The notes beneath the pieces are model-generated. The model was given only the letters and a program-made list of their open reading frames with translations, was not told the origin of the DNA and ran no database searches. DNA of 43,114 bases from Clostridia bacterium (lineage in GTDB: Bacteria; Bacillota; Clostridia; Oscillospirales; Acutalibacteraceae): NCBI GenBank assembly GCA_017465505.1, contig JAFTWB010000014.1, forward strand, positions 1 to 43,114, written 5' to 3'. Each line of letters opens with the position of its first letter. Positions within the stretch are counted from its first letter, which is position 1. Shown here piece after piece: positions 1-43,114 of this stretch. The position numbers and the translations under genes are program-made.

Positions 1-80
1 AAAATTCAAAGTTTTCAGTCTATGTATCTACATACTTTTTATATTATACTACTTCTTTGTTAAAATTTCTACGATTTTGA

Positions 81-120
81 AAAAAATCAGTGACAGAGAG
101 GTATCAATCTCCCTGCCACT
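81..120 (-). terminator. Rho-independent terminator downstream of tnpV
   Basis: On the minus strand an imperfect stem (arms at 109-120 and 89-100) is followed directly by a run of seven T residues (87-81). It lies just past the tnpV stop codon. The 80 bases to its left hold nothing recognisable. Confidence 0.75.
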
Positions 121-129
121 GTGTTTCGG

Positions 130-501
130 TTAGTTATAAATTATATCGTGATTTACGATTTCTGTGGCTCTGTTGCGGATGTTATTCATACGACCAACCC
201 ACTCCATTTGATTGTCTGCTTTGAGTTTTTCGGTCACGCCTTCACGCTCTGCCATCTGTTTTACGAGCCGAAAAAACATATCCTCAGCCTGCTTGTCAAT
301 ATCAGCGAGATAGCCATTCAACTTGCCGCTTGTCAGTAGATTGACATATCGCACCTTGTGATGTTGCTTGATATATCTCAAATGTTGTTGTCCCCATACA
401 CCGATTTCAACTTGTTCTTCATCGGGTAAGGTTAGATTGGGAATGAGATAACCGTTTTCCTCACGATAAGTGCCACCCATTTGTTCAAATAATGATTTCA
501 T
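130..501 (-). CDS. tnpV: TnpV family transposon-encoded protein
   Basis: A 123-residue protein recognised as TnpV, a small protein of unknown biochemical role carried by Tn4451-like and other integrative elements of Clostridia and Firmicutes. Visible family features are the start MKSLFEQMGGTYREENGYLI, the segment SGKLNGYLADID and the C-terminal block MEWVGRMNNIRNRATEIV. The start at 501 is chosen because GGAGG lies 8 bases upstream. An in-frame upstream start at 516 would add five residues but overlaps the ribosome binding site. No recombinase or other element gene is visible nearby, so this is either a remnant or the edge of an element lying to the left. The family call is firm; function is unknown. 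Confidence 0.85.
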   Translation of the reverse strand: MKSLFEQMGGTYREENGYLIPNLTLPDEEQVEIGVWGQQHLRYIKQHHKVRYVNLLTSGKLNGYLADIDKQAEDMFFRLVKQMAEREGVTEKLKADNQMEWVGRMNNIRNRATEIVNHDIIYN

Positions 502-623
502 TGCAGTTTCCTCCAAATATAATTTTTAGATTTTTCTGCAATATACCGTACCGATTGTCTTTACCACTTGTTTTCAAAACCTTCGTTACGGAACCTCATC
601 ATTATAGCGAAGAGTGTTTTTTG

Positions 624-1289
624 TTATGCTCTCTTTACTACCTCTCCCTGTTTCTTGTAGATAGAGCCTTCTTCAACGTAGCTTCTTACAAAAGAAAGAG
701 GATAAACACTTGTGTTTCTGCCGATTACTGTACCGGGGTTCATAACTGTGTTGCAGCCGATATCGCCGAAATCGCCTACAATTGCACCGATTTTCTTGAT
801 ACCTGTTTCAACCTTTTCTCCTCTGAAATTCACGGTAACCAAAGACTTGTCAGCCTTAAGGTTAGAGGCGATAACGCCTGCTCCTGTGTGAGCCTTGTAG
901 CCGTAAATACTGTCCCCTACATAGTTGTAGTGAGGAGCCTGCACACCGTTAAAGAGTACGCAATTCTTAAGTTCGGTGGAGTTGCCCACAACTGCACCCT
1001 TGCCCACAATCGCACTGCCACGGATAAAAGCACAGTGGCGGATTTCGGCGTTTTCGTCGATAATAAGAGGGCCGTTAAGTGAAGCAGTGGGAGCAACTTT
1101 TGCAGACTTTGCCACCCAGATATTCTCCCCGATTTTATCAAACTTTTCAGGGTCAAGGCTCTCTCCCAGCTTCATAATAAAATCGCTGATATGAGGCAAA
1201 ACCTCCCAAGGGTAAATATAACCCTCAAAAAGCTCTCTGGCGATGGTTTCCTCAAGATTTAAAAGGCTTGTAATTTTAAGCTCGTTCAT
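624..1289 (-). CDS. Left-handed beta-helix (hexapeptide repeat) acyltransferase-like protein
   Basis: A 221-residue protein whose residues about 65-205 are hexapeptide repeats typical of left-handed parallel beta-helix proteins (AEIRHCAFIRGSAIVGKGAV, then CNTVMNPGTVIGRNTSVYPL). The first 60 residues are helical. Proteins of this look are often annotated as nucleotidyltransferase- or GlmU-C-like. No N-terminal pyrophosphorylase domain is present, so uridylyltransferase activity is unlikely. A sugar-nucleotide or amino-sugar acyltransferase is possible, but the substrate cannot be read from the sequence. The start at 1289 has AGGAGG 6-8 bases upstream (1295-1303). The gene overlaps the end of the upstream PAP2 gene by 14 bases, implying translational coupling in one transcript. 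Confidence 0.7.
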   Translation of the reverse strand: MNELKITSLLNLEETIARELFEGYIYPWEVLPHISDFIMKLGESLDPEKFDKIGENIWVAKSAKVAPTASLNGPLIIDENAEIRHCAFIRGSAIVGKGAVVGNSTELKNCVLFNGVQAPHYNYVGDSIYGYKAHTGAGVIASNLKADKSLVTVNFRGEKVETGIKKIGAIVGDFGDIGCNTVMNPGTVIGRNTSVYPLSFVRSYVEEGSIYKKQGEVVKRA

Positions 1290-1857
1290 TTTTATTCCTC
1301 CTGAAAGTAAGGTTAGAAAGTTTTTCGTCATATTTAAGCTCACGGAAAACAAGCACAGTCACCCACGCCATAAGAAGGCCCAGTGCCGCTCCTGCCAGTA
1401 CATCCGTGGGAAAATGCACAAAAAGATACATTCTGGAAAAGCCCATAAAAGCTGAGAAAATAATCAAAGGTATACCCAATCTTTTGTAAGTGAAAAGCAG
1501 TGTTCCTGCCGCCGCAAAGCAGCTTGCGGTATGTCCCGAGGGGAAGCTGTAGGATGTGGGCTTTTTAACTATAAGCTCAATTGTGGGGTCTATGGTACAG
1601 GGACGCTCTCGGTTAATTGCGTTTTTAATGGCAAGCTCGTTAAAGAAGAAAGTGAGCACCACGGCACAAACCAGAATAGCACCAGCGGTCCTTGTTTTCT
1701 TAAAGCAGAAAAGCACCGCTCCAAGCACAAGCCAGGGTACACCCAGCTCAAAGGCCCGGCTTAAAAAGGCACAAATCAGGTCCAGCCATTCTGTTCGCCA
1801 GTTTTCCTGAATAAAATAAAGTATGGAAAAATCAAAATTTGTAATGCTTTCAAGCAT
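1276..1857 (-). CDS. PAP2 family membrane phosphatase
   Basis: A 193-residue integral membrane protein of the PAP2 / lipid phosphate phosphatase superfamily, which removes phosphate from lipid phosphates such as undecaprenyl pyrophosphate or phosphatidic acid at the membrane surface. All three signature blocks are visible in order: KNAINRERP (KxxxxxxRP), SFPSGHTAS (PSGH) and SRMYLFVHFPTD (SRxxxxxHxxxD), carrying the catalytic histidines. Several hydrophobic helices surround them. The start at 1857 is preferred because GGAGGTG (1867-1873) lies 9 bases upstream; an earlier in-frame ATG at 1893 lacks this. It overlaps the next gene by 14 bases. An undecaprenyl-pyrophosphatase role in wall recycling is an inference, since the substrate is not encoded in the motif. 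Confidence 0.88.
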   Translation of the reverse strand: MLESITNFDFSILYFIQENWRTEWLDLICAFLSRAFELGVPWLVLGAVLFCFKKTRTAGAILVCAVVLTFFFNELAIKNAINRERPCTIDPTIELIVKKPTSYSFPSGHTASCFAAAGTLLFTYKRLGIPLIIFSAFMGFSRMYLFVHFPTDVLAGAALGLLMAWVTVLVFRELKYDEKLSNLTFRRNKNERA

Positions 1858-1907
1858 TTTTTCAAACACCTCCGCGGCATTATTGTAACACACATTTATG
1901 TAAAAAT

Positions 1908-2396
1908 CTACATTAAATCAACATCTCTTGTTACAAAATGCTTTACATAGGGGCTGGGATTTTCAAGCTCGCTTCTGAAAAATTCGGGATAGTACTTTTT
2001 AGGCTCATCAGCAGTAATCCAGACCAAGCGTTCCTTAAGTCCGTCTTCGGTAAAGCTCGTACATACAGGCTCAAAATCCTTTGGCACTTTCATATAGAAA
2101 AAGAAAGATATCTCGTGAACCACATTGCCTCTCTTTACCAAGGAATCCCCGGGAAAGAAATTCTCGTGGACAAAGCCCAGACGGTCAACTTCCATTTTCA
2201 CTCCTGTTTCTTCAAAAACCTCTCGGACAACCGCCTGCTCTGCACTTTCGCCGAATTTGACTCTGCCGCCTACGGAATAAAGATGATCAAACATATCGTT
2301 TTCTACCATAAGGAACTTATTCTCACTCATAATAATTGCACCCACACGGATGTTCAGTATTCCGTCCTCAATTTTTACTGTTAAATCCTTTTTCAT
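1908..2396 (-). CDS. Nudix hydrolase
   Basis: A 162-residue cytoplasmic Nudix hydrolase. The Nudix box is complete: G-R-V-K-F-G-E ... REVFEETGV, matching GX5EX7REUXEEXGU, which binds the divalent metal for cleavage of a nucleoside diphosphate linked to another group. The flanking beta-strands (IRVGAIIMSENKFLMVEND and VHEISFFFYMKV) fit the fold. The second in-frame ATG at 2396 is taken as the start because it leaves 7 bases to the AGGAGGT box, whereas the ATG at 2402 directly abuts it. The substrate (NTP clean-up, ADP-ribose or another) cannot be told. The next gene, PAP2, starts 51 bases after its stop. Confidence 0.88.
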   Translation of the reverse strand: MKKDLTVKIEDGILNIRVGAIIMSENKFLMVENDMFDHLYSVGGRVKFGESAEQAVVREVFEETGVKMEVDRLGFVHENFFPGDSLVKRGNVVHEISFFFYMKVPKDFEPVCTSFTEDGLKERLVWITADEPKKYYPEFFRSELENPSPYVKHFVTRDVDLM

Positions 2397-2427
2397 TTTC
2401 ATACCTCCTTAAGTTTCTTATAGGGAC

Positions 2428-2455
2428 AAAAAAAGGAAGCAGAAAGCCTGCTTCC
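2428..2455 (-). terminator. Rho-independent terminator of the 2471-3256 gene
   Basis: On the minus strand the stem GGAAGCAG/CTGCTTCC (2435-2455) is followed by eight T residues. It separates the upstream unknown gene from the Nudix gene. Confidence 0.85.
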
Positions 2456-2470
2456 CTTATTATCGTAATA

Positions 2471-3256
2471 TTAAAGTCTTGTGCCTGAGAGTGTATTTCT
2501 CTTTTTCTTAACCTTCTCGGGCTTAACCTTTTTGCCTTTCATTTTAAGAGCAAAGCTCCAAGCCTTCTTAAGCTCGTCGCTCATTTTCTCCTCAAGCTTC
2601 TCTTTGTATTTTTCTTCAGTAGAATTAAGAATAACAATAGTGATAATGGAGCGGGTGTCCATATCGCCATTCTGGTACTGAGTGGAAAGAATCTGAGAGA
2701 GCTTGTTTATCTCGCTCTTTACGCCTCTCTGTAAAAGTGCATTAACTCTGGGCACGATAAAGTTGCGTGTAAAGTAAACGCCTCTGAAAACTTCCTTTGT
2801 GTCCTGCTCTTTCTTAATCTCTTCCTTAAGCTCAGGGAAAAGCACCATAAAACGCTTTGCAAGGAAAAGAGGGTCGGCGTTGCCGTCATCCCCTGACTTC
2901 TTCTTTTTAGCCTGCTTAACTCGTTTAACCGCAGAAGCAGAAGAAACCGCCTCCACAAAGTCGTTACCGATACTGTCGGCTTCCTTTTCTGTGTCAGACT
3001 CGGGATTGAACATCCAGGTAGCCATAGTCTTCCACTCGTTGTCGGGGCCTTCGTCTGTCATAGAGCAGCTTCTCAGCACACAAAGCATTTTGTCCTTGAA
3101 GTAAATAACAGAGTAAGCAACGCTCTCACTTGTAAAAAGGCTTACAAGCTCGTTTGTGTTAGAGCTCTCTACCTTCTGTTTTGTAAAATTCTGACCCTTT
3201 AAAGCGTCATAAACCTTATCGGTAATAATACCAAATGCCTTTTTTATATCAGTCAT
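2471..3256 (-). CDS. Conserved hypothetical protein, Lys-rich
   Basis: A 261-residue protein I do not recognise. It has no signal peptide or membrane segment, so it is probably cytoplasmic. The N-terminal 90 residues look like an alpha/beta domain (KKAFGIITDKVYDALKG, then VAYSVIYFKDKMLCVLRS). A lysine-rich hinge (VKQAKKKKSGDD) follows near residue 120. The C-terminal half is largely helical and ends in a very basic tail (MKGKKVKPEKVKKKRN). The start at 3256 has GGAGG 9 bases upstream; an in-frame ATG at 3277 overlaps that region. It appears to be a single-gene unit, with its own terminator downstream and the 121-bp repeat array upstream. Confidence 0.6.
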   Translation of the reverse strand: MTDIKKAFGIITDKVYDALKGQNFTKQKVESSNTNELVSLFTSESVAYSVIYFKDKMLCVLRSCSMTDEGPDNEWKTMATWMFNPESDTEKEADSIGNDFVEAVSSASAVKRVKQAKKKKSGDDGNADPLFLAKRFMVLFPELKEEIKKEQDTKEVFRGVYFTRNFIVPRVNALLQRGVKSEINKLSQILSTQYQNGDMDTRSIITIVILNSTEEKYKEKLEEKMSDELKKAWSFALKMKGKKVKPEKVKKKRNTLSGTRL

Positions 3257-3327
3257 ATTATTAACCTCCAAATACATTACATTTTATTATACATATAATA
3301 TAACGGTTTGTCAAAGGGAAATTCCAG

Positions 3328-3770
3328 CCGTTAGCCACGGGTTAGCCACCCGAGGGCTATTCCACCTTTTGAAGGGTACGATTTAACTTTAGCCTTTCAT
3401 TAACGGTGGGGTTAAGGGCTTGCAATTGTCCAAAGGACAATAAAACTTCCGTTAGCCACGGGTTAGCCACCCGAGGGCTATTCCACCTTTTGAAAGGTAC
3501 GATTTAACTTTAGTCTTTCATTAACGGTGGGGTTAAGGGCTTGCAATTGTCCAAAGGACTATAAAACTTCCGTTAGCCACGGGTTAGCCACCCGAGGGCT
3601 ATTCCACCTTTTGAAAGGTACAATATAACTTTAGCCTTTCATTAACGGTGGGGTTAAGGGCTTGCAGTTGTCCAAAGGACAATAAAACTTCCGTTAGCCA
3701 CGGCAGGGCTATTCCACCTTTTGAAAGGTACAATATAACTTTAGCCTTTCATTAACGGTGGAATTAAACG
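3328..3770. repeat. Tandem array of a 121-bp intergenic repeat (four copies)
   Basis: Units begin at 3328, 3449, 3570 and 3691, exactly 121 bp apart, each with CCGTTAGCCACGG. Copies are almost identical. The fourth lacks about 14 bp (the second GTTAGCCACCCGAG part) and stops near 3770. Each unit holds a core from CCGTTAGCC to TTAACGGTGG, whose ends are inverted (CCGTTA/TAACGG). A connecting stretch with the hairpin TTGTCC-AAA-GGACAA follows. No open reading frame of interest is present. It fills the space between a minus-strand gene and the murI promoter. Confidence 0.95.
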
Positions 3771-3795
3771 TTAGCAACGAAAGGTAAAGCAACCC

Positions 3796-3824
3796 TTGAA
3801 AGTTATAAAGTAATGTGATAAAAT
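3796..3824 (+). promoter_or_regulatory. Predicted sigma-A promoter of murI
   Basis: TTGAAA (3796-3801) and TAAAAT (3819-3824) are separated by 17 bp. The murI start lies 33 bases downstream. It sits immediately after the 121-bp repeat array. Confidence 0.65.
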
Positions 3825-3857
3825 AAACTAAGTAATGCCTTGAAAGCAGGTAGATTT

Positions 3858-4670
3858 ATGAAAAATAAGGCAATCGGCGTTTTTGATTCGGGTTTAGGCG
3901 GACTTACGGCGGTAAAAGAGCTTATTAAGTGCCTTCCCAACGAAAACATTGTTTACTTCGGTGACACGGGCAGAGTACCCTATGGCACAAGAAGTAAGGA
4001 AACCATAATTAAATATGCCGCTCAGGACGCAAGGTTTCTTTTAGAGCACAATGTCAAGATGATAATTGCCGCCTGCGGTACTGTCAGCTCTGTTGCCAGC
4101 AACTTGGGCGAGAGCCTGCCTGTTATGTTTTCAGGGGTGCTTACACCCACCGCACAGGCCTGTGCACAGGCTACAAAGACAGGAGTTGTTGCAGTCCTTG
4201 GCACATCTGCCACCATTAACAGTCACAGCTACAAAAATCTTATCAACAGCATAAATCCCGACATTAAAGTTTTTGAGCAGAGTTGTCCTCTTTTTGTGCC
4301 GCTGGTAGAAAACGGCTTCACAGACAAAGATGACATCATCGTCAGAAGCGTTGTGGACAGATATGTAAGTCAGTTCAAAAACAGTGACGTTGACACAGTT
4401 ATTCTGGGCTGCACCCACTATCCCCTTTTAAAAGCCGCCATTGGCGAAGCTCTGGGAGATAAAGTAAGGCTTATTGACTCGGGCAAGGAAACCGCCCTTT
4501 ACACCAAAAAGCTTTTAATGGAGCAAAACCTTCTCAGTCACAGAGAAGAGGAAGGGGTAAGAGAATTTTATGTCAGCGATACACCCCACAATTTTGAATC
4601 CATTGCAGGGCTTTTCCTTGGAAGAGATATGAAAAGCAAAGCCGTAAGAATTGACATAGAAAAATACTGA
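3858..4670 (+). CDS. murI: Glutamate racemase
   Basis: A 270-residue cytoplasmic enzyme that interconverts L- and D-glutamate, supplying D-Glu for peptidoglycan. The N-terminal motif GVFDSGLGGLTAVKEL carries the conserved Asp-Ser pair, YFGDTGRVPYG follows, and the two catalytic cysteines are visible in IIAACGTVSS and VILGCTHYPLL. Many family members have ACNTAS at the first site; here it is ACGTVS, with the cysteine kept and Asn replaced by Gly. Length matches the family. The ATG at 3858 fits the MKNKAIGVFDSG family start; an upstream TTG at 3840 has no better ribosome binding site. It leads the murI-DUF1934-argS unit with a 9-bp gap to the next gene. Confidence 0.93.
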   Translation: MKNKAIGVFDSGLGGLTAVKELIKCLPNENIVYFGDTGRVPYGTRSKETIIKYAAQDARFLLEHNVKMIIAACGTVSSVASNLGESLPVMFSGVLTPTAQACAQATKTGVVAVLGTSATINSHSYKNLINSINPDIKVFEQSCPLFVPLVENGFTDKDDIIVRSVVDRYVSQFKNSDVDTVILGCTHYPLLKAAIGEALGDKVRLIDSGKETALYTKKLLMEQNLLSHREEEGVREFYVSDTPHNFESIAGLFLGRDMKSKAVRIDIEKY

Positions 4671-4679
4671 GGTAAAGAA

Positions 4680-5114
4680 ATGAAAGAGGATTATCTCATC
4701 AAAGTCACAGGAATACAGGAAATCGACGGTGAGAGCGACAAGGTGGAAATCATCACCGCAGGCACTCTTATGCACAGAGATTCCAAGTTTCTTATTAAAT
4801 ACACAGAAAGAGATAACGACGACCCGAGAATTGCCATTGACAACACAGTTTTGGTAAACGGCAACACTCAGGTGACAGTTATCAGAAGCTTAGGCACAGA
4901 AAGCCGCCTTATTTTAGAAAAAGGCAGACGCCACCAGTGCATTTACTCAACCATTGCAGGGGATTTGTCCGTAGGCGTTTATACAGACTACATAAAAAAC
5001 TCCCTTAAAGAAGGCGTAGGCGGCAAGCTCAGCCTTAAGTACACCTTAGATTTCAACGCAGGTCTTGTTTCAAACAACGAACTGCATATTACTATAACCA
5101 AAAAAGAGGTATAA
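4680..5114 (+). CDS. DUF1934 family beta-barrel protein (YwiB-like)
   Basis: A 144-residue protein of the DUF1934 family, predicted small calycin-like beta-barrels of unknown function. Visible features are the start YLIKVTGIQEIDGESDKVEI, regular beta-strand alternation, and the central block RLILEKGRRHQCIYSTIAG. DUF1934 genes such as Bacillus subtilis ywiB commonly stand directly before argS, as here, with only 3 bp between them. A GAGG box lies upstream of the ATG. No signal peptide, membrane span or catalytic motif is visible. The family assignment rests on sequence resemblance and gene order; function is not known. Confidence 0.82.
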   Translation: MKEDYLIKVTGIQEIDGESDKVEIITAGTLMHRDSKFLIKYTERDNDDPRIAIDNTVLVNGNTQVTVIRSLGTESRLILEKGRRHQCIYSTIAGDLSVGVYTDYIKNSLKEGVGGKLSLKYTLDFNAGLVSNNELHITITKKEV

Positions 5115-5117
5115 AAG

Positions 5118-6854
5118 ATGTCTAAAACTTCAACATCGGCTATTCTCAGTCTTCGTGAGGCTATTGAAAATGCCGTAAAATCAGCTATCAGCAAAGGCAC
5201 TCTCCCCGAGGGTCAGCTTCAGAACTTTATCATCGAGGCTCCTGCCGACAGAAGCCACGGTGACTTCGCCACCAACGCCGCTATGACAGGTGCAAAGGCT
5301 TTCCGTATGCCCCCTTTCAAAATTGCCGAGGCTATCAGAGAGAACATCAGCCTTGAAGGCACGGTTTTTGAAAAGTGCGAGGTTGCAGGCCCCGGCTTTA
5401 TCAACTTCTTTTTAAGTCCCAAATATTTTGCCGATGTTATTGAGGAAATCACCACTGCCGCTGACTCTTACGGCAGAAGCGATTTCGGTCAGGGCAAAAA
5501 AATCAACGTTGAGTTCGTTTCTGCAAACCCCACAGGCCCTATGCATATGGGTAACGCCAGAGGCGGTGCACTTGGCGACTGTTTAGCCGCAGTACTTGAC
5601 GCCGCAGGCTATGATGTTAAGAGGGAGTTCTACGTAAACGACGCAGGCAACCAGATTGAGAAGTTCGCCTCTTCCCTTAACGCCAGATATATGCAGATTT
5701 TTGACGAAAGCTTCATTATGCCCGAGGACGGCTATCAGGGTGAGGACATCAAGGACCTTGCCAAAGAGTTTGAGGCAGTTAACGGCGACTCTTTTGTAAA
5801 TAAGGATGAGGCAGAGAGAAAGGCAGCTTTAGTTGACTTTGCTCTTCCCAAGAACATTGCAAAAATGCAGTCTGATATGAAAAAATACCGCATTGAATAC
5901 GACAAGTGGTTCTTTGAAAGCGAGCTTCATAACAGCGGCAAGGTAAAGGCAGTGGTTGACCTTCTCACCGAAAAGGGCCTTACATACGAAAAAGAAGACG
6001 CTCTCTGGTACAAAAACGCAGAAGTAGTTAGTGAGCGGCTTAAGAAAAGCGGTATGAAAGACTCAGATATCCAAAAGCTTGAGCTTAAGGACGACGTTTT
6101 AATCCGTGCCAACGGCAACCCCACATATTTTGCCGCAGATATCGCTTATCACAAGGATAAATTCGACAGAGGCTTTGACACCTGTATCAACATCTGGGGT
6201 GCTGACCACCACGGTCACGTTGCCCGTATGAAGGGTGCTATGGACGCTATCGGTCTTGACGGCGACAAGCTCGACATTGTTCTTATGCAGCTTGTTCGTC
6301 TGGTTAAGGGTGGCGAAGTTGTAAGAATGAGCAAGCGTACAGGTAAGGCTATCCAGCTTGCAGACCTTCTGGAAGAAGTTCCTGTGGACTCCACACGCTT
6401 CCTTTTCAACACCCGAGAAGCAAACACCCAGATGGACTTTGACCTTGACCTTGCAGTTACTCAGGACAACCAGAATCCTGTTTATTATGTTCAGTACGCT
6501 CACGCAAGAATTTGCAGTATTTTCCGCAATCTTGCCGCTGACGGTATTCTTCCCCACCAGTGCTCCAACGAAGAGCTCAGACTTCTCACTGCAAATGAAG
6601 AAATCGAGCTTATCCACCATCTCAGTGCATACACAGACGAGATTGTTGCAGCCGCCAAGGACTACGACCCCACAAGAATCACCCGTTATGTGGCTTCTCT
6701 TGCCGCACTTTTCCACAAATTCTACAACGCTCAGCGTGTTAAGGTAGAAAACGAGAGCTTAATGCAGGCTCGTCTTACTCTCTGCGGTGCAGTAAAGACA
6801 GTTATCAGCAACGTTCTCACAATGTTCAACGTAACCTGTCCCGAGAAAATGTGA
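5118..6854 (+). CDS. argS: Arginyl-tRNA synthetase
   Basis: A 578-residue class I aminoacyl-tRNA synthetase that charges tRNA-Arg. The N-terminal additional domain (about 1-110) includes the RSHGDFATNAAM region. The HIGH-like motif is ANPTGPMHMGNARGGALGD, followed by EFYVNDAGNQIEKF. The KMSKS-equivalent is VRMSKRTGKAIQLADLLEEV. The C-terminal DALR-type anticodon-binding domain contains VYYVQYAHARICSIFRNL. Length is normal for the bacterial enzyme. AGAGG lies just before the ATG, and the gene is 3 bp after the DUF1934 gene, consistent with co-transcription from the murI promoter. A repeat element starts at the base after the stop codon. Confidence 0.97.
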   Translation: MSKTSTSAILSLREAIENAVKSAISKGTLPEGQLQNFIIEAPADRSHGDFATNAAMTGAKAFRMPPFKIAEAIRENISLEGTVFEKCEVAGPGFINFFLSPKYFADVIEEITTAADSYGRSDFGQGKKINVEFVSANPTGPMHMGNARGGALGDCLAAVLDAAGYDVKREFYVNDAGNQIEKFASSLNARYMQIFDESFIMPEDGYQGEDIKDLAKEFEAVNGDSFVNKDEAERKAALVDFALPKNIAKMQSDMKKYRIEYDKWFFESELHNSGKVKAVVDLLTEKGLTYEKEDALWYKNAEVVSERLKKSGMKDSDIQKLELKDDVLIRANGNPTYFAADIAYHKDKFDRGFDTCINIWGADHHGHVARMKGAMDAIGLDGDKLDIVLMQLVRLVKGGEVVRMSKRTGKAIQLADLLEEVPVDSTRFLFNTREANTQMDFDLDLAVTQDNQNPVYYVQYAHARICSIFRNLAADGILPHQCSNEELRLLTANEEIELIHHLSAYTDEIVAAAKDYDPTRITRYVASLAALFHKFYNAQRVKVENESLMQARLTLCGAVKTVISNVLTMFNVTCPEKM

Positions 6855-7045
6855 CCGTTAGCCACGGGTTAGCCACCCGAGGGCTATTCCACCTTTTGAA
6901 AGGTACGATATAACTTTAGCCTTTCATTAACGGTGGGGTTAAGGGCTTGCAATTGTCCAAAGGACAATAAAACTTCCGTTAGCCACGGCAGGGCAATTCC
7001 GCCTTTTTATAACCTTAATTTATCCGAAACCTCGCTTAACGGCGG
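6855..7045. repeat. 121-bp family repeat, one full copy plus a divergent partial copy
   Basis: A full unit runs from 6855 and a second starts at 6976, again exactly 121 bp later. The second has the short GTTAGCCACGGCAGGGC form and a diverged body ending CTTAACGGCGGGG near 7045. The first unit begins immediately after the argS stop. The inverted CCGTTA/TAACGG ends could fold in the transcript. Confidence 0.9.
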
Positions 7046-7062
7046 GGTTTTGCGTTTATTTT

Positions 7063-7197
7063 GTAGGGGACGGCGCCCACGACGTCCCGAACAATCTTTT
7101 TCATAAATGCAGCTTTTCACATTGAAAATGAAACGTTATTGCAGAATTGGCTCACTCCGAGAGGGAGCTGTCACCCTTGGGTGACTGAGGGAGAGTG
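7063..7197. repeat. GTAG-headed REP-like palindrome with a composite tail, then a second palindrome
   Basis: GTAGGGGACGGCGCC opens an imperfect palindrome (stem GGGACG/CGTCCC, 7063-7088). A tail with TTTTCACATTGAAAA (about 7113-7130) and CGTTATTG follows. A relative of this composite lies in the opposite orientation at 24450-24574. From 7152 to 7197 a second imperfect palindrome holds GTCACCC-TT-GGGTGAC. No gene is supported here. Confidence 0.75.
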
Positions 7198-7323
7198 CAA
7201 ACAAGTAAAAACATCTTCGACAAATGTTTCGCAAGCTCCTTATGCGGCTAAAGCGATCTCTCTACAATTCAATATTAAATCGTATCCAAAACGTCATTTG
7301 CCGCAAAGCAAACTTCATCAAAA

Positions 7324-7350
7324 AAGCCGAGGATTTAAAATCCTCGGCTT
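7324..7350 (-). terminator. Terminator downstream of rsmA
   Basis: Perfect stem AAGCCGAGGAT/ATCCTCGGCTT with a four-base TTAA-type loop, and A/T runs on both sides. It is 3 bp past the rsmA stop. On the minus strand it is followed by TTTTTGATG. Confidence 0.85.
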
Positions 7351-7353
7351 AGT

Positions 7354-8214
7354 TTATTTTATATCATAAATTGAGTTACAGAGCATTCCCAATTCTTCAA
7401 GGGTAAGTGCCTCTGCTCGTGCAGTGGGGCTTATTCCTGCGTTTTCGCAGGCAGTCTTAAAGGCTTCTTTTGACAGAGAGAGTCCCGAAGTAATTGAGTT
7501 TGAGATGGTCTTTCTTCTCTGGGCAAAGGCAGACTTCACCATCTTGAAGAAAAGCTTCTCGTCCTTAACTTCGATTCTGGGTTTATCCGACACATTAAGC
7601 CTGATTACCGCAGAATCCACATTTGGAGCAGGCATAAAAGAGCCTCTTGAAACAGAGAAAAGCTTCTCAGCCTCGCTGTAATAATTTACAGCTACGGTTA
7701 CCGCTCCGCTTTCTCTCGAGCCCACCTGAGCACAAAGGCGGTCAGCCGCCTCTTTCTGCACCATAACGGTGAGGGCTTTTATGGGAAGTTTGTCTTCCAG
7801 AAGCTTCATAATTATGGGAGAAGTAATGTAGTAAGGCAGGTTTGCACAAACCACCACATCCATCCCGGAAAACTCCTCCGCAATCACTTTTTTAAGGTCA
7901 AGCTTTAAAACATCATGGTTTATAACCTTAAAGTTTTTATGCTCCGCAAGAGTTTCCTCAAGCACAGGAAGCAGGCGTGTGTCCAGCTCAACGGACACAA
8001 CCTTCTTTGCGATTTTGCAAAGCTCGTTGGTAAGCACACCGATACCGGGGCCAATCTCCAGCACACCTGTGTTTTCATCTGCTCCGCAAAGCTGAGCCAT
8101 TCTGGGACAAACAGAGGGATTTACCAGAAAGTTCTGACCCATTGCCTTTGAAAAAGTAAAGCCGTGACTACCCAGTATTCGTTTAATTTCGCCTATATCA
8201 GACAGTCTTTCCAT
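7354..8214 (-). CDS. rsmA: 16S rRNA (adenine1518/1519-N6) dimethyltransferase
   Basis: A 286-residue SAM-dependent methyltransferase (RsmA/KsgA) that dimethylates two adenines in helix 45 of 16S rRNA during small-subunit maturation. Evidence includes the N-terminal FSKAMGQNFLVNPSV (the QNFL block), the SAM-binding VLEIGPGIGVLTNEL, SVELDTRLLPVL, the catalytic NLPYYITSPI, and the C-terminal VKSAFAQRRKTISNSI. Length is normal. The gene is monocistronic, with the terminator at 7324-7350 downstream and a divergent small spore-protein-like gene upstream. Confidence 0.96.
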   Translation of the reverse strand: MERLSDIGEIKRILGSHGFTFSKAMGQNFLVNPSVCPRMAQLCGADENTGVLEIGPGIGVLTNELCKIAKKVVSVELDTRLLPVLEETLAEHKNFKVINHDVLKLDLKKVIAEEFSGMDVVVCANLPYYITSPIIMKLLEDKLPIKALTVMVQKEAADRLCAQVGSRESGAVTVAVNYYSEAEKLFSVSRGSFMPAPNVDSAVIRLNVSDKPRIEVKDEKLFFKMVKSAFAQRRKTISNSITSGLSLSKEAFKTACENAGISPTARAEALTLEELGMLCNSIYDIK

Positions 8215-8256
8215 ATTTTAATTTCCTTTATTTTGCTTAATATAAATTCCCTTGGC

Positions 8257-8286
8257 TGAATAAATCAAAGCTCTCTGCCCATAATA
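8257..8286 (+). promoter_or_regulatory. Sigma-G/F-like promoter of the Asn/Gln-rich small gene
   Basis: TGAATA (8257-8262) and CATAATA (8280-8286) are 17 bp apart. This resembles the Bacillus forespore sigma-G consensus (TGAATA, then CATACTA). The predicted transcription start would lie just before the GGGAGGT ribosome binding site at about 8294-8300. The assignment is by eye from consensus. Confidence 0.5.
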
Positions 8287-8307
8287 AAGTCAAGGGAGGT
8301 GCTCTTA

Positions 8308-8496
8308 ATGAACCAGAACAATTCTAAGAACCAGAACAACAATTCCAACAGAAATCAGAACAATTCCAACCAGAATAAGTCTAACCAGAACAAATCCAAC
8401 CAGAATAACAGTTCTAACCAGAACAAGTCAAATCAGAACAACAGCAACAAAAATCAGAATCAGAACAAAAACCAGCAGAACAGAAACAGCAAGTAA
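8308..8496 (+). CDS. Small Asn/Gln/Ser/Lys-rich protein, possibly spore-associated
   Basis: A 62-residue protein made of six residue types only: 30 Asn, 12 Gln, 10 Ser, 7 Lys, 2 Arg and the initiator Met. It repeats short units such as NQNKS and NQNNS. A strong GGGAGGT box precedes the ATG at 8308, and a strong terminator follows, so it is a real expressed unit despite low complexity. It has no signal peptide. The composition recalls gamma-type small acid-soluble spore proteins (rich in Asn and Gln, an amino-acid reserve in the forespore), and the promoter resembles a sigma-G site. That identity is an inference; no known SASP motif or GPR protease site is seen. Confidence 0.7.
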   Translation: MNQNNSKNQNNNSNRNQNNSNQNKSNQNKSNQNNSSNQNKSNQNNSNKNQNQNKNQQNRNSK

Positions 8497-8510
8497 GGTT
8501 TTTATTCTGT

Positions 8511-8540
8511 CCGCCGACTATATGTCGGCGGTTTTGTTTT
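8511..8540 (+). terminator. Terminator of the Asn/Gln-rich gene
   Basis: Stem CCGCCGAC/GTCGGCGG with a TATAT loop (8511-8531), followed by TTTTGTTTTT. It lies 15 bases after the stop codon and abuts the convergent LUD-domain gene. Confidence 0.9.
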
Positions 8541-9202
8541 TAGTAGCCAAGCTCTTCGTTTACGATAACAACCTTGATTCTGTCCTTATGTCTTTGCTGA
8601 GCACTTACTACATAATTACAGCAGATTCTGCCACTGCCTTTGCAGCCGTCACACATAAAAGCACCCTGATTTTTCAGCGACATACACTCTCCTGCGTTTT
8701 CGCAGTATGAGCCTGTGTGAAGTCTTACGGTATTTTTGGGAGCGGCAACAGTCTTTACCCTCTTCACTGCTTCGTCAAGATTCTTTACTATCTTATTCAC
8801 GCCGCAAACCACAATAACGCTTTCAGGGCCGTAAAGCAAGGCGGCCACTCGGTTTGAATTACCGTCAACGTTATAAAGCTCACCACTGAGGGTAAGGGCA
8901 TTTGTGCTCATAAGGTAAACATCTGCGAAGAAGGCTTTCTTGTAAATTTCCTTAACCTCCTCAGGTGTAAGACCCTTTGCGTTTCTGTCAAGGTAAGTGA
9001 TGTCTTCTCTTTCCTTAACTGCGTCCATAACTCCGATTTCCTTCATAGTTACAGAGCCACCGTTGGTAACTGTCGCACCCTTATAAATAAGGCTCATAAC
9101 AAGGGCCTTTGCCTCTTCCTTATTCTCGCAGAAATAAGGCTTCATATTATTATTCTCAAGATTCTCCATAAGAGTCTTTATAATTTCAGTGTTAACCTGC
9201 AT
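8540..9202 (-). CDS. LUD-domain protein (YkgG/LutC-like)
   Basis: A 220-residue LUD-domain protein, the domain found in LutB and LutC of the L-lactate utilisation complex. Visible hallmarks are GATVTNGGSVTMKEIGVMDA, DVYLMSTNALTLSGELYNVD (the conserved SxNAlT region), GNSNRVAALLYGPESVIVV and the C-terminal cysteine-rich segment SYCENAGECM...FMCDGCKGSGRICC. No lutA or lutB partner is present, so it is a stand-alone member rather than part of a lactate oxidase operon. The cysteines could bind a metal or an Fe-S cluster (inference). AAAGGA lies 9 bases before the ATG. Confidence 0.8.
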   Translation of the reverse strand: MQVNTEIIKTLMENLENNNMKPYFCENKEEAKALVMSLIYKGATVTNGGSVTMKEIGVMDAVKEREDITYLDRNAKGLTPEEVKEIYKKAFFADVYLMSTNALTLSGELYNVDGNSNRVAALLYGPESVIVVCGVNKIVKNLDEAVKRVKTVAAPKNTVRLHTGSYCENAGECMSLKNQGAFMCDGCKGSGRICCNYVVSAQQRHKDRIKVVIVNEELGY

Positions 9203-9256
9203 AACTTCACGTCCTTTTAAAATTATAATTTAATTATACATAAAATCCCCGACAAA

Positions 9257-9799
9257 TCAAGGTGTAACAAAGGGTACGCCAAAATATTCGGCAATACTTT
9301 CAGCAATACTTCTGGCTATATCATCTATATTGGAGCGAATCCAGTCGGCGTCCTTCTCATTATCGTGAAAAGCCGTTTCAATGAGCACAGAGGGAGCTTT
9401 TGTTCGCCTGACCTCTGCAAGAGAAGTAGTGGGAATGGTAACAATATCCTCGGGATTATAGTAGATATCCCGATAATTCTGAGCCGCTATGTCTGCAAAT
9501 CTCTGTCCCGAGGAGCTTGTGGGGTAATAATAAAACTGCACCCCTGTGTTCTGCCCCTTGCTTGCCTCGGGAGAAGCGTTTGAGTGCAGGGCAACGTGCA
9601 AATCGTAATCTCCTGCGTTGGACTGGCTAATGGTCTGGGAAAGGGTAGAGCTGGGATTATTCCGTGAAAAATCAATTCCGCTTGCTCTGAGGTAAGGCTC
9701 CATTGCGTCTGCCACCAGATTCATATAATACTCCTCGTTACCGCCTCCCACATAAGGGTTGAACTCCTGCAAAGAAGGGCTTAAGAAAACTCTTGGCAT
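9257..9799 (-). CDS. N-acetylmuramoyl-L-alanine amidase (Amidase_3 family)
   Basis: A 180-residue zinc amidase of the Amidase_3 fold that cleaves between MurNAc and the stem peptide. Expected zinc and catalytic residues are visible: Glu in GGGNEEYYMNLV, His in LHVALHSNASPE and Glu in PSVLIETAFHDN. The first zinc histidine, usually in a DxGHG motif near the N-terminus, is not evident; the start is MPRVFLSPSLQEFNPYVGGG. No signal peptide is present, so it is either cytoplasmic or exported by another route. Related signal-less proteins occur in Clostridia with phage-like or sporulation roles. The ribosome binding site is weak. Confidence 0.8.
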   Translation of the reverse strand: MPRVFLSPSLQEFNPYVGGGNEEYYMNLVADAMEPYLRASGIDFSRNNPSSTLSQTISQSNAGDYDLHVALHSNASPEASKGQNTGVQFYYYPTSSSGQRFADIAAQNYRDIYYNPEDIVTIPTTSLAEVRRTKAPSVLIETAFHDNEKDADWIRSNIDDIARSIAESIAEYFGVPFVTP

Positions 9800-9867
9800 A
9801 AAAACACTCGCTTTCCGAATTTACTAAGTAATATATATTGGAAAATGCAGGAAATTATGCAAAAAGG

Positions 9868-9896
9868 TTTACAAAAGCATAAAGTTATGTTAAAAT
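9868..9896 (+). promoter_or_regulatory. Predicted sigma-A promoter of the PerR-like gene
   Basis: TTTACA (9868-9873) and TAAAAT (9891-9896) are 17 bp apart, and the start codon is 36 bases downstream. AT-rich palindromic sequence around it could hold an autoregulatory site, but I see no clear PerR box. Confidence 0.6.
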
Positions 9897-9931
9897 AAAA
9901 TCAGGAATTATTACTGATTTGAGGTGACGTT

Positions 9932-10306
9932 ATGAAAGGCTCAAACTTCAGCTCCAAACGAGAGCTTATTTACTCCACCCTATGCTCCACCAAAACTCAC
10001 CCCAGTGCAAAGTGGGTTTACGAACAGCTTAAGGAAGATTACCCCGACCTGAGCTTAGGCACGGTTTACCGCAACATCGCTCTTTTCAAGGAAAACGGCA
10101 AGGCGGTGGCGGTTGCCAACATTTTAGGCGAGGAACGCCTTGACGGCGACACCTCAGCTCACGCTCATCTTGTCTGCAAAACCTGCGGTAAAATTCAGGA
10201 CATCCCAATGCCTTCTATTACTCAGAAAGGCGACGCACAGGATTTTAACACCGACTTTGTCTCCGTAACATATTTCGGCACCTGCAAGGACTGCACAAGC
10301 CACTAA
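9932..10306 (+). CDS. perR: Fur-family regulator, PerR-like
   Basis: A 124-residue metal-dependent repressor of the Fur family. The N-terminal winged helix contains HPSAKWVYEQLKEDYPDLSL and the recognition helix GTVYRNIALFKENG. The metal-binding middle has ERLDGDTSAHAHLVCKTCGK. The structural zinc site is formed by CKTC and CKDC. The Asp in ERLD occupies the position where PerR has Asp and Fur usually Glu, which favours a peroxide-sensing PerR over an iron-sensing Fur; this is inference from alignment by eye. GAGGTGA precedes the ATG. The gene is monocistronic, closed by a strong terminator. Confidence 0.85.
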   Translation: MKGSNFSSKRELIYSTLCSTKTHPSAKWVYEQLKEDYPDLSLGTVYRNIALFKENGKAVAVANILGEERLDGDTSAHAHLVCKTCGKIQDIPMPSITQKGDAQDFNTDFVSVTYFGTCKDCTSH

Positions 10307-10314
10307 GATAGTTT

Positions 10315-10349
10315 ATCCCCCGTTGCTTTAATGCGACGGGGGATTTTTA
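10315..10349. terminator. Bidirectional terminator between perR and gatB
   Basis: Stem ATCCCCCGT/ACGGGGGAT with an interior TTGCTTTAATGCG-type loop (10315-10344), followed by TTTTT on the plus strand. It sits between two convergent genes. Confidence 0.88.
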
Positions 10350-11759
10350 CTAATCTCTGAGAATTTCTATAAGCTTTTCTTTGGCTTTTCCTGCGTCGGC
10401 TCTGCCTTTTGACTCTCTCATAACAAAGCCTACCAAAGCCATAACCGCCTTGTCCTTGCCTGCCTTAAAATCCGAAACTATCTTGGGATTAAGTTCAACC
10501 GCTCTCCTGCAAAGACTTGTAAATTCATCTTGGGAAAGCCCCTTTAAATCCTCTTCGCTTAAAAGCTCCTCTGCCTTTTTTCCGCTTGCAAGCATTTTTT
10601 CCAGAGTTTCCTTGGTTTTGCTCATATTAAGTTTGCCGGACTCAGCAAGCTTTAAAAGAGAGCCAAAGCTATGGGGTGTGATTTTAAGTTTAAATTCTTC
10701 CTTAAGAGTTTCGCTTTTAAGGTGAGCAAAAACCACCCCCAGAATCAGCTTTGCCACAGTTTTTGGGCTTACTTTTTCCTTAAGAGTTTGTTCAAAAAAG
10801 CTTGCCACATTGGGGTATTTTATTATAAGCTCTGCGTCTTTTTCTTCCAGCTCAAAATGAGAAATATACCTCTTAAGCTTCTCATCAGGAAGCTCAGGAA
10901 GACTCTCTCTGATTTTCTCAATATCCTCACCCCTTATATGTAAAGGCAGTAAATCAGGCTCACGGAAAAATCGGTAATCGTCGGCGTCCTCTTTGGTACG
11001 CATTACATAGGTCTGAGCCTTTTTCTCGTCATAGCCCAGAGTCTGCTGGCAAACCTCTCCGCCTTGACGGAGAATCTCAATCTGCCTTTTCGCTTCAAAC
11101 TCCATTGCCTCCTTAATAAAGGCGATGGAGTTCATATTTTTTATCTCTGTGCGTGTGCCCAGCTCCTCACTGTCGGACACCGACACGTTAACGTCGCACC
11201 TCATTGAGCCCTCCTGCATTTTACAGTCGGAAACACCGATGTAACGCATTATAAGCCTCAGCTTTTCAAGGTATTCTTTAGCCTCTTCTGTGCTTTTAAT
11301 GTGAGGCTCGCTGACGATTTCAATAAGAGGCACACCTGCACGGTTATAGTCAATGAGGATTTCCCCATCTTTGTGAATAAGCTTGCCTGCGTCCTCTTCG
11401 ATATGGATTCGGGTAATACCGATTTTTCTGCCGTTTTTAAGCTCAACAAAGCCGTCATAGCAAAGAGGCACATAAAACTGAGAAATCTGGTACGCCTTGG
11501 GCAAATCGGGATAGGAGTAGTTCTTCCTGTCCATATAAGAGAGGTTTGAAATCTTGCAGTTAAGAGCAAGACCCGCCTTCACCGCATACTCAACTACCCT
11601 TTTGTTAAGGCTCGGCATAGCACCGGGCAAGCCTGTGCAAACAGGGCAACAGTTACTGTTAGGGGACTTTCCGAAGCTGTTACTGCAACCGCAGAAGATT
11701 TTCGATTTGGTAGAAAGCTCAACGTGGGTTTCCAGACCACAAGTCATTGTGTATTTCAA
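10350..11759 (-). CDS. gatB: Aspartyl/glutamyl-tRNA amidotransferase subunit B
   Basis: A 469-residue GatB subunit. GatCAB converts misacylated Glu-tRNA-Gln (and in some species Asp-tRNA-Asn) to the correct amide. GatB binds the tRNA and activates the acyl group. Evidence includes GLETHVELSTKSKIFC, two Cys pairs of a zinc site (CGCS ... CCPVC), TGLPGAMPSLN, RKNYSYPDLPKAYQISQF, RCDVNVSV and the C-terminal YqeY-like tail. The start is TTG at 11759, overlapping the gatA stop. The resulting N-terminus aligns in length with family members (MNFETVIGLE-type), whereas the ATG at 11747 would be short. AsnS is also encoded in this window, so Gln-tRNA synthesis is the likely main duty. Confidence 0.97.
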   Translation of the reverse strand: MKYTMTCGLETHVELSTKSKIFCGCSNSFGKSPNSNCCPVCTGLPGAMPSLNKRVVEYAVKAGLALNCKISNLSYMDRKNYSYPDLPKAYQISQFYVPLCYDGFVELKNGRKIGITRIHIEEDAGKLIHKDGEILIDYNRAGVPLIEIVSEPHIKSTEEAKEYLEKLRLIMRYIGVSDCKMQEGSMRCDVNVSVSDSEELGTRTEIKNMNSIAFIKEAMEFEAKRQIEILRQGGEVCQQTLGYDEKKAQTYVMRTKEDADDYRFFREPDLLPLHIRGEDIEKIRESLPELPDEKLKRYISHFELEEKDAELIIKYPNVASFFEQTLKEKVSPKTVAKLILGVVFAHLKSETLKEEFKLKITPHSFGSLLKLAESGKLNMSKTKETLEKMLASGKKAEELLSEEDLKGLSQDEFTSLCRRAVELNPKIVSDFKAGKDKAVMALVGFVMRESKGRADAGKAKEKLIEILRD

Positions 11760-13204
11760 ATCCTCACCCCCAGACCGCAGTTTAATTTTAAATCAAGGGC
11801 CTCTTCAAGCTTATTTGCAAGATTTAAAATCACGTCTTCTCTGAATTTATCGCCCATTAACTGAACTCCTATGGGAAGGCCCTTGGAGTCAACAGAGCAA
11901 GGCAGAGAAAGAGCCGGAATACCTGCAAGGTTTGCCTGCACTGTGCACAAATCCGCATTAAATGAAGCCACCTTGTCCTTGGAAAGTTCACCTTTTTTGT
12001 AAGGCGAGCAAAGTGCAGTTGGGGTAAGAAGTGCGTCATAACGCTGAAATGCTTTATTAAATTCACCCTTTAAAACCTTACGCAGATTCTGAGCTTTGGC
12101 GTAGTATTTATCATAATACCCTGCACTGAGCACATAAGTGCCCAGCAAAATTCTCTTCTTTACCTCACTGCCGAAAAGCTCGCCTCGGGTTTTGCACATA
12201 AGCTGATGGATGGTTTCGTAATCATCAGCCCTGTTGCCATAACGGACAGAATCATATCTGCCAAGGTTTGAAGAAGCCTCGGCACAGGCGATTATATAGT
12301 AAGCAGGCAGTGATGAAATAAGATGAGGCATTGAGAAAAGCTCCACCTCAACCCCCATACTCTCAAAGGCTGAGCAGGCATTTTCCACCGCCTCTCTCAC
12401 CTGAGGCTCGGCCCTGTCCATAAGCTCTTTGGGCACACCTATGCGTTTTCCTCTGATATCACCGTTAAGCCTCAAAGCCTCAACTTTTCTATCCTCAGAG
12501 GTACTGTCCATTTTATCATAGCCTCTGACACAGTCAAAAACTAGAGAAGTATCCTCAACGCTCCCTGCCATAATCCCCACCGTGTCAAGGCTTGAGGCAA
12601 AAGCAATAAGGCCGTATCGGCTGATACTACCGTAGGTAGGCTTAAGTCCCACGCAACCGCAGAAAGAAGCAGGCTGACGCACAGAGCCGCCTGTATCAGA
12701 GCCGATAGAATAAAGGCTGAGGTTAGCAGAAACACAGGCAGCCGAGCCGCCTGAAGAACCCCCTGCCACGAAATCCCTGTTAAAAGGATTGCTGCACCCG
12801 CCTATAAACGAGGTTTCACAGGTCGAGCCCATAGCAAACTCGTCCATATTGGTTTTGCCCAGAAGGACTGCTCCTTTTTCCTTTAGCCTTTGCCACACTG
12901 TGGCGTCATAAACAGGAGTATAGCCCTTTAAAACAGAAGAACAACAGGTGGTTTCTATCCCTTTGGTGGAAATATTGTCCTTAAGGCTCATTGGTACACC
13001 TGCAAGCAGCTCAAAATCCATCCCTTGAGAAATCTTTTTATCAAGAAGAGCAGAGCTTTCAATAGCCTCTTTTTCCGTGATATTTACAAAGGCGTTAAGG
13101 GCAGGGTTATCTCTTTTCAGAGCCTTAAGATATACATTTGTTAATTCTTTTGCAGAAATTTCTTTATCCTTAAGCTTTTTGTGAAGCCTTAATATCTCAC
13201 TCAT
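11756..13204 (-). CDS. gatA: Aspartyl/glutamyl-tRNA amidotransferase subunit A
   Basis: A 482-residue amidase-signature enzyme, the glutaminase and transamidase subunit of GatCAB that releases ammonia from glutamine. The Ser-cisSer-Lys triad is visible: Lys in VPMSLKDNIS, the Gly/Ser loop FVAGGSSGGSAACV, and the nucleophile region GSDTGGSVRQPASFCG. LLGKTNMDEFAMGSTCETS is also diagnostic. Length is normal. It overlaps gatC by 8 bp and gatB by 4 bp, the usual coupling in a gatCAB operon. Confidence 0.98.
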   Translation of the reverse strand: MSEILRLHKKLKDKEISAKELTNVYLKALKRDNPALNAFVNITEKEAIESSALLDKKISQGMDFELLAGVPMSLKDNISTKGIETTCCSSVLKGYTPVYDATVWQRLKEKGAVLLGKTNMDEFAMGSTCETSFIGGCSNPFNRDFVAGGSSGGSAACVSANLSLYSIGSDTGGSVRQPASFCGCVGLKPTYGSISRYGLIAFASSLDTVGIMAGSVEDTSLVFDCVRGYDKMDSTSEDRKVEALRLNGDIRGKRIGVPKELMDRAEPQVREAVENACSAFESMGVEVELFSMPHLISSLPAYYIIACAEASSNLGRYDSVRYGNRADDYETIHQLMCKTRGELFGSEVKKRILLGTYVLSAGYYDKYYAKAQNLRKVLKGEFNKAFQRYDALLTPTALCSPYKKGELSKDKVASFNADLCTVQANLAGIPALSLPCSVDSKGLPIGVQLMGDKFREDVILNLANKLEEALDLKLNCGLGVRI

Positions 13205-13481
13205 TTTCGTTCCTCTTCCTCAGCTTGAAAAAGCCGTCTTCTCTTTCAAAGGCATTTGAAGTTATTTCCCTTTCATTAAAAGACGGAGTCACCTCATCCT
13301 CTCTGAGCTGAGAAAAATCAATAAATCTCTCAGGAGTCTGCTCCGTAATTTCAATCCCATCAAGGCTTTTTGCGTACTCCAGAATAAGCCCGATTTTATC
13401 CAGCAAATCCGGGATTTCCTCTTCTTTCACTTCAAGCTTTGCAAGGGTACTGAGCTTTCTGATTTCATTTTCCGTAATCAT
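13197..13481 (-). CDS. gatC: Aspartyl/glutamyl-tRNA amidotransferase subunit C
   Basis: A 94-residue GatC subunit, the small protein that wraps GatA and GatB and stabilises the complex. It begins ITENEIRKLSTLAKLEVKEE, matching the family LARLxLxEEE region. Further along, LDGIEITEQTPERFIDFSQL and LREDEV fit the C-terminal pattern. It is the first gene of gatCAB, with GGTGA upstream of the ATG and gatA starting before its stop codon. An amylase terminator lies upstream at 13547-13585. Confidence 0.93.
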   Translation of the reverse strand: MITENEIRKLSTLAKLEVKEEEIPDLLDKIGLILEYAKSLDGIEITEQTPERFIDFSQLREDEVTPSFNEREITSNAFEREDGFFKLRKRNENE

Positions 13482-13546
13482 AATATCACCACGTTTATTA
13501 TGTCCTGTTTCTGATTATATATTTTACCATAGCAAAGCCGTCTTTT

Positions 13547-13585
13547 CAACGAAAAAACGGCTCAAAGCATTTGCCTTGAGCCGTT
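13547..13585 (-). terminator. Rho-independent terminator of amylase 1
   Basis: Stem AACGGCTCAA/TTGAGCCGTT (13556-13585) followed on the minus strand by TTTTTTCGTT. It ends the starch locus before gatC. Confidence 0.9.
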
Positions 13586-13608
13586 AATAAGCTTTAGTTT
13601 ACTTTAAA

Positions 13609-15873
13609 TTACTTTAAGTATGTCTGACCGGAGGGACCCTGAGCACCGTCAATGCCTTCAAAGCCGGGTGCACAGCAAACATAAACTCTCATATTGCCCT
13701 TACCTGTATCGGGAATGGAAAGTGTACCGCCGGATACATTCTTAACATCACCTGTTACAGCGTCAACGTACTTGCCGTTGGGAAGACCACTGAATGTGGC
13801 GCCGCCTGTAATAGCAACGCAAGCGAGAGAATCAATACCGTTTGCAGTGTATCGACGAACGAAGGAAAGCTCGGAGCTGCCTCTTGCGTACTGACCCTTC
13901 TGTAAAGCAGTACAGGAGCGACGGATTGCGTTGAGCTTCTGGATATGCTTTGCAAGGGGAGAGTTAAGAGTGTTTGCAACTGTGCCTGAAGCGGTGTACT
14001 CGCTGAAGTCACTTGCAGTAACTGTACCCTCAAGAGCTTCACCAAGGTAAGCACGACCTGTCTTTGCAAGAGGAGCGTTGGGGCCAACGTCAATAACAAG
14101 ACCCTTTGCAAACTCAATCTCAGTACCATAGTATACGCAGGGAATACCACGGAATGTGAAGATAAGGTTGAGGTTTTCTGCCCAAGCCTGTGTGCCTTCA
14201 CTGTAACGTGTCTTTTCCATACCGTCAGGACCGTAGTCGTGGGAGTCAACATACATTACGTTCCAAGTAGAGTCGTTGATGTACTGGTCCTCAGCATAAC
14301 CTGCACGGATAGCGTCGTTAGCATTGGAGAAGTTCCAGTGCATTGTAAAGTCGATGATACCTGTACCGTTGGACTTGGAGTAGTCGGGGGTGTGGTATGT
14401 CATACCGTTAAGAGTTGCGTTGGAGCTTGTGGGAAGACCCTCGGGACTTCTGTGAGCGTCGTAGTGCTTGATAGAAGTTGCGATATTAGCAGTGGGGTCA
14501 GTTGTATTCCAGTTGCCAATCCAGGCAGAGTTAGTTTCTTTCCAGGTAAAGAAAGCAGGTGAGCTGGAAGGAATGTTGTGGTTCCAGGTTTCACGAACTC
14601 GTGAGCAAACCTCACCGAAGATGTAGAAGTTCTCAACTGCGTCAAATGCAGGGAAGTAAGCAGAGTTAAGAGTCCAGCGGTTGATGTGCTTTTCTGTATC
14701 AAGACGGAAAGCGTCAACGCCCATATTTACATAGTCCATATATGTATCAACAATGTACTTTGCAACCACGGGATTCTCGGTGTTGATATCAACACAGTCG
14801 CCTGCCATAGAGCCCTGCTGTTCAATAGAGGACTCATAGCCCATGTTCTTTTCTCTGTGGTAGTACTCCTTCTGGTTAAGGGAGCTTGTAATGTGAGCCT
14901 TTAAACAGTCAAGTCTTGCCTGGAACTGGTCGCCGGGCTCAAGAGAAGCATAGTTGGGATAATACTTTTCAAGGTCAGAACCGGGAATAACCTTCATACA
15001 TTTCTCAGCGTCGGCAAGGTCCTGAATGGAGTTGTACTCTTTTGTAAAGAGAGGGCCTAAGAAGGCTTCGCCGAAGTTACTTGTATGGTTCCAAACAACG
15101 TCCTGAACAATCTTCATACCCTTCTCGTGAGCAGCTTCCAAAAGGTCAGCGTATGTGAAGTCGGAGGACTCGTATCTTGCGTCAACAGTACCGAAGTCCA
15201 TAGCGTGGTAGCCGTGGTAGTCGTAACCGGAAGCGTTCTCAACAACGGGAGTAATCCAGATAGCGGAGAAACCTAAAGCCTTGATATAGTCAAGCTTCTG
15301 AGCAAGGCCCTTGAAATCTCCACGCCATGCAGGGTCACTGTCAGGGTTCTGAGCCTGTCCGTCGTCCCAGCAATGAACGTTGTTTCCCTTGTCACCGTCG
15401 TAAAAACGGGTGGTAATAACAAAGTAAATGGACTCTTCACGGAAGTCGCCTCTCTCTACGTCACCTACAACAGTGCCGCCGGCAGACTTCTTCCATTTGC
15501 CGTCTTTATAGAACCAATCGCCTGCCTGACGTGTAAGCTCGGAGGTGAGCTGACCGTCAAGAGTGTTGGTGCCGTCTGTAAACATAAGATTGATTTTAGA
15601 AGAACTCTTGAACTCGTACTTGTACCAGTTAGCACCACTTGCACCGTCAGCAGTCATCTTGACGCCGGGGTAAGCAGTTTCAAGGTTCTGGGGCAGAGCA
15701 TTCCAGTAATAAATGTAGGGAGTGCCGCCTTCGTGATAATAATGGATTGTGATACCTGTGTCAGCGCCTGTTTCGGCAACCTCTGTCTGAGCTGAAAATA
15801 CGGAAACAATTCCGATTCCCATAAGGGTTGCAAGGCAAAGTACAAGGGCTAACGCAGACTTCAGATACTTCAT
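13609..15873 (-). CDS. Secreted GH13 alpha-amylase with N-terminal CBM26-like module (amylase 1)
   Basis: A 754-residue secreted glycoside hydrolase family 13 enzyme acting on alpha-1,4-glucan. Residues 1-28 are a signal peptide (MKYLKSALALVLCLATLMGI ... FSA). Residues about 38-130 form a CBM26-like starch-binding module (TPYIYYWNALPQNLETAYPG). The TIM barrel shows region I DVVWNHT (258-264), region II FRLDTEKH with nucleophile D392, region III FGEVCSR with acid/base E421, and region IV YVDSHDYG with D546. The calcium-site segment NPDSDPAWRGDF is present. A C-terminal beta-domain ends in SGQTYLK. No dockerin or wall anchor is seen. The start at 15873 has GGAGGT 7 bases upstream. Confidence 0.95.
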   Translation of the reverse strand: MKYLKSALALVLCLATLMGIGIVSVFSAQTEVAETGADTGITIHYYHEGGTPYIYYWNALPQNLETAYPGVKMTADGASGANWYKYEFKSSSKINLMFTDGTNTLDGQLTSELTRQAGDWFYKDGKWKKSAGGTVVGDVERGDFREESIYFVITTRFYDGDKGNNVHCWDDGQAQNPDSDPAWRGDFKGLAQKLDYIKALGFSAIWITPVVENASGYDYHGYHAMDFGTVDARYESSDFTYADLLEAAHEKGMKIVQDVVWNHTSNFGEAFLGPLFTKEYNSIQDLADAEKCMKVIPGSDLEKYYPNYASLEPGDQFQARLDCLKAHITSSLNQKEYYHREKNMGYESSIEQQGSMAGDCVDINTENPVVAKYIVDTYMDYVNMGVDAFRLDTEKHINRWTLNSAYFPAFDAVENFYIFGEVCSRVRETWNHNIPSSSPAFFTWKETNSAWIGNWNTTDPTANIATSIKHYDAHRSPEGLPTSSNATLNGMTYHTPDYSKSNGTGIIDFTMHWNFSNANDAIRAGYAEDQYINDSTWNVMYVDSHDYGPDGMEKTRYSEGTQAWAENLNLIFTFRGIPCVYYGTEIEFAKGLVIDVGPNAPLAKTGRAYLGEALEGTVTASDFSEYTASGTVANTLNSPLAKHIQKLNAIRRSCTALQKGQYARGSSELSFVRRYTANGIDSLACVAITGGATFSGLPNGKYVDAVTGDVKNVSGGTLSIPDTGKGNMRVYVCCAPGFEGIDGAQGPSGQTYLK

Positions 15874-15886
15874 CCAAACTACCTCC

Positions 15887-15903
15887 TTCGCATTTTTTCG
15901 CAT
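15887..15903 (-). promoter_or_regulatory. Direct repeat ATGCGAA next to the amylase 1 ribosome binding site
   Basis: On the minus strand ATGCGAA occurs twice, exactly 10 bp apart (15903-15897 and 15893-15887). It abuts the AGGAGGT box and overlaps a TATAAT at 15907-15902. The same 7-mer forms an inverted repeat before the CBM26 gene. Its role as an operator is inferred. Confidence 0.45.
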
Positions 15904-16032
15904 TATAATTTTACATTATGATTATACTATTTTTACCTTTATTAAATTTTCCTTAAAAGAAATATGTTTCTTTTCTCCATTGTAACCAAGTGCGTGCCCT
16001 ACCTTTTGTTTATCTTGCATTGCCATTTTTTA

Positions 16033-16128
16033 TCCTACGGGTTAGCCACCCGGCCGTTAGCCACGGCAGGGCAGTTCCGCCTTCTGGTAAGGCAGATAAA
16101 ACTTTAACCCATCATCAACGGCGGTGTC
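16033..16128. repeat. Copy of the 121-bp family core
   Basis: ACGGGTTAGCCACCCGG, then CCGTTAGCCACGGCAGGGC, a diverged middle and ATCAACGGCGG (about 16118-16128). It is a variant of the repeat at 3328-3770 and carries the same CCGTTA ... AACGG ends. It is followed directly by a hairpin array. Confidence 0.85.
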
Positions 16129-16148
16129 AAAGGTAAAAAACTATAATC

Positions 16149-16291
16149 GCACGCAAAGCGTGCCACCGACATATTTACGAAGTAAATACTTCATACGCCG
16201 AAAGGCGTATTTCATTTGCCAAAGGCAAACTTCATACACGCAAGTGTACTTCATTACATTCGCCCTGCGAATGTCTGCCACATCACTTCAT
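16149..16291. repeat. Array of short hairpins with a constant CTTCAT-type linker
   Basis: The first unit is the leader hairpin GCACGC-AAA-GCGTGC (16149-16163). It is followed by ATTTAC-GAA-GTAAAT (16173-16187), TACGCC-GAAA-GGCGTA (16194-16209), TTTGCC-AAA-GGCAAA (16215-16229), TACAC-GCAA-GTGTA (16235-16248) and ACATTCGC-CCT-GCGAATGT (16256-16274). Units are joined by (A)CTTCAT or TTTCAT, and a last CTTCAT ends at 16291. The stems are all different and all perfect. Confidence 0.9.
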
Positions 16292-16300
16292 AAACGCAAA

Positions 16301-16328
16301 TACAGCCCAGGTTTTACCCTGAGCTGTA
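16301..16328 (-). terminator. Hairpin downstream of amylase 2
   Basis: Stem TACAGC-CAGG / CCTG-GCTGTA with single mismatched bases, 15 bases past the amylase 2 stop. The T-run on the minus strand is weak, so termination may be partial. Confidence 0.55.
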
Positions 16329-16342
16329 TGTAAATAAGCTGA

Positions 16343-18592
16343 TTATTTGAGGTATGTCTGGCCTGAAATGCCAACTGCACCGTTGATTCCTTCGAATCCG
16401 CTTGCACAGCAAACATAAACTCTCATATTACCTCTGCCTGAGCAGTTTGCGGTAAGTGTGCCGTTTGTAACGTTCTGAACGTCACCTGTAACAGCGTCGA
16501 TGTACTTGCCGTTGGGGATACCCTTGAATGTAGCACTGCCGGAAAGAGTTACACAAGCAAGAGAATCAATGCCTTCGCCTGTGTAGCGGCGGATGTAAGC
16601 CATACCACCGGAAACGTGAGCACTGTTGGTTGTGTACTGACCCTTCTGCAAGGCAGTAACAGAGTGTCTGATAGCATTAAGCTTGGAGAGGTGCTTTGCA
16701 AGGGGTGAGCCCAGAGTCTGAGCAACTGTGCCGCTTGCTGTGTACTCGCCGAAGTCTGTTGCGTTAACAGTACCCTCAAGGTGCTCACCAAGGTAAGCAC
16801 GACCTGTGTTTGCAAGAGGAGCGTTGGGACCAACGTCGATAACATTACCCTTAGCAAACTCAATCTCAGTACCATAATATACGCAGGGAATACCACGGAA
16901 TGTGAAGATAAGGTTGAGGTTTTCTGCCCAAGCCTGTGCACCTTCGCTGTAACGTGTTTTTTCCATACCGTCAGGACCGTAGTCGTGAGAGTCAACGTAT
17001 GTTACGTTCCAAGTGGAGTCGTTGTAGTACTTGTCTTCGCCCTGAGCTGCACCGAAAGCAGAGCCTGCGTCCTTGAATGCCCAGTGCATTGGGAAGTCGA
17101 TAACGCCTGTGCCGTTTGCCTTGGAGTAGTCGGGAGTATGGTAAGTAACGCCGTTAAGGAATGCGTTGTTACTGTTCCAGTTGCCTTCCTTCTGCTGATA
17201 CTGACCAAAGTGCTTAACTGCGTAGTCGTAGTTTGTTTTCCAGTCGTTGCTCCAGGAAGCACCGCCGTCTTCTTTCCAAGTGTAGAAGAAGCAGGAGTCA
17301 GAAGCACCGCCTTCGTTGAAGGCACCGTGATAACGTGCACAAACCTCACCGAAGATGTAGAAGTTATCTACAGCAGTAAATGTGGGGAAATATGCAGTGT
17401 TAAGAGTCCAACGGTTAATGTGCTTTTCTGTATCCAGACGGAAACAGTCAACACCCATATTTACATAATCCATATATGTATCAACAAGGTACTTTGCAAC
17501 TGTGGGGCTTTCTGTGTTAACGTCTACACAGTCGCCTGCAATCTGACCTGTCTGTTCAGAAGACTGACCCCAGCTCAGAGAGCCGTCGTGGTGATACATA
17601 TACTGGTTGTCGTTCTGGTCGTTCTTGATAATGCTGAGTCTTGCCTGGAACTGAGCCTCAGGATTGAGAGAAGCATAGTTGGGATATACCTGAGCAAGCT
17701 TGGAGCCGGGGATAATCTGCATACTGTCAGCAGTTTCAAGGTCCTGAATCTTGTTGTACTTCTTCTCGAACATAGGACCAAGGAAAGCTTCGCCGAAGTT
17801 ACTTGTATGGTTCCAAACAACGTCCTGAACAATCTTCATGCCCTTTTCGTGGGCAGCGTCGATTAAATCCTGATATGTAAAGTCGGAAGACTCATATCTT
17901 GCGTCAACAGTTGCGAAGTCCATAGCGTGGTAGCCGTGGTAGTCGTAACCTGAAGCGTTCTCAACAACGGGAGTAATCCAGATAGCGGAGAAGCCCAAAG
18001 CCTTGATGTAATCAAGCTTTTCGGCAAGACCCTTGAAGTCACCTCGCCAGGCAGGGTCAGAATCAGGGTTGCCTGCTTTGCCGTCGTCCCAGCAGTGAAC
18101 GTTGTTGCCCTTATCACCATCGTAGAAACGTGTGGTGATTACAAAGTAAATGGAATCTTCACGCATATCGCCTCTTTCCCACTTGTTGTTGGGGTCAGGG
18201 AGATTGCTCTTCCATTTGCCGTTTACACACCACCACTCGCCTGCATTACGGGTAAGCTCCTTTGTAAGCTGACCTGAAAGGCCTGTGGTACCGTCTGTGA
18301 ACATAAGGTTGATTTTCTCAACATTTTTGAACTCGTACTTGTACCAGTTCGCACCGCTTGCTGCGTCGGCAGTCATCTTAACGCCGGGATAAGCGGTTTC
18401 GATATTCTGAGGGAGAGAATTCCAGTAGTAAACGTAAGGAGCACCGCCCTCGCGATAGTAGTGAACGGTAATTCCTGTGCCTGCGCCTGTTTCAGCCATT
18501 TCTGTCTGAGCAGAAAATACGGAAACAATGCCAATACTCATAAGTGTTGCAAGGCAAAGCACAAGAGCAATCAGGGATTTGAAATGTTTCAC
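16343..18592 (-). CDS. Secreted GH13 alpha-amylase with CBM26-like module (amylase 2)
   Basis: A 749-residue paralogue of amylase 1 with the same order: signal peptide (KHFKSLIALVLCLATLMSIG, ending FSA), CBM26-like module, GH13 barrel and C-terminal beta-domain. Catalytic motifs are DVVWNHT, GVDCFRLDTEKH (nucleophile D387), YIFGEVCAR (E416) and YVDSHDYGPD. The start is taken as GTG at 18592, 8 bases after GGAGG, because it aligns exactly with the amylase 1 ATG. Another in-frame GTG at 18598 is too close to the ribosome binding site. The C-terminus ends SGQTYLK. No dockerin is present. The 73-bp gap from amylase 3 contains a hairpin, so the two may be partly coupled. Confidence 0.94.
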   Translation of the reverse strand: MKHFKSLIALVLCLATLMSIGIVSVFSAQTEMAETGAGTGITVHYYREGGAPYVYYWNSLPQNIETAYPGVKMTADAASGANWYKYEFKNVEKINLMFTDGTTGLSGQLTKELTRNAGEWWCVNGKWKSNLPDPNNKWERGDMREDSIYFVITTRFYDGDKGNNVHCWDDGKAGNPDSDPAWRGDFKGLAEKLDYIKALGFSAIWITPVVENASGYDYHGYHAMDFATVDARYESSDFTYQDLIDAAHEKGMKIVQDVVWNHTSNFGEAFLGPMFEKKYNKIQDLETADSMQIIPGSKLAQVYPNYASLNPEAQFQARLSIIKNDQNDNQYMYHHDGSLSWGQSSEQTGQIAGDCVDVNTESPTVAKYLVDTYMDYVNMGVDCFRLDTEKHINRWTLNTAYFPTFTAVDNFYIFGEVCARYHGAFNEGGASDSCFFYTWKEDGGASWSNDWKTNYDYAVKHFGQYQQKEGNWNSNNAFLNGVTYHTPDYSKANGTGVIDFPMHWAFKDAGSAFGAAQGEDKYYNDSTWNVTYVDSHDYGPDGMEKTRYSEGAQAWAENLNLIFTFRGIPCVYYGTEIEFAKGNVIDVGPNAPLANTGRAYLGEHLEGTVNATDFGEYTASGTVAQTLGSPLAKHLSKLNAIRHSVTALQKGQYTTNSAHVSGGMAYIRRYTGEGIDSLACVTLSGSATFKGIPNGKYIDAVTGDVQNVTNGTLTANCSGRGNMRVYVCCASGFEGINGAVGISGQTYLK

Positions 18593-18624
18593 TCGCACTA
18601 CCTCCTGTCATATAAAATTTCCCA

Positions 18625-18650
18625 CTTCGGCCCGAAAAGCCGAGCCGAAG
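18625..18650 (-). terminator. Hairpin between amylase 3 and amylase 2
   Basis: Stem CTTCGGC/GCCGAAG with a 12-base loop. It lacks a strong T-run, so it looks more like an attenuator or mRNA-stability hairpin than a full terminator. Confidence 0.45.
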
Positions 18651-18665
18651 CAAGAGGTAAATATT

Positions 18666-21080
18666 TTACTTAAGGTAAGTAAGGTTTGTTTCACCGATAG
18701 CACCGTCTATACCTGTGAAACCTGAAGCACAGCAAACGTATACTCTTGCGTTACCCTTGCCTGAGCAGTTGGCAGTGAGAGTGCCGTTTGTAACAGTCTG
18801 CTTGTCGCCTGTGATAGCGTCAATATATGTGCCGTTGGGAATGTTCTTGAAGGTTGCAGAGCCGGAAACAGTAACAAGTGCAAGAGAATCAATGTTCTCA
18901 GCCTTGTCAGTGTAGCGGCGTACATAAGCCATAGAGCCTGAAGCGTACTTGCTGTCAGATGTGTACTGACCCTTCTGGAGTGCAGGGATTGCACGTCTTA
19001 CTGCGTTAAGCTTTGTAAGGTGCTTTGCAAGAGGAGAAGCCAGAGTTTCTGCAACCTCGCCTGTTGCCTTATACTCGCTGAAGTCAGTAGCGGTAACTGT
19101 ACCCTCAAGGTAGTCACCGAAGTATGCACGACCTGTTTCAGAGAGAGCGGCGTTGGGGCCAACGTCGATAACCTGACCCTTTGCAAACTCAACCTCAGAG
19201 CCGTAGTAAACGCAAGGAATACCGCGGAATGTAAACATAAGGCTTAAGTTTTCTGCCCAAGTCTGAGTACCGCCTGCGAAGCGGTTCTTCTCGTCGGGCT
19301 GCTCGGGAGCATAGTCGTGAGAGTCAACGTACATAACGTTCCAGGTAGCGTCGTTGTAATACTTATCGTTGCCAACTGCAAAGCCGTAAGCATTCTTGGC
19401 GTCACCGAACATTCTGTGCATCTGGAAGTCGATAGCATTCATACCCGAAGCCATAGAATAGTCGGGAGTATGATACTCAATGCCGTTTAAGTGAGCATTC
19501 TGAGAAGTAGGCTCGTCGCTTGTCTTATCTTCTTCAAGATAATGGTCGAAAACAGTGTTCATATTCTCGTTGATGTCTTCAGGAGTTGAACCCCATTTCC
19601 ACTGTTTTTCCCACTTGGGATCGGATTCTTTCCAAGTGTAGTAAGGAGAAGACTCTTCTGCGTGACCTCTGTACCAAATCTGAGTGTATCTTGTGCAGAT
19701 TTCGCCGAACATCATAAAGTAGTTGTTACCAATTGCTTTTGCGGCGTCAATCATCTGCTCGTTATACATAAGGTTAAGAGTAAGTCTGGGAATATGACGC
19801 ACGGTATCAACACGGAAGCCGTCAACGCCCATTTCGATATAGTTGCTGTAAGCCTCTACCACATACTCGGCAACAGCAGGATTTTCTGTGTTGAGGTCAA
19901 CGCAGTCGCCTGCAATCTGAGCAAATTTACAGGTCCAGTCGTCCCAGTTAAGGCTCTGGAAGTAACCTGTGTGGTAGTAGTTGTCCTTGTTGTACTTGTC
20001 GCTTGTTGAAATCTTATCCATATCGTAATCGGACTCATCAGGAAGGTTACCTGTGCTGTTACCGTTACTGCCTGAATAGGTTGTATTTTTCATAAGGTTA
20101 AGACGCTGGTCGTACTGAACCTGTCCTTTCTGTGCCCAGTATTCCTCTGCTGAAGAAAGGCCATAGGAAGAAAGGAGGTAATCTGTGGGAATCAGAGACT
20201 CCTCAAGATTACTGAGGTCTGCGTCGTAGTCCTTTTCAAAGAGAGGACAGAAGTAGCTTTCGCCGAAGTTACCTGTGTGCTGCCATACAACGTCCTGGAT
20301 AATTTTCATACCCTTTGCGTGAGCGTCATCAATAAGGTCCTGATATGTGTAGTCGTCAGACTCATATCTGGAGTCAACCTTACTAAAGTCCATTGCGTGG
20401 TAGCCGTGGTAGTCGTAACCTGAAGCATTCTCAACAACGGGAGTAATCCAGATTGCAGAGAAGCCTAAAGCCTTAAGGTAATCAAGCTTTTCGCCAAGAC
20501 CCTTGAAGTCACCTCGCCAAGCGGGGTCAGAGTCGGGGTTGCCGGCTTTGCCGTCGTCCCAGCAGTGAACGTTGTTACCCTTGTCGCCGTCATAGAAACG
20601 GGTGGTCATTACAAAGTAAATGGAGTCTTCACGCATATCGCTGAAGCCTGTGAGGGGCTCGGGCTCAATGTCGGGGTTTTTGCCGTACCACTTTTTGCCG
20701 TTGTACCACCACTCACCCGAGTTTCTTGTAAGCTCGCCTGAGAGCTGACCCTCAAGGGTGTTTGTGCCGTCAGTAAAAAGGAGATTAACCTTTGTGCTGT
20801 CTTTAAATGTATACTTGTACCAGTTACCGCCTTCCTGAGTAGCGTCCTTTGTCATCTTAACGCCGGGGTAAGCGGTTTCCAAATTTTTAGGAAGTGCGTT
20901 CCAAAAGTAGATGTAAGGGGTTTTACCCTCGCACTTGTAGTATACAGTAATACCTGCCTTGTCAGAAGCAGCCGAAACCTCGGCCACCTCCAAATCGGCT
21001 GCGGAAATACCTACGATGCCTACACCTACTACCAATGCAAGTACTAAAAGAAGTGCTGCTAATCTGGTAAGCTTTTTCAT
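18666..21080 (-). CDS. Secreted GH13 alpha-amylase with CBM26-like module (amylase 3, divergent)
   Basis: An 804-residue GH13 enzyme related to amylases 1 and 2 but more divergent. A signal peptide (MKKLTRLAALLLVLALVVGV ... ISA) precedes a CBM26-like module (about 43-130), a Pro/Glu linker and the barrel. Region II is FRVDTVRH (D425), region III FGEICTR (E460) and region IV YVDSHDYA (D589). Region I reads DVVWQHT, with Gln267 where GH13 enzymes normally have the conserved Asn, a calcium-site residue in many amylases. An insert of about 60 residues (about 310-375) enlarges the domain B side. The C-terminus ends LTYLK. It lies 12 bp after the CBM26-dockerin gene and is surely co-transcribed with it. 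Confidence 0.94.
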   Translation of the reverse strand: MKKLTRLAALLLVLALVVGVGIVGISAADLEVAEVSAASDKAGITVYYKCEGKTPYIYFWNALPKNLETAYPGVKMTKDATQEGGNWYKYTFKDSTKVNLLFTDGTNTLEGQLSGELTRNSGEWWYNGKKWYGKNPDIEPEPLTGFSDMREDSIYFVMTTRFYDGDKGNNVHCWDDGKAGNPDSDPAWRGDFKGLGEKLDYLKALGFSAIWITPVVENASGYDYHGYHAMDFSKVDSRYESDDYTYQDLIDDAHAKGMKIIQDVVWQHTGNFGESYFCPLFEKDYDADLSNLEESLIPTDYLLSSYGLSSAEEYWAQKGQVQYDQRLNLMKNTTYSGSNGNSTGNLPDESDYDMDKISTSDKYNKDNYYHTGYFQSLNWDDWTCKFAQIAGDCVDLNTENPAVAEYVVEAYSNYIEMGVDGFRVDTVRHIPRLTLNLMYNEQMIDAAKAIGNNYFMMFGEICTRYTQIWYRGHAEESSPYYTWKESDPKWEKQWKWGSTPEDINENMNTVFDHYLEEDKTSDEPTSQNAHLNGIEYHTPDYSMASGMNAIDFQMHRMFGDAKNAYGFAVGNDKYYNDATWNVMYVDSHDYAPEQPDEKNRFAGGTQTWAENLSLMFTFRGIPCVYYGSEVEFAKGQVIDVGPNAALSETGRAYFGDYLEGTVTATDFSEYKATGEVAETLASPLAKHLTKLNAVRRAIPALQKGQYTSDSKYASGSMAYVRRYTDKAENIDSLALVTVSGSATFKNIPNGTYIDAITGDKQTVTNGTLTANCSGKGNARVYVCCASGFTGIDGAIGETNLTYLK

Positions 21081-21092
21081 AGGTACTCCTCC

Positions 21093-23558
21093 TTACCACT
21101 TAACGATGTTAGCGATAAACTTCTGAATCATAGTAGCGTCCTTAACGTTGAGCTTGCCGTTGCCGTCAACCTCGCCGTTAATCTTGCCCTGTTCAGTCAT
21201 ATCGGACACCTTAGCGATATATTTCTGAATAAGAGTTGCGTCCTTAACGTTAACCTTGCCGCTTAAGTCTGCGTCGCCCTTGAGGTAATCACCTTCGGGC
21301 TCTGTGGGCTTGGTTGCAGGGGGAATTGTGGGAACCGTGGGCTGAGTTGTGGGCTGCTCGGGACGACCTGCAACGTCGCTTACAAAGATTTCGCCATCCT
21401 GTACCCAAGCAAAGCCTGTATCCTCAAGAACAGTGCCGCTTCCGTCCTTAACCTTAACAACTACTGTGTAGTCGTAGTCGATGTCAGCAGAAACCTGGAA
21501 GCTGAATGTGTTCTTATCGGAGAAGTCCTTGTATACTGTACCGTTTACAATGTACTGATACTGGTAGTTGCCCTGACCGCCGATAGCTGTTGCTGTAACC
21601 TTAACAAAGCCATCTTCAATGGAGATTGTTGCGTCAAAAACAAGAGGCATATCAACTACGCCGCCCTTGATTGTGATAACCTTCTCGTCAGTTGCGATTG
21701 TACCCTTAGCGTCCTTAACTGTTAACTTAACAGTGTATGTACCGTCAGCACTCATATTAAGAGTTACTGTGTTGGATGTGGAGAAGTCCTTAACAACTGC
21801 ACCGTTTGCGGAGAACTGGTACTGGTAAGCACCCTCGCCGCCCTGTGCGTTAGCTGTGAACTTGTAGACACCTTCGCCCTTATCCTCAACAGAGAGAGCT
21901 GCTGTAAGCTCCTGAACTACGGGATCTGTGGGCTTGGGATCTGTGGGCTTGGGATCTGTGGGCTTGGGATCAGTAGGCTTAGGATCTGTGGGCTGAGGAA
22001 CAACAGAGCCGCCAACCTGAACAGATGTAGACTTTGTAACAGTCTTGCCTGCTGCGTCCTTAACGGTAACTTCTACTGTGTAGTTGCCGTCAGTTGTTGC
22101 GTCAAATGTGTATGTAGACTTATCGGAAGAAGCCTGAGCCACTTCACCGTTAAGCTTGAACTCATACTTGTAAGGAGCAGTACCGCCTGCTGCATTAGCA
22201 GTAACAGTGTACTTCTTGTCGCCTGCTTCCTTAGCGGAAACGCTTAAGGAAAGGTCGCCGGGCTTGGAAAACTCGTTAACGCTTTCGTACTCAACAGTTC
22301 TTGTTGTGAAGGAGTTATCGGAAGCCTCAACAGTAGCAGTAATGCTGTATGTACCTGTTGCGGCAGGTGTGAACTTGTGCTCGTTCTTGAGAGAGAAGTA
22401 AGGAACGTTTACAACATCGCCCTTAGCGTCTGCAATCTCAACCTTGTAGAAGAGAAGCTTTGTACCTGTGTTACCGCCGCCTGCTGTAACGTCGATAGTA
22501 GCCTCTTTGCCATTCTGAATCTCGTTACCATCAAAGTTTGAAGGAGTAGCCTCTACGCTCTGGATAACGGGCTTTGTTTCTGCGTTGATGTCCTTGATTT
22601 CAAATGTCATAGACTTGGAGATAGTTTCGCCAAGTGTGTCCTTAACATCAACCTTAACTGTGTAAGAGCCTGCTGTTGCAGGAGTCCAGCTTACAGTTGA
22701 GTTGCCGCTGAAATCGCTGATAACGGTTGAGCCAACGGAGAACTTGTAGGAAAGCTCGCCTTCGCCGCCGCCTGCAACTGCGCTGAGGTTAATCTTAACG
22801 CCTGTGTACTGGGGAGATTCTACATCAGCAGTAAAGCTCTTGATGTGAAGCTTGCTTGTGTCGTACATAGACCACTGGTTTGTGGCGTTATCGTACATCA
22901 TACCCTCGCCGGGGTTTGTAAGGTCATTTGTCTTGCTGGACTCGCTGCCGTTATTGAAGATAACGTTAGCGTATGTCTTGGAAGGTGTGTACTCATAGAT
23001 ACCTTCGCCAAGGCTTGTAGCCTTTGCACCGGGCCAGGAAGCGTTACAATCTGTACCGTCACCGTTCCACATATAAACGTGAATGTTACCCCAGTTGTTT
23101 GTATCCTTGAGGTAAATGCTACCGCTGCCACCGGGTGTAGGTGTAGGAGTAGGTGTGGGAGTGGGTGTAGGTGTAGGTGTGGGGTCTACGGGATCGGACA
23201 CAGAAGCCCAAGTGCCTGCGGAGTTGTTGTAGCACTGGTTGTTTCCGGGGTAGTTGAGGTCGCCTGTCTTGGCGGCGTCACTGCCGTTGTTGAAGATAAT
23301 CATATTCCAATCGCCCGAAACAGAATATGACCAAGTGTTGCCGTCACCCTTTGTCATCTTGACACCGGGCCACTGGCCGTTGTTACCTGAGCCGTCTGAC
23401 CACATATAGCAGTAGACTTCGCTCCAACCTGCGGCGTTTTCACAGTAAACTGTGTCGCCACTTGCTGCTGATGAACTGAAAGTACCGACTGTCATAACAC
23501 CAATAAGTGTCATAACTGCCAGTAAGAGAGCCATCAGTCTGCGTCTTTTACTTACCAT
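21093..23558 (-). CDS. Secreted starch-binding protein: two CBM26-like modules, beta-sandwich repeats, dockerin
   Basis: An 821-residue non-catalytic secreted protein. After a signal peptide (1-32), two CBM26-like modules (about 35-120 and 147-232) share WPG(V/A)K and (I/V)IFNNGS motifs and are separated by a (TP)n linker at 126-142. About four PKD/Ig-like beta-sandwich repeats with AxGGxGxYxYxF patterns follow, divided by a (PTDPK)n linker. A Thr/Pro linker leads to a C-terminal type I dockerin of two EF-hand-like repeats: GDADLSGKVNVKDATLIQK and EVDGNGKLNVKDATMIQK. This layout suits anchoring starch to a cohesin-bearing cell-surface complex, as Sas-type proteins do in Ruminococcus bromii; that comparison is inference. 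Start 23558 is set by AGGAGG upstream. Confidence 0.93.
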   Translation of the reverse strand: MVSKRRRLMALLLAVMTLIGVMTVGTFSSSAASGDTVYCENAAGWSEVYCYMWSDGSGNNGQWPGVKMTKGDGNTWSYSVSGDWNMIIFNNGSDAAKTGDLNYPGNNQCYNNSAGTWASVSDPVDPTPTPTPTPTPTPTPTPGGSGSIYLKDTNNWGNIHVYMWNGDGTDCNASWPGAKATSLGEGIYEYTPSKTYANVIFNNGSESSKTNDLTNPGEGMMYDNATNQWSMYDTSKLHIKSFTADVESPQYTGVKINLSAVAGGGEGELSYKFSVGSTVISDFSGNSTVSWTPATAGSYTVKVDVKDTLGETISKSMTFEIKDINAETKPVIQSVEATPSNFDGNEIQNGKEATIDVTAGGGNTGTKLLFYKVEIADAKGDVVNVPYFSLKNEHKFTPAATGTYSITATVEASDNSFTTRTVEYESVNEFSKPGDLSLSVSAKEAGDKKYTVTANAAGGTAPYKYEFKLNGEVAQASSDKSTYTFDATTDGNYTVEVTVKDAAGKTVTKSTSVQVGGSVVPQPTDPKPTDPKPTDPKPTDPKPTDPVVQELTAALSVEDKGEGVYKFTANAQGGEGAYQYQFSANGAVVKDFSTSNTVTLNMSADGTYTVKLTVKDAKGTIATDEKVITIKGGVVDMPLVFDATISIEDGFVKVTATAIGGQGNYQYQYIVNGTVYKDFSDKNTFSFQVSADIDYDYTVVVKVKDGSGTVLEDTGFAWVQDGEIFVSDVAGRPEQPTTQPTVPTIPPATKPTEPEGDYLKGDADLSGKVNVKDATLIQKYIAKVSDMTEQGKINGEVDGNGKLNVKDATMIQKFIANIVKW

Positions 23559-23597
23559 AAAAAATTCCTCCTTTACCTTACATAAGGTAATTTTTTT

Positions 23598-23622
23598 ATG
23601 CGAAAAGCACATAGTTTCGCAT
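23598..23622. promoter_or_regulatory. Inverted repeat ATGCGAAA-N9-TTTCGCAT, candidate operator of the starch operon
   Basis: A perfect 8-bp inverted repeat with a 9-bp centre, just downstream of the predicted transcription start and upstream of the ribosome binding site of the CBM26-dockerin gene. The half-site also occurs twice before amylase 1. The regulator is not in the window. Confidence 0.5.
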
Positions 23623-23631
23623 ATTTTCTCA

Positions 23632-23659
23632 CATATAAAATTTTATTACAATTTGTCAA
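23632..23659 (-). promoter_or_regulatory. Predicted sigma-A promoter of the CBM26-amylase 3 operon
   Basis: On the minus strand a perfect TTGACA (23659-23654) is followed after 16 bp by TATATG (23637-23632). The start would be near 23625, immediately before the inverted repeat. Confidence 0.5.
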
Positions 23660-23752
23660 CTTTATTTTTCTTTTTGAGAATAATGCAAACTGATTATTGC
23701 ACAATGTTTTCATTATTATCTTGTGCACTTTATATGGTCATTTCTTATCCTG

Positions 23753-24110
23753 CCTTCAGCCACGGGTTAGCCACCCGAGGGCAACTCCACCTTTGGAAAG
23801 GCTTGATGTAACTTTGACCAGTCATCAACGGTGGGGTCAAACGCAAAAACTGTCCGTAAGGACAATACCACTACCGTTTGCCACGACAGGGCAGTTCCGC
23901 CTTTTGGCAGGTTTCATCGGACTTTTAAGTACATCAACGGCGAAATTAGACGTAAAAAACTGTGCGAAGCACAATAAAACTGCGTAGCAATAACACTTGC
24001 GTCAGCAAATACCACTCGCCGCAGGCGAATATCACTACCCCTCGCCACGGCAGGGCAGTTCCGCCTTCTGACAGGTTAGATATAAATTGAACCTACGATT
24101 AACGGCGGGA
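23753..24110. repeat. Compound repeat: three 121-bp family cores with hairpin units between them
   Basis: Three diverged cores (from about 23757, 23873 and 24038, each ending in an AACGGTGG/CGGCG-type sequence) alternate with hairpins. Units include CTGTCC-GTAA-GGACA (about 23849), TGTGC-GAA-GCACA (23961-23973), TTGC-GTCA-GCAA (23997-24008) and TCGCC-GCA-GGCGA (24016-24028), joined by ATA(A/C/T)CAC linkers. No gene is supported here. Confidence 0.85.
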
Positions 24111-24190
24111 AAATAACAAAGTTGAAAATTGAAAGTTGAAAGTTGAAAATTTCGGGTCGCTTTGCTCCGATTATTAAATAAACTAGGATT

Positions 24191-24317
24191 GCACGCAAAG
24201 CGTGCCACATTAACGTTTGCAAAGCAAACATATCGCACTGCTTGCAGTATATCGCATTTGCGTAAGCAAATATATCGAATTGACGAAGTCAATATATCGC
24301 TCCGACCAAAGGTCGGA
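24191..24317. repeat. Array of six short hairpins with constant ATATCG(C/A) linkers
   Basis: Leader hairpin GCACGC-AAA-GCGTGC (24191-24205), then GTTTGC-AAA-GCAAAC (24215-24229), ACTGC-TT-GCAGT (24237-24248), ATTTGC-GTAA-GCAAAT (24256-24271), ATTGAC-GAA-GTCAAT (24279-24293) and TCCGACC-AAA-GGTCGGA (24301-24317). The last five are joined by four linkers ATATCGC, ATATCGC, ATATCGA and ATATCGC. Stems are perfect but unrelated in sequence. Confidence 0.93.
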
Positions 24318-24368
24318 TGTTCCACCTCTTCACTCTTCACTTTGTCCGAAGCACAATCCCACCCATTT

Positions 24369-24394
24369 GTAGGGGACGGCTCCCAAGACGTCCC
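24369..24394 (+). repeat. GTAG-headed REP-like palindrome
   Basis: GTAGGGGACGGCTCCCA opens an imperfect palindrome with stem GGGACG/CGTCCC. It is close in sequence to the copy at 7063-7088. Confidence 0.75.
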
Positions 24395-24449
24395 GTGAGG
24401 TAGTGCTTTAAGGAGATATCTGCCTTTTGATAAAATGAATTTATAGGGT

Positions 24450-24574
24450 AAATTCAATAACGTTGGTTTATTGAATGGTTTTTAATTGATTTGAATGTAA
24501 CGCTTAGTTTTCAATGTGAAAAGCACGACGTGATTTGAAACCCTTGCTCGGGACGTCGAGGCGCCGTCCCCTAC
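24450..24574 (-). repeat. Composite GTAG-REP element, inverted relative to the 7063 copy
   Basis: On the minus strand it starts GTAGGGGACGGCGCC at 24574, then GACGTCCCGA, CTTTTCACATTGAAAA and AAGCGTTA. This matches the order of parts at 7063-7140. The inner region (24450-24500) is AT-rich and only loosely alike. Confidence 0.7.
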
Positions 24575-24592
24575 AACCACTCATCAAACTTT

Positions 24593-24615
24593 CTATAATC
24601 GCACGCAAAGCGTGC
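24593..24615 (+). repeat. Solitary leader hairpin
   Basis: CTATAATC followed by GCACGC-AAA-GCGTGC. It is identical to the start of the array at 16141-16163 but is followed by no variable hairpins. Confidence 0.85.
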
Positions 24616-24656
24616 CACCACACCTCTTCACTCTTCACTATTATCTCTTACCTGAT

Positions 24657-24693
24657 AAAAAACCGCTCCTGAAAAATTCAGGAACGGTTTTTT
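24657..24693. terminator. Bidirectional terminator overlapping the rarA stop codon
   Basis: AAAAAACCG-TCCTG / CAGGA-CGGTTTTTT stem. The last codons of rarA (Lys-Asn-Arg-Ser-stop) form part of the stem, and T-runs occur on both strands. Confidence 0.8.
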
Positions 24694-25955
24694 ATCTTCT
24701 CCCAGTAGGCTTTGTATGCCTGCTCGGTTTTATTGTCGCCATATATATAGTAATGGGCGTTTTTTATGCTGTCGGGCAGATACTGCTGCTCACAGTAATG
24801 ATTGGGGAAATCGTGAGGATACTTATAAAACTGACCCTTATTGTTGTTATCCTCACCGTCATAGTGCATATTCTGAAGACATCTGGGGATTGAGATAGCC
24901 TTTCCGCTTTCCAAATCCGCCTCAGCTCTGGCAATGGCGTCGTGGGCAGAATTTGACTTTGGAGCAGTTGCCACCATAATAACCGCGTCTGCAAGAGGAA
25001 GCCTTGCCTCGGGCAGCCCCACCGCCTGAGCAATATCCACGCAGGATTTTACTATGGGCAGAATCTGAGGATAAGCAAGCCCCACATCCTCGGCAGCACA
25101 CACCATAAGGCGTCTGCAAGCACTTGCCAAGTCACCTGCCTTAAGAAGCCTTGCAAGGTAATGAAGAGCTGCGTCGGGGTCAGAGCCTCTCATACTTTTC
25201 TGATAAGCAGAAACAATATCGTAATGCTCGTCGCCGTCTTTGTCGTATCTTACGGCACTTTTCTGGGTAAGGTCGAAGGCGTCCTCGTCCTTTACTACCC
25301 TTACTCCATCTTTAAGCTCTCCTGCCAGCACAGAAAGCTCCAGAGCATTCAGGGCTTTTCGCACATCTCCGCCGCAGGCAGTGGCTATATGCACAACCGC
25401 TTTGTCTGAGATTTCTATGTTCACTCCGCTTTCCTGCTCTAAAATGTGCACACCTCGTCTTACCGCCTGAGCCAAATCTGCAGGCTCAACAGGCTTGAAC
25501 TCAAAAACCGTACTTCTGCTGAGAATAGCATTATATACATAAAAATAAGGATTCTCCGTGGTGGAAGCAATAAGGGTGATTCTTCCGTCCTCAATATACT
25601 CCAGAAGAGTCTGCTGCTGTTTTTTATTGAAATACTGAATCTCGTCCAGATAAAGAAGAATACCGTTCATCCCCGAAAATGTGTTAAGCTCCGCCACAAT
25701 ATCCTTGATATCAGCAGTGGAAGCCGTTGTGCCGTTAAGCTTTTTCAGGGTTTTGTTGGTCTTTTTTGCAATATAGGTGGCAAGGGTGGTCTTGCCTACT
25801 CCCGAAGGACCATAAAAAATAAGGTTGGGCAGATAGCCGCTTTCGATAATTTTTCTCAAGGGCTTACCCTCGCCGATAAGGTGCTTCTGACCTACAATAG
25901 AGTCAAGGGAGTCCGGGCGTATTCTGTCTGCAAGTGGTGAGGGCAAAGTTTTCAC
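24678..25955 (-). CDS. rarA: Replication-associated recombination protein A (AAA+ ATPase)
   Basis: A 425-residue AAA+ ATPase of the RarA/MgsA/WRNIP1 family, related to clamp loaders and acting at stalled replication forks. The N-terminus has PLADRIRPDSLDSIVGQKHL. Walker A is GPSGVGKTT, Walker B LLYLDEIQ, sensor 1 ASTTENP and sensor 2 GGDVRKALNALE. The C-terminal tetramerisation region has SDPDAALHYLARLL and CRRLMVCAAEDVGLAYPQ, which are diagnostic. Length is normal. The start is GTG at 25955 with AAAGG very close upstream, a weak initiation context. A terminator separates it from glyA upstream. Confidence 0.95.
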   Translation of the reverse strand: MKTLPSPLADRIRPDSLDSIVGQKHLIGEGKPLRKIIESGYLPNLIFYGPSGVGKTTLATYIAKKTNKTLKKLNGTTASTADIKDIVAELNTFSGMNGILLYLDEIQYFNKKQQQTLLEYIEDGRITLIASTTENPYFYVYNAILSRSTVFEFKPVEPADLAQAVRRGVHILEQESGVNIEISDKAVVHIATACGGDVRKALNALELSVLAGELKDGVRVVKDEDAFDLTQKSAVRYDKDGDEHYDIVSAYQKSMRGSDPDAALHYLARLLKAGDLASACRRLMVCAAEDVGLAYPQILPIVKSCVDIAQAVGLPEARLPLADAVIMVATAPKSNSAHDAIARAEADLESGKAISIPRCLQNMHYDGEDNNNKGQFYKYPHDFPNHYCEQQYLPDSIKNAHYYIYGDNKTEQAYKAYWEKIKNRS

Positions 25956-25971
25956 AACCTTTCATTTTAAC

Positions 25972-25999
25972 AAAGGGACGATAAAAATCGCCCCTTTTT
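25972..25999 (-). terminator. Terminator between glyA and rarA
   Basis: Stem AAAGGG-CGAT / ATCG-CCCTTT with an AAAA loop and A/T runs on both sides, 8 bases past the glyA stop. It probably reduces read-through into rarA. Confidence 0.75.
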
Positions 26000-26006
26000 A
26001 GTAATC

Positions 26007-27254
26007 TTATTTATAGAGAGGATACTTCTGGCAGATTGCGTCAACCTCAGCAATAACCTTTTCCTTGTTACCCTTGAAGTCCTCAATTACCATAGCAATA
26101 AGCTCAGCAATCTTGTCCATTTCCTCAACGCCTAAGCCTCTTGTTGTAACTGCGGCAGTACCAATGCGGATACCGCTGGTTACGAAGGGGCTTCTGGGCT
26201 CGTTGGGAACTGTGTTCTTGTTAACGGTGATTCTTACCTCGTCAAGACGGTTCTCAAGCTCTTTGCCTGTGATGTCCATATCTCTTAAATCCATAAGGAG
26301 GAGGTGGTTGTCTGTACCATTGCTTACAAGCTTGAGGCCTCTCTTTGTAAGACCCTCAGCAAGAGCTGCACAGTTCTCTACAACCTTTTTGCCGTACTCT
26401 TTGAAGTCGTCAGAAAGTGCCTCGCCGAAGCAAACAGCCTTAGCGGCAATAATGTGCATTAAAGGACCACCCTGAGTACCGGGGAAAATTGCCTTGTCAA
26501 TGTCCTTGGCGTACTTCTCCTTGCAGAGAATAAGACCGCCTCTGGGACCTCTGAGAGTTTTATGAGTTGTGGAAGTAACGAAATCACAGTAAGGAACAGG
26601 GTTTTCGTGAGCACCTGCGGCTACTAAACCTGCAATGTGAGCCATATCTACCATAAGGTAAGCGCCAACCTCGTCGGCAATCTCACGGAACTTCTTGAAG
26701 TCAATGGCTCTGGGATATGCAGAAGCACCTGCAACAATCATCTTGGGCTTGCACTCAAGAGCAATCTGTCTTACTGTATCGTAGTTAATGCGGTGAGTTT
26801 CGCCGTCAATGCCGTAAGGAACAAAGTTGTAGTACTTACCTGACATATTAACAGGTGAGCCGTGAGTAAGGTGACCGCCTTCGGAAAGGCTCATACCCAT
26901 AATTGTGTCGCCGGGGTTAAGCATTGCAAAGTAAACTGCAAGGTTAGCCTGAGCACCTGAGTGAGGCTGAACGTTTGCGTGTTCTGCACCGAAAAGCTCA
27001 CAGGCACGTTTTCTTGCGATTTCCTCAACGATGTCTACCTTCTCGCAACCGCCGTAGTAACGCTTGCCGGGGTAGCCTTCTGCGTACTTATTGGTAAGAA
27101 GTGTGCCCATTGCAGCCATAACCGCAGGAGAAGCAATGTTCTCGCTGGCGATAAGCTCAATGTTCTGCTGCTGACGCTTCTGCTCCAAGAGCATAGCCTC
27201 GCCCACTTCTGAGTCAAATTCCTTTACAAAGTCAATTGTCTTCATAATTTCCAT
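26007..27254 (-). CDS. glyA: Serine hydroxymethyltransferase
   Basis: A 415-residue PLP enzyme that converts serine and tetrahydrofolate to glycine and methylene-THF, the main one-carbon source. Evidence includes [20 protein letters not shown], the [15 protein letters not shown] block, [27 protein letters not shown] and the PLP-lysine motif [14 protein letters not shown]. The C-terminal [15 protein letters not shown] is also typical. Length is normal. The start at 27254 has GGAG 8 bases upstream; a second ATG at residue 4 is less well placed. It lies 15 bp after dus in one minus-strand transcript. Confidence 0.98.
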
Positions 27255-27269
27255 TTTCTTATCTCCTTA

Positions 27270-28253
27270 CTATTCGAAAGATTCCTTTATATTCTGAGCT
27301 CTCAGAACTCGTTTCACCAAATCGGAAAATTCATTTAAGGTTTCAAGTCTGCCTGCCTCGTTTCTGAAGGCGGCGGCATTTTTAAAGCCCTTAAGATACC
27401 AGGATATGTGCTTTCTTGCTTCCCTCATACCTGCTTTCTCACCTTTATAAAGGCAGATTGCAGAAACGTGGCGAAGCATTGTGGCGGCTTTTATAACCGC
27501 AGTAGGCTTTGGTGGGATTTTATCGGTATAAAAATAACTGTTGATTTCAGAGAATATCCAGGGGTTTCCCAGAGCACCTCTGCCTACCATTACCATATCA
27601 CAGCCTGTATGTTCATAAAGATTTGCGGCGTCCTGAGCAGTGAAAACGTCACCGTTTCCGATAACAGGCACACTCACAGCCCTCTTTACGTCCCTTATAA
27701 TGTCCCAGTCGGCGGTGGGTGCATACATCTGCTCTCTTGTTCTGCCGTGCACCGTAATGGCGGCAGCACCTGCCTGCTCACAGGCAATGGCAACATCCAC
27801 TGCGTTTACGTGGTTTTTATCAATGCCCTTGCGGATTTTAACCGTAACAGGCACCTCGCTTGCCGAAACAGCGGCTTTCACAATATCTGCACAAAGCTTC
27901 GGGTCGGTCATAAGCTGACATCCGCAACCGTTCTGATTAACCTTTGGAACGGGACAACCCATATTTATATCAATAATTTCGGGCTTGAACTGCATTGCAA
28001 AGCGAACTGCCTCGGCCATAACGTCGGGCTCACTGCCGAAAAGCTGAATACCGCAAGGACGCTCGGCGTCACTCAGCTCCATCAGTTCTGCACTTTTCTT
28101 GCTGCCGTAGGTAATTCCCTTGGCACTGACCATTTCGCTTACGCAGTAATCAGCACCGAAGCTTCTGCAAAGCTCACGAAAAGCCCTGTCTGCAACTCCT
28201 GCCATAGGAGCAAGGGCGGCTACGCCCTGAATTTCTACATTACCAATTTTCAT
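27270..28253 (-). CDS. dus: tRNA-dihydrouridine synthase (DusB-like)
   Basis: A 327-residue FMN-dependent TIM-barrel enzyme that reduces uridines in the tRNA D-loop. Evidence includes APMAGVADRAFRELCRSFGA, the catalytic-cysteine motif DINMGCPVPKV, GCGCQLMTDP, the FMN-phosphate region GNGDVF and VMVGRGALGNPWIF. VTVKIRKGID contains the expected Lys. The N-terminal IQGVAALAPMAG form fits the DusB branch common in Firmicutes. It follows the small membrane protein gene by 3 bp and precedes glyA by 15 bp. Its own ribosome binding site is weak, so translational coupling to the gene before it is likely. Confidence 0.94.
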   Translation of the reverse strand: MKIGNVEIQGVAALAPMAGVADRAFRELCRSFGADYCVSEMVSAKGITYGSKKSAELMELSDAERPCGIQLFGSEPDVMAEAVRFAMQFKPEIIDINMGCPVPKVNQNGCGCQLMTDPKLCADIVKAAVSASEVPVTVKIRKGIDKNHVNAVDVAIACEQAGAAAITVHGRTREQMYAPTADWDIIRDVKRAVSVPVIGNGDVFTAQDAANLYEHTGCDMVMVGRGALGNPWIFSEINSYFYTDKIPPKPTAVIKAATMLRHVSAICLYKGEKAGMREARKHISWYLKGFKNAAAFRNEAGRLETLNEFSDLVKRVLRAQNIKESFE

Positions 28254-28256
28254 AAC

Positions 28257-28733
28257 TTATCTGCGTTTTCTCTTATCGTAATAATCCTGAGGAAGTAACT
28301 TCTTCTTACCCGAAATCTTGTCGGTGTTAGAATATCTGTCTCTGCCGCCTCTGTAAGTGCGAGCCTTGGTGGAAAGCACCACCGCAAAGACAACCGCCAC
28401 GCCGACTCCAATAAGAATCCAGCACACAAAACCCCAGAAAAGATTGGGCTCTTCCCTGTCCTCAACAAGTCCTACCACAGTGGGCTGAGGAATTTCGTTG
28501 TCCTCAAGGGTGGGCAGGGGTGCTCTGTAGCTTGGCTCTGTTGCTTCAGTGGGTGGGGCTGTGGTCTGAGTCTGAGAGGCAGTTGCCTCTTCATCGTCAG
28601 TTGCCACAAAAGACTCAATAGCGTAGGTTTCATCGGGCTCGGCAGATACGCTCCACACCGAAAAAGCAGATAAAACCATAAGCAAAGACATCATCAGAGT
28701 CAGAAATTTAATTGTGGATTTGCCTTTTATCAT
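28257..28733 (-). CDS. Small exported, membrane-anchored protein of unknown function
   Basis: A 158-residue protein I do not recognise. An N-terminal signal sequence (IKFLTLMMSLLMVLSAFSVW, then SVSA) precedes an acidic Thr/Pro/Glu-rich stretch (about 32-95). A single membrane helix follows (FWGFVCWILIGVGVAVVFAV, about 98-120), then a basic cytoplasmic tail rich in Arg and Lys ending in RKRR. The topology is therefore type I: exposed acidic domain outside, basic tail inside. It lies between spoIIP and dus, 3 bp from dus. GGAG lies 8 bases upstream of the ATG. Confidence 0.75.
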   Translation of the reverse strand: MIKGKSTIKFLTLMMSLLMVLSAFSVWSVSAEPDETYAIESFVATDDEEATASQTQTTAPPTEATEPSYRAPLPTLEDNEIPQPTVVGLVEDREEPNLFWGFVCWILIGVGVAVVFAVVLSTKARTYRGGRDRYSNTDKISGKKKLLPQDYYDKRKRR

Positions 28734-28779
28734 CCTAAAAACTCCAAATACTTCCCAATTATAAAGTTATTATACCAAA

Positions 28780-29859
28780 CTATCCTTCGCTTTGCAAGAC
28801 CTTTGCAAGCACATTGCCAAGTAATTTTCCCGTATACTGAGCTTCACTCACTGTATTTACATCTGTGCCAACCTCAATAAGCAATCCGCCACGGGATATG
28901 GGCATATTATAGGAAAAATAGCCGAAATAAAGAGGCCTTGTCATTCCCGGGTACATATCCTCAGCGTACTGCTGAAGCTTCAGGGCAAATCTCAGGTTAT
29001 ATTCCCAGTCGGGAAAGTCATACTCGCCATTGGGGTCACAGCCAGCCATAATCATAATCTGAGCCGCTTTTTTGCCCTGAACTTCAAAGGTGGGCTTTAC
29101 CTTTGCTCCACCCTCTCCTGCAATTGAATCACGGTGAATGTCCAGGACCACCTTGATGTCAGGATATTTTTCCATATACTTTTCGATTGTATCCCAGGAG
29201 CGGTAGTAAGCTCCGTTATACTCGGGGCTGTCGTGAACCTCTGTTGCGTGTACAACACCGATACCCTGAGCCTCAAGAGATTTTGCAATCTCCCTGCCTA
29301 CACTTACCATATTCTTGCTTTCGTCCTCACTTCTGGGATAAAAGCTTTCGTGATAGTACCCTTGGTCATATTCAAGATAGCTTTCTGTGGTGTGGGTGTG
29401 AAAAATCAGCACCTGTACCTTGTTGTTTCTCTCAAACTCAAAGCCCAAGGGCAAATTCAGAATGGTTTCAAAGTCCGTATCCTCACCAACAGTATCCTTG
29501 ATGTAAAAATTATCACAACTGACGCCGCTTTCTCCGAACTGAGAGGTAATAACAGGCAAATGCACCTCATCCTCGTGCAAGTCCACCGCCTCAGTCGGCT
29601 GAGTTTCTTCATCATCTGTGGCAGGCAAGGTACTGCTTTCGGTGGGCTGTGTTTTCTCACTGTCGGGAGTTGCAACGGCAGGTGTGGTTCTTGCCCTCAA
29701 CCCTCTCTCGGGCATAACAAAGGCCGCTGCCGCAAGGGTAAGATTCTGCTTTAAGGCTTCGTTCTGGCTACCCCTGTGAAAAACAGAAAAAATCCCTACT
29801 GTTCCCAGCAAGACAGCAACAAGACTGCATAATACAGTTTTAATTTTACTGTTTTTCAC
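28780..29859 (-). CDS. spoIIP: Stage II sporulation protein P
   Basis: A 359-residue SpoIIP, a peptidoglycan amidase/endopeptidase that works with SpoIID and SpoIIM to thin septal wall and drive forespore engulfment. An N-terminal membrane anchor (about 6-27) is followed by a Thr/Pro/Glu-rich linker (about 55-98). The catalytic domain contains VLIFHTHTTESYLEYDQG, VVLDIHRDS and GLLIEVGTDVNT, holding the zinc-type histidines and glutamate. The start is GTG at 29859 with GGAGG 8 bases upstream. Its presence is the best direct evidence that the organism belongs to a sporulating lineage. Confidence 0.95.
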   Translation of the reverse strand: MKNSKIKTVLCSLVAVLLGTVGIFSVFHRGSQNEALKQNLTLAAAAFVMPERGLRARTTPAVATPDSEKTQPTESSTLPATDDEETQPTEAVDLHEDEVHLPVITSQFGESGVSCDNFYIKDTVGEDTDFETILNLPLGFEFERNNKVQVLIFHTHTTESYLEYDQGYYHESFYPRSEDESKNMVSVGREIAKSLEAQGIGVVHATEVHDSPEYNGAYYRSWDTIEKYMEKYPDIKVVLDIHRDSIAGEGGAKVKPTFEVQGKKAAQIMIMAGCDPNGEYDFPDWEYNLRFALKLQQYAEDMYPGMTRPLYFGYFSYNMPISRGGLLIEVGTDVNTVSEAQYTGKLLGNVLAKVLQSEG

Positions 29860-29953
29860 GGCAAAAACCTCCAGAGCTCAGGCTATAAACAAATATATGT
29901 GGTTATTTTTTGTGTTATTCCAAATAAAAAAGCTTGTTTATACGGAAACACTC

Positions 29954-29982
29954 TTTACATTTTGCATAAAAAATGTTAATAT
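29954..29982 (+). promoter_or_regulatory. Predicted sigma-A promoter of the dockerin protease gene
   Basis: TTTACA (29954-29959) and TAATAT (29977-29982) are 17 bp apart, about 30 bases before the start codon. Confidence 0.6.
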
Positions 29983-30011
29983 ATTATTGGAAAATTAGCG
30001 AGGTGTGCGAA

Positions 30012-32234
30012 ATGGTAAAGAAAATCTTGATTTTTCTTCTTGTTTCCGCCTTATTAGTCAGTACTTGCATATTTCAGGGAAGTGCCAAAACCGTGGACTC
30101 CCTTGCAGAAATAGCCGCATTAAGTAAAATTGAACCCATAGGCACAAACGGCAGCCTTAACGCTTATACCGAGCTCGCTCAGGTAAAGGCAGACTCCTTG
30201 CCCGAAAGCTACAGTTCAAAGGACTTAGGCTACACCACTGACGTAAGGCAACAAAATGCAAATATATGCTGGGCTTTCAGCTCTCTTGCCACTCTTGAAA
30301 CTCTTCTGCTCAAATCAGGCGAAAGTGTAAGCCACTTTTCTCCCGAGCATATGAATATATGGGGCTCTGTGGAAGACTCGGGTATCGGCTGGCAGAGAGA
30401 TGACCTTATAAACGACGGCGGTTACTCCTACATTCCTATGGGGTATTTCACATCCTGGAACGGCCCTTTAAAGGAAAGCGACTTTCCTATCGGCAGTGAC
30501 AAGTCAGCTTATCAGGAGGCAAACGGCCTCTACTCTCCAGGCTATGGTGTTACAGGTATCAAGTACGTTACCCGTGAAACCCCTATGGAAACAGTCAAGT
30601 CCTACATTATGGAAAACGGTGCAGTGGTGGCCAACTTCAACGCCGACACTGTTCAGTATATGAACTCCTCATCCGACGGTTTTTACTGCGGCGACGCAGG
30701 CATATCCACAAGCAACCTTTACGGTCACGCCGTAAGCATTGTGGGCTGGGACGACAATTATCCCAAGGAAAACTTCTCCACCTCGTTCTCAGGTGACACT
30801 CCTCTGCAAAACGGTGCCTGGCTTATTAAAAACAGCTGGGGTAAATACATCAACACCAGCGGCGGATACTTCTGGATTTCTTATGAAGACGCCTGGATTT
30901 TCCACAGTATCTTCGGACCAAGCTTTACAATCTCCGATTATAAAAAGCTCGACGGTACTCTCAGTATCCATCAGAACGAAACCTACGGTGCAACTGCACA
31001 GTTCACCTATCTTACAGACGAAAACTTCGTGCCTGCTGACAAAATCACATATATGAATGTTTTCGATTTTGAGCAGGGCGAAGAAGACCTTGACAGTGTT
31101 GTTTTCGAAAGCACCTCCTTTGGTGCTGATTACACAGTTTATTACATCCCTGTTTTTGACGGCAAGCCCACACAGGAAACCTTCCTGTGGCAGGAGCTCG
31201 GCTCAGGCACGGTTGATTACACAGGCTACATTTCTGTTGACACAAATGATTTTGACCTTCCCGAAGGCAAGGGTGCCATCGGCATTACAATGGACAACAC
31301 CAGAACCTACGAAGAAAACAAAGCTCTTGCAGATTACGAGTACATCCCCAATAGCTTAGGCGTTTGCGAGTGGCTTGCCTACAGCGGCGGATATTACTTT
31401 AAAAATCAGGGCTATGCAGGAGAAAGCTTCGTTTTATACAGCGAATTCGGGGTTAACCACATTTACGATTTAATGGACTTTTACAAGGAATACTTCGACG
31501 ATTCTATGGGTGCAACCTTTGTTATAAAGGCAATCACCAAGAATAACGAGGTTATCCCAATTACAACGGCTACCGAGCCCTCTGTCACCACCGAAGCCAC
31601 AGAGCCTGTCACTTCCGCTCCCGTTTACACCTCTATTTCACTGGGAGTCACCCTTGAGTTTGTAGGTGATAACAGGCTGACTGTTATCGGCAACGCCTCA
31701 GGCGGCACAGGTGAATACGAATATGAATTTGCTGTAGACGGCAACGTAATTCAGGCATATTCCAATGAAGAATTTGTCACAATGACACTTACACAGGACG
31801 GCGAGCACAGCATTAAAATCTCTTGCCGTGACACAGGCGGCAGGGTGATTTCCACCCAGACCTCTGTAACAGTTGAAGATGGCAAGCTGGTTGTTCCCGG
31901 TGCGGCAAAGCCCACAAGCCCAACCACAACTCCCCTTTCAACCGACCCAATTGAAACCACAACAGTCCCCCAGACCTCTTCAGAGCCTCAGAGCACAAAG
32001 GCCTTTATTATGGGAGACGCAGACCTTAACGGCAAGCTTTCCATTAAGGACGCAACAAGTATTCAGAAGCACCTTGCAAAGATTATCTCTTTAGATGGAA
32101 TCAGCCTCACCATCTCAGACGTTGACGGCAACAGCAAGTGCACCATCAAAGATGCTACCTGTGTTCAGAAATATTTAGCAAAAATTGATTCCAACTCTAC
32201 CACAGGCGAAACAGTAATGCTTTATATAAGTTAA
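30012..32234 (+). CDS. Secreted papain-like (C1A) cysteine protease with dockerin
   Basis: A 740-residue secreted protein. The signal peptide is MVKKILIFLLVSALLVSTCI (plus FQGSA). The C1 peptidase domain (about 60-310) shows oxyanion Gln80 and Cys86 in RQQNANICWAFSSLAT, His239 in YGHAVSIVGWDD and Asn274 in WLIKNSWGKY. A beta-rich domain (about 310-510) resembles the lectin-like domain found after such peptidases. A Thr/Glu linker, one Ig-like beta-sandwich (ASGGTGEYEYEFAVDGNVI) and a second linker lead to a C-terminal dockerin with GDADLNGKLSIKDATSIQK and DVDGNSKCTIKDATCVQK. The start at 30012 is supported by GAGGTG. The substrate is unknown; processing of the cell-surface complex or of dietary protein are both plausible. 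Confidence 0.92.
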   Translation: MVKKILIFLLVSALLVSTCIFQGSAKTVDSLAEIAALSKIEPIGTNGSLNAYTELAQVKADSLPESYSSKDLGYTTDVRQQNANICWAFSSLATLETLLLKSGESVSHFSPEHMNIWGSVEDSGIGWQRDDLINDGGYSYIPMGYFTSWNGPLKESDFPIGSDKSAYQEANGLYSPGYGVTGIKYVTRETPMETVKSYIMENGAVVANFNADTVQYMNSSSDGFYCGDAGISTSNLYGHAVSIVGWDDNYPKENFSTSFSGDTPLQNGAWLIKNSWGKYINTSGGYFWISYEDAWIFHSIFGPSFTISDYKKLDGTLSIHQNETYGATAQFTYLTDENFVPADKITYMNVFDFEQGEEDLDSVVFESTSFGADYTVYYIPVFDGKPTQETFLWQELGSGTVDYTGYISVDTNDFDLPEGKGAIGITMDNTRTYEENKALADYEYIPNSLGVCEWLAYSGGYYFKNQGYAGESFVLYSEFGVNHIYDLMDFYKEYFDDSMGATFVIKAITKNNEVIPITTATEPSVTTEATEPVTSAPVYTSISLGVTLEFVGDNRLTVIGNASGGTGEYEYEFAVDGNVIQAYSNEEFVTMTLTQDGEHSIKISCRDTGGRVISTQTSVTVEDGKLVVPGAAKPTSPTTTPLSTDPIETTTVPQTSSEPQSTKAFIMGDADLNGKLSIKDATSIQKHLAKIISLDGISLTISDVDGNSKCTIKDATCVQKYLAKIDSNSTTGETVMLYIS

Positions 32235-32260
32235 AAAGAATTTTACACACATCTCTTAAC

Positions 32261-32303
32261 ACAAAGAGCCTTGTAACCCACAAAAGGTCACAAGGCTCTT
32301 TGT
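32261..32303. terminator. Bidirectional terminator between the protease and amidohydrolase genes
   Basis: Long stem ACAAAGAGCCTTGT / ACAAGGCTCTTTGT extended by ACC/GGT, with a short loop and T-rich flank. It lies between convergent genes. Confidence 0.88.
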
Positions 32304-32306
32304 ATT

Positions 32307-33131
32307 TTATTTTCTTACTTTATATTCTTTAATGCCGAAAATCCTCATAGCATTTCTATACATAATATTCTCGTAATCCTCTTTGCTTACCTGAGCTTTG
32401 AACTCATTGAAGTACTGCTGATAAAGACTCCTCTCACCTTTCGGGTTGCAAAGGTAGGTGTCCTTGCCGTCAATGGGACTGTCCGAGCCGAACATAAGCC
32501 TGTGACTTCCGCATTTTTCTATAAAACGCAGAGCACTCTCGGTGCTTACCCAAGTGGTGTCGCCAATGAGGTTTTTTCTTGAAGCACAAAGCTCAATTGC
32601 TTCTTTGTTATCAGAGCCAAGCCCAAGATGAACCATAACAAAATTGGTGTCGGGGTATTTCAAGGCCATTTCATAAAGCCTTTTGGGGTTATCGTCGTAC
32701 TCTGTGCCTGTGTGGCTGATTACAGGGAGATTAAACTCGGCGGCAAGACGGACGTACTTTTCGCAGCTTTCATCAGTAAAGGCAACGCCCGAATGGTAAG
32801 GGTGAAATTTTATGCCTCGGATAACATCGAGATTTTCTGAAATCATATCCTTAAGCTCATTGGTAATCTCTTCCATAGGCTTTACCCAGTGCTGGAGATA
32901 AATCTTGCCGGGGTTTTCTCTGGCAAATTTAAGAGACCTCTTAAGGCACTCTATCTGACATTTCTGAAATTCAGCAGGAAGAAGCTCTCTGTCGTGGCCG
33001 TGGCTTGCAACCTCTGTGTTGGATACAATGGCAATATCAATGCCGTATTTTTCAAGAGAGTAGAGCACATCCTCTTCCCTCATATCAAAGTTCAGGCTCT
33101 GCCCGATGTGAACGTGGGTATCAATAATCAT
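32307..33131 (-). CDS. Amidohydrolase family protein (TIM-barrel metal hydrolase)
   Basis: A 274-residue metal-dependent hydrolase of the amidohydrolase-2/TatD-like superfamily. Metal ligands are visible in order: the HxH motif in IIDTHVHIGQS, His in GIKFHPYHSG, His in LPVISHTGTEYDD, His in FVMVHLGLGS and Asp in MFGSDSPIDGKD. The start at 33131 is set by AAGGAG 9 bases upstream; the longer frame to 33233 has an improbable N-terminus. It is a single gene, with a divergent tRNA-Thr upstream. The substrate cannot be inferred. Confidence 0.85.
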   Translation of the reverse strand: MIIDTHVHIGQSLNFDMREEDVLYSLEKYGIDIAIVSNTEVASHGHDRELLPAEFQKCQIECLKRSLKFARENPGKIYLQHWVKPMEEITNELKDMISENLDVIRGIKFHPYHSGVAFTDESCEKYVRLAAEFNLPVISHTGTEYDDNPKRLYEMALKYPDTNFVMVHLGLGSDNKEAIELCASRKNLIGDTTWVSTESALRFIEKCGSHRLMFGSDSPIDGKDTYLCNPKGERSLYQQYFNEFKAQVSKEDYENIMYRNAMRIFGIKEYKVRK

Positions 33132-33215
33132 TTCAAAGCTCCTTTCAAAAAATCCTGTATATATTATAGCACACAAGAGAGAATATCTCAATTTATATTT
33201 TTTAAACAAAAGGAC

Positions 33216-33244
33216 TTGAAATTTTAGAAACAATATGATATTAT
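33216..33244 (+). promoter_or_regulatory. Predicted promoter of tRNA-Thr
   Basis: TTGAAA (33216-33221) and TATTAT (33239-33244) are 17 bp apart; the mature tRNA begins 21 bases further on. Confidence 0.55.
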
Positions 33245-33265
33245 ATTAGGGTCGTAATTTAATAT

Positions 33266-33341
<76 letters not shown>

Positions 33342-33342
33342 G

Positions 33343-33373
33343 AAAAAGGACTTCTCAACAGAGAAGTCCTTTT
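33343..33373 (+). terminator. Terminator of tRNA-Thr
   Basis: Stem AAAAGGACTTCT / AGAGAAGTCCTTTT with a CAAC-type loop, directly after the CCA end. Confidence 0.9.
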
Positions 33374-33405
33374 CAACTTTCACCTATTCACTCAAAAACA
33401 TCAGA

Positions 33406-33450
33406 CCTCATCCCCAAACACAAAATTTATGTCGGGGATGAGGTTTTTAT
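33406..33450. repeat. Hairpin direct repeat, left of the RAYT gene
   Basis: Stem CCTCATCCCC/GGGGATGAGG with an 18-base interior (AAACACAAAATTTATGTC) and a T-run. Its near-identical direct repeat lies at 34097-34142 on the other side of the transposase. Confidence 0.9.
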
Positions 33451-33458
33451 ATTGAATA

Positions 33459-34001
33459 CTAAAGATAAAAACAGTCATCGCTCCACCTTGCAGGGTTAGT
33501 ATCAATATACTCCCATATTTTTCGGTAATCTTTCTCTCCTCTGATAATATGGTCGTGATATGAGCGTTGCCATACTTTTCCGTGTATTACTTCATTATGA
33601 ATCTTTTTTGAAGCATTCATTTTTATATACCCAACCACCATATCCAACATCTCTCTATGTCGTAGGGGCGATTCACGAATCGCCCGTAGAGCTTCGTTCT
33701 CCTTTAAAACCAAAATCAAATGAATATGGTTTGGCATAATTACATATTTATCCACTATAACATTAAAACGCACAGGGATATTTCTTATAATTTCATCGAC
33801 AATCTCCCCTTGTGCTGTGAGTCTTATTTCGGGCGATTCGTGAATCGCCCCTACAATTTCGTTGCTGACTTTTTGGGAAGAAGATACAACACTCCCCAAT
33901 ATCTTTCGTTTTTCGTGAGTACACATAGTTACAAAATAATACCCCGGTGTACTGTAATCATAGCTTTTCAGCCTTGGCGATTTTCTTTTTGCAAAATCCA
34001 T
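33459..34001 (-). CDS. REP-associated tyrosine transposase (RAYT, IS200-like Y1)
   Basis: A 180-residue Y1 HUH single-strand transposase of the TnpA-REP (RAYT) group. These are domesticated IS200/IS605 relatives linked to REP palindromes. The HUH motif is VIMPNHIHLILVL (His92, His94). The predicted catalytic tyrosine is Tyr125 in MVVGYIKMNASKKI. The C-terminal WQRSYHDHIIRGEKDY and YIDTNPARW are group hallmarks. Two GTAG-headed palindromes lie inside the gene, in frame, encoding VGAIHESP (about residues 50-57) and RAIRESP (about 106-112). The frame is intact, so the protein may be active. Hairpin direct repeats flank it. Confidence 0.92.
   Translation of the reverse strand: MDFAKRKSPRLKSYDYSTPGYYFVTMCTHEKRKILGSVVSSSQKVSNEIVGAIHESPEIRLTAQGEIVDEIIRNIPVRFNVIVDKYVIMPNHIHLILVLKENEALRAIRESPLRHREMLDMVVGYIKMNASKKIHNEVIHGKVWQRSYHDHIIRGEKDYRKIWEYIDTNPARWSDDCFYL
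33662..33685 (+). repeat. GTAG-REP palindrome inside the RAYT gene (copy 1)
   Basis: GTAG followed by the palindrome GGGCGATTC/GAATCGCCC with a two-base AC centre. On the coding strand it encodes AIRESP. Confidence 0.9.
33831..33854 (-). repeat. GTAG-REP palindrome inside the RAYT gene (copy 2)
   Basis: The same palindrome as copy 1 in inverted orientation (GTAG at 33854-33851 on the minus strand). It encodes VGAIHESP. Confidence 0.9.
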
Positions 34002-34096
34002 AAAACCACCCCGATTCTTTACAACCTTATTCTACCACAAGAAGGTAAAATAAAAAAGGCTGGAAAACATCAGTTTTTGTTCCGATAAAAAATTTC

Positions 34097-34142
34097 ACCT
34101 CATCCCCAAACACAAAATTCATGTCGGGGATGAGGTTTTTTA
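34097..34142. repeat. Hairpin direct repeat, right of the RAYT gene
   Basis: It has the same stem and interior as 33406-33450 with one base changed (TTTATG to TTCATG). It lies 2 bases beyond the XRE gene stop and may also act as its terminator. Confidence 0.9.
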
Positions 34143-34144
34143 TT

Positions 34145-34348
34145 TCACCTATCTTCTCTGTACTCCATAATATCTTCCACGTTACATTTTAAGATTTTAC
34201 AAAACATCTCTATGGTGTGGGTGCTGACGCTTTCGTTACGCTTAAGTCGGGTTATCTGGGCAGGGCTCACCTTATAGGTTTTAATCAAAGTATATTGGGT
34301 AATCCCCTTTTCTTTCATAGTTTCCCAAAGTCTGTCGTATACAATCAT
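34145..34348 (-). CDS. XRE-family helix-turn-helix regulator
   Basis: A 67-residue Cro/C1-type DNA-binding protein consisting of one HTH domain: IVYDRLWETMKEKGITQYTL, then KTYKVSPAQITRLKRNESVS, then EMFCKILKCNVEDIMEY. The start at 34348 has GAGG 9 bases upstream; longer in-frame starts reach to 34420 but would cover the promoter. The operator cluster of ATTAACC half-sites lies between it and the divergent lipoprotein gene, so it probably regulates itself and that gene. Confidence 0.88.
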   Translation of the reverse strand: MIVYDRLWETMKEKGITQYTLIKTYKVSPAQITRLKRNESVSTHTIEMFCKILKCNVEDIMEYREDR

Positions 34349-34379
34349 CTCACAAGCCTCACTTTCTATAAAGTTCCAC

Positions 34380-34431
34380 TTGCATATTAACCGATTATGG
34401 TGTATAATCATATTAACCAATATCGGTTAAT
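34380..34431 (+). promoter_or_regulatory. Promoter with ATTAACC operator half-sites
   Basis: TTGCAT (34380-34385), a 17-bp spacer and TATAAT (34403-34408) form a plus-strand promoter. ATTAACCGAT (34386-34395) lies in its spacer. ATTAACC-N6-GGTTAAT (34412-34431) is a perfect inverted repeat across the start region. The regulator is inferred to be the adjacent XRE protein. Confidence 0.65.
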
Positions 34432-34454
34432 ATTTTCAGAAAGAAGGAATTATA

Positions 34455-34853
34455 ATGAAAAAACTTATTGCATTACTTATGGTGCTCCTTTTAGGCGTTT
34501 CTCTTTGTGCCTGCACCACAATGTCAAAGGAAGATATGATATCCGAGGCGACAACATTGCTTCGCAGGGATGTTATCAATGATATGGAAGAAAACTTTGT
34601 CAATGCCAAGGAAAAATATAACGGAATGGTTGCCAGATTCAACGATGTCACCGTAAATGACATTTCGAGCAAAGGCTTCAGCTCTGATTATATAATGACT
34701 TTTGATTATGGATTTACAACTTTAGGTATGGATATCCGACTTTCCAAAGATGATATTATGAAACTTAAAGAAGGTGACGAGGTTAACGTTGTGGGTATAA
34801 TAAAGGTTAATTACGATAACCATATCACACTGAAAGACGCACATCTGATTTAA
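34455..34853 (+). CDS. Lipoprotein with OB-fold (tRNA_anti-like) domain
   Basis: A 132-residue lipoprotein. The signal peptide MKKLIALLMVLLLGVSLCAC ends in a lipobox (SLCAC). The mature part contains NAKEKYNGMVARFNDVTVND and LSKDDIMKLKEGDEVNVVG, the pattern of the OB-fold tRNA_anti-like family of secreted proteins of unknown function. The ATG is 9-10 bases after AAGAAGGA. A promoter with operator sites lies upstream, so expression is likely controlled by the divergent XRE regulator. The next gene, for a membrane protein, begins 20 bp later and may be co-transcribed. Confidence 0.75.
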   Translation: MKKLIALLMVLLLGVSLCACTTMSKEDMISEATTLLRRDVINDMEENFVNAKEKYNGMVARFNDVTVNDISSKGFSSDYIMTFDYGFTTLGMDIRLSKDDIMKLKEGDEVNVVGIIKVNYDNHITLKDAHLI

Positions 34854-34873
34854 CTGCATAAAGGTGATTTAAA

Positions 34874-35227
34874 ATGAAAGTACTTTCAAATATTGCAGGC
34901 ATACTTGCCGTGGTTATTCTTTTGGTGACAGGAATTGTTTCTATATCAACAGGAGTTGATTTTAAGGATAATACTGATGGTTATGTAAGAAACGACATAA
35001 CCTTCGGTGCAGACTTCTACACAGAAATGCATAGCGTAACCGAAGATGTAAAAGGCAGAATAGTTGCTTTCAACGGCGACTTTATTGATGGTTTCAGCTC
35101 GATGTTTACTGTGTTTGGTATTGCCTGCATTGGTTTTTCAATGTTTGTGGCAATGAATCTCTTTAAGACCAACATCAAAAAAGCTGATGAGCCTGTAAAA
35201 ACAGAAGTCAGCTTTACTCAGGAATAA
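34874..35227 (+). CDS. Two-helix membrane protein of unknown function
   Basis: A 117-residue protein with a predicted N-terminal membrane helix (IAGILAVVILLVTGIVSIST, about 6-25), an exposed loop of about 55 residues and a second helix (FTVFGIACIGFSMFVAMNLF, about 77-97), followed by a short charged tail. I recognise no family. AAAGGTGA precedes the ATG. A strong terminator follows, closing the two-gene unit with the lipoprotein. Confidence 0.7.
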   Translation: MKVLSNIAGILAVVILLVTGIVSISTGVDFKDNTDGYVRNDITFGADFYTEMHSVTEDVKGRIVAFNGDFIDGFSSMFTVFGIACIGFSMFVAMNLFKTNIKKADEPVKTEVSFTQE

Positions 35228-35244
35228 ATCTGAACATAACCTTT

Positions 35245-35273
35245 AAAAGAGCGGAGAAATCCGCTCTTTTTTT
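35245..35273 (+). terminator. Rho-independent terminator
   Basis: Stem AAAAGAGCGGA/TCCGCTCTTTT with a GAAA loop and seven T residues. Confidence 0.93.
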
Positions 35274-35309
35274 GCTTCATCCCAAAATCAGGCTATTCAT
35301 CCCATTTTA

Positions 35310-35338
35310 TTGCAAAGGAAAAATCCCTGTGCTATACT
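35310..35338 (+). promoter_or_regulatory. Predicted sigma-A promoter of the repeat-domain lipoprotein
   Basis: TTGCAA (35310-35315), a 17-bp spacer and TATACT (35333-35338). The start codon is 60 bases downstream. Confidence 0.65.
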
Positions 35339-35398
35339 GAAGCCACAGTCAAACAAAGGACTGAACACAAAACAAAAAGATTATTGGAGGAACCCAAA

Positions 35399-36100
35399 AT
35401 GAAAATCAAAATGTTTATTCCCATCGCACTTGTTCTTTGCTTAGCATTCTCTCTTTGTGCTTGCGGCACAGCCTCAAACACCAACAGCACCACAACAGCT
35501 CCTGCAACAACAACCGCAGCAGCAACAGAAGCTACCACAACCGCTCCTGCAACAACCGCAGCAGCTACTACTGCCGCTACAACAGAAGCTGAGGACAACG
35601 ACGCAGAGGCTTCTTTCACAGAAAATGACGCTCTTGAGCTTGTTGAGAACACTTATGAGTTAACTGAGAACAACCTCTTCTATGTAATCAGAGGCACATA
35701 CGAGGTTGACGGCGTAAGCTACTACGCAATCGATATGAGAAAGAGCCTTGAGCACAACACAACATACATCAGCACATACTTCGTAACACTTGACGGCTCT
35801 GAAATTCTCAAGGGTTACATTGCAGACGAAGTTGGCTATATCGGTACAGAAAAGCCCTCTATCGACGTTAACGAAGACAACGCTGTAAAGATTGTTGAGG
35901 CCGCTTATGACTTCGAAGAAGGTTGCTTCCTTACATACAGAGGCGTTGAAGAAATCGACGGCACAACATACTATGTTGTTGACTTAAGAAAGAGCTTGGA
36001 AGTAAACACAACTTACCTCGGCAGCTACTTCGTAAAGGCTGACGGCACTGAGATTGTTGACGGCTACTACGAAGGCGACACAGCTGTACTTGCTGAGTAA
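35399..36100 (+). CDS. Lipoprotein with Thr/Ala linker and a duplicated domain
   Basis: A 233-residue lipoprotein. The signal peptide ends in a lipobox (SLCACG). A Thr/Ala-rich linker (about 27-65) leads to two tandem copies of a roughly 65-residue alpha/beta domain. Copy one contains YAIDMRKSLEHNTTYISTYF and copy two YVVDLRKSLEVNTTYLGSYF. The family is not recognised; a periplasm-like wall-zone binding or inhibitor role is possible but unsupported. The ATG at 35399 is 8 bases after GGAGG. It has its own promoter and terminator. Confidence 0.75.
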   Translation: MKIKMFIPIALVLCLAFSLCACGTASNTNSTTTAPATTTAAATEATTTAPATTAAATTAATTEAEDNDAEASFTENDALELVENTYELTENNLFYVIRGTYEVDGVSYYAIDMRKSLEHNTTYISTYFVTLDGSEILKGYIADEVGYIGTEKPSIDVNEDNAVKIVEAAYDFEEGCFLTYRGVEEIDGTTYYVVDLRKSLEVNTTYLGSYFVKADGTEIVDGYYEGDTAVLAE

Positions 36101-36122
36101 TTTAGAATAACCTATAAAACAA

Positions 36123-36194
36123 AGACCTCATCTCCGATTTTGGGATGAGGCCTTTTTTATACACAAAAGCCCAAGTATCAGAAAGACACTTGGG
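36123..36194. terminator. Two adjacent terminators between convergent genes
   Basis: The first stem, CCTCATC/GATGAGG with outer CT pairing and TTTTTT (36123-36158), serves the lipoprotein. The second, GCCCAAGT/ACTTGGGC (36169-36194), lies after asnS on the minus strand. Confidence 0.8.
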
Positions 36195-36211
36195 CGATTT
36201 TTGATATTAAA

Positions 36212-37582
36212 TTATCTTACGTTACCAACTGTTCTGGGGTAGAGGATAAGGTCACGGATGTTGGAGATACCTGTTACATACATCAGGATTCTCTCAAAGC
36301 CAAGACCGAAACCGGAGTGAGGAACAGAGCCGAACTTTCTCAGCTCGATGTAATCTGTATAGTCCTCTTCTCTCATACCTCTTGCCTTCATAGCCTCAAG
36401 AAGCTTCTCAAGGTCAGCCTCACGCTCGCTGCAGCCGATAATCTCGCCAACACCGGGAACCAGAAGGTCAGTAGCGGCAACTGTCTTGCCGTCGGGATTC
36501 TGCTTCATATAGAAGGACTTGATGTCCTTGGGATAGTTGATGATAAACACAGGCTTGTTGAAAACTTCCTCTGTGATATATCTCTCGTGCTCTGTCTGAA
36601 GGTCACAACCCCACTCTACAGGATAAACGAACTCTTTGCCGCTCTCCTTGAGGATTTCAATAGCCTTTGTATAGTCAAGAACCTCAAACTTGTCGTTTAA
36701 AAGCTTGTTGAGCTTGTCAATAAGACCGTTCTCAAAGTGCTTGTCGAAGAAAGCAATCTCCTCAGGGCAAGCGTCCATTGTGTCCTTGATAATTGTCTTA
36801 ATCATATCCTCGGCAATCTCAATGATATCGGGAAGCTCTGCAAAAGCCACCTCGGGCTCAACGTGCCAGAACTCGGCAACGTGACGGGGTGTGTTGCTGT
36901 TTTCAGCTCTGAAAGAAGGGCCGAAGGTGTAAATCTTGCCGAAAGCCATAGCGGCAACCTCACCCTCAAGCTGACCTGAAACAGAAAGGCCTGCCTTCTT
37001 ACCGAAGAAGTCGTTCTCGTAGTACTCCTCTTCTGTCTTGAACTCGTGGTTAAAGGGATGAGTGGTAACTCTGAACATCTCGCCTGCACCCTCACAGTCA
37101 GAGCCTGTGATAATGGGAGCGTTAACGTAGGTGTAGTTTCTTGTCTGGAAGTATCTGTGGATAGCATCTGCCATAACAGAGCGAACTCTGAACACTGCGT
37201 TAAAGGTGTTTGTACGGGTTCTCAGGTGAGGAATTGTTCTTAAGAACTCAAGAGTGTGACGCTTTTTCTGAAGGGGATAATCAAGAGGACACTCGCCGAG
37301 AACTTCAATAACCTCTGCGTTAATCTCAACGCCGCCCTGTCTTGCCTCAACTACAACACCCTCAACCTTAAGGGCGGTACCAAGGCGAAGAGCAGTTGCA
37401 GGGTACTCCATATTAGCTCTGTCAATAACAATCTGAAGGTGCTTGAGGCTTGTGCCGTCGTTGAGCTCGGCAAATGCCATTGTTTTGGATTCACGGCTTG
37501 TTCTTACCCAACCGCAAACGGTCACCTTTTCGCCGATATATTTTTTGTCGTCAAATAAACATTTAATGTCGATATGCTGCAT
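36212..37582 (-). CDS. asnS: Asparaginyl-tRNA synthetase
   Basis: A 456-residue class IIb aminoacyl-tRNA synthetase. The N-terminal OB-fold anticodon domain has VTVCGWVRTSRESKTMAFAE. Class II motifs follow: FRVRSVMADAIHRYF, motif 2 FGPSFRAENSNTPRHVAEFW and motif 3 GFGLGFERILMYVTGISNIR. The AsnS-type segment GLSVSGQLEGE and the ending DLILYPRTVGNVR distinguish it from AspRS. The start has GGAGG 6 bases upstream. Its presence means Asn-tRNA can be made directly, leaving GatCAB for Gln-tRNA. Confidence 0.97.
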   Translation of the reverse strand: MQHIDIKCLFDDKKYIGEKVTVCGWVRTSRESKTMAFAELNDGTSLKHLQIVIDRANMEYPATALRLGTALKVEGVVVEARQGGVEINAEVIEVLGECPLDYPLQKKRHTLEFLRTIPHLRTRTNTFNAVFRVRSVMADAIHRYFQTRNYTYVNAPIITGSDCEGAGEMFRVTTHPFNHEFKTEEEYYENDFFGKKAGLSVSGQLEGEVAAMAFGKIYTFGPSFRAENSNTPRHVAEFWHVEPEVAFAELPDIIEIAEDMIKTIIKDTMDACPEEIAFFDKHFENGLIDKLNKLLNDKFEVLDYTKAIEILKESGKEFVYPVEWGCDLQTEHERYITEEVFNKPVFIINYPKDIKSFYMKQNPDGKTVAATDLLVPGVGEIIGCSEREADLEKLLEAMKARGMREEDYTDYIELRKFGSVPHSGFGLGFERILMYVTGISNIRDLILYPRTVGNVR

Positions 37583-37613
37583 AATCTGCCTCCGTTAATT
37601 AAAAGCCTGTGGC

Positions 37614-38873
37614 TTATTGTATGTATGATTTGGTTTTTATAATCCCTGCGATTTTTTTCTGGACAATGGTTGCGTCTGCAACTGTGATTTTGCCGTCACC
37701 GTTAAGGTCTGCAAGTTTAATGCAATTATGGGGAATCTCCTTCACCCTTGCCAGGTGCTTCTGGATAATTGTTGCGTCAACAATGGAGATTTTACCGTCG
37801 CCGTTGGCGTCTCCAATCAGGAAAGCTTCGTCAGGTGTACCTTCGTCAAAAGTGCTCTCACCCCAAGAAGGCAGGCTCTCTGAAGGCTCTGTGGGGATTT
37901 GGTCACAGGTCGCCTCGTCAGGAGTTGCCTGGTCAAAGGTTGACGTTACATTCTCCAAAGGCTCCGACGGAAAAGGCTCAAAAGGCTCTGCAGGCTCTGT
38001 GGGAAGAACCTCGGGTCGGGTAGCTTCAGTAGCCTCTGTAGCAGCCTCGGTGGGAGGCTCTGTAGCAGGTGGCTTTGTAGGCTCGGGCTTTTTGTAAATC
38101 AGCTCTGCAAAATCCAGAACACACCAGCCTGTAAAGCCGTCATAGCTTGTCTTGCCCCAAGTGTAGCCCTCCGCCTTTTTGGTGGAAGTCACCACAATCT
38201 CTGTTCCGTCCGGGATAGCTGTCAGGGTAGAATAGCTTGTCCCTGCACCTTTTCTCAGGTTAACTCCGTCATAGGAATCAACCCTGTAAAGGTCGCCTTT
38301 AAGGCTTTCGTAATAATCCTCCTTGGACTGACCCTCGGTAATATAAATATAGCCCTGAAAATCCCAGGTGTAATAATCAATACCACCGTTGGAAGCACCA
38401 ACATCCGCATAAGTCAGATAAAAGGTCTTGCCTCCGTAAGCTGAGTTTGAAAAGGTAATCTCACCGTCTTCGATTTTCTCAACAACTGCAACGTGACCGC
38501 CGCCTGTGGTGTAGTTCCAGCAGGCAACCGCACCAAGCTTAGGTGTCTGACCATAAGGATAGCTTTTGTTCTCTTTGTTATAATCCCACCAGGTGTCGGC
38601 GTCATTAAGGCTTAAATCGGGCTCATAGCCCATAATCTCATAAGCCCTGCCCCAAGCATAAGCGGTGCAGTTAGGCATACCGTAGCCGAAACGCTCATAC
38701 TTGTTAAGGTCGCTGTAATAGTACTTGTTGTTGGATTTGGGGGCTGTCAGCCTTGGCACAAAGCCATCTTTACCGCCAAGCTCTGCCATTGGCAGCTCTA
38801 CGGCAGAAACCACCGCAACGGGTGCAATTATCATCATTAAACCTAAAAAAAGTGCCACTAATCTTTTCGCCAA
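37614..38873 (-). CDS. Secreted CHAP-SH3 wall hydrolase with dockerin
   Basis: A 419-residue secreted protein. A signal peptide (KRLVALFLGLMMIIAPVAVV, ending SA) precedes a CHAP cysteine amidase/peptidase domain (about 50-180) with Cys69 in GMPNCTAYAWGRAYE and His127 in TGGGHVAVVEKI. An SH3b domain (about 195-260) contains VNLRKGAGTSYSTLTAIPDG. An acidic Thr/Pro/Glu linker (about 262-345) leads to a C-terminal dockerin with GDANGDGKISIVDATIIQK and DLNGDGKITVADATIVQK. The start is taken as TTG at 38873, 8 bases after CAGGAG; the GTG at 38882 overlaps the ribosome binding site. It probably cleaves peptidoglycan at the cell surface. Confidence 0.92.
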   Translation of the reverse strand: MAKRLVALFLGLMMIIAPVAVVSAVELPMAELGGKDGFVPRLTAPKSNNKYYYSDLNKYERFGYGMPNCTAYAWGRAYEIMGYEPDLSLNDADTWWDYNKENKSYPYGQTPKLGAVACWNYTTGGGHVAVVEKIEDGEITFSNSAYGGKTFYLTYADVGASNGGIDYYTWDFQGYIYITEGQSKEDYYESLKGDLYRVDSYDGVNLRKGAGTSYSTLTAIPDGTEIVVTSTKKAEGYTWGKTSYDGFTGWCVLDFAELIYKKPEPTKPPATEPPTEAATEATEATRPEVLPTEPAEPFEPFPSEPLENVTSTFDQATPDEATCDQIPTEPSESLPSWGESTFDEGTPDEAFLIGDANGDGKISIVDATIIQKHLARVKEIPHNCIKLADLNGDGKITVADATIVQKKIAGIIKTKSYIQ

Positions 38874-39180
38874 AAATACCACTCCTGAAGATAAGTTTTA
38901 ATTGAAACAGGGCTTTGCCTATTTCAAAATACGCACATTCATATATATTTTATCACACTTGACACAAAATGACAACACCTGATTTTTATCAAAAGAAAAA
39001 CAGCCCTGCCGCAAATGCACGCAGAACTGTTTTCCCCGATTTTTTCCTGTTTATGCATATATCTTCCAAGGCAACACCCAAAAACAAGTCTTGCTTTGCT
39101 TATAATTTTACACAAACATCTGTCCAATAATCCGTACATAAAAAAATCTCCCACATAAAGTGGGAGAAAATTTTCTTAAA
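38874..39180. other. Gene-free spacer
   Basis: I see no supported gene here. A minus-strand open frame (38939-39154) has no ribosome binding site or family resemblance. Only the hairpin at 39140-39166 stands out. Confidence 0.6.
39140..39166 (-). terminator. Terminator of the small membrane protein gene
   Basis: Stem CTCCCAC/GTGGGAG (39148-39166), followed on the minus strand by ATTTTTTTAT. It lies 15 bases past the stop codon. Confidence 0.88.
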
Positions 39181-39417
39181 TTATTTGAAAACGCCAACCT
39201 TGTAAAGGATGGAGAAAACAACGCCTGCTGTTGCATAAAGGCTTGTTAAGTAAGAAGCAATGCTGAACATCCAGCCAACGAAGGGAATGTTGCTCATAAG
39301 GCCGAAAATGATACCTGCAACAAATGCGCCTACGCAGTAAAGGATAATTGTCCAAACAAACTGCTTTGTTGTTTCAAACTTGAAAGAAAAAGGGAAAAAC
39401 TTCTTTAAAAAATCCAT
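39181..39417 (-). CDS. Small two-helix membrane protein
   Basis: A 78-residue hydrophobic protein. After a basic, aromatic start (MDFLKKFFPFSFKF) two membrane helices are predicted: FVWTIILYCVGAFVAGIIFG (about 20-40) and a second at about 48-70. No family is recognised. CAGGAG lies 8 bases before the ATG. A good promoter lies over 100 bases upstream and a terminator downstream, so this is a real single-gene unit with a long leader. Confidence 0.75.
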   Translation of the reverse strand: MDFLKKFFPFSFKFETTKQFVWTIILYCVGAFVAGIIFGLMSNIPFVGWMFSIASYLTSLYATAGVVFSILYKVGVFK

Positions 39418-39526
39418 CTCAATAACTCCTGTCTTTAATAAAGTTTTTATATAAATCTATGTAAACCAAGCCAAAGCCATAAATCCGCCTAAGCGAAAGT
39501 CCGCAAAGCTTTGACTCAGTACCCTT

Positions 39527-39555
39527 ATTATAGGCTTTTTGTCAAATTTAGTCAA
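39527..39555 (-). promoter_or_regulatory. Predicted sigma-A promoter of the small membrane protein
   Basis: On the minus strand TTGACT (39555-39550), a 17-bp spacer and TATAAT (39532-39527). It leaves a leader of about 100 nt. Confidence 0.65.
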
Positions 39556-39706
39556 TGTGAATAATTTATGAGATATGACGCAGTTTTTCGCGGTTTTTAT
39601 TTCATTTTCATAAACAAAGAATGGCAAAAAACAGGAATCCAAATAGCTGTTTTTGGCACACCGCACAAATAAGCCACTATATTTTTATGCAATAAGCTGA
39701 CGCACC

Positions 39707-39735
39707 TTGCCAAACCCGAAAGGAAATGTTAGAAT
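39707..39735 (+). promoter_or_regulatory. Predicted sigma-A promoter of the ComEA-like gene
   Basis: TTGCCA (39707-39712), a 17-bp spacer and TAGAAT (39730-39735), 33 bases before the start codon. Confidence 0.6.
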
Positions 39736-39768
39736 TTTTGTAGTAAGAACAAGACAGGAGGCAGCGCT

Positions 39769-40119
39769 TTGATTCATATAAAAGACATCCGAAAGCTGAA
39801 AATTATTCTTCTCTGCCTCTGCTTTATTCTTGCCGCTCTTTCCTTTGCTTTAGGGGCTTTTGTCACAAAGAGCCACAACCGCCTCAGCTCTCACATCAGC
39901 GAAACTCTACCTCAGGGTGTTCACTTTCCTATGAACATCAATACTGCCGATGTTGAGGCTCTGTGTCTGCTGGATGGTATCGGCGAGAAAACCGCTGAAA
40001 AAATTATTGATTATCGGGAAGAAAACGGAAATTTCAAAACCAAAGAAGACCTTAAAAACGTAAAAGGAATCGGCGACAAGAAACTTCAAGAAATATCACC
40101 CTATATCTGCGTAGAATAA
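39769..40119 (+). CDS. ComEA-like helix-hairpin-helix protein
   Basis: A 116-residue protein with an N-terminal membrane helix (IILLCLCFILAALSFALGAF, about 12-32) and a C-terminal tandem helix-hairpin-helix domain of the ComEA type: MNINTADVEALCLLDGIGEK, then AEKIIDYREENGNFKTKEDL and VKGIGDKKLQEI. ComEA binds incoming double-stranded DNA at the surface in competent cells. This version lacks the SLBB domain usual in longer ComEA proteins and has no comEC neighbour, so a role in DNA uptake is uncertain. The start is TTG at 39769, 7 bases after AGGAGG. It lies 12 bp before the next gene. Confidence 0.85.
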   Translation: MIHIKDIRKLKIILLCLCFILAALSFALGAFVTKSHNRLSSHISETLPQGVHFPMNINTADVEALCLLDGIGEKTAEKIIDYREENGNFKTKEDLKNVKGIGDKKLQEISPYICVE

Positions 40120-40131
40120 GGAGAGCTTTTT

Positions 40132-40503
40132 ATGACAAAAACAAAACCCACACCCATAATCCTGATTCTCACCGCTGCGGCAAATTATCTGCCAATAATC
40201 TTCGGCCTTATTTTCTATTTTTTGGGCTTCGAGGTATTCGTTGCTCTTTTTTGCTTTCAGAAAATCCTGACCATCCTGAATTTCTTTGTATCCAATAACA
40301 TCAGGCAACTTCTGATTTTATCAGCCAATCTGATGATTTCCACAATTGCCACCACTCTGTTAACCACATATCTTTATATGGCAAAAATCAGCCCCGATAG
40401 CGGAACTCTTCTGGTGGGCCAAATCGCCCTTGTTGCAGGGTGTATCGTCGTTGCGGTATTTGCTGCCATAGCTTGCTTGATTAAGTTTAGAATAAATTCA
40501 TAA
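40132..40503 (+). CDS. Polytopic membrane protein of unknown function
   Basis: A 123-residue, very hydrophobic protein with about four predicted membrane helices (for example IILILTAAANYLPIIFGLIF at 9-28 and LLVGQIALVAGCIVVAVFAA near 92-111). No motif or family is recognised. AAGGAG lies upstream of the ATG. It follows the ComEA-like gene by 12 bp and is probably co-transcribed with it. Confidence 0.7.
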   Translation: MTKTKPTPIILILTAAANYLPIIFGLIFYFLGFEVFVALFCFQKILTILNFFVSNNIRQLLILSANLMISTIATTLLTTYLYMAKISPDSGTLLVGQIALVAGCIVVAVFAAIACLIKFRINS

Positions 40504-40673
40504 GACTTCATCAAAACTGTTCTATAACGTACTCAAAATATGATACCGACAGATTCTCAGTACGTTATTATTTCTCGCACGTCATACTCTGAGCTTTTTT
40601 CAGTTTCTTTTTGCAAAACACAGTGGTTTTCAAGCACAAACTTTTATCTCTCTTAAAATATTATTCAAGATTA

Positions 40674-40702
40674 TTGACGAATGTCAAAAAACATCATATA
40701 AT
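40674..40702 (+). promoter_or_regulatory. Predicted strong sigma-A promoter of the 40737 gene
   Basis: TTGACG (40674-40679), a 17-bp spacer and a perfect TATAAT (40697-40702), 34 bases before the start. Confidence 0.75.
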
Positions 40703-40736
40703 TTAAGTTATTAACACATTTATGTGAGGGATGAGT

Positions 40737-41579
40737 ATGGAAAAACAAATTACAATAGCCACATCTTGCTATGATCGTGATTGGCATATCATTTTATCTG
40801 AAGGCTATATTAAAAATCTTTACGAAAAATTCAATTACGCTTTTGACAAAAGAGTCTTAATATTAAACACCAGTGATGTATATCGTGAAGAAGTTTCAGC
40901 TGCAGCCATGAGAGAAGTTTCCTTGGGAAATATTGATGAATTTTATTTTACATCTGATATAAAAAAGAAAGTATTAAACTTCTTTAACATCAAGGACTTT
41001 TTATATGTCGATAAATTCAAAATCACAAAAAAGGATACTCCTATTTCAATCGCTAAAAGATTTTATCACTTTTACATTAAACGAAAGGGTAATAGTAAAC
41101 TTTTGTCCTTAACCCAAAAACAATATGATTGTATAAATTACTCCATTAGCCCTTTATGTGCAATATATACTGCAAATACCGATTATCTATTGTACTTCAC
41201 CGAAGATTGTGCAATGAAACCTAACAGTAATTCACAATGGATTACTGAAGGTGTTTCACTTATGGAAAATAATAAACATTACATCGCAGCTCGTCCAATT
41301 GATATAGATTTGGATTCTAATTGGTTTAAAGAATATAAGACTATTGACAATTTTTACATTACCTCTATGTTTACAGACAGAATGTTTTTAGTAAATGCAG
41401 ATATCATCAAACACATTGACTTTAATTGTGAAAACAAAAACAACTCATATCCGGTATACGGTCGAAACGGATTTGAATCAAGAGTTTTTAATTTTATGAC
41501 TAAAAATCAATCATATATGCTCATTTCGAAAAACGAAACATATGTACACGAATGCGATGAATATATGAAAAGATTGTAA
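40737..41579 (+). CDS. Hypothetical protein, possible glycosyltransferase
   Basis: A 280-residue cytoplasmic protein I cannot place with certainty. It opens with a strand and loop (QITIATSCYDRDWHIILSEG), and the central block ANTDYLLYFTEDCAMKPNS resembles the acidic metal-binding motif of GT-A glycosyltransferases. No membrane helix is seen. The second ATG at 40737 leaves 6 bases to GAGGG and is preferred over 40731. Base composition is much more AT-rich than in the housekeeping genes, and codon use favours A/T-ending codons, suggesting horizontal transfer, as is common for surface-glycan genes. The function is a tentative inference. Confidence 0.5.
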   Translation: MEKQITIATSCYDRDWHIILSEGYIKNLYEKFNYAFDKRVLILNTSDVYREEVSAAAMREVSLGNIDEFYFTSDIKKKVLNFFNIKDFLYVDKFKITKKDTPISIAKRFYHFYIKRKGNSKLLSLTQKQYDCINYSISPLCAIYTANTDYLLYFTEDCAMKPNSNSQWITEGVSLMENNKHYIAARPIDIDLDSNWFKEYKTIDNFYITSMFTDRMFLVNADIIKHIDFNCENKNNSYPVYGRNGFESRVFNFMTKNQSYMLISKNETYVHECDEYMKRL

Positions 41580-41853
41580 GTAATGTTTTTTTGTACTACA
41601 TAATCCAAGTATCAAAGTTATCTTGACTTTTTATAAGTTGATTTTTCCATCAAAAATTAAAAATCATTTCCAACACCAATTGGATATATTCTCTTCCCTC
41701 AATACTTTTGCAATCTACATATTAAAAACCTTAAGACTCACAACCTAAAAACCAGTCGGTTTAGTCTAAAATACAAAAATCAGACGATTAAACAGATAAA
41801 AAATATAATAAATGCATGTTAAATGACAAACAAATAAAGAAAGGAATCTTATC
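41580..41853. other. AT-rich spacer without a gene
   Basis: Strongly AT-rich sequence between two AT-rich genes. A TATAAT at 41804-41809 may be a -10 box, but no good -35 lies 17 bp upstream. Confidence 0.5.
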
Positions 41854-42588
41854 ATGTCTTATCCACTTTTAATGACAGGAACCATAGATCCTAGCAAATT
41901 TTTAAGCGACGCAAATAACGTAGCCATATACGACACTAATGTTCGCTTAGAGCAATACGACAATGCTATCAAAAGATACATAAAAGAAAGCTGCTTTGAT
42001 AAAATCGTTTTTGTAGAAACATCAAACTATCCACTTGAAATCGAGACATATAAAGAGCTGGCACACTCTTACAATAAAGAATTTGAATTTATTCCATTTT
42101 CAGGAAATGCTTTAAAGGTTCGTGAAAAAGGAAAATCGTACGGAGAAGCTGAGGCTATTCTATACGCATTAAATAACAGCATGCTTTTAGACGATGAGGA
42201 CACAATTTATAAGGTTACCGGACGAATATTTTTAACCAATTCAAAAAAAATAATCAAAACTAAAGACGCCTGTCGAAACGAATTTTTTTCCTACTTCAAA
42301 TTTCTCGATCAACGCTGTGTAACGTATTTCTTCAAATTCAACAAACAAGATTACTTAAGATATTTTTCAAATGTACAGGATTTAGTCGACGATTCAAATG
42401 GTATAGATATTGAAGTGGTGTTTTACAGAAAAATAGGCAGATTACAGATTGAACACAAGCCATTCAAAACCTACCCAAGATTAACCGGTATAATCGGTGG
42501 ATTAGGTATAGCTTATGATAAATCAAAATTAGTTTATTTTATTGAAGACATCTTAATAAAGATGGGAATGTTCACAATCATCAGCTGA
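41854..42588 (+). CDS. Hypothetical protein, possibly glycan-related
   Basis: A 244-residue protein without signal peptide or membrane span. It starts with a nucleotide-sugar-enzyme-like alternation (SYPLLMTGTIDPSKF, then FDKIVFVETSNYPLEIETYK) and has the block GKSYGEAEAILYALNNS followed by IYKVTGRIFLTN. Similar blocks occur, as I recall, in hypothetical proteins of polysaccharide loci, but I cannot name a family. AAAGGA precedes the ATG. AT-richness matches the gene before it, so both may have arrived together. Confidence 0.5.
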   Translation: MSYPLLMTGTIDPSKFLSDANNVAIYDTNVRLEQYDNAIKRYIKESCFDKIVFVETSNYPLEIETYKELAHSYNKEFEFIPFSGNALKVREKGKSYGEAEAILYALNNSMLLDDEDTIYKVTGRIFLTNSKKIIKTKDACRNEFFSYFKFLDQRCVTYFFKFNKQDYLRYFSNVQDLVDDSNGIDIEVVFYRKIGRLQIEHKPFKTYPRLTGIIGGLGIAYDKSKLVYFIEDILIKMGMFTIIS

Positions 42589-42611
42589 TTTTGCAACTGA
42601 CTCATAATAGC

Positions 42612-42637
42612 AAGCAGCCGCTATCCAGCGACTGCTT
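42612..42637. terminator. Hairpin between convergent genes
   Basis: Stem AAGCAG-CGC / GCG-CTGCTT with single mismatches, then TTATATG on the plus strand. Confidence 0.6.
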
Positions 42638-43114
42638 TTATATGTGTTTTTTCTTTTTAGGAATTTTAAGAGCGATTATTACGGCACAAATTATGAGCAC
42701 AACCACTGCCAGTGATGATACCAACGCAACAGGAAACTTTGAAGGAGTGCCTTTAACTTCTTTACTAAGAGGCTTGGCTTCAATTGAAGTTGCGTTTGCG
42801 GTTTCGCTTTGTTCAGCAGCTTCGCTTTTGTCAGAGTTTTCTTTGGTGTCATCAGAAGTTTTCGGCAGGATTTCCAAGGTCAAATCACTACAATCAGCCG
42901 AAACATCGACAAAGTCACCGTTTATCGCCTGGCTTACATTAAGACTGAGGTTTGTCACCCCATCGCTGAGGGCTTTAAATTCAATGCTGAAAAGCTCTGA
43001 GGAACCGCCAACACCCTCTTCATTCAGCCACGCAACAACAATTTTGCCGTCTTCAGAAGTGTTGACGCTGTGCTCACTGCCGTCAACAAGATTTTTCACC
43101 GACCTGTAAGCAAG
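42638..43114 (-). CDS. Membrane-anchored protein, C-terminal part with cohesin-like beta domain (partial)
   Basis: The last 158 residues of a protein whose start lies beyond the right edge; the frame is open to the window end. The visible N-terminal part (SEDGKIVVAWLNEEGVGGSS, then ELFSIEFKALSDGVTNLSLN) has the strand pattern of the C-terminal half of a cohesin domain, where a W-containing strand and an F-x-F-K strand precede the closing strands. An acidic Ser/Thr/Glu linker follows, then a single membrane helix (FPVALVSSLAVVVLIICAVI) and the basic tail KIPKKKKHI. This is a surface-exposed domain held by a C-terminal membrane anchor. The cohesin call is tentative because half of the domain is missing. 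Confidence 0.5.
   Translation of the reverse strand, partial: LAYRSVKNLVDGSEHSVNTSEDGKIVVAWLNEEGVGGSSELFSIEFKALSDGVTNLSLNVSQAINGDFVDVSADCSDLTLEILPKTSDDTKENSDKSEAAEQSETANATSIEAKPLSKEVKGTPSKFPVALVSSLAVVVLIICAVIIALKIPKKKKHI

Follow-up and report, generated by a model that had tools for sequence, protein, structure and literature searches.

A clostridial hairpin array with constant ATATCG heptamers is probably the gene-less end of an IVS/S23 (PF05635) mobile element

The window analysed here, that is, the whole 43,114-nucleotide contig JAFTWB010000014.1 of the Clostridia bacterium assembly GCA_017465505.1, is contig C12 of a genome (G000, the "own genome" below) that is 84% complete in 30 contigs. 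The genes neighbouring the array in this contig encode CBM26/dockerin amylases, and the array itself sits in a 1065-bp spacer reaching from the start of a CBM26/dockerin gene to the end of a rarA-like AAA gene. It is intergenic and thus outside 23S rRNA, unlike the classical IVS location. Four ATATCGM heptamers at 24230-24300 alternate with hairpins and are flanked by leader and outer hairpins; the array is a single half, not an inverted double (see below). Its parts are as follows.

24191..24205, + strand: pre-leader hairpin, 6 bp, loop AAA; stem covaries among the genome's copies (helix 1, three pairs altered on both sides) and forms in the DNA fold
24215..24229, + strand: leader hairpin, 6 bp, abutting the first linker (helix 2 of the own-genome copy alignment; DNA fold)
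24230..24236, + strand: heptamer linker 1, ATATCGC (from sequence)
24237..24248, + strand: hairpin 1 (helix 3 of the copy alignment)
24249..24255, + strand: heptamer linker 2, ATATCGC (from sequence)
24256..24271, + strand: hairpin 2, 6 bp, loop GTAA (helix 4 of the copy alignment; DNA fold)
24272..24278, + strand: heptamer linker 3, ATATCGA (from sequence)
24279..24293, + strand: hairpin 3, 6 bp, loop GAA (helix 5 of the copy alignment; DNA fold)
24294..24300, + strand: heptamer linker 4, ATATCGC (from sequence)
24301..24317, + strand: outer hairpin, 7 bp (helix 6 of the copy alignment, 86% of cells paired; DNA fold)

The linker sequences, the hairpin starts and their spacing of 22, 19, 23 and 22 nt are exactly those written in the first-pass annotation, which had described six short perfect hairpins in a row. 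All six were located, but the hairpin at 24237 (ACTGCTTGCAGT) reaches five pairs only with a 2-nt loop, having otherwise four pairs and the loop CTTG, and the minimum-energy DNA fold of the array does not fully form it. Folded as DNA, the array reached -27.9 kcal/mol, compared with -14.8 ± 2.5 in 200 shuffles (z -5.3; 0/200 as low), and the folding energy of the opposite strand was about equally good (z -5.1). ATATCG occurs 29 times in the window, where 10 were expected (0/100 shuffles had as many).

Four further repeats lie in the window, two of them scored with the Rfam model of Gut-1 RNA (RF01706; cut-off 50 bits).

23985..24066, - strand: second hairpin array, in the same spacer, with ATACCAC/ATATCAC/ATAACAC linkers on the + strand; Gut-1 score 37.5 bits, below the cut-off
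16183..16256, - strand: third hairpin array, with ACTTCAT/ATTTCAT linkers on the + strand at 16188, 16209, 16229 and 16248; Gut-1 score 53.9 bits, above the cut-off
24118..24148, + strand: plain tandem heptamer AAAGTTG, 4.4 copies, the sort of repeat that flanks other S23 genes (from sequence)
24326..24341, + strand: plain tandem heptamer CTCTTCA, 2.3 copies, present again at 24624-24639 (from sequence; compare locus L490)

The flavour of the second array is that of the array before an S23 (PF05635) gene of the same genome (G000:C5:24547), and the flavour of the third is that of the array before another (G000:C11:143129). A GTAGGGGACGG...GACGTCCC repeat has two inverted copies in the array's spacer, at 24362-24395 and 24547-24576. 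In addition, a lone hairpin with the frame CTATAATC-stem-CACC and a variable stem was seen at 16141-16168 and 24593-24619, with a variant at 24182-24208. This hairpin stands ahead of arrays of differing flavours, occurs also by itself and in L037-L056, and is present with a different stem at the orthologous spacer of G459 (L435).

The first-pass annotation had suggested searching the genome and its relatives for three spaced ATATCG linkers, and held that its idea would fall if no further arrays turned up; many were found. The 211-bp array region, used as a DNA query, gave 38 own-genome matches including itself at 69-100% identity (77-95% for long ones), and the bare pattern of three ATATCG at array spacing matched the own genome 28 times versus 0 for the reversed control. 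The bare pattern was present in 29 of 59 genomes (own and relatives), the reversed control in 5 genomes, once each; same-genus matches of the bare pattern look like coding chance, G028 excepted. A stricter pattern, applied to genomes drawn evenly from the order, matched 67 of 394, some of them counted through coding chance matches at low counts (e.g., G192 and G380), versus 2 of 394 for the reversed control. Counts with this pattern reached 47 in one genome (G241) and were patchy across families. A scan of named records returned at least 119 stretches (L086-L204), 52 of which hold arrays passing our pairing filter; judged by title, these 52 are Clostridia MAGs without exception, mostly from ruminants or other guts. 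Bare-pattern matches outside gut Clostridia were set aside as mostly coding chance (52 of the 119 loci listed passed the array filter), and a phage origin was rejected with filter-passing arrays in just 3 of 119 viral-contig loci among the matches listed. Note that several arrays lie less than 100 bases from a contig start (G260:C39; G063:C5, C15, C122 and C127; G292:C38, C94 and C95), so that the elements may break short-read assemblies and copy numbers may be lower bounds.

Three inner hairpins alternating with four heptamers are usual, being the count in 53 of 73 halves from the named loci; another 18 halves have two inner hairpins, the minimum that the filter demands, and the remaining 2 have four. 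An extra hairpin usually stands ahead of the first heptamer. Furthermore, 27 inverted doubles were inspected, most of them built to one plan: a long hairpin, half A on one strand, a centre, and half B on the other. The outermost hairpin of half A is usually AAATCCC/GGGATTT, and the centre ends in GGATTTATATC. Doubles are a minority among the arrays found by exact pattern (29 vs 102 single halves). The seventh base of the heptamer tends to one kind within an element: in 26 of 29 doubles the majority base is the same on the left as on the right, and of the single halves from other genomes 71 of 88 are homogeneous, while own-genome single halves are mostly mixed (2/14 homogeneous), as is the window array. 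We considered that left and right linkers might pair in doubles, as a ladder of four-way junctions, but the agreement in flavour is no proof of it because single halves are equally homogeneous.

Conservation of pairing and spacing rather than of stem sequence, the central claim of the first-pass annotation, was borne out. In an alignment of 12 own-genome copies, 97.3% of cells pair. Changes on both sides affect 6 pairs, a number reached in 8 of 500 shuffles, and 16 cells, a number reached in 0 of 500, whereas further pair types are not raised (9 vs 10.3); the paired double changes stand amid unchanged surroundings. Stems identical by descent and free of compensatory change, the other outcome that was to count against the claim, are thus not what was found. 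Across loci, 189 of 467 distinct unfiltered segments (between two ATATCG 14-40 nt apart, pooled from 204 loci) pair at four or more positions in register, compared with about 3.4% after length-matched swaps of 3' halves, which answers the proposed test of complementarity above that of shuffled sequence. The loop and stem counts below were taken on pairing-filtered arrays; the pairing excess was measured before filtering. A comparison of strains for gain and loss of units had also been proposed. In G201 and G178, which carry an element after the same gene, G178 lacks two whole units of half B, a clean loss between linkers, and single unpaired changes are present in the stems.

The loops differ by strand. 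In 273 paired units outside the own genome, loops read on the ATATCG strand were GNA in 61, GNNA in 53 and ANA in 28, whereas the mirror classes TNC, TNNC and TNT numbered 0, 0 and 1, the remaining 130 units falling into other classes. Internal double mismatches flanked by stems were GA/GA in 22 of 25 cases, mostly in a pyrimidine-GA-purine context. In oriented doubles, half A had 16 GNA and 12 GNNA loops and no GA/GA, and half B had 8 GNA, 6 GNNA and 12 GA/GA; the strand preference holds for both halves. GNA, GNNA and CNNG loops, as well as Py-GA-Pu tandem mismatches, are stable in DNA. Array units had no UNCG loop, and the third base of their GNNA loops was a purine in 31 and a pyrimidine in 23 (n = 54); on the other hand, terminator-like hairpins in the sampled loci (n = 326) had 24 UNCG and 2 GNA loops. 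These counts favour the ATATCG strand as the folding strand, and loops of DNA type over RNA type.

The palindromes may have arisen by selection or by a palindrome-making mutational process, the two origins that the first-pass annotation had offered. A specific form of the latter is template switching of the nascent strand within hairpins, which would rewrite one arm as a copy of its partner and let the stems drift in concert in the absence of selection on pairing. The many distinct, perfectly paired stems (122 distinct arms in the 189 paired units) and the paired double changes in unchanged surroundings are as it would predict. We nevertheless consider it unlikely, since it does not agree with the unrepaired single stem changes between G201 and G178, and it leaves unexplained the constant heptamers, the usual three inner hairpins per half, the stable loops and the confinement of GA/GA pairs to half B.

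Four congeners (G026, G443, G459 and G439; the four inspected of 161 searched, each having both flanks among the matches) keep both flanking genes of the window array, with a spacer devoid of ATATCG. Likewise, the gene behind which G201 and G178 have an element is followed by none in G138 and G232, although the downstream sequence of these two differs as well; the G428 contig ends inside that gene. No target-site duplication was established at these near-empty sites, which differ in other bases too. As for placement, 11 of 13 usable doubles have a gene ending a median of 24 bp before the half-A end. Of the single halves from other genomes, 57 were usable, and 35 of these have a stop codon converging on them, the median distance being 29 bp. 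Left out of the counts were 8 of the 21 oriented doubles and, among the singles from genomes other than G000, 26 of 83, all because of overlapping and probably spurious ORF calls, along with 5 doubles whose orientation is unknown. Ten array-adjacent genes examined by Pfam were for the most part ordinary and mutually unrelated, and two matched no family. A gene cluster, which in L251 includes a tRNA_U5-meth_tr-like methyltransferase (by Pfam, for L251), recurs beside elements in up to eight loci, the others being L160, L170, L182, L222, L224, L229 and L248, and could be a preferred place of insertion. A composite transposon was considered for loci with two nearby copies and rejected, L182 having the look of genes duplicated in tandem.

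The arrays resemble REP/BIME sequences in being short palindromes scattered beside genes and in folding as a single strand, and their mobility could accordingly depend on a Y1 transposase such as those of the IS200/IS605 or TnpA-REP (RAYT) kind. REP stems, however, are conserved and need a Y1 enzyme, whereas the stems here are free, and the Y1 transposase family PF01797 does not track the arrays (10/24 array genomes and 10/23 array-free genomes). No ATATCG array was seen in 30 sampled Y1 loci, and the two PF01797 genes of G000 were likewise without one in the loci sampled. A Y1/RAYT system was rejected on these counts; we regard it as extremely improbable.

When the 498 ORFs lying up to 2.5 kb from arrays in 127 loci (some sampled twice) were compared all against all, a single small conserved ORF emerged, which in 7 of these loci is no more than 160 nt away from an array. 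This is PF05635 (23S_rRNA_IVP; E 5e-21 or better), and its S23 protein matches the solved relative 2rld at E 1.2e-23. PF05635 genes lie in the sister ATATCG loci L160 (JAGBIB010000189.1), L170, L222, L246 and L513. In L246, a pair of inverted ATATCG arrays encloses the gene, whose ATG follows one array by 22 nt and whose stop codon precedes the other by 3 nt; L519 also has inverted repeats on both sides of the gene. The window copy is without a PF05635 gene, the three matches of the own genome being on contigs C1, C5 and C11. By genome, PF05635 was found in all 24 genomes with arrays and in 7 of the 23 without (Fisher 1.6e-7, with kinship ignored, the association confounded with phylogeny and the genomes chosen by array count). 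The seven are G033, G292, G048, G066, G085, G096 and G191, and three of these (G292, G085 and G096) carry Gut-1 matches.

Upstream of S23 genes we found hairpin-spaced arrays of ACATCA, ACTTCA, ATTTCA, AATTCAT, ATATCA, ATACCA and other heptamers; other S23 loci have plain tandem heptamers upstream, which in several loci reappear inverted behind the gene. A 6-mer repeated at least four times within 300 nt upstream was present in 42 of 52 distinct S23 windows (34/42 in the order, 8/10 on plasmids) versus 12 of 51 other genes, these controls being from the same loci and not a genome-wide sample. Four S23 windows that were too short and three duplicates were left out, and L486 was not located. The score is crude: L535 passes without a visible array, and L500/L516, L540 and L541 fail with one visible. 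S23 relatives in other phyla, on plasmids, have plain heptamer repeats; by eye, these accompany 9 of 10 plasmid genes (cyanobacteria, a spirochaete, Bacteroidota and Monoglobus; 10 of 25 records found). The Nostoc ATCC 53789 plasmid gene showed no heptamers by eye, though it passed the crude score. The presence of PF05635/S23 genes after such heptamers was not foreseen in the first-pass annotation, and a literature search, with subscription journals mostly outside its reach, found no publication that connects S23/PF05635 to dispersed arrays of heptamers or hairpins.

That annotation knew of no named element with this design. One exists: Gut-1 (RF01706) has this very design, with a different heptamer and read from the other strand. 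Like the window array, Gut-1 consists of three hairpins in succession, whose stems pair but vary in sequence while the 7-nt linkers stay constant, and it comes from gut bacteria; unlike the ATATCG arrays, it is annotated on the opposite strand, as a stand-alone ncRNA, with the linker GUGAAAU (ATTTCAC) in place of ATATCGM. The Gut-1 model had no match to the array at 24191-24317 even at E ≤ 1, let alone at the curated 50 bits, whereas a sister ATATCG half in L122 scored 49.7 against the cut-off of 50. Each Gut-1 match in the window and L122 is on the strand opposite to that of the stable loops. At E ≤ 0.001, among 30 chosen genomes, matches occurred in 16 of 16 array genomes (6-40 each; 15/16 over the cut-off) and 3 of 14 array-free genomes; the array and Gut-1 counts are not independent because some Gut-1 matches are ATATCG halves. 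Among 14 control genomes, E. coli gave one Gut-1 match, below the cut-off.

Of 20 Gut-1 loci, which are the best-scoring ones and not a fair sample, several have the same double element with the heptamer ATTTCAC, and the model spans one half of it only. In nine of the 20 (L464-L468, L470, L471, L479 and L483), a script found a hairpin, a T-tract and a CAA(C/T) junction at the half-A end. The same hairpin/T-tract junction was seen by eye in L478, and the junctions of these ten loci read ..TTTTC-AAC- or -AAT-, the Gut-1-flavour elements directly following terminator-like hairpins. ARAGORN placed a tRNA or tmRNA gene in all ten loci, including L478. One terminator sequence recurs in three genera (L464, L465 and L471), so that it may belong to the element.

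Under an RNA reading, which is that of the Rfam Gut-1 entry, the hairpins would act in a transcript, either the 3' UTR of the upstream gene or the 5' leader of the S23 mRNA, the heptamers would be single-stranded protein sites on RNA, and mobility would be secondary. Arrays do stand close behind stop codons with fixed polarity, and half B is co-oriented with the S23 gene. The S23 relative Avd, moreover, belongs to RNA-based retroelements, which would fit a role in RNA. A resemblance of Avd to PF05635 is described in PMC10053308, and the tabulation of Weinberg et al. (2010; PMC2864571) has Gut-1 as certainly RNA, from the human gut only. However, the stable loops form on the strand opposite to the would-be 3' UTR, and since half A folds on one strand and half B on the other, no single transcript can hold both folds. 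Together with loops that, compared with those of the terminator-like hairpins, are not RNA-like, and with adjacent genes that are mostly ordinary and unrelated to each other, this makes an RNA element an unlikely explanation of the arrays.

Heptamer identity largely follows the lineage of the S23 protein, and co-inheritance of the two is partial. On a quick tree of 55 S23 proteins (four labels set by hand: L521, L516, L217 and L525; 10 of 52 inner branches with support of at least 95), there were 12 changes of heptamer label, compared with a mean of 28.8 in shuffles (0/200 as low), and most PF05635 proteins clustered by heptamer, not by host. The AATTCAT proteins form one group and the ACATCA proteins one (unsupported), the ATATCG label requires two changes, and the ATTTCA label three. 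Clustering on this tree was absent for ATATCA and ACTTCA (500/500 shuffles as low). All labelled hairpin-spaced types fall in one group of 32 (support 90), and the three S23 genes of G000 (ACATCA, ACTTCA and ATACCA) fall in three different heptamer groups. AATTCAT arrays occurred in 13 of 47 genomes, all among the 24 array genomes and including 5 of 5 with a typed AATTCAT gene; in G178 and G201 they were at the gene itself only, and in G045, with 25 AATTCAT-array matches, no AATTCAT-type gene was seen. ACATCAY arrays occurred in 10 of 47 genomes, including 4 of 4 with a typed ACATCA gene. They had 36 matches in G000, were at the gene only in G099 and were absent from G055 and G178; some G092 matches are a coding-like repeat. 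No ATATCG-type S23 gene was present among the PF05635 matches, all of them inspected, of the array-rich genomes G000 (three matches, in a genome 84% complete), G178 (five) and G045 (four, two of them cut by contig ends), so that their ATATCG copies would be fossils or have moved in trans.

These three genomes, together with array matches that far outnumber S23 genes (e.g., 53 vs 9 PF05635 in G055), would suit a view in which the arrays pre-exist as repeats and S23 elements land in them, the gene being a guest and not the owner. This view is opposed by the heptamer largely tracking the protein tree across genera, by S23 genes in other phyla and in Coxiella rRNA carrying heptamers of their own, and by L246 and L519, where inverted repeats enclose the gene; we judge it very unlikely.

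Several known systems share parts of this design. Heptanucleotide intergenic repeats, such as the STRRs of cyanobacteria, likewise have a 7-nt unit in intergenic DNA, and cyanobacterial plasmid S23 genes are flanked by such heptamers; in contrast to the window array, these repeats are plain tandem ones without hairpins. Mobile double-hairpin elements with variable stems are known from Allomyces mitochondria. By description only, the latter are similar as mobile hairpins with variable stems, but they are organellar and have no heptamer linkers and no S23. TAACTGA intergenic repeats have been reported in Beggiatoaceae (PMC4679880), a paper in whose main text the terms S23, four helix and IVP do not appear. 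In the Coxiella IVS, tandem heptamers precede the S23 gene in numbers that vary between strains (PMC4990558). This 23S rRNA IVS resembles our elements as a small element whose sole gene encodes an S23 four-helix-bundle protein, with heptamers directly before it, but the ATATCG elements are intergenic and in many copies, their heptamers are hairpin-spaced, and most copies are gene-less.

From the architecture, covariation, strand asymmetry, gene association, partial heptamer-protein co-inheritance and presence or absence among congeners, all computed here, we conclude that the window array is probably the gene-less, cis-acting end of a selfish mobile element of the IVS/S23 (PF05635) kind, with the heptamer as its recognition site. 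Our confidence is high for the architecture and the gene association, moderate for the array being part of an S23 element, and low for the exact mechanism of movement. A complete element would comprise half A (on the other strand), a short centre, half B and then the gene for a four-helix-bundle protein of about 120 residues; some copies would have a further inverted half array behind the gene, and single halves would be the commoner remains. The heptamer may be the element's own recognition sequence, one per S23 protein lineage, and in this clade the heptamers would be kept apart by hairpins that need pairing but not a fixed sequence. We infer that the S23 protein, whose relative is a homopentamer, attaches to the heptamers left open between the hairpins of single-stranded DNA and folds the element end into a compact complex. 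The protein and host enzymes would then move or copy the element, mostly to positions just after genes, and copies without the gene would be non-autonomous passengers or fossils. We know of no catalytic domain in S23, so that the chemistry of movement is missing from this explanation.

More broadly, and with about an even chance in our estimation, S23/IVP proteins may constitute a phylum-spanning class of mobile elements that move although they encode no recognised nuclease, transposase or polymerase. Their small four-helix-bundle protein would recognise its cognate heptamer array, here between hairpins of single-stranded DNA, and host replication or repair would do the chemistry; the Gut-1 "RNA", 23S rRNA IVSs and many heptamer repeats of bacteria would then belong to such elements as parts or footprints. 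This would give one common, testable explanation for Gut-1 (2010), the orphan S23/IVP family and short bacterial heptamer repeats, it predicts which heptamer each S23 protein would bind, and, if true, it describes a class of elements that conserves the structure of its spacers and not their sequence.

Among the plasmid genes, two heptamer-flanked S23 genes lie in CRISPR loci, in L539 (NC_019772.1, Anabaena cylindrica pANACY.01) and L543 (NZ_CP112878.1, Pseudanabaena galeata pPg_04), where they are located between cas2 and cas1 or directly before cas1.
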